Shown piece after piece: positions 1 to 22,654 of a stretch of DNA of 22,654 nucleotides. The position numbers were made by a program, and so were the translations under genes. This DNA is from a virus: positions 1 to 22,654 of the IMG/VR virus record IMGVR_UViG_3300007735_000495, one strand, 5' to 3'. The first letter of the stretch is position 1; the number at the start of each line of letters is the position of its first letter. The notes beneath the pieces are model-generated. The model made no database searches, was not told the DNA's origin, and saw nothing but the letters and a program-made list of their open reading frames with translations.

Positions 1-27
1 AAACGATTAGACAGAGTAATCAAGTAA
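1..27 (+). CDS. 3' end of an upstream gene (partial)
   Basis: The first 27 bases read KRLDRVIK then TAA in frame 1, and the next gene's ATG follows with no gap. This tight junction matches the style of the rest of the window. Only eight residues are visible, so no function can be given. Confidence 0.45.
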   Translation, partial: KRLDRVIK

Positions 28-603
28 ATGCAATTACAAATCTATAACGCATTAAAAGCACGTATAAGCACACTTCAATCATTGAAGTATGTTGCACTAT
101 GGAATAATCAATTTGAACGCGAGGATGTGAACGTTCCGTTTAATTACCCGTGTTGTTTTATTGAGTTTCCTGCTGCTGATTACATCGAGAATTTGCAAGG
201 GCAACAACAAGGCACGATGACAATAGCGTTGCATTTGGGTTTTGAAAGCTACAAGACCGAGGACACAGATATATTGCAATTAAAACAAGACCTCAACCAA
301 CTTGTGCATGGTTGGTCAACTCCATACAACTCACGGTTTCTGCGCAGGTCGGAAGTGCAATCAGCAGACCACACAAATATACAGGAATTTATAATCACGT
401 ACACAATGCAAGGTTTTGACTACTCGGCAAGCAGTCAACCAACAACAGAAGCGAATGTAAACACGCTCATCACTAACAATGACCCAATACTTGACAACAC
501 TATTATAAGAACTGGAGTGATACCAGATGCAGTTGTGTTGGCAAGTGAATTAGGTTATCAACTATTAAGCGAACAAGGTTATCAACTTATAATACAACAA
601 TAA
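28..603 (+). CDS. Phage neck/tail-completion-like structural protein
   Basis: 191 residues. The N-terminal 130 or so residues (start MQLQIYNALKARI, then FNYPCCFIEF) resemble small head-tail joining or tail-terminator proteins that I associate with Bacteroidota phages. This is recognition by general pattern, not by a catalytic motif. No signal peptide or membrane segment is seen. Residues from about 165 form a distinct C-terminal tail, DAVVLASELGYQLLSEQGYQ and beyond, with an internal GYQL repeat. The same kind of tail (DEVVLGNFLLLQDGFYLLQE) ends the LysM-like protein at 12415-12909, and in both places the next gene begins with a KISxL motif. It is followed after one base by the next gene, so it is probably cotranscribed and translationally coupled. 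Confidence 0.6.
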   Translation: MQLQIYNALKARISTLQSLKYVALWNNQFEREDVNVPFNYPCCFIEFPAADYIENLQGQQQGTMTIALHLGFESYKTEDTDILQLKQDLNQLVHGWSTPYNSRFLRRSEVQSADHTNIQEFIITYTMQGFDYSASSQPTTEANVNTLITNNDPILDNTIIRTGVIPDAVVLASELGYQLLSEQGYQLIIQQ

Positions 604-604
604 A

Positions 605-808
605 ATGGCAGAGCAAAAAATATCCGAACTACCAGCAGCAACAACGCTGACAGGCGCAGAGAAAGTAATCGTAAACCAAAACGCACAGACATCATTGACC
701 GATGTGAATGCCGTTGCAACCTATGTTAAACAAGGCGGTGTGAGTGGTACGTTTACCAATCCAACAAGCATTACCGTAGTTAATGGTATAATAACTGCAA
801 TCAGCTAA
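605..808 (+). CDS. Short KISELP-type tail fibre N-terminal module protein
   Basis: 67 residues starting MAEQKISELPAATTLTGAEK. The KISxLP...L.G.E..V..Q pattern is the N-terminal signature often seen on fibre proteins of Bacteroidota phages, and the same pattern opens the 422-residue fibre at 12909. Here the protein stops after the module, so it is either a small free-standing structural protein or the stub of a fibre whose distal part has been lost. Its TAA shares a base with the ATG of the J-like baseplate gene (TAATG), which argues that it is translated. Confidence 0.6.
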   Translation: MAEQKISELPAATTLTGAEKVIVNQNAQTSLTDVNAVATYVKQGGVSGTFTNPTSITVVNGIITAIS

Positions 809-1647
809 TGGCACGCACCGTACAACAGATAAAACAACAAATGTTGGATGCGAAGAACGCAGACCCAACACTATCGGCCTTGACATCCACAAGTCAAACC
901 GCAAAGTGGAACTTGTATTACTTCATTGTAGCATCATGTATAGCTATATTTGAGCAGTTACAAGACCTATTCAAGTCGGATTTAGAAGCCATCGCAAGCA
1001 CCGCAGCACCAAGCACTCCGCAATGGACCAGAAACAAGGTGTTGAAGTTTCAAACGGGTGATGTAGCCGAGTTGAATACCAGCACGTTTGTGATTGAATA
1101 CCCAACGGTTAACACGGCTAATCAAATACTAACACGATGCGCAGTAATAACCGCCCCTAATCGCACGGTATTGATTAAGGTTGCAAAGAACGACCCGCCC
1201 GTGCCTGTATCAGCGGGTGAATTAGCAGAGTTGCAGTCGTATGTCGAAACGTTCAATCCTGCGGGAATAGCGTTCAGCATCATCAATGAAAATAGCGACA
1301 AGATGGCGGTTGAAGCAACGATTTATTACAACGGTCAATACTCGGCAGTCATACAAACGAACGTAGAAGCGGCATTGAACACATACATGGCTAACTTGCC
1401 ATTTAACGGAGTAATAACAACACAAGCCGTTGTTGACGCTATGCAAGCGGTTGAGGGTGTGACTAACGTATCATTGAGCCGCATACGAGTAAGGCGCAAC
1501 ACAATATCGTTTGCGAACGCTATTAACCTATTTAGATTGTCAACAGGTGTTGATGCCGTTCAATATCAAACGTATTCGGGATATGTTGAGGAAGAAACCA
1601 CATCGGGTCAAGCATTTGCGGACACTATAACCTACCAAGTACAATGA
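808..1647 (+). CDS. Baseplate J-like protein (Mu gp47 / P2 gpJ type)
   Basis: 279 residues. Length, overall composition and the segment LPFNGVITTQAVVDAMQAVE followed by GVTNVSLSRI fit the baseplate wedge J family (Mu gp47, P2 gpJ, distant T4 gp6), whose C-terminal part carries this kind of helix then V.GV..V. strand. The family forms the baseplate wedge that connects the central hub to the fibres. The gene starts in a TAATG overlap with the preceding gene, and its TGA overlaps the ATG of the following gene, as expected for J followed by gpI/gp48. What is odd is the position: J and its partner lie upstream of the head genes and far from the other baseplate genes (10644-12909). Confidence 0.75.
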   Translation: MARTVQQIKQQMLDAKNADPTLSALTSTSQTAKWNLYYFIVASCIAIFEQLQDLFKSDLEAIASTAAPSTPQWTRNKVLKFQTGDVAELNTSTFVIEYPTVNTANQILTRCAVITAPNRTVLIKVAKNDPPVPVSAGELAELQSYVETFNPAGIAFSIINENSDKMAVEATIYYNGQYSAVIQTNVEAALNTYMANLPFNGVITTQAVVDAMQAVEGVTNVSLSRIRVRRNTISFANAINLFRLSTGVDAVQYQTYSGYVEEETTSGQAFADTITYQVQ

Positions 1648-2348
1648 GTTTCATCATAAATACAGATTTGTTCGCAGTCAACTTCCTACCCGTTAAAAAA
1701 CGGTTAGACAAGTACAAGGCATGGACTAAAACGCTACTCAAACCGTTGCAAGTGCTATACAACACTATGTTTGGCACGTTCAAGGATGGCAACTCGGCAG
1801 CGTTGTGGGTTCCTGCCACAACCTATGCAGTTGGCGACCAAGTGCAGTACATTGACAAGGCGGTGTATGAGTGTTGGGTAGCGAACACGGGCGAGTTACC
1901 GACAAATGTTAGTTTTTGGTTTAAAATACAGGATAAATTTGTTGGTATTGAACCAAGGATGAAATACAACGCTCAACACTTGTTGTTTGAATATGCGCTC
2001 AATGAGTGGTTTGGTACTACGTTTGTGAATGTACCGGGTGCGAGTGATATTTATATTGACAACTTCGCATCGGGCAGCAACGTGTTTTATGTTGGAATTG
2101 ATGAGGTTGATAGCAGTCAAGTTGTATTTAGCAACGGACAAGCGGATAGGTTCATACACGCACAAAACATCACCAACACGGGAAGCGAGTTTGATATTTA
2201 CGTGCCTATATACGTAGCAAACCATTTAACCGTACCACCTGCAACCGATATAGCACCCAACATAAGTCCAAACAATGAAAAAATAATTAGGCAAATAGCC
2301 GATTTATACGCATACGCAGGCATTAATTATCAAGTAATTACATACTAA
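1644..2348 (+). CDS. Baseplate/tail protein at the gpI/gp48 position with CBM5/12-like insertion
   Basis: 234 residues. The N-terminus (NFLPVKKRLDKYKAWTKTLL, then KPLQVLYNTM) and the middle segment KYNAQHLLFEYALNEWFGTT resemble a Bacteroidota phage family that follows gpJ and takes the place of gpI/gp48, a baseplate component that links to tail fibres. Between them, at about residues 54-95, is AALWVPATTYAVGDQVQYID followed by KAVYECWVANTG and a tryptophan-containing end. This matches the A.TYa.GD.V.Y.g..Y......G..P....W pattern of carbohydrate-binding modules 5/12. The insertion suggests a sugar-binding or structural decoration on the baseplate. ATGA overlap with the J-like gene supports cotranslation. 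Confidence 0.6.
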   Translation: MSFIINTDLFAVNFLPVKKRLDKYKAWTKTLLKPLQVLYNTMFGTFKDGNSAALWVPATTYAVGDQVQYIDKAVYECWVANTGELPTNVSFWFKIQDKFVGIEPRMKYNAQHLLFEYALNEWFGTTFVNVPGASDIYIDNFASGSNVFYVGIDEVDSSQVVFSNGQADRFIHAQNITNTGSEFDIYVPIYVANHLTVPPATDIAPNISPNNEKIIRQIADLYAYAGINYQVITY

Positions 2349-2354
2349 CATACA

Positions 2355-3167
2355 ATGAAGAAAATAAAAACAACAGACATCACGGTTTCGAGTGCGATGC
2401 CGTTAAAAAAAGGAAGTTTAGACCATTTACAAGCGGCATACATAGAAACAATACAAGATTTAAACAAGGCATATTGGGCGGGCGATAGAGCAGGAACAAA
2501 ACCAATGGCATTGCACGGATTAATTAATAGCGGTTCGGGTAGTACATACATCATCAGCGCAGGTGCATTGATGTTAGACACGTATGCAGAGGTGTTCCGT
2601 TGTGATGCGCAGACCGTTGTTGTGAACGTTGGTCAAGTGTTAGTTGGCAACCTTGTAACAACCTACTTAACGGCAACAGATGCCGACCCCGTAGAGTTTA
2701 GCGACTCGACATCAAACAACGTGCATGAGATACGCAAGATTGTTTGGTCAAGTGCTGCGAGCGGTAGCGGTTTGCTTGATTATTCGGATTTGTATTTTAG
2801 GAATAGTTTTGATGTTATGTCATCAACGCTATCTGGTGATTTGAACTCATGGACACTTGGCACGGGTTCAGTATCTTATAAGCAACTTGTAGAGGGCAAA
2901 AAAGTAACCGCAATCATTGACATTAACAACACATCAACAGGCGGTTCAAATAATACATTAACATTAAGTATTGCAACAATGGGCGGTGTGATTAAACAAA
3001 GTTCCTATACATTGGCTTATTTTAATGCTACGGGTGTGACTGAATGGGTGTTGATTGAGGCCGTTGGCAGTACATCAACAATAAAATTCACACGCATCGG
3101 CAGCACATTCGGCACATACGCAAACGCGCTTGACTTAAAAGGTCAAATAATCTTTGAATTATCTTAA
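2355..3167 (+). CDS. Tail fibre or baseplate-associated structural protein
   Basis: 270 residues, beta-rich and full of Ser, Thr, Gly and Asn, with no catalytic motif. The N-terminal section (MPLKKGSLDHLQAAYIETIQ, then STYIISAGALMLDTYAEVF) is like Bacteroidota phage virion proteins whose N-terminal helix is followed by a TISAGAL...GEVF beta module. These are usually annotated as fibre or structural proteins. The last 130 residues look like a beta-sandwich tip, with a hydrophobic strand pattern ending GQIIFELS. It is the last gene of this operon: its stop overlaps by four bases the stop of the convergent regulator gene on the minus strand. The exact role is inferred from position and composition. 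Confidence 0.6.
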   Translation: MKKIKTTDITVSSAMPLKKGSLDHLQAAYIETIQDLNKAYWAGDRAGTKPMALHGLINSGSGSTYIISAGALMLDTYAEVFRCDAQTVVVNVGQVLVGNLVTTYLTATDADPVEFSDSTSNNVHEIRKIVWSSAASGSGLLDYSDLYFRNSFDVMSSTLSGDLNSWTLGTGSVSYKQLVEGKKVTAIIDINNTSTGGSNNTLTLSIATMGGVIKQSSYTLAYFNATGVTEWVLIEAVGSTSTIKFTRIGSTFGTYANALDLKGQIIFELS

Positions 3168-3343
3168 AACCTATGCCTATTGTAATGCTCATGCAATATT
3201 TCTTTGAGCAAGTAGCTTTCTTTTGTACCTGTACGTTCGACTTCATCAAAAAACTTTTTTTTGAGTTCGCCTGTCAAGTGCGCAGTAACACGGGCTTTGG
3301 CAGCTTGTTTTTTTGCGGTTACATCGTTTTTTGGATTGGCCAT
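3164..3343 (-). CDS. Small ribbon-helix-helix (Arc/MetJ/CopG-type) DNA-binding protein
   Basis: 59 residues on the minus strand, starting MANPKNDVTAKKQ. A Lys/Ala-rich N-terminal arm is followed by a beta-strand (ARVTAHLT) and two helices (GELKKKFFDEVERTG, then KESYLLKEILHEHY). This is the layout of a ribbon-helix-helix domain, with a turn between the helices at the TGTKE segment. Such proteins act as dimers and usually repress their own promoter. It is the only convincing minus-strand gene in the window and lies convergent to the fibre gene and divergent from the head operon. The upstream region holds two near-palindromic repeats (3353-3363 and 3375-3385) that are good operator candidates. 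The plus-strand reading frame over the same bases is Phe-rich and looks like its antisense. Confidence 0.75.
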   Translation of the reverse strand: MANPKNDVTAKKQAAKARVTAHLTGELKKKFFDEVERTGTKESYLLKEILHEHYNRHRF

Positions 3344-3352
3344 TACGAAATA

Positions 3353-3385
3353 TTAGTTACTAAACGCGTTAAATTTAGTAACTTA
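3353..3385. promoter_or_regulatory. Tandem palindromic operator candidate
   Basis: TTAGTTACTAA at 3353-3363 is a perfect palindrome around its central T. TTAGTAACTTA at 3375-3385 is the same site with one arm base changed. Their centres are 22 bases apart, about two helical turns. Viewed otherwise, AGTTACTAAA (3355-3364) and TTTAGTAACT (3374-3383) form a 10-base inverted repeat. The pair sits just upstream of the minus-strand regulator start and next to the head operon promoter region, as expected for autoregulation by a ribbon-helix-helix protein. Confidence 0.55.
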
Positions 3386-3419
3386 TTTGGACTTTTGCGC
3401 AAATATGTAACCAATTTTG
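3386..3419 (+). promoter_or_regulatory. Candidate promoter of the head operon
   Basis: TTTG at 3386-3389 and CAATTTTG at 3412-3419 are separated by 22 bases. This is one base off the Bacteroidota TTTG...TAnnTTTG pattern. Transcription would start very near the ATG at 3424, giving an almost leaderless message, which lowers confidence. The -33 element abuts the operator candidate. Confidence 0.35.
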
Positions 3420-3423
3420 CATC

Positions 3424-4197
3424 ATGAATACTAAAATAACCAACATATCCAACGGCACGGCAACGATACTGCTATACAAGCACATCGGTGACATTGATGG
3501 CATGGGTATGGGTGTTAACGGTGCATGGGTAGCAGAGGACATTCAAATGCTCAATGAATTTTATAAGGGCGAAATAACCTGCATCAATATCCGCATCAAC
3601 TCCATTGGCGGTTCAGTACAGGAGGGTTTATCAATAGTATCAGCTATACTCAATAGTGAGATACCATGCAACACGTACATCGATGGCATGGCTTACTCAA
3701 TGGCGGGTGTTATTGCGATATGCGGACAAAAGAAGTACATGGCCGACTACGGCACGTTCATGATGCACAACGCAAACGGCAGCGATAATGAGGAAGTGTT
3801 GAACTTAATCACGAACTCATTAGCAAAACTATTTGAGCGCAACACCAACATGACACTTGATAAATGCAAGGATTTGATGAACAAGGAAACGTGGATGACT
3901 GCCGATGAGTGTAAGATGTTGGGCATAGTTGATGAAGTAATCGAAACAAAGAAAGTAAAGCCAGCAATGAACGCAAGTGTGCGCGAGTTGTACGCGGTTT
4001 ATAATAAAGTAATAACCAAAACAGAAACAAAAATGAATAAATTAACTGATTTGCTCAAATTGAGCAACGAAGCAAGCGAGGAAGCTATCATCGAGGCGGT
4101 GAACGCAAAGGATGCTAAAATTGCCGAATTAGAAGCAAGCATCGAGTCAGCAACCGCTGAATTAAACGCATTGAAAGAGGCCAACGATGCAGCCTAG
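3424..4197 (+). CDS. ClpP-like prohead maturation protease with coiled-coil scaffold tail
   Basis: 257 residues up to an amber codon. Residues 1-190 are a ClpP/SppA-fold serine protease of the phage capsid-maturation type: RINSIGGSVQEGL (oxyanion-hole glycines), DGMAYSMAG with the likely nucleophile Ser92, MMHNANG with the likely catalytic His115, and the typical ETWMTADECKMLGIVDEV ending. From about residue 204 (MNKLTDLLKL, ATG at 4033) a Glu/Ala/Lys-rich coiled coil follows, as in protease-scaffold fusions. The internal Met could also start a free scaffold as in lambda Nu3. The reading frame stops at TAG (4195-4197), but the same frame stays open to 4539 with sequence that continues the protein. 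It is the first gene of the head operon. Confidence 0.85.
   Translation: MNTKITNISNGTATILLYKHIGDIDGMGMGVNGAWVAEDIQMLNEFYKGEITCINIRINSIGGSVQEGLSIVSAILNSEIPCNTYIDGMAYSMAGVIAICGQKKYMADYGTFMMHNANGSDNEEVLNLITNSLAKLFERNTNMTLDKCKDLMNKETWMTADECKMLGIVDEVIETKKVKPAMNASVRELYAVYNKVITKTETKMNKLTDLLKLSNEASEEAIIEAVNAKDAKIAELEASIESATAELNALKEANDAA
4195..4197 (+). other. In-frame amber codon inside the protease/scaffold reading frame
   Basis: Codons run GAT GCA GCC TAG CAA GCC GTG AAA, and the frame before and after TAG is open for 257 and 114 codons. A single C-to-T change from CAG (Gln) would produce it. Mutation, assembly error, suppression and readthrough all fit the sequence. Confidence 0.8.
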
Positions 4198-4203
4198 CAA
4201 GCC

Positions 4204-4539
4204 GTGAAAGCAGAATTAATTGAGAATGCCGTTAAAGAGGGCAAGATTGATGCGGCTACAAAAGAAATCTATCTTACAAGCAACAAGTCAAATGCAGAAC
4301 TTAAAGACCTCATCGGTAAATTGAAACCTGCATACACTCCGATATTTGACAACAAGGGCAATGCACCACAAGCCGTTGCAGGTCGTGAGAATTGGACTTT
4401 TAATGATTGGTCAAAGAACGACCCAAAAGGACTTGCCGAAATGAAAGAAAATGACAGCGTATCGTTTGATAATCTAATCAAAGGTTTGCCATCGAACTTG
4501 TCACCAAACTACAATCCATCAACCGATAAAAAATTCTAA
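4204..4539 (+). CDS. C-terminal continuation of the protease/scaffold protein after the amber codon
   Basis: About 111 residues if initiated at the GTG at 4204, which lies in the same frame as the protease and only two codons after its TAG. The sequence begins with charged helix (KAELIENAVKEGKIDAATKE). It ends with a linker and NWTFNDWSKNDPKGL then KENDSVSFDNLIKG, which resembles the C-terminal end of Bacteroidota phage protease-scaffold fusions. I therefore read it as part of one 371-residue protein split by a stop codon, not as an independent gene. It would be made by readthrough, amber suppression or reinitiation at GTG, or it may be lost if the stop is a real mutation. No good ribosome-binding sequence precedes the GTG. 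Confidence 0.6.
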   Translation: MKAELIENAVKEGKIDAATKEIYLTSNKSNAELKDLIGKLKPAYTPIFDNKGNAPQAVAGRENWTFNDWSKNDPKGLAEMKENDSVSFDNLIKGLPSNLSPNYNPSTDKKF

Positions 4540-4541
4540 TC

Positions 4542-4733
4542 ATGGAAGCTATTTGGAACGCTAACCCAAACATCAACTTGCTATACTGCTTCGAGGATGG
4601 CAACTGCTTTGAGAAATTAGGCGATGCAATGGCATACAAAAAGACCACAGGCAACGATTACAAAGCCGTGAGCAGACCAACAGAGGAGCAACCAACAGAA
4701 GAACCGAAACCAACTAAAAAATCAAATAAATAA
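4542..4733 (+). CDS. Small phage protein of unknown function in the head operon
   Basis: 63 residues, starting MEAIWNANPNINLLYCFEDG. The N-terminal half reads like a compact fold with hydrophobic residues (FEDGNCFEKLGDAMAYKKT). The C-terminal 20 residues are a disordered Glu/Pro/Lys tail (TEEQPTEEPKPTKKSNK). It sits two bases after the scaffold stop and three bases before the next gene, so it belongs to the head operon. Similar small proteins that list an amino-acid pattern followed by a low-complexity tail are common between scaffold and capsid genes. I do not recognise a function. Confidence 0.65.
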   Translation: MEAIWNANPNINLLYCFEDGNCFEKLGDAMAYKKTTGNDYKAVSRPTEEQPTEEPKPTKKSNK

Positions 4734-4736
4734 ACA

Positions 4737-5072
4737 ATGGCAACAATTAACAACCCATTTGGCGCAGCAGGCACATTGACAATTGCTGCCACAGGCACAA
4801 CTGCCGCAACAATTACCAACAATGAAACGGTAGTTACATCACTAACTACTTTGACAGGTAACGCAACACTTGACTTGACTATTTCAAGCGAATTGAAAGC
4901 AGGTGCATCATTGCACATCAAAGTAAAAACCACCGCAACTGAAACATTCACATTCGGTACAGGCATCGATGCCCCAACCGTTACAGGTGTAGCAGGCAAA
5001 ACATGGTGTCAATCATTTTGGTTTGATGGCACGGTATTTTTACCAAGCGGTGCAAAAATTCAAATCGATTAA
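4737..5072 (+). CDS. Small beta-rich head protein, possible capsid decoration protein
   Basis: 111 residues. It is Thr/Ala/Gly-rich with alternating hydrophobic residues (GTLTIAATGTTAATITNNET, then TWCQSFWFDGTVFLPSGAKI), suggesting a beta-sandwich. It has no signal peptide, no membrane segment and no catalytic motif. It is placed directly before the major capsid gene, the usual position of decoration (gpD-like) proteins, and that position plus composition is the only basis for the suggestion. A fibre-like head projection would fit as well. Confidence 0.55.
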   Translation: MATINNPFGAAGTLTIAATGTTAATITNNETVVTSLTTLTGNATLDLTISSELKAGASLHIKVKTTATETFTFGTGIDAPTVTGVAGKTWCQSFWFDGTVFLPSGAKIQID

Positions 5073-5100
5073 TTATTCACTTAAAAACAACTAAAATAAA

Positions 5101-6036
5101 ATGGCACTAATAAAAGAAATTTGGGTACAGGATGTACAAGAAGCGTTAAACAGAAACGCTGACTTTTTACCATACTCGGTAGACCACTCTGCGTACATCG
5201 CATTCGGAATTGTACACGTACCACAATCGGGAGGTAACCCAACCGTATTGAAAAACCCTGCTACATTCCCATTGTCAATCAATGAGCGTGTTGATGCAGA
5301 TAGAACTTACTCTCTTAATCAGTTCGCTCTCGAGCCGACTTTGATTACCAACCTTGATGAGTTACAAATCAGCTATGACAAAAGACAATCTGTTTTAGGT
5401 CAACAAATCAGCACTTTAACACAAAGAATAGGTGATGAGGTTGCTATCAGTTGGTCTGCTTCGGGTGCTGCTAACATCATCGGCACTACTGGTGCTGCTG
5501 CCGCTACTGCACTTGCACCGGGCGCAACAGGAACACGTAAACAAGTTGCACTTGCTGACATTGCTGCGCTTGCTGCGAAAATGGACAAGGACAATGTACC
5601 ACGTGGCAACAGAAAGTTGTTAATGTCAACCGACATGTTCTGGGAGTTGTTCCAAATCAGCGATGTAATTAGAGCTTCTTACAACGGTTTCCAAAACCAA
5701 GGCAACGTGTTACAAACAGGAACCATTGCTCAACTATACGGTTTCGATATTATGATGCGCCCTGTTGTATCTGTTTACGCTAACTCAACAACCGTTCCAA
5801 AAGCGTTTGGTGCTGCAACTGCAACAACTGATAACCTTGCTTGCATCGCTTTCCATTCATCATCAGTATCTCGTGCATTAGGTAGCATGACACCGTTGTA
5901 CGATAGTGGTTCAAACGGCAACGGCAAACCCGAGTATTTAGGTTCAATCTTCAACATGGAAGTAATGTTAGGTAGCGCGATTTTGCGTACAGACATGAAA
6001 GGTGTTGCTGCTTTGGTTCAAACTTGGGTATCTTAA
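5101..6036 (+). CDS. Major capsid protein (HK97-like fold, Bacteroidota phage type)
   Basis: 311 residues, beginning MALIKEIWVQDVQEALNRNA. Features include the N-terminal helix then FLPYSVDHSAYIAFGIVHVP, a long helix with TNLDELQISYDKRQSVLGQQ, an Ala/Gly-rich loop near residue 135, NRKLLMSTDMFWELF, and a final AFHSSSVSRALG...MEVMLGSAILR segment. The length and order agree with major capsid proteins found after protease/scaffold genes. Codon use differs by eye from the neighbours, with more GCT, ACT and TCT, as expected for a very highly expressed gene. It has an A-rich leader (AACTAAAATAAA before the ATG) and no Shine-Dalgarno sequence. A strong terminator follows it. The protein would be assembled with the scaffold and then processed by the upstream protease. 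Confidence 0.85.
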   Translation: MALIKEIWVQDVQEALNRNADFLPYSVDHSAYIAFGIVHVPQSGGNPTVLKNPATFPLSINERVDADRTYSLNQFALEPTLITNLDELQISYDKRQSVLGQQISTLTQRIGDEVAISWSASGAANIIGTTGAAAATALAPGATGTRKQVALADIAALAAKMDKDNVPRGNRKLLMSTDMFWELFQISDVIRASYNGFQNQGNVLQTGTIAQLYGFDIMMRPVVSVYANSTTVPKAFGAATATTDNLACIAFHSSSVSRALGSMTPLYDSGSNGNGKPEYLGSIFNMEVMLGSAILRTDMKGVAALVQTWVS

Positions 6037-6055
6037 TAATAAATAACGTTTAACT

Positions 6056-6095
6056 AAAAAGGCCTACCCGCTATCAATGTAGGTAGGCCTTTTTT
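6056..6095 (+). terminator. Strong intrinsic terminator after the major capsid gene
   Basis: GGCCTACC (6061-6068) and GGTAGGCC (6082-6089) pair perfectly. The stem extends through AAAAA on the left against T residues on the right, with a 13-base loop and a run of six T. It separates the capsid gene from the tail sheath gene. Confidence 0.9.
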
Positions 6096-6111
6096 AATAC
6101 ACAAAACAGAA

Positions 6112-7659
6112 ATGGCACTACCAAATATCAATTTTGTAAAAAGCACAAGCGGTTTAGGTCGTGCTTTACCCGGCACGGATTACATAAGCGCACACTTGCA
6201 TTACTACGCAACTGGCGCAACGTTGCCGACAGGGTTCACCGTAAATGACCGCATCAAAAAGATTTTTTCCGTAGCCGATGCCGAAGCACTTGGTATCAAT
6301 GGCAATTCATTAGGCGAAACCAAAGCCGTTGCGAAAATGGTTGTGGGCGGTACACCCGCAGCAGGCGACACGGTAGCAATAACCTACACAGGCATCATGG
6401 GTGTAGTAACGGTATTAAGTACATACACCTTAACAAGTGCCGATGCTGTTTCAACAACAACCGCAGCCGCAGCACTTGCCGCAGCTATTAACGCGGGCAC
6501 TCAAACGCACGGATTTAGTGCTACAAACAGCACCTCATCGTTGTTAATCACAACCAAAGCGGGTGAGGGTATTTTCCCCAATAGCGGCACACCTTACGCA
6601 TCAACAATCACAGGCGGGTCAACAGGTACATGGACACAACCAACAGGTAGTGGTTCAACCGTGCTTGGTGTTGCATCGTGGATTGATACGCTATATTACC
6701 ACATTGTTGAGTATTTTAGAATACAACCAAAGGGGCAATTGTATGTAGGTTTATTTGTAGAAGAAGCAAGCACGTACACATTTAGCGCAATAACAACCAT
6801 GCAAAACTATGCCATGGGCGAAATTAAGCAAATCAGCGTGTTTGAGAAAAACGTTGCGTTTGCAGCCGCTCAATGTGCAGCATTGCAAGCTATTGCAACC
6901 GCAAACGAAGCCGTTTACAAACCGTTGCAAATCATCCTCAATGCTGAAATCAGCGCAACAGGAAGTGTGGCATCATTAGTTGACCTATCAACACAAACCG
7001 CACCGAATGTAAGCGTTGTTATCGCACAGGATGGCGCAGCAGCAGGATATAAGATTTACAAGGCAACAGGCAAATCAGTTGGTTCATGCGGTGCAATGCT
7101 TGGCGCAGTATCGTTAGCACTTGTAAGCGAGTCAATTGCATGGGTATCTAAATTCAACATGGCACTTGGCACGGAACTTGACACGATAGCGTTCAGCAAT
7201 GGGCAGTTGTATTCAGCACTTGCCGATAGTCAGTTCGAGAGTTTAAACAACTACGCTTACGTGTTCCTGCGCAAGTTAACAGGCATCGCGGGTTCGTATT
7301 GGAGTGACTCAAAAACAACCGTAACACCTACAAGCGACTACTCAACAATCGAAAATAACCGCACATACCAAAAGATTACACGCGTTGTAAGAGCCAACAT
7401 GTTACCTGCTTTAAGTTCACCATTGAAAGTGAATGCAGATGGCACGTTAACGGCAGCAACAATCGGTTACTTTGAAACCTTGGCAAACAATCCATTAGTG
7501 CAAATGGAAGCCGATGGCGAACTTTCAGCACACAAAATTATTATTAACCCCGCCCAAGATGTTTTGGCTACATCAACACTTGAATTGACATTGCAAAATG
7601 TACCGCTCGGTGTTGCCCGTATTATCAAAATCAATGTTGGATTTGTAAAATCAGTATAA
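6112..7659 (+). CDS. Tail sheath protein (DUF2586-like)
   Basis: 515 residues, starting MALPNINFVKSTSGLGRALP. The start, the Ala/Thr-rich inserted domain at about 80-190, and the conserved C-terminal block (TYQKITRVVRANMLPALSSP, then a TLTAATIGYFETLAN segment and an ending with VGFVKSV) match DUF2586 contractile sheath proteins of Mu-like phages. Sheath subunits stack around the tube and contract during infection, so the virion is a myovirus. Start chosen at ATG 6112 with the A-rich leader ACACAAAACAGAA. The gene lies just after a terminator, and I see no canonical promoter in the 20 or so bases between, so its expression may depend on partial readthrough. The tube gene follows after four bases. 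Confidence 0.85.
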   Translation: MALPNINFVKSTSGLGRALPGTDYISAHLHYYATGATLPTGFTVNDRIKKIFSVADAEALGINGNSLGETKAVAKMVVGGTPAAGDTVAITYTGIMGVVTVLSTYTLTSADAVSTTTAAAALAAAINAGTQTHGFSATNSTSSLLITTKAGEGIFPNSGTPYASTITGGSTGTWTQPTGSGSTVLGVASWIDTLYYHIVEYFRIQPKGQLYVGLFVEEASTYTFSAITTMQNYAMGEIKQISVFEKNVAFAAAQCAALQAIATANEAVYKPLQIILNAEISATGSVASLVDLSTQTAPNVSVVIAQDGAAAGYKIYKATGKSVGSCGAMLGAVSLALVSESIAWVSKFNMALGTELDTIAFSNGQLYSALADSQFESLNNYAYVFLRKLTGIAGSYWSDSKTTVTPTSDYSTIENNRTYQKITRVVRANMLPALSSPLKVNADGTLTAATIGYFETLANNPLVQMEADGELSAHKIIINPAQDVLATSTLELTLQNVPLGVARIIKINVGFVKSV

Positions 7660-7663
7660 AAAC

Positions 7664-8092
7664 ATGGCACAAAATGGACTACCGTTAATAAACGGCAAAG
7701 CGTATGAGTTCGCAGACATTACCTGCATCATACTTGGAACACCAATCATAGCAGTAACCGCTATTGAGTACGGTGAAACAGACAACATCGAGAACGTGTA
7801 TGCAACGGGGCGCTACCCTGTTGCGCGCGGTTTCGGTCAAATCGAGCCATCGGCAAAGGTTACAATATTAATGAATGAAGTGATGAACATTGTATCAGTC
7901 GCACCAAACGGCCGATTGCAAGACATCCCAGAGTTCGACATCATTGTAACGTTTACCGATGTGAACTTAATACCTGTTGTGCATAAGATACGCAATTGCC
8001 GTTTCAAAACAAACATGATTACATCGGCAACGGGTGACACTTCAATCCCGATGGATTTAGAATTAATTGTTTCACATATTGAATTTGTTTAG
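7664..8092 (+). CDS. Tail tube protein
   Basis: 142 residues, directly downstream of the sheath and upstream of the tail chaperones, the invariant place of the tube gene. The sequence alternates beta strands (AYEFADITCIILGTPIIAVT, KVTILMNEVMNIV, FDIIVTFTDVNLIPVVHKIR) with the closing DLELIVSHIEFV, consistent with the small tube fold of Mu gpM type proteins. There is no signal or membrane segment. The gene ends with tandem stops, TAG TAA. The -7 box of the next promoter overlaps the second stop codon. Confidence 0.75.
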   Translation: MAQNGLPLINGKAYEFADITCIILGTPIIAVTAIEYGETDNIENVYATGRYPVARGFGQIEPSAKVTILMNEVMNIVSVAPNGRLQDIPEFDIIVTFTDVNLIPVVHKIRNCRFKTNMITSATGDTSIPMDLELIVSHIEFV

Positions 8093-8100
8093 TAATTTTG
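8067..8100 (+). promoter_or_regulatory. Bacteroidota-type promoter before the tail chaperone gene
   Basis: TTG at 8067-8069, a 23-base spacer and TAATTTTG at 8093-8100, an exact TAnnTTTG match. The expected start of transcription is near 8107, leaving a short A-rich leader before the ATG at 8123. Confidence 0.6.
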
Positions 8101-8122
8101 CGCTAAACTAAAATAAATCACA

Positions 8123-8425
8123 ATGACAAATATCGAACAATTAAAGGCAAAGTTTCCCGGTGTTGAAATCTACACGCTAACCGTTACTAACCGCCAAGGC
8201 GCACCGCTAACGGTACACTTGCGCGAGATGGATAGATTGGCATACAAGACCGTTAGTGCGTTAATTGCCAAAGATGAGTTGATGGGTGTTGAGTCGTTCC
8301 TGCGCACGTTATGTGTTGATGGCGATGTTGAGGCCATCATCAATGACTTCAAGGCACTACGCAGCGCGGCAATGACCATCCTACCAATGTTAAGCACGGA
8401 AGCGGGTGAATTAAAAAAAAATTAG
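8123..8425 (+). CDS. Tail assembly chaperone, zero-frame product (gpG-like)
   Basis: 100 residues, starting MTNIEQLKAKFPGVEIYTLT and ending ELKKN at TAG. It lies between the tube and the tape measure genes, the universal place of tail chaperones. The N-terminal beta segment and the helical second half (VSALIAKDELMGVESFLRTL) fit small chaperones that coat the tape measure protein before tube polymerisation. The 3' end contains nine A residues, including a heptamer A AAA AAA in the reading frame, and a second product is made by a -1 shift there. It has its own promoter at 8067-8100. Confidence 0.8.
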   Translation: MTNIEQLKAKFPGVEIYTLTVTNRQGAPLTVHLREMDRLAYKTVSALIAKDELMGVESFLRTLCVDGDVEAIINDFKALRSAAMTILPMLSTEAGELKKN

Positions 8426-8595
8426 ACACCGCAAAGCAGTTATTAGAAACGGATGAGTTTGCTCGACAGAATGCGCTCATCCGTTTTTATTACCACGTAG
8501 ACCCAAACACGCTAACAGATGATGAGTGGGCGCGTTCGATAGAAGAAATATTGTGGGTTTTGAAGTTTAACGGAACAATACAAGTTAAGAAATGA
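8123..8595 (+). CDS. Tail assembly chaperone frameshift product (gpGT-like), -1 shift near 8419
   Basis: Translation in zero frame through the AAA codon at 8417-8419, then a -1 slip so that the next codon starts at 8419, gives a 157-residue protein. The extension of 58 residues reads KLDTAKQLLETDEFARQNAL, continues IRFYYHVDPNTLTDDEWARS, and ends at TGA 8593-8595. There is no start codon at its beginning, and it is a good acidic, helical protein with Trp/Tyr, typical of the T domain that binds the tape measure protein. Its TGA overlaps the tape measure ATG (ATGA), as expected. The G/GT arrangement is known throughout long-tailed phages; here it is read directly from the sequence. Confidence 0.8.
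8413..8419 (+). other. Ribosomal -1 frameshift slippery heptamer
   Basis: A AAA AAA in zero-frame phasing (TTA AAA AAA AAT TAG), one codon before a zero-frame TAG at 8423-8425. Slipping back one base joins the open frame that runs to 8595. Confidence 0.8.
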
Positions 8596-9998
8596 GCAAC
8601 ACATCGGTTGAATATATTTTACGGCTAAAAGATTTAATGTCGAGTGGCATCCGTAACGCAACGGGTGAAACTGAAAAGTTAAATACGAGCATGAACACGG
8701 CTCAAAATTCTGCAAACAAGCTACAAAAGGTACTTGCAGGAATTGGACTCGGTTTAGGTATTAGAGAGATTGTAAACACAACCGCATCAATCGAGGGTTT
8801 GCAAAATCAGTTAAATTTTGCGAGTGGGTCGGCAGAACAAGGCGCACGGGATTTCAATTATTTGCGTGAAACATCGCAAAAAATGGGATTGGATTTTAAC
8901 GTGGCAGCGACTGCGTTTTCAAAGTTTAGCGGTGCGGCTCGTGGTACATCAATAGAGGGGCAAAAATTGCGAGATATATTTGAGGGTGTAGGTATGGCAT
9001 CAACCGTAATGCACTTATCAGCAGAGCAATCGGAGGGCGCATTTAGGGCATTAGAACAGATGCTATCAAAGGGCAAAGTACAAGCGGAAGAATTACGTGG
9101 TCAGTTAGGTGAAAGAATACCCGGTGCTTTTCAAATTGCTGCAAGGTCAATGAATATGACCACAAAAGAATTAGACAAATTTATGGCGGATGGCAAATTG
9201 ATGGCCGAAGATTTTCTGACTAAATTTGCAGCACAATTAAAAACGGAATTTGCAGGTGGTATGGATGCTGCAAGTCAAAGTTTGAGTTCCAACCTTAACC
9301 GAATGAATAACGCATTTTTAGATTTAAAATTGACCATTGGCGAATTGTTAATGCCTGTTATTGTTGGCAGTATTCAACTTATACGTTCGTTTACAAATTT
9401 TGTACAAGAACATGCCGTTGCAATATCGTTTTTAGTCGGCTCATTTACTGCCGTTGCAGGTGCTATATTTGTTTATAATTCAGCAATGAAAATAGCTGCG
9501 ATTTATTCGGGTGCTAAATTCATTTGGGGTTTATGGTCATTAGCTGCGGCACTTGATGGGGTAACGGTAGCTCAATGGTTGTTAAACACGGCTACGGCAT
9601 TCTTTGCAGGTTTAAGCGGTGTTGGTTTGTTTGCGGTAGCGGCAGCAGGTGCGGCAGCATTAGCAACAGGTATAATGGCTGCAAAATATGCTTACGACAA
9701 ATTAAACAAATCAGCCGAAAGCGGTATCGGTGCGGCATCAAACGCAATGAAACCGATACCATCAACAGGCGGTTCACCTACCACAAAACCACAAACGGCA
9801 CCATCATCAAAAGGCGGTACAGGAACATCAGTTGTTGAAAGCAGAGGTGTTCAAAATTTTAATATCAATATTGCTGAATTTGGTAAAATGATATTGAGCG
9901 CAAACAACGTGACCGAATTATCAAAACAAGTTAAAGAGCAAATGACACAAGCACTTATCGAAGCAGTTAATGACTTCCAATTAATGGCAACTAAATAA
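8592..9998 (+). CDS. Tail tape measure protein
   Basis: 468 residues. Residues about 50-215 form the conserved tape measure domain: EGLQNQLNFASGSAEQGARD, YLRETSQKMGLDFNVAATAF, SKFSGAARGTSIEGQKLRDI, then SEGAFRALEQMLSKGKVQAE and LRGQLGERIPGAFQIAA. Hydrophobic segments follow at about 250-350 (ISFLVGSFTAVAGAIFVYNS and Ala/Gly-rich stretches). Then comes a Ser/Thr/Pro/Gly linker around 385-415, and an ending helix. The protein sets tail length and helps DNA cross the membrane. 468 residues is short for the family, suggesting a short contractile tail, near Mu size or smaller. The start overlaps the GT stop (ATGA) and the stop shares a base with the next ATG (TAATG). Confidence 0.85.
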   Translation: MSNTSVEYILRLKDLMSSGIRNATGETEKLNTSMNTAQNSANKLQKVLAGIGLGLGIREIVNTTASIEGLQNQLNFASGSAEQGARDFNYLRETSQKMGLDFNVAATAFSKFSGAARGTSIEGQKLRDIFEGVGMASTVMHLSAEQSEGAFRALEQMLSKGKVQAEELRGQLGERIPGAFQIAARSMNMTTKELDKFMADGKLMAEDFLTKFAAQLKTEFAGGMDAASQSLSSNLNRMNNAFLDLKLTIGELLMPVIVGSIQLIRSFTNFVQEHAVAISFLVGSFTAVAGAIFVYNSAMKIAAIYSGAKFIWGLWSLAAALDGVTVAQWLLNTATAFFAGLSGVGLFAVAAAGAAALATGIMAAKYAYDKLNKSAESGIGAASNAMKPIPSTGGSPTTKPQTAPSSKGGTGTSVVESRGVQNFNINIAEFGKMILSANNVTELSKQVKEQMTQALIEAVNDFQLMATK

Positions 9999-10651
9999 TG
10001 AGTTTACAATTTATATTACCACAACCTGCCGCAAAGGCAAATTTAAGAACGCTATCAAAAGGGTTCGGACTGCCTTTAATACAACGTGCCATTGTTGGTG
10101 TTGTTGAAGCAGAGCCAAAAGATGAACCAGATGGCAAAAGTAAATTGTTAGGAACTGCCGTATATGGCAGAGTATTTATTGCTAAAAAAAGTTACGATGT
10201 AAGCGAGTTTAATCCCGATACACTTCAATACGTTACAAAAACAATAGATTTAGAAGAAAATGTTGAGGGCGGTTTGCATTTAGACAACTGCATCGTTGAG
10301 GTAACGCAGGAAAAAAATATTATTAAAACAGAAGTTATCGACTTTCCTGGCACGGTTAAAGAGTACATTTCGGAAAGTGACTATAAAATAGTAATACGTG
10401 GATTTGTGGCAACTAAACATCCCGATTTGTACCCAAGCACATCAACATCATTGTTGCAAAGTTATTTGCAGGCACCTATACCATTGAGCATTGCAAATTA
10501 TTTTTTAAATGACATATTTAAGATAAACGATATTGTTGTTGAAAGTTACACATTGAACCAACAACAAGGAATGCGAAATATTCAATATTTTCAAATTAAT
10601 TGCGTGTCGGATGTTAGTTTTACAATTTATGAAAAAGAGTTAGATGTTTAG
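9998..10651 (+). CDS. Baseplate/tail protein, DUF6046-like
   Basis: 217 residues, starting MSLQFILPQPAAKANLRTLS. The motif region EVTQEKNIIKTEVIDFPGTV followed by KEYISESDYKIVIRGFVATK and HPDLYP resembles DUF6046 proteins of Bacteroidota phages, which lie between the tape measure and hub genes. This is the position of Mu gp43 (DNA circulation protein N), so a role at the tail tip around the hub is inferred from gene order only. No catalytic site is visible. Its TAG lies eight bases inside the hub gene, so the two are coupled. Confidence 0.65.
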   Translation: MSLQFILPQPAAKANLRTLSKGFGLPLIQRAIVGVVEAEPKDEPDGKSKLLGTAVYGRVFIAKKSYDVSEFNPDTLQYVTKTIDLEENVEGGLHLDNCIVEVTQEKNIIKTEVIDFPGTVKEYISESDYKIVIRGFVATKHPDLYPSTSTSLLQSYLQAPIPLSIANYFLNDIFKINDIVVESYTLNQQQGMRNIQYFQINCVSDVSFTIYEKELDV

Positions 10652-11627
10652 AGTTGTTTGTCGCATAGAAATTCAGCAGCAAGGTGATGGCAGAGCAGAT
10701 AAATTCTATTTTGATGCCGTTAATAAAGTTACCGTAACACGTTCATTTGACAAGCAAACACAAACCGCATCAGTAACATTGCCGAGAAATTTTAATTACA
10801 ACAAGCGCAATATTTATGAGGGCGCAAACCCAATTATGCGTAGGGGTGATAGGATTATAATAACCGCAGCGTATCAGCCAAACGAAACGGTTATATTCAC
10901 GGGTTACATTGCCAAGATTAATAATAACGTACCTATTGAACTATTGTGTGAGGATGAAATGTTCCTTATCAAACAAGCTATTGCGCCTAATCTATCATAC
11001 AAGTCGGTTAATTTGCGCACTTTTATTGCAAAGATGCTATCAAACACAAGCACACCTTTTAAGGCCATTAATGCCGAGTTAGGAATGATACGTTTGCAAG
11101 GTGCAAGTGTTGGCAAGGTACTACAAGTATTGCGCGACCAATATGGCTTGTATTCGTTCTTTAAAGATGGCATACTGCGTGTTGGACTACCATTTTACAA
11201 GGATGAGGCGCAAACTGCTATATTTCAATTTGAGTTAATGTGTAAAGATGGCACAACTTTGACTTATTTAAAAAAAGATGATGTTAAGGTGCAAGTAAAA
11301 GGAGTTTTAATTGCCAACAATGAGCGCACAGAATATACTTACGGTGACGCAACTGGTGATGTTCGAACGGTGTTTCAGTTAGGAGGTACAAAGGCCGATT
11401 TAGATTTAAAATGCAATTCATTTTTAGAGCAAGCTAACTACACAGGTTATTACGGAGCATTTAAAACTTTTTTAGAGCCGTTAGTTGTGCCGGGTGATTA
11501 TGCAATTTTAAAAAGTTGGAAGTACCCAGAGCGTGATGGCAAATATTTAATTAAATCAGTACAAACGGAATTAAGCACATCGGATGGCGGCAAGCAAGTA
11601 ATAGAATTAGAACGTAGAATAGCATGA
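10644..11627 (+). CDS. Baseplate hub protein (Mu gp44 / P2 gpD / T4 gp27 type)
   Basis: 327 residues. The start (IEIQQQGDGRADKFYFDAVN), the FDKQTQTASVTLPRNFNYNK segment, GDRIIITAAYQPNETVIFTG, and IELLCEDEMFLIKQ fit the first hub domains. The repeated beta-barrel at the end (VPGDYAILKSWKYPERDGKY, LIKSVQTELSTSDGGKQVIE) is typical of the gpD/gp27 family. Hub trimers join the tail tube to the spike. It sits between the DUF6046-like gene and the spike gene, in the standard order, with an eight-base overlap upstream and an ATGA overlap downstream. Confidence 0.75.
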   Translation: MFRVVCRIEIQQQGDGRADKFYFDAVNKVTVTRSFDKQTQTASVTLPRNFNYNKRNIYEGANPIMRRGDRIIITAAYQPNETVIFTGYIAKINNNVPIELLCEDEMFLIKQAIAPNLSYKSVNLRTFIAKMLSNTSTPFKAINAELGMIRLQGASVGKVLQVLRDQYGLYSFFKDGILRVGLPFYKDEAQTAIFQFELMCKDGTTLTYLKKDDVKVQVKGVLIANNERTEYTYGDATGDVRTVFQLGGTKADLDLKCNSFLEQANYTGYYGAFKTFLEPLVVPGDYAILKSWKYPERDGKYLIKSVQTELSTSDGGKQVIELERRIA

Positions 11628-12139
11628 GTGTACAAGTTACAGACATAAGGCAAGCAATACAAGCGTTAAGCGGTGTTAATGACCTCACATTCGAGGGCAT
11701 ACCGTGTAAAGTGAGCGACATTGACACAACAGAAATGACTTGCACATGCACACCTATCAACGGTGATGCGGAGTTCTTTGATGTGCTACTCAATGCAGAT
11801 GCGGATAAGGGTTTCACATTGATACCTGCTAACAATAGTGTTGTGATAGTGCAACAGACCTCACAAGCAACGGCATACGTGTCAATGGTGAGCAAGGTCG
11901 ACCAAATATACTTGGCTGGTGATGCGAATGGGGGCTTGGTTAAGGTGCAAGTATTGAACGCAGCATTGAATAACTTACAGACAGAGATTAATACGTTAAA
12001 GGTGGCAATAACGGCATTGATGGCAGGTTACGCACCTATTGATGGCGGTGTAGCATTGTCAACATTTACTGCGCTTGTACTTCCGCAAATAAATATTTCA
12101 CAAATCGAAAATCAAACGGTTAAACATGGCAACGGCTAA
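11624..12139 (+). CDS. Baseplate spike protein (Mu gp45 / P2 gpV-like)
   Basis: 171 residues. Residues 20-95 look like the OB-fold region (FEGIPCKVSDIDTTEMTCTC, then KGFTLIPANNSVVIVQQTSQ), followed by a short helical or stem part (AALNNLQTEINTLKVAITAL) and a C-terminal tip with NISQIENQTVKHGNG. The order hub-spike-gpW is classical. The C-terminus has one His but not the HxH metal-binding motif seen at the tip of P2 gpV, so the apex may be supplied by another protein or lack metal. It overlaps both neighbours (ATGA with the hub, 14 bases with the next gene). Confidence 0.65.
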   Translation: MSVQVTDIRQAIQALSGVNDLTFEGIPCKVSDIDTTEMTCTCTPINGDAEFFDVLLNADADKGFTLIPANNSVVIVQQTSQATAYVSMVSKVDQIYLAGDANGGLVKVQVLNAALNNLQTEINTLKVAITALMAGYAPIDGGVALSTFTALVLPQINISQIENQTVKHGNG

Positions 12140-12431
12140 GGATTTCTTACAGGATGATGTGGGTGATATTCTCATCAAGGACAACGATTTTGTTATCGGC
12201 AATAGTGATGAGGACCATATCATCGACATTATTAACTCTAATCAAGGGGATTGGAAAGAATATATTTTTTGCGGGGTCGGTATCGACAACTTTTTAAATA
12301 GTTCGGGGGCGCAGTTACAACTCCGCAAACAGATACTACAACAACTAACTGCTGATGGATATAGCAGCGTTTCGGTAGTATTCACAGATAACAACACCAC
12401 TAACTTCGAGGTCGATGCTATACGCAGTTAA
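12126..12431 (+). CDS. Baseplate wedge protein, GPW/gp25-like (Mu gp46 position)
   Basis: 101 residues, MATAKDFLQDDVGDILIKDN. The opening D.GDI.I.ND..IG pattern, then DEDHIIDIINSNQGDWKEYI and a mid helix (SSGAQLQLRKQILQQLTADG), match the gp25/gpW and Mu gp46 families that form the lysozyme-like wedge core of contractile tails. Placement right after the spike supports it. Its C-terminal part and the next gene overlap by 17 bases in another frame. Confidence 0.75.
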   Translation: MATAKDFLQDDVGDILIKDNDFVIGNSDEDHIIDIINSNQGDWKEYIFCGVGIDNFLNSSGAQLQLRKQILQQLTADGYSSVSVVFTDNNTTNFEVDAIRS

Positions 12432-12909
12432 AAACGGGCAAGGGATATACGATGTTGCCGTGTTGCTATACGGTGATGCGCAATATTCGGTTAAGATATG
12501 CAATGACAATGGATTGACAATAACCGATAGCATTAATGGTTTAACATTGACTTACGATGAAACAATCAAGCCGAAAGTCGAAGCGGCTGCCATCAAGCAA
12601 CAGAATACACCCAAGCAACCCGATAACACATATTTCATCAAGCAAGTGCAGTCTGTTTGGGATTTGGCATTGCAGTTTGGCTACGGACTTAACCGAGTTG
12701 CCGAATTTTGTCAACTAACGGGGTTGAATATTGCATCGAACGCAATCGGAAATCAAGAAATTCAAGTAACTAAAATAGCCACAAACGTACCAACTAACAC
12801 TATATTTGCAACGCAGTTTGGTAGTGATGAGGTTGTGTTAGGCAACTTCTTATTGTTGCAAGATGGTTTTTATTTGTTGCAGGAAAACGGCTCTAAAATA
12901 GAATTATAA
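12415..12909 (+). CDS. LysM-like tail protein (gpX-like)
   Basis: 164 residues, starting MLYAVKNGQGIYDVAVLLYG. The first 55 residues read as a LysM-like repeat: VKNGQGIYDVAVLLYGD, a middle LTITDSINGLTLTY. A second, weaker copy starts at about residue 72 (YFIKQVQSVWDLALQFGYGL ... EFCQLTGLNI). LysM domains occur in tail X-type proteins that link the hub to the tube or bind glycans. The C-terminus (DEVVLGNFLLLQDGFYLLQE, then NGSKIEL) resembles that of the protein at 28-603. Its TAA shares a base with the next ATG. Confidence 0.6.
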   Translation: MLYAVKNGQGIYDVAVLLYGDAQYSVKICNDNGLTITDSINGLTLTYDETIKPKVEAAAIKQQNTPKQPDNTYFIKQVQSVWDLALQFGYGLNRVAEFCQLTGLNIASNAIGNQEIQVTKIATNVPTNTIFATQFGSDEVVLGNFLLLQDGFYLLQENGSKIEL

Positions 12910-14177
12910 TGGCTGACAAGAAAATAAGTGCTTTATCAAGTGCGGGCGCATTAGCAGGCACGGAACCTGTACCGATAGTGCAAGGTGGTGTGACCGTTAA
13001 AACAACGGTGCAAGATATTGCTAATTTGGCGGGTGGTGGTGGAGGTATCACAAAGGCAACCGCATCGGGAACGGATACGTACACAACAACAATCACAGGT
13101 GTTGCATCGTACACAGATGGGGACACTTACTTAATACGATTTACCAACGGCAACACAACAGGCGCAACGCTGAATATTAATGCACTTGGCGCACGTACAC
13201 TTTACCGCAACAACGATGGCGCAATCATAGGCGGTGACATTTGGAATGGTGCTGAAATGCTTTGTGTTTACAACTCAACACTTAACGGCTTTCAATGTAT
13301 CGGTACAAGCCCTAATAGCTTGTTTGCGTATGTTACAAATGCCGATAGCGTGACCATAACAAAGGGGCAAGTGGTGTATTCGTTTGGCGGTACAGGTGAT
13401 AGAATGACCGTAAAGTTAGCCAACAATACAACCGATGCAACATCAGCAAGAACCGTTGGTGTTGTATTCTCAACAAGCATCGCAGCAAATCAAAAGGGCA
13501 TTATAATTATGCAAGGTTTGATTGATGGGTTGAGCATATTGCCGACATCAACCTATGCAGATGGCGATAGTATTTATTTAGGTGCTACAAATGGAGCAAT
13601 CACAAAAGTAAAGCCATACGCACCTAATCATTTGGTGTACGTGGCAACTGTAACAACCGCAAGCAATGGGTCAGCAGGTCGCATGTATGTACGCATACAA
13701 AACGGTTATGAGTTAGATGAGTTGCACGATGTATCAGCACAAACACCGGCAAATAATGACGGGTTGTTTTATGATAATGGAACGGGGTTGTGGAAAGCAA
13801 GACAAGTAGCAGCAACCGATATCAATGCAAATGTAAGCAATACAGAGTTCGGTTATTTGGATGGTGTGACCTCATCAATACAAACACAGTTAAACGGCAA
13901 AGAAGCAACCATCACTAACCTACCCATCAATAAGGGCGGAACGAACTCGACAACGGCACTAAACAACAACAGAGTGATGCGGTCAAGTGGCGGGGCAATA
14001 GTTGAAGCCGCAGCTATAACGGCATCAAGGGCATTAATAAGCGATGCAAACGGTATTCCAACACATTCAGCAACAACATCAACACAGATAGGATATTTGT
14101 CGGGAACCAATGGCGATATTGCTAATGACCTTGACTTTCTCATGGTTTCATCATTTAGATTTTTAACAGGTAATTAA
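12909..14177 (+). CDS. Long tail fibre protein
   Basis: 422 residues. The N-terminal attachment-like module MADKKISALSSAGALAGTEP (KISxL, VPIVQGGVTVKTT, VQDIANLAGG) is followed by a Thr/Gly/Asn-rich beta region (residues 50-280) and then repeats of the kind NTEFGYLDGVTSSIQTQLNG, NKGGTNSTTALNNNRVM, TSTQIGYLSGTNGDI typical of phage fibre stalks. Such fibres trimerise and recognise the host surface. It lies immediately after the LysM-like protein with a TAATG overlap. No chaperone domain is visible at the C-terminus; it ends abruptly at DFLMVSSFRFLTGN. Confidence 0.7.
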   Translation: MADKKISALSSAGALAGTEPVPIVQGGVTVKTTVQDIANLAGGGGGITKATASGTDTYTTTITGVASYTDGDTYLIRFTNGNTTGATLNINALGARTLYRNNDGAIIGGDIWNGAEMLCVYNSTLNGFQCIGTSPNSLFAYVTNADSVTITKGQVVYSFGGTGDRMTVKLANNTTDATSARTVGVVFSTSIAANQKGIIIMQGLIDGLSILPTSTYADGDSIYLGATNGAITKVKPYAPNHLVYVATVTTASNGSAGRMYVRIQNGYELDELHDVSAQTPANNDGLFYDNGTGLWKARQVAATDINANVSNTEFGYLDGVTSSIQTQLNGKEATITNLPINKGGTNSTTALNNNRVMRSSGGAIVEAAAITASRALISDANGIPTHSATTSTQIGYLSGTNGDIANDLDFLMVSSFRFLTGN

Positions 14178-14188
14178 ACAATAACATT

Positions 14189-14632
14189 ATGCCACTTAAT
14201 AACAATCAAATACCCGTTTACGGTATCACACCAAAGACATCAGTTGGAACATTAACCAACGCAACCGCAGGCACACTCGGAGCAACAACTAACGCAGTTA
14301 CCGTAGTAACGGCAGGTTCAAACGGTTGCATTATTGATGCGCTTGTGGCAAGTACAACATCAACCGCAGCGGTTAACTTATTCGTGTCAATCGTTGATAG
14401 CGCAGGCACAGGGGTAAGACCGTTGGGGATTGTGAACGTGCCGTTGTCAAGCGGTAACGTAGCCAACGTATTAGCAGTCGATGTGCTTGCAGCAGCCGTG
14501 TTAGTAGGTATGACAGTTGACCAAAATGGCAAGCGTATAATTAGATTAGGCGCAAACGAAACTTTGCGTGTTTCAACCGTTGCCAACCTTACAGGCATCG
14601 TGTACGTATCAGCACAATTTACCGACTTGTAG
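14189..14632 (+). CDS. Beta-rich virion protein next to the fibre
   Basis: 147 residues, Ala/Val/Thr-rich with regular beta alternation (GSNGCIIDALVASTTSTAAV, then NGKRIIRLGANETLRVSTVA), ending GIVYVSAQFTDL. There is no signal peptide, membrane segment or catalytic motif. It fits a small beta-sandwich fibre-associated or head-fibre protein and is cotranscribed with the upstream fibre. The stop is TAG followed directly by TGA, and the next gene starts at a GTG sharing the G of TAG. The name is from composition and location only. Confidence 0.55.
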   Translation: MPLNNNQIPVYGITPKTSVGTLTNATAGTLGATTNAVTVVTAGSNGCIIDALVASTTSTAAVNLFVSIVDSAGTGVRPLGIVNVPLSSGNVANVLAVDVLAAAVLVGMTVDQNGKRIIRLGANETLRVSTVANLTGIVYVSAQFTDL

Positions 14633-15468
14633 TGATTAAAACATCGGTAAATACAGGTGTGATGTCTGGCGATTGCGTTGGAATCAATCGAGGTGTACTT
14701 ATTTGCAAAAATATTTACAACCGTTATTCCGACTTGAACGCAAAGCAATTTATGTATGCAACGGGCATCAGCAACAATCAAATCAAAGATGCTATTTACC
14801 GCTTGTGTATAGACCTAAAAATGGCGGGTATATTTGACAAATGCACTGCTATATTCCCATTCGTAGGTGGCACGGCATCGGCTCACGCTATTAACCTCAT
14901 CAACCCTACATTAAACGGTTCATTTGTTGGTGGTATGACACACTCATTGAACGGCATACAAGGTAACGGAACTAACGCATACATGAACACAGGTGTGCTT
15001 GGTTCAACATTGCCACAAGACAACAATCATTTATCATTGTATATTCGTACAAACGCACAGGACACAAACGCATACGATATGGGAACGGCAGTATCAGGAA
15101 CAAGGGTGTTGGGTTTCCGCTCACGTAAGGGTGATGATAATATTGATGCGTACAACAATAACCTTGTTATTATGAATGGTTTGAATACGATTAGCCAACG
15201 TTTGCAGTTGTATCAACGTACTGCATCAAACGCAAGCGCATACTACCGTGACAACATACTTATCAACTCATCAAGTGCAGCATCAAACGGCACAAGTGCA
15301 TTCAATATTTTTATTTGCACAACAAACGTAAGCGGTACACCACAGGCATCGTACACTACAAGGCAATACGCATACGCATCAATGGGGCAATCGTTCACAA
15401 CGCAAGAACGAACTGATTACAATACTATTATAAACAATTTGCAAACAACACTCGGGCGCAATGTTTAA
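14632..15468 (+). CDS. Fibre tip or receptor-binding-type protein (LamG-like beta sandwich)
   Basis: 278 residues from the GTG at 14632; the ATG at 14659 is an alternative start. The N-terminal 70 residues are helical (NAKQFMYATGISNNQIKDAI, YRLCIDLKMAGIFDKCTAIF). The rest is a beta sandwich: HAINLINPTLNGSFVGGMTH, SLNGIQGNGTNAYMNTGVLG and NNHLSLYIRTNAQDTNAYDM are like concanavalin/LamG-type modules of phage receptor-binding proteins. The end QSFTTQERTDYNTIINNLQT is a short helix common in this class. Its position behind the fibre makes a host-recognition role likely. The 3' end overlaps the next gene by eight bases. Confidence 0.6.
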   Translation: MIKTSVNTGVMSGDCVGINRGVLICKNIYNRYSDLNAKQFMYATGISNNQIKDAIYRLCIDLKMAGIFDKCTAIFPFVGGTASAHAINLINPTLNGSFVGGMTHSLNGIQGNGTNAYMNTGVLGSTLPQDNNHLSLYIRTNAQDTNAYDMGTAVSGTRVLGFRSRKGDDNIDAYNNNLVIMNGLNTISQRLQLYQRTASNASAYYRDNILINSSSAASNGTSAFNIFICTTNVSGTPQASYTTRQYAYASMGQSFTTQERTDYNTIINNLQTTLGRNV

Positions 15469-15709
15469 ATTAGCCGAAATATCACGTGAGCAGCATACCG
15501 AGTACGTTGCGTTGTTAACCGAAAAAGAAAAAGATGCGTTAATCGGTCAATTGTATATGCCCGATAGTTATTTTAACCCGGTACAAGATGCCGATTTGAA
15601 TTGGTTTATATCAGTTGAAGAAATCGACCAATGTATAAATGAAGAATTTATGTGGGTTCAAGACCTGCCATTAATACCATACAATCCTAAATTAGAGAAA
15701 TTAATATGA
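15461..15709 (+). CDS. Small acidic protein downstream of the fibre genes, function unknown
   Basis: 82 residues, starting MFKLAEISREQHTEYVALLT. It is acidic, with Trp-containing segments (DADLNWFISVEEIDQCINEE, FMWVQDLPLIPYNPKLEKLI). There are no membrane segments. Genes of this size after fibre genes are often fibre chaperones or small attachment proteins, but I see no specific motif. It overlaps both neighbours (eight bases upstream and ATGA downstream). Confidence 0.6.
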   Translation: MFKLAEISREQHTEYVALLTEKEKDALIGQLYMPDSYFNPVQDADLNWFISVEEIDQCINEEFMWVQDLPLIPYNPKLEKLI

Positions 15710-15969
15710 ACCAAGAAATAAACGAAGCACACAACACTATTACTGACTTTTTTGGCGGCACTATTTTAGGTGCAATACTGCAAGTAATCATCGGCGCTAC
15801 TACGCTATTTGTAGAATTGTACACAAGCGGAGTTGATATGGATGAGTTCACCAAATGGGCTATCAAAATCGGTTCGTTAGTGGTGGTTATACTCGGTATC
15901 GTTAACGGTTGGTTGGCTTACAAGCGCAACAAGATTGAGTTGGAACGGTTAAAAAATTCGAGCAAATAG
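15706..15969 (+). CDS. Holin-like membrane protein
   Basis: 87 residues with two hydrophobic segments, about 19-39 (GTILGAILQVIIGATTLFVE) and 52-70 (IKIGSLVVVILGIVNGWLAY), and a charged C-terminus (KRNKIELERLKNSSK). Size, topology and position just before the lysis genes fit a class II-type holin. Other small two-helix proteins at 16033 and 16816 compete for that role. Ends with TAG. A promoter candidate follows it. Confidence 0.55.
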   Translation: MNQEINEAHNTITDFFGGTILGAILQVIIGATTLFVELYTSGVDMDEFTKWAIKIGSLVVVILGIVNGWLAYKRNKIELERLKNSSK

Positions 15970-15977
15970 CGGTTAGG

Positions 15978-16008
15978 TTTGCGAGATTGAAATTAATTAC
16001 TATATTTG
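15978..16008 (+). promoter_or_regulatory. Bacteroidota-type promoter of the lysis operon
   Basis: TTTG at 15978-15981, a 19-base spacer and TATATTTG at 16001-16008, an exact TAnnTTTG box. The gene at 16033 follows with leader AACTAAAACCTATTACCT. Confidence 0.7.
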
Positions 16009-16032
16009 CGGCTGAACTAAAACCTATTACCT

Positions 16033-16251
16033 ATGAGCCGAAATCAAAAAAAATTATTTCAAACGACCGTGTTCGCGGTCATTTCAGTTGTGATGAACGT
16101 TGCCGTATTATCCGACATTAACAACATTGCGTTAGAGATTATTACAATGGAAAGCCGAGTGCTACAAGCATTCGTGTGCCTATGTTTAAGCAGCGTTATT
16201 GCAACGCTTCCAATTACATTGTTCACTTGGTATAATTCGATTAAGGAATGA
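16033..16251 (+). CDS. Small two-helix membrane protein (lysis region)
   Basis: 72 residues. Positive N-terminus (MSRNQKKLF), hydrophobic helix at about 9-27 (TVFAVISVVMNVAVLSDIN) and a second one at about 45-66 (AFVCLCLSSVIATLPITLFT), ending WYNSIKE. No lipobox. It may be a holin, antiholin or other lysis membrane protein. It is the first gene after the strongest promoter of the region and overlaps the endolysin start (ATGA), so the two are translated together. Confidence 0.6.
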   Translation: MSRNQKKLFQTTVFAVISVVMNVAVLSDINNIALEIITMESRVLQAFVCLCLSSVIATLPITLFTWYNSIKE

Positions 16252-16643
16252 AACCATTTGAAAGCAGAGATTTAAAGGACTTGCACCCGATATTAGCGGA
16301 TGCCTACCTCAAAGCCGAAGCCGTGTTTAACGCACAAAACGGTGATGTGAACGTGATAAGAACTTGCACGTATAGAAACAATGCAATGCAACAAGTTTAT
16401 TTCAATAAAAGACCGAAAATAACCAACGCAAGACCGGGCGAAAGTCCGCATAATTATAACCCCTCATTTGCGTTCGATATAGCGTTCGTAAGGAACAGGC
16501 AGTTAGATTGGTCACCGAAATATTTTAAAGCGTTTGCAGAGATAATAAAAGGCATCAATTCGGATATTGTATGGGGTGGTGATTGGGTGCGGTTCAAGGA
16601 TGCACCACATTTTGAACTTAAAAATTGGAGGGCAAAAATATGA
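16248..16643 (+). CDS. M15-family peptidase, phage endolysin
   Basis: 131 residues. The zinc site is visible: SPHNYNPSFAFDIAF carries the SxHxxxxAxD pattern with His68 and Asp77, and DAPHFEL carries His121 with Asp118 as likely catalytic acid. This is the M15C/VanY-like L-Ala-D-Glu or D-Ala-D-Ala-type peptidase fold that cuts the peptide cross-links of peptidoglycan. Length fits single-domain phage endolysins. There is no signal peptide, so export needs a holin. It overlaps its upstream neighbour (ATGA) and the next gene (ATGA). Confidence 0.9.
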   Translation: MKPFESRDLKDLHPILADAYLKAEAVFNAQNGDVNVIRTCTYRNNAMQQVYFNKRPKITNARPGESPHNYNPSFAFDIAFVRNRQLDWSPKYFKAFAEIIKGINSDIVWGGDWVRFKDAPHFELKNWRAKI

Positions 16644-16819
16644 TTAAAGGCAAAAGATACAACTATTCGGGCAAGGTCATTACCTACTTGCGATTGATTA
16701 ACATACCCATTGGCGGTAAATTGATGCCCCACATGGAGTTCGCAGCCGAAAGCGGGAACAAGTTTACAATGACTATTAAAGAGTTTGAACGGTTGAAGTT
16801 AGAGGAGGTTGTCGAATGA
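16640..16819 (+). CDS. Small protein of unknown function in the lysis operon
   Basis: 59 residues from the ATG at 16640, which overlaps the endolysin stop and follows a Shine-Dalgarno-like GGAGGG (16627-16632) at a spacing of seven bases. An ATG at 16625 would add five residues but lacks this. Sequence: MIKGKRYNYSGKVITYLRLI, then PIGGKLMPHMEFAAESGN and a charged end (KEFERLKLEEVVE). It looks like a small beta fold that may bind a nucleic acid or protein. No family is recognised. Confidence 0.6.
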   Translation: MIKGKRYNYSGKVITYLRLINIPIGGKLMPHMEFAAESGNKFTMTIKEFERLKLEEVVE

Positions 16820-17073
16820 AAATACTCCAATCATTCAAAAACATCAAGGGCAACTACTCGGCTCGGAAACTATCGGCATTCGTAGCCGTTGCGACATCAA
16901 TATACATCACGGCTCGACTTATCCCCGAAGCATCACAAATCGATGCGCTTTATGCGTGGCTTATATTCGCTGCGGTGTGTATGGGTATCGTTACCGTTGA
17001 GCAGATAGTCAATTTACGAAGCGGTCCAACGCAACCAAAAATAGACCGCAGAGAGGAGGGCGCAGGATGTTAG
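16816..17073 (+). CDS. Small membrane protein, holin-like
   Basis: 85 residues. Two hydrophobic segments, about 21-36 (SAFVAVATSIYITARLI) and 44-65 (ALYAWLIFAAVCMGIVTVEQ), are followed by a charged cytoplasmic tail (LRSGPTQPKIDRREEGAGC). It is preceded by a strong AGGAGG at 16803-16808, seven bases before the ATG, which is unusual for this host group. It overlaps its neighbours at both ends. A holin or other lysis accessory is likely from topology and position. Confidence 0.6.
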   Translation: MKILQSFKNIKGNYSARKLSAFVAVATSIYITARLIPEASQIDALYAWLIFAAVCMGIVTVEQIVNLRSGPTQPKIDRREEGAGC

Positions 17074-17489
17074 TGTGCAATCCTCGAATAATGACCTTTA
17101 AGTTTACCGTTCCCGACTTGCAGCCAAGTGAGGGCATTCAAAAAATTGCAGGTTTCAGCAGAGGTCATCATCACATCAATTCAGTTCGCATAGGCATCAA
17201 CCGAAGTGAAGATACAAGCAGTTGCCGATTGTTCCTCTATACCTACCTTAACGGCAAGCAGATTAGCAAGTATATCTGTGAGGTGCAAGTGGGCGAAGTG
17301 TGCCACGTAACGCTAAAAATGAGCCGTTACGAGTACTATTGCATCGTGAATGAAGTAGCGCAAGGGTTCACGTTCCCGAGCCGTAGAACGTTGCCGATTG
17401 GCTATACATTAGGGTCGTATGCGGAACAAGACCATACCGGTGTGCGAATGCCGTTCAAAGTTGATGTTAAAAATATTATTGTAGTATAA
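17067..17489 (+). CDS. Unknown beta-rich protein in the lysis operon
   Basis: 140 residues from the ATG at 17067, which follows AGGAGG (17054-17059) by seven bases; an alternative start is ATG 17091. The sequence suggests a beta fold (MTFKFTVPDLQPSEGIQKIA, SSCRLFLYTYLNGKQISKYI, CEVQVGEVCHVTLKMSRYEY, and CIVNEVAQGF). Four of its cysteines might pair. There is no clear signal peptide or membrane helix and no catalytic motif. It could be a carbohydrate-binding or virion-associated protein; this is not determined by the sequence. Confidence 0.55.
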   Translation: MLVCNPRIMTFKFTVPDLQPSEGIQKIAGFSRGHHHINSVRIGINRSEDTSSCRLFLYTYLNGKQISKYICEVQVGEVCHVTLKMSRYEYYCIVNEVAQGFTFPSRRTLPIGYTLGSYAEQDHTGVRMPFKVDVKNIIVV

Positions 17490-17725
17490 TGGTAAAAAGT
17501 CCACAAATATTAATAGAAGCGTGTCAGTTTTTTTTGGCGAACAACGATTTAAAAATTTGCAAAACTGAATTTGGCCATAAACAAATTTATCTAAATGGCA
17601 ATAGAATTTTCCAAAAAGAACTTGGAAGTATTATTTTTGCATACTGCGAAATTCGTAGGCCTTTTAAAAAGAAATGGTCAACACTTGCAAAAGATTTATG
17701 TAAGCAATCACTTTCAATGGTATGA
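17489..17725 (+). CDS. Small basic protein of unknown function
   Basis: 78 residues, starting MVKSPQILIEACQFFLANND. Positively charged, with FGHKQIYLNGNRIFQKELGS and RPFKKKWSTLAKDL. Chosen over the overlapping frame at 17595-17813 because its ATG shares a base with the upstream TAA (TAATG) and its TGA overlaps the spanin-like ATG (ATGA), so the chain of coupled genes passes through it. No family recognised. Confidence 0.55.
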   Translation: MVKSPQILIEACQFFLANNDLKICKTEFGHKQIYLNGNRIFQKELGSIIFAYCEIRRPFKKKWSTLAKDLCKQSLSMV

Positions 17726-18162
17726 GAATTTACCTGCAATTAGCCGCCTTGTTGTTAGTGTTAATAGCAATGACATACCGAACGTGCCACAGAACGAATG
17801 TAGAGCCGTTTAATGTAGGCCACAACATCGATAGCTTGCTGACACAAACCGAAGTGTTGCGAGAACGTGCAAGAATAGCGGAAAATAAAAGCCGTGAGCG
17901 TGATACGATATACGTTACCAGAGTGAAGTATATTAGGACAATTGCCCCTGCGGAGTGTGATACGTTTATTCAACTTGTGGCTGCCGAGTGTGACACGATT
18001 GTGCAAATCAAAGAGGTCGAGATTGCGGTTAAAGATAGCGTTATAGTGGCTGACTCAACGCTGATTGTAACGCAAGCCAAAGAGATACGCAAACAACGCA
18101 GACACAAGCGTTTGGCGGTGTTTGGTGTAATTATTTTAGGAGTGTTGTCGGTAATCAAATAA
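17722..18162 (+). CDS. Rz-like inner-membrane spanin candidate
   Basis: 146 residues. An N-terminal membrane anchor (MRIYLQLAALLLVLIAMTY) is followed by a long charged, coiled-coil-prone segment (SLLTQTEVLRERARIAENKS, RERDTIYVTRV). A repeat AECDTFIQLV / AECDTIVQI lies at about residues 77-98, and a second hydrophobic stretch near the end is AVFGVIILGVLSVIK. The anchor plus coiled coil plus lysis-operon position fits an i-spanin. The extra C-terminal hydrophobic segment is unusual and could instead make it a small membrane-tethered protein. I see no separate outer-membrane lipoprotein gene nested within it. Confidence 0.5.
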   Translation: MRIYLQLAALLLVLIAMTYRTCHRTNVEPFNVGHNIDSLLTQTEVLRERARIAENKSRERDTIYVTRVKYIRTIAPAECDTFIQLVAAECDTIVQIKEVEIAVKDSVIVADSTLIVTQAKEIRKQRRHKRLAVFGVIILGVLSVIK

Positions 18163-18174
18163 TTTGTATATTTG
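18145..18174 (+). promoter_or_regulatory. Promoter candidate for the small RNA
   Basis: TTG at 18145-18147 (inside the 3' end of the preceding gene), 19 bases, then TATATTTG at 18167-18174. The box is an exact match to TAnnTTTG. Confidence 0.6.
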
Positions 18175-18180
18175 CACATC

Positions 18181-18242
18181 GTTTTCATAGGGCGGTGTTT
18201 GTTCATAGTTAGCGCAGTTCAGTAATGGGCTGCGTTTTTTTT
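18181..18242 (+). ncRNA. Predicted small RNA of about 60 nt (promoter-to-terminator unit)
   Basis: An exact -7 box (18167-18174) is followed about seven bases later by the expected start at 18181, and an intrinsic terminator begins only 32 bases further on. No reading frame with a start codon fits between. A second promoter at 18252-18282 serves the downstream genes, so this unit looks independent. It may be a small regulatory RNA or decoy. A leader attenuator is the alternative. The start position is inferred from the box, not measured. Confidence 0.4.
18213..18242 (+). terminator. Intrinsic terminator with GNRA tetraloop
   Basis: CGCAGTTCA (18213-18221) pairs with TGGGCTGCG (18226-18234), including two G-U pairs, closed by GTAA (18222-18225), and is followed by eight T (18235-18242). 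Confidence 0.85.
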
Positions 18243-18251
18243 GTTAAAATA

Positions 18252-18282
18252 TTTGCAAATTAAAATATTATGTTGATATTTG
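18252..18282 (+). promoter_or_regulatory. Promoter candidate of the accessory operon
   Basis: TTTG at 18252-18255, 19 bases, then GATATTTG at 18275-18282, one base off TAnnTTTG. It is directly upstream of the small genes and the cassette array, and the cassettes themselves show no promoters, so this may drive them. Confidence 0.5.
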
Positions 18283-18313
18283 CGCCACTATAACAAACTA
18301 AAACTAATTAACT

Positions 18314-18397
18314 ATGGCATCAATCCTACTTGTAATCTTCACAACTGCCACGCTCACTTGGGCGGCAACTTCACAACGTAATAATTCTAAACGCTAA
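18314..18397 (+). CDS. 27-residue hydrophobic peptide
   Basis: ATG 18314 to TAA 18395-18397 encodes 27 residues, MASILLVIFTTATLTWAATS then QRNNSKR. A single hydrophobic segment is followed by a short basic tail, which suggests one membrane span. It follows the promoter by 32 bases and precedes the next gene by four bases, so translation is plausible. It lies below usual gene-caller length cutoffs. Confidence 0.5.
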   Translation: MASILLVIFTTATLTWAATSQRNNSKR

Positions 18398-18401
18398 ACC
18401 T

Positions 18402-18623
18402 ATGACAACACAAGAAAAATTCGACCTAATCCCGGCACATTATCTGCCGAAGTTTATCAATGATGATAAAACATTAATTTGTATATCAACACCGCATTAC
18501 GTTGGTATAGATATTCAAAAAGCAACGATAAAAAATTATCAAGGTTCAGTTGAAATTTGCATTGATAACACATCATTGCAATTAAGCAAAATAATGAACT
18601 CCGTAACTATCAACATCCTATGA
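18402..18623 (+). CDS. Small phage protein of unknown function
   Basis: 73 residues, starting MTTQEKFDLIPAHYLPKFIN. Preceded by AAACCT directly before the ATG, a start context shared by several genes here. No motif beyond an alternating beta-type C-terminus (GSVEICIDNTSLQLSKIMNS). Its TGA overlaps the next ATG (ATGA). Confidence 0.6.
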   Translation: MTTQEKFDLIPAHYLPKFINDDKTLICISTPHYVGIDIQKATIKNYQGSVEICIDNTSLQLSKIMNSVTINIL

Positions 18624-18793
18624 AACGACCACACTCCGACAGAAATCAAGGGCGCAAGTTAGAACCAAAAGCCGTGCGTATTCGCATACCCGAAATGTAC
18701 CGTGACCACATCCGAGCCGAGATAAAACGGCTCAAAGCTACTGCCGAATACAAGGCGGTGGTGAAGCGGATTAATGATGAGGATGGGGATTGA
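18620..18793 (+). CDS. Small basic protein, possibly DNA-binding
   Basis: 57 residues, MKRPHSDRNQGRKLEPKAVR, then IRIPEMYRDHIRAEIKRLKA and an acidic end RINDEDGD. A basic N-terminal arm, one short strand (VRIRIP) and two helices are reminiscent of ribbon-helix-helix proteins, as for the gene at 3164-3343, but helix spacing is atypical. It starts in an ATGA overlap with the previous gene. The TGA overlaps the first base of the leftmost attC-like element region, so it is the last ordinary gene before the cassette array. Confidence 0.5.
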   Translation: MKRPHSDRNQGRKLEPKAVRIRIPEMYRDHIRAEIKRLKATAEYKAVVKRINDEDGD

Positions 18794-18794
18794 G

Positions 18795-18867
18795 TAACGG
18801 TTTGCAGATACACGCTGTGAGCGTTGGATTGAGGGAGGGAAAATAGCGTGTATGTGCTGTTATACGC
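18795..18867 (+). repeat. attC-like site A
   Basis: TAAC (18795-18798) ... GCAGATACACGCT (18804-18816) ... AGCGTGTATGTGC (18845-18857) ... GTTATACGC (18859-18867). The arms match at 12 of 13 positions as reverse complements. TAAC and GTTA lie outside the arms with unequal spacing, giving extrahelical bases as in integron attC sites. TAAC to GTTA spans 68 bases. The GTTATACGC core is the exact reverse complement of GCGTATAAC in site B. Confidence 0.75.
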
Positions 18868-18899
18868 TGCCTTTATTACTAATTTTAAAAACAAAAAAT

Positions 18900-19118
18900 A
18901 TGAACGCAAAAGAAAAAGCAAAAGATTTATTTTCAACTTTCAGATATGCACTATCTCACAAAGATGCTCCATTAGGAATGTATAAGGATAATATGGCTAT
19001 TCAATGTGCTTTGATGGCAGTTGAAGAAATACTAAACCATCATTCACAAGAACAGGGATTGTATAGAATTGATACATACTATTGGCAACAAGTCAAGTCG
19101 GAGTTGCAGTCTTTGTAA
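18900..19118 (+). CDS. Small conserved Bacteroidota protein carried by cassette 1
   Basis: 72 residues from the ATG at 18900, starting MNAKEKAKDLFSTFRYALSH and ending YYWQQVKSELQSL. The pattern KEKAKDL...F ... QCALMAVEEIL ... YWQ.VK.EL belongs to a small protein family I recognise as widespread in Bacteroidota genomes and phages, without known function. The frame is open upstream to ATG 18852, which would run through the GTT core of site A. The A-rich leader AAAAACAAAAAAT directly before 18900 favours the shorter start. It occupies almost all of the space between GTTATACGC and GCGTATAAC. Confidence 0.75.
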   Translation: MNAKEKAKDLFSTFRYALSHKDAPLGMYKDNMAIQCALMAVEEILNHHSQEQGLYRIDTYYWQQVKSELQSL

Positions 19119-19122
19119 GGTT

Positions 19123-19317
19123 GCGTATAACGGTTTGCGGCTTTGCGTGGTTTAATTTAAAAATGATAAAATATATGAACAGAGAAAAATTAATAAAACA
19201 ACTATTTGTTGGAAAAGTTTCCGAAATAATTGGAACTGAAAAAACAACGGAACTACTAAAAGAAGCTACTATTGCTATTGACGAGATGCTTAAATCACGC
19301 AAAGCCGATGTTAGTAG
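19123..19317 (+). repeat. attC-like site B
   Basis: GCGTATAAC (19123-19131) on the left, GTTAGTAG (19310-19317) on the right. Inside, CGGCTTTGCGTGGTTTAA (19138-19155) and TTAAATCACGCAAAGCCG (19290-19307) are reverse complements at 17 of 18 positions. TAAC to GTTA is 186 bases, long for an attC. The space between the arms contains the start codon and first part of the gene at 19175. Confidence 0.7.
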
Positions 19318-19408
19318 TCAGGTTTGCGAAATCGGAATTACTGAACATAACAAAGGAATATTTCATTTAGGACAATGCCCAAAATGTTATAGTAATAAGG
19401 TTCTTTGA
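19175..19408 (+). CDS. Hybrid frame from site B into cassette 2
   Basis: 77 residues from ATG 19175 (ATG 19163 is an alternative). Residues 1-45 (MNREKLIKQLFVGKVSEIIG, a helical charged region) are encoded between the arms of site B, that is, by DNA belonging to cassette 1. From about residue 46 (GTT core, read as the Val of ADVSSQ) the frame enters cassette 2, ending EIGITEHNKGIFHLGQCPKC then YSNKVL. The CPKC motif is half of a zinc-ribbon-like site. Cassette 2 has no start codon of its own in this frame, so expression depends on the attC-borne start. Whether the fusion is a functional protein is unknown. Confidence 0.5.
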   Translation: MNREKLIKQLFVGKVSEIIGTEKTTELLKEATIAIDEMLKSRKADVSSQVCEIGITEHNKGIFHLGQCPKCYSNKVL

Positions 19409-19417
19409 GCAAACTTG

Positions 19418-19545
19418 CTACTAACGTTATTGGGCTTGGCGAAGTGGCTGAACCCGAAGCTAAATAGAATTACTAAACTTTAAAATTAAAAACGAATGAT
19501 TGATAGAATTACTGAACAGCCATTTTGCCAAACCCGTGTTATGCG
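19418..19545 (+). repeat. attC-like site C
   Basis: CTACTAAC (19418-19425) and GTTATGCG (19538-19545) bound the site; TAAC to GTTA is 120 bases, in the range of known long attC sites. Arms at 19432-19453 and 19514-19535 match as reverse complements at 17 of 22 positions. TAGAATTACT is also directly repeated at 19465-19474 and 19504-19513. Confidence 0.7.
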
Positions 19546-20221
19546 TAGTGTTTTGGTTAATGCTAATTGCCTTGAATATTTACCTACATTAGAAAGTAAA
19601 AGTGTAGATTTTGTATGTATTGACCCTCCTTATGAATTAGATAATCACGGAGGAGGACAAAGCAAAGAAATGAAAAGACAATTAAATGATTTGCACATTG
19701 ATTTTATAAGCAAAGGTTTTGATGTTGAAAATGTATTTACTGAAATTGAAAGAGTAAGTAAGGTTATGAATATGGTTTGTTTTTGTTCAAATAAGCAAGT
19801 TTCTAAAATTATGAATTATTGGGAACAAAAAAAGTATTCAGTTACCTTGCTTGTTTGGGATAAACCAAATCCTATTCCTTTTGGGAACGGAAAGCATATA
19901 AGCAATTTAGAATTTATGGTTTATGTTCGAGGAAAAGGAGCTACTTTTAATAATTTAGGGGTTAATGAACAAAAGAAAACATTTAACTATCCAAGCCCAA
20001 GTAGTTCAAAAAGATTGCACCCAACAGAAAAGCCCGTTGAATTACTTGAAAGATTGATTAAATTACACACAAAAGAAGATGATATTGTGTTAGATTGCTT
20101 TGCGGGTAGTTTTTCAACTGCTGATGCTTGTAAGCGTTTAAATCGTAAATGTATAGCAATAGAATTAGAAAAAGAATATTACGATAAAGGCGTAAATCGT
20201 TTGAGTGGTTCGCTGTTCTAA
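19496..20221 (+). CDS. DNA adenine/cytosine N-methyltransferase (N6/N4, beta-type order) of cassette 3
   Basis: 241 residues from ATG 19496, or 226 from ATG 19541. The conserved blocks are CIDPPYEL (motif IV, residues 43-46 DPPY), HPTEKPVELLERLI, and near the end DCFAGSFSTADACKRL (motif I region; the usual FxGSGTT is FAGSFST here), then CIAIELEKEYY. Motif IV before motif I is the beta-class order of N6-adenine or N4-cytosine enzymes. ATG 19541 lies inside the GTT core of site C and gives MRSVLVNANCLEYLPTLESK, a normal N-terminus. The longer start would add 15 residues from the site. No restriction enzyme gene is next to it, so it looks like an orphan modification enzyme, perhaps protecting phage DNA. 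It is AT-richer than the virion genes, consistent with acquisition. Confidence 0.85.
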   Translation: MIDRITEQPFCQTRVMRSVLVNANCLEYLPTLESKSVDFVCIDPPYELDNHGGGQSKEMKRQLNDLHIDFISKGFDVENVFTEIERVSKVMNMVCFCSNKQVSKIMNYWEQKKYSVTLLVWDKPNPIPFGNGKHISNLEFMVYVRGKGATFNNLGVNEQKKTFNYPSPSSSKRLHPTEKPVELLERLIKLHTKEDDIVLDCFAGSFSTADACKRLNRKCIAIELEKEYYDKGVNRLSGSLF

Positions 20222-20224
20222 CAT

Positions 20225-20362
20225 TACGCATAACGGCATTCAGCTACCCGACAGGGCAGGATTAAATAGCACAAACTTTCAAAATAGCAATACAGATGAA
20301 AATAGCAGAAATGTTCAATAAACTACTGAACCCTGCCTTGCGGGTAGGTGATGTTAGCACTC
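20225..20362 (+). repeat. attC-like site D
   Basis: TACGCATAAC (20225-20234) on the left, exact reverse complement of GTTATGCGTA in site C. GTTAGCACTC (20353-20362) on the right. Arms CTACCCG (20244-20250) with CGGGTAG (20341-20347) and GGCAGG (20255-20260) with CCTGCC (20332-20337). TAAC to GTTA spans 126 bases. A start codon (20296) lies between the arms. Confidence 0.75.
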
Positions 20363-20541
20363 GTTTTTCTCGTGTAAATTACGATAAAAGGCGTTTGCCA
20401 TCACTTTACTTCACACAGGATTATTCAGTTAAAAACCAAGTGTTATTTCTCAGGGGAGAAGAATATACGCCTTATATGTTCAATTATGAACGAATGATTG
20501 ATTTGATGAATGAAGGCGTATTGTCCGAAAATGAGTGCTAA
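20296..20541 (+). CDS. Small protein, cassette 4 (start codon lies inside site D)
   Basis: 81 residues. The first 19 residues (MKIAEMFNKLLNPALRVGD) are encoded by site D, with GTT read as Val20. From residue 21 on (STRFSRVNYDKRRLPSLYFT, then QDYSVKNQVLFLRGEEYTPY) the protein belongs to cassette 4. The body looks like a compact, basic, folded domain but has no motif I recognise. Like the gene at 19175, cassette 4 has no early in-frame start of its own. The stop TAA lies within the AAC core GTGCTAAC of site E. Confidence 0.55.
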   Translation: MKIAEMFNKLLNPALRVGDVSTRFSRVNYDKRRLPSLYFTQDYSVKNQVLFLRGEEYTPYMFNYERMIDLMNEGVLSENEC

Positions 20542-20556
20542 CTACCCGCTACCCGC
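20533..20556 (+). repeat. attC-like half site E
   Basis: GAGTGCTAAC (20533-20542) is the exact reverse complement of GTTAGCACTC in site D. Two tandem TACCCGC copies (20543-20549, 20550-20556) follow and complement the GCGGGTA arm of site D. No matching right arm or GTT core is found downstream, so the array appears to end or be truncated here. Confidence 0.65.
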
Positions 20557-20613
20557 TACTTTCTTTCGCATACACAACAAACTAACCCATAACAAATTAA
20601 AAACAAACAACCT

Positions 20614-20859
20614 ATGACACCAGTAAACAACAAATCAATGTTGGCTTTTATTTTCTTACAAATGGAAAAGCTAAACAACAATGAAATCGATGTGCAAACG
20701 GCATCAGCACAAGCTAATTTAGCAAAACAAGCAAACAATGCTTTAATGTATGAACTGAAAAGAGCAGACATTCAAATGAAATTAACTGCTCACAATGCGG
20801 TTTATAAAGATGGTTTAAAATTGCGTGAGGCAGAGTCAAAGAACTTCGACAATGCATAA
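20614..20859 (+). CDS. Small helical phage protein of unknown function
   Basis: 81 residues, starting MTPVNNKSMLAFIFLQMEKL. Mostly helix (LNNNEIDVQTASAQANLAKQ, ANNALMYELKRADIQMKLTA). It resembles short phage proteins that carry a regulatory or replication-associated role in Bacteroidota phages, but there is no firm motif. ATG follows CAACCT, the shared start context. The next gene's ATG lies inside its 3' end (eight-base overlap). Confidence 0.6.
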   Translation: MTPVNNKSMLAFIFLQMEKLNNNEIDVQTASAQANLAKQANNALMYELKRADIQMKLTAHNAVYKDGLKLREAESKNFDNA

Positions 20860-21481
20860 GTTGTTTTTAAAAAAAATATCCAACAATGAGTTTACAATAG
20901 GTGGCACTATTGATATACTTGACCGCAAAGTCAAATCAGTTGAAGTTGATGGCGAAACCTATACTAAAACTGAAATGATTTATAAAACAATTGATGTTAG
21001 CGAAATGCAAGGTAATTGGCATAAGCACGATATTGAATTTGATTTTTTCAAATTAAAATATGTGTTCAATGATTATCACGGTTTGCTTTATCAATCTTTG
21101 AGTCAAATATACTCTCTCAATATTGTATCAACAAACGAATGTGTTGCAAGGTATGAGATATTATTTAACGATGGTGTGCTGGATAAAAGAATAGTCAAAA
21201 TATTCTCATCAAAAGAACGCATCAGCAATTATTATTTAAACAAATATTTTGATGGGGTGCATATTGATATTTTATTGTTTGACTACGGCTTTAACAATAA
21301 ACTTTATTGCACAATAAAATTGATTGACTTTTTCGCAATACAAGACAAAAAAATATTGTTGGAGTACAGAATGTATAAGCAATTTTTTATTGAATATTTT
21401 GATATTGACATTGACCAAGAATTAGACATTAAAAACGCAATTAAACTGATTAAAAAACTTATCAAACAAAAAACAACCTAA
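20852..21481 (+). CDS. Unknown AT-rich protein, possibly acquired
   Basis: 209 residues from the ATG at 20852; a GTG at 20825 would add nine. It has no recognised motif. The sequence is aromatic and rich in Ile, Lys, Asp and Phe (KLKYVFNDYHGLLYQSLSQI, GVHIDILLFDYGFNNKLYCT), looks soluble, and ends in a Lys-rich helix (IKLIKKLIKQKTT). It is visibly more AT-rich than the virion genes. It overlaps the previous gene by eight bases and is followed four bases later by the next gene. Confidence 0.6.
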   Translation: MHKLFLKKISNNEFTIGGTIDILDRKVKSVEVDGETYTKTEMIYKTIDVSEMQGNWHKHDIEFDFFKLKYVFNDYHGLLYQSLSQIYSLNIVSTNECVARYEILFNDGVLDKRIVKIFSSKERISNYYLNKYFDGVHIDILLFDYGFNNKLYCTIKLIDFFAIQDKKILLEYRMYKQFFIEYFDIDIDQELDIKNAIKLIKKLIKQKTT

Positions 21482-21485
21482 ACCT

Positions 21486-21680
21486 ATGACCCTACTCAAA
21501 GAAATCCGAGCGCAGTTCAGCGCAAAGGAATGGATGCAGGCAATATTCTGCCACATCCCAACGGCCAATGCACCACGTATTAATGGCGGTGCGAAACTAA
21601 CTCAACCGAGAAGATGCAACAACTTTAATGACCTGCATCAGCACTTGATTAATTGGCGAAAGGAGGTAGCGAATGGCTAA
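21486..21680 (+). CDS. Small basic protein, possible helix-turn-helix partner
   Basis: 64 residues, MTLLKEIRAQFSAKEWMQAI, then FCHIPTANAPRINGGAKLTQ. It starts after AAACCT, overlaps the following gene by eight bases and is probably translated with it. There is no identified family. Basic, with Trp and Cys, perhaps a nucleic-acid-binding protein. Confidence 0.5.
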   Translation: MTLLKEIRAQFSAKEWMQAIFCHIPTANAPRINGGAKLTQPRRCNNFNDLHQHLINWRKEVANG

Positions 21681-22011
21681 AACAAGAAAAACAACCAGAG
21701 TAATCACCGATGCCTACAAAGATAGCATCCGACCTGCACACATTACAGACCGAGATTGGTCAATGTGGTTGGAGTATAACAAGGGGTTGCATTACGCTGA
21801 AATTGCGATGCTACACCGCTTATCACCTGTTGATGTACGTGTTGTTATCGATGGCATCATTATTAAGCTAAAAAACAACGTGGTCGGCCTTTACAATGAT
21901 GACTTCACAACGGCACACGAAGCAATGAAGTTTCGGGAGCGGATACGGAACAATGTACGTTTAGCCGAAGCGAGTGGAATGGCGGTGGTTAATATTATGA
22001 GTGAGATTTAA
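21673..22011 (+). CDS. Possible DNA-binding/regulatory protein
   Basis: 112 residues. It starts MAKTRKTTRVITDAYKDSIR, and the central EYNKGLHYAEIAMLHRLSPV, DVRVVIDGIIIKLKNNVVGL has the shape of a helix-turn-helix unit (two short helices with a turn near HRLSP). AGGAGG (21661-21666) lies six bases before the ATG. Regulation of the phage early region is a possibility, based on this pattern and on position only. Confidence 0.5.
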   Translation: MAKTRKTTRVITDAYKDSIRPAHITDRDWSMWLEYNKGLHYAEIAMLHRLSPVDVRVVIDGIIIKLKNNVVGLYNDDFTTAHEAMKFRERIRNNVRLAEASGMAVVNIMSEI

Positions 22012-22025
22012 CAACTTTTAACATT

Positions 22026-22052
22026 TTTGTATTGATTTATACCCCATATTTG
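22026..22052 (+). promoter_or_regulatory. Weak promoter candidate
   Basis: TTTG at 22026-22029 and CATATTTG at 22045-22052 (one base off the TAnnTTTG box), with a spacer of 15 bases that is shorter than usual. The gene at 22098 follows with an A-rich leader. Confidence 0.35.
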
Positions 22053-22097
22053 CATCACTAAAACAAACGAATTACTAACTATTAAAAACACAAAACT

Positions 22098-22295
22098 ATG
22101 AACATCACAATCACACAGTCACTACAAGGTTACACACGCATTTCTTGCAACGGCATCGAAATCGCAAAGCACAATCTGTCAGCTACAACACAAGGCACAC
22201 GTGAAGCATTTTCAATCCCCGAAGATGAAAGTGTAATCAATTGGATTATCAACACCTATGCGGAAGAAATCGAAGCAATTATTAACAATAACTAA
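22098..22295 (+). CDS. Small phage protein of unknown function
   Basis: 65 residues, MNITITQSLQGYTRISCNGI, then acidic helix (SVINWIINTYAEEIEAI). It has a beta-type N-terminal half and a helical end. A similar layout, beta hairpin plus C-terminal helix, is seen in the next gene, suggesting a distant duplicate, although sequence identity is low. No function is recognised. Confidence 0.55.
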   Translation: MNITITQSLQGYTRISCNGIEIAKHNLSATTQGTREAFSIPEDESVINWIINTYAEEIEAIINNN

Positions 22296-22306
22296 CCCCC
22301 AACCCT

Positions 22307-22504
22307 ATGAGCAACACAATCATCAAATCAGTTGAAACACTCACAACGTATGCAACCGCAGACAAATCAATGAGAATAGAAGTCGATGGCTTAACTACTT
22401 ATTTTTGGGTAGATGGCCAAATAGAAGCATCGTGGCCAACCGAAGCAAATGATTTTATTATGAACGTACTAACACAACACAACAATGAGCAAAATCACTC
22501 TTAA
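22307..22504 (+). CDS. Small phage protein of unknown function, possible paralogue of the previous gene
   Basis: 65 residues, MSNTIIKSVETLTTYATADK. The central MRIEVDGLTTYFWVDGQIEA (beta hairpin) and the C-terminal helix NDFIMNVLTQHNNEQ give it the same build as the gene at 22098. The start follows CAACCCT. It overlaps the following gene by 20 bases. Confidence 0.55.
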   Translation: MSNTIIKSVETLTTYATADKSMRIEVDGLTTYFWVDGQIEASWPTEANDFIMNVLTQHNNEQNHS

Positions 22505-22654
22505 CGAATACAACAAGGCACTTCTTATCTGCCAACAATACCGGGCGCAGATTGACTCGGAAATCGGGCGCACACCGCTTCGCTCGTTCATCGAGTACAA
22601 CAAGCACAGAATGAGCAAGCGTTTGGTTAACGTGCTGAACAAAGCAACGGCAAA
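22485..22654 (+). CDS. 5' part of a gene continuing beyond the window (partial)
   Basis: ATG 22485 opens a frame that runs to the end of the window (56 codons visible): MSKITLNEYNKALLICQQYR, then AQIDSEIGRTPLRSFIEYNK and HRMSKRLVNVLNKATA. Basic and helical. It overlaps the previous gene by 20 bases. The rest is outside the window, so function cannot be given. Confidence 0.55.
   Translation, partial: MSKITLNEYNKALLICQQYRAQIDSEIGRTPLRSFIEYNKHRMSKRLVNVLNKATA

Follow-up and report, generated by a model that had tools for sequence, protein, structure and literature searches.

The cassette array and its paired cores

We analysed a 22,654-nt stretch of viral DNA (IMG/VR record IMGVR_UViG_3300007735_000495, positions 1 to 22,654), referred to below as the window. 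In it, a short backbone gene is followed by four tandem units, each with a hairpin and a gene, and by a fixed terminal element:

18620–18798, + strand: left backbone gene and junction, a 57-aa ORF ending GATGAGGATGGGGATTGA and then the first TAAC box (18795–18798)
18795–18862, + strand: site A, attC-like hairpin of 68 nt at the 5′ end of cassette 1
18799–19131, + strand: cassette 1, 333 nt, site A plus a 72-aa ORF (18900–19118); cores GTTATACGC...GCGTATAAC
19128–19313, + strand: site B, hairpin with a loop of ~160 nt that holds the 5′ part of the cassette 2 gene
19132–19425, + strand: cassette 2, 294 nt, 81-aa ORF (19163–19408) starting in the loop
19422–19541, + strand: site C, attC-like hairpin
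19426–20234, + strand: cassette 3, 809 nt, N6/N4 DNA methyltransferase of 241 aa (19496–20221)
20231–20356, + strand: site D, attC-like hairpin
20235–20542, + strand: cassette 4, 308 nt, 81-aa ORF (20296–20541) starting in the loop
20539–20559, no strand assigned: attI-like fixed end, TAAC followed by TACCCGCTACCCGCTAC, the presumed insertion point; read as attI on the − strand

Five TAAC boxes (18795, 19128, 19422, 20231 and 20539) delimit the units, at spacings of 333, 294, 809 and 308 nt. The last of them (20539–20542) is a bare core that runs into the attI-like element, with no fifth hairpin. Three of the four cassettes have their start codon within the hairpin loop, and in cassettes 2 and 4 the core GTT is in frame, read as valine in cassette 2. 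The methyltransferase of cassette 3 (PF01555, E 5e-31) starts in its loop with the leader MIDRITEQPFCQTRV, bearing out an earlier proposal, made from the sequence alone, that the cargo is small and includes a methyltransferase. The 72-aa ORF of cassette 1 belongs to phrog_21441, of unknown function, and the 81-aa ORFs of cassettes 2 and 4 have no Pfam or PHROG match. Searches of the window for Rfam families and for tRNAs returned nothing.

That preliminary description had read the segment as an integron-like cassette array because of four reverse-complement core pairs between neighbouring sites, and had named shuffling, covariance search, folding and comparison with related phages as checks. 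All four pairs are present (GTTATACGC/GCGTATAAC, GTTAGTAG/CTACTAAC, GTTATGCGTA/TACGCATAAC and GTTAGCACTC/GAGTGCTAAC): within every unit, the hairpin's R′ and the closing R″ are complementary. Each core consists of GTTA plus 5–6 unit-specific bases (for example GTTATAC or GTTAGTA). The cores do not obey the 7-bp integron consensus RYYYAAC/GTTRRRY.

We scanned for cassettes with a model that combines TAACG...hairpin...TGTTA with core pairing; an earlier version without the TAACG/TGTTA asymmetry was too permissive. The scan recovers the window as an uninterrupted chain of four paired cassettes, and among 1000 dinucleotide shuffles of the window 942 contained no cassette, 58 contained one and none contained more, which excludes chance. 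Complementary arms, claimed for all four sites, are clear in B, C and D (scores 17.3, 17.2 and 18.4; in shuffled sequence a score of 17 arises about once per 100 windows), and by this score weaker in A, which is shorter (12.3). The arms of site B match perfectly over 12 bp, and sites A and B are both atypical in length. Tandem units of one gene and one attC-type site, as in integrons, are thus found four times in the window, and they recur in hundreds of loci.

Unit boundaries and gene direction

Homologous segments shared between loci start and finish immediately after TAAC, and no GTT-to-GTT segment was found among those compared. Each hairpin therefore moves with the gene downstream of it. 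Read on the − strand, the sites (site A included) show TAACA...CGTTA, the canonical attC polarity known from VCR and aadA sites. With the unit boundary on the TAAC side and this polarity on the − strand, the attC lies at the 5′ end of its gene. The integron-type units that had been proposed thus hold, but their boundary is at the TAAC side on the + strand and their genes face the other way from those of normal cassettes. The fixed right end of the array, TAAC followed by TACCCGCTACCCGCTA, is attI-like on the − strand, and it fits the consensus shared by array ends in other loci, TAAC followed by TNNNNNTANNCGCNA.

We then compared the direction of the longest ORF in each unit, with all sites placed in one orientation. 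Viral units have 242 ORFs on the + strand against 10 on the − strand, and viral units accompanied by a recombinase have 205 against 5, so that 447 phage units in all follow the reversed direction and 15 do not. In loci from Bacteroidota genomes, 7 units follow the phage-type direction and 103 the opposite one. The canonical rule that a gene reads from attI toward its own attC is accordingly met by 103/110 chromosomal units and unmet in the window and in 447/462 phage units. Among the 447 phage ORFs, 184 begin inside the hairpin, 114 of them with the core GTT in frame. A simpler rule read from site orientation, that genes point toward the recombinase everywhere, was rejected, since ORF direction fits it in phages and not in chromosomes.

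The chromosomal-locus exceptions to gene direction lie in L194, L206, L211 and L243, contigs filed under bacterial genomes that carry reversed, phage-type cassettes. Stretches homologous to viral units are present in L206 and L243, and one in L206 is 92% identical to a cassette of phage locus L123; these four contigs are perhaps prophages, or phage contigs binned with their host. In a phage locus, the second cassette of L055 (L055:4274–4864) has its longest ORF, of 158 aa, on the opposite, chromosome-type strand, and adjoins the cassette that carries the window's methyltransferase.

In filifjonk9-1, the leader MNTNKTQAEQLPQDAV stands ahead of differing protein bodies, and the units at L001:3682–4110 and L001:7158–7436 have this hairpin-encoded leader in common, with different bodies joined at the GTT core. 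A common leader before different bodies suggests that some exchange may also occur at the GTT side, besides that at TAAC.

Site family and linked recombinase

A search motif taken from site C (TTTTGCCAAACCNGTGTTA) matched at least 120 stretches in viral contigs and at least 117 in genome contigs, the latter nearly all from Bacteroidota among the matches listed. In the 2.3 Mb of loci collected, we found ~475 sites scoring at least 16, against 3 in shuffled loci; this excess is partly by construction, because most loci were selected with the site C motif, which itself comes from a phage site. Among 270 adjacent pairs, the R′ of one site and the R″ of the next agree across the gene for 5 nt or more past TAAC in ~70%; for the two cores of a single site the figure is ~3%, and for randomly paired ones 2%. 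The agreement extends 5–6 nt past TAAC and then ends. Complementarity across the gene and not within the site is the integron pattern, and the earlier remark that the two cores of one site do not match holds throughout these related loci.

A covariance model, R2, built only from 35 sites in genome (chromosomal) contigs, recovered sites C (E 3.3e-19), D (3.4e-19) and A (9e-10) on the + strand of the window; C also matched on the − strand, at 7e-4. Site B was not matched in this search of the window, because its ~160-nt loop contains the 5′ part of a gene. In all four window sites the coding strand, which corresponds to the canonical bottom strand, folds better. The DNA fold of site A has a z-score of −2.8, and that of site D −3.3, with 0/200 shuffles equally good. 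Arm mismatches are strongly one-sided (left G versus right A, 391:17 over 242 sites), and polarity is visible as G·T and C·A mismatches; extra bases, which in attC are a conserved feature of the L″ arm, are nearly equal in number on the two arms (58 and 50). Folding and mismatch polarity show the single-strand hairpin, asymmetric spacer and strand polarity of attC. Site C is ~90% identical to the hairpin of Muminvirus phages.

The preliminary description had proposed to look for an integrase in the rest of the genome and for the same cassettes in chromosomal integrons. The window encodes no recombinase. Chromosomal arrays of the same site family, in contrast, lie beside one, and nearly all array-bearing genomes tested encode a TIGR02249-like enzyme that matches the profile in two pieces, without positions ~181–237. 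Both phage and chromosomal arrays adjoin such tyrosine recombinases, IntI-like and without the IntI additional domain. Compared with IntI4 (2A3V), 60 residues (183–242) are replaced by 18. The spacing between GLRxxE and HxLRH is 92 aa in the chromosomal enzymes and 86 aa in those of phages, against 133 in IntI, ~41–47 aa more, and 98 in XerC/D. All 21 aligned members conserve the catalytic R, K, HxxR, H and Y without exception. A predicted structure of the phage enzyme (mean pLDDT 82.6, pTM 0.62) has the integron integrase 2A3V as its best structural match (Foldseek, TM ~0.6). In a tree, IntI, the sampled phage recombinases and Bacteroidota XerC/D each form one group; the chromosomal recombinases do not, and the root is unresolved.

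Linkage between this enzyme and the sites is seen in genomes and within contigs. In 118 sampled Bacteroidota genomes, 46 encode the recombinase (E <1e-40) and 62 have sites found by the model; at least three sites occur in 35/46 genomes with the recombinase and in 8/72 without it (p 9e-13, with no correction for kinship). On shared contigs, the listed sites run in one direction relative to the recombinase in 15/15 loci, with the array at its 3′ end in 12. One chromosomal recombinase gene is in two pieces ~2.8 kb apart with a site nearby (G147:C1:754330–757928), and may belong to an interrupted, decaying integron. We found relatives of one phage enzyme in 182 stretches of viral contigs, and where phage loci carry the recombinase the array lies directly upstream of it in 69/82 loci, with 353 sites on the + strand and 0 on the − strand. 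Contigs bearing the recombinase reach 362 kb. A terminase (PF03237) is present on 8/21 of those tested; for the remaining 13 this marker does not show phage status.

These data bear on whether the window simply holds a canonical integron (CALIN) acquired from the host, with an ordinary IntI recombining its sites. Canonical IntI occurs in 105/395 Bacteroidota genomes, and IntI1 can recombine some phage attC sites (PMC9892861). The sites, however, track the domain-less recombinase that adjoins arrays in chromosomes and phages; with canonical IntI they show no association in the 118 genomes (12/39 versus 31/79, p 0.42, kinship uncorrected), and the phage genes run opposite to those of chromosomal cassettes. 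We consider this origin unlikely. The 105 genomes, counted above the curated cut-off, are more than the literature consulted suggests for the phylum.

Cassette rearrangement, cargo and known systems

Related phages differ in cassettes at one fixed site, as an integron reading had led the preliminary description to expect. The window and loci L005, L007 and L055 have a common backbone and hold 4, 1, at least 3 and 2 cassettes, respectively. The left backbone gene and junction are common to L005, L007 and L055, with a different hairpin after them in each; the window's attI-like end also closes the arrays of L005 and L055, and L007 was matched by the left backbone gene. The methyltransferase cassette is third in the window and first in L055, at 89% identity over the whole unit.

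Such arrays also occur in Flavobacterium phages that were isolated with LMO6 and LMO9 as host strains, and isolates otherwise 98–100% identical differ by single cassettes. A 439-nt cassette with 100% identity between lillamy9-6 and lillamy9-7 lies inside the array in the first and at the attI end in the second, with flanks closed exactly; the ancestral state is not shown. The pairs sniff9-1/9-2, mumin6-1/6-3 and snork6-1/6-2 show exact presence or absence of a cassette, with sniff9-2, mumin6-3 and snork6-2 each lacking single ones. Such differences look like traces of precise excision and of insertion at a fixed attI, as judged from genome comparison and not from experiment. No relatives of the array-linked recombinase were found in the Muminvirus records tested.

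Phage genomes are mosaic and the hairpins here lie between genes, so homologous or illegitimate recombination could shuffle small genes, with the hairpins as mere terminators or short repeats; hairpin families at least 80% similar over ~120 nt would allow some homologous exchange. Yet junctions fall exactly after TAAC between unrelated flanks in otherwise near-identical isolates, core pairs are unit-specific and match across the gene, start codons lie within hairpins, and two sister isolates hold one cassette at different places, the attI-like end in one and the array interior in the other. Ordinary mosaicism is thus very unlikely. Least credible of all are Xer/pdif-like modules, in which a host Xer pair moves genes that lie between XerC/XerD dif sites: in length the recombinase resembles Xer, and its score against NCBIfam NF040815 (XerA-like) barely passes the cut-off, but dif sites are near-constant double-stranded 28-mers, whereas the sites here are long variable hairpins with unit-specific cores that pair across the gene, and phage arrays have their own adjacent recombinase in a clade apart from Bacteroidota XerC/D.

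We therefore hold it very probable that a tailed phage of Bacteroidota carries in this segment an array of integron-type cassettes, formed by an attI-like site and four reversed cassettes, and the reading of the preliminary description is supported by varying content, folding sites, chromosomal arrays beside a recombinase and the exclusion of chance. In the mechanism that we propose, the attI-like site at 20539–20559 would have received the four cassettes, each an attC-like hairpin with its gene. A tyrosine recombinase would act on the folded attC strand and cut at the core (G^TT, on the − strand); a circular cassette would enter at the attI-like end, and excision would be the reverse. The enzyme would be the IntI-like recombinase, without the additional domain, that chromosomes and many other phages encode beside their arrays. 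As none is encoded in the window, we infer that it is supplied in trans, by the host or by a co-infecting phage. Phage cassette genes start at or inside the attC hairpin and read toward attI, the reverse of chromosomal cassettes. The chemistry, like attC × attI activity of the enzyme, is inferred; no recombination assay was performed.

Matches among 75 phage cassette proteins included N6_N4_Mtase (13), DNA_methylase (C5; 3) and Tad3 (2), with single matches to Mom, MT-A70, D12 and Dam; some proteins may be counted under more than one family. Chromosomal cassette proteins, also 75, have no DNA methyltransferase family in their top 25. The Tad3 cassettes encode an anti-Thoeris protein, and the Mom-family cassette a DNA modification protein. 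With cargo that is rich in DNA methyltransferases and includes anti-defence genes, phages probably use the array to exchange resistance against host restriction, a benefit that we infer. A missing methyltransferase has been linked to 3–4 log lower plating efficiency on LMO6 (PMC7077304). Phages would gain a cut-and-paste store of anti-restriction genes, and the Flavobacterium phages of LMO6 and LMO9 offer a cultured system.

By definition, an integron has an IntI with the additional domain and cassettes that read from attI. Judged from sequence, the window would function as an integron does; it falls short of strict membership in that the associated recombinase lacks the IntI domain and the cores depart from the GTTRRRY consensus. 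A large lineage appears to do the job of an integron without that domain, and its recombinase is common in Bacteroidota (46/118 sampled genomes). We think it likely that this is a distinct integron lineage of Bacteroidota and their phages with a domain-less recombinase, complete in some phages including jumbo phages, whose reversed cassettes start at or inside attC and serve as an anti-defence store shuffled during lytic growth.

The superintegron of Vibrio cholerae likewise has ~125-nt tandem hairpins (VCR) of the same polarity, one gene per unit and insertion at the attI end. It differs in that IntI4 has ~41–47 aa between GLRxxE and HxLRH that are absent here, and the phage genes run the opposite way. 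In Spirochaetota (Treponema-type) integrons intI is reversed; the Bacteroidota chromosomal array resembles them in lying at the 3′ end of the integrase gene (12/15), but the enzyme type differs, and the phage array lies 5′ of the recombinase gene. XerC/D-dif and pdif systems share gene modules moved by an Xer-type tyrosine recombinase. In Bacteroidetes proper, the sole finds of IntegronFinder 2.0 were In0 elements and a single complete integron (PMC9024848).

Integron cassettes in tailed phages had been called rarely described. They have in fact been reported, as phage CALINs/integrons with integron attC sites and methyltransferase cassettes and without an integrase (Qi et al, 2023; PMC9892861), much as in the window. 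Gene orientation relative to attC, start codons in the loop and the domain-less recombinase are not described there. We found no description of reversed phage cassettes or of the array recombinase in the literature searched, which included no preprints and few subscription papers; this is apparently a widespread and undescribed kind of integron in Bacteroidota phages.

An attC site of Polaribacter phage P12002L works with IntI1 (PMC9892861), and, like the window, this phage has its sites (three were detected) on the same strand as the genes that go with them. We had expected it to belong to the window's site family, but R2 matches its sites only weakly, and the IntI1 experiment therefore does not transfer directly. 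Two separate P12002L arrays (L326, near 29237 and 37263) end identically, in TAAC followed by AACGGATAAAACAAGT, which suggests that this phage carries one attI-like site twice.
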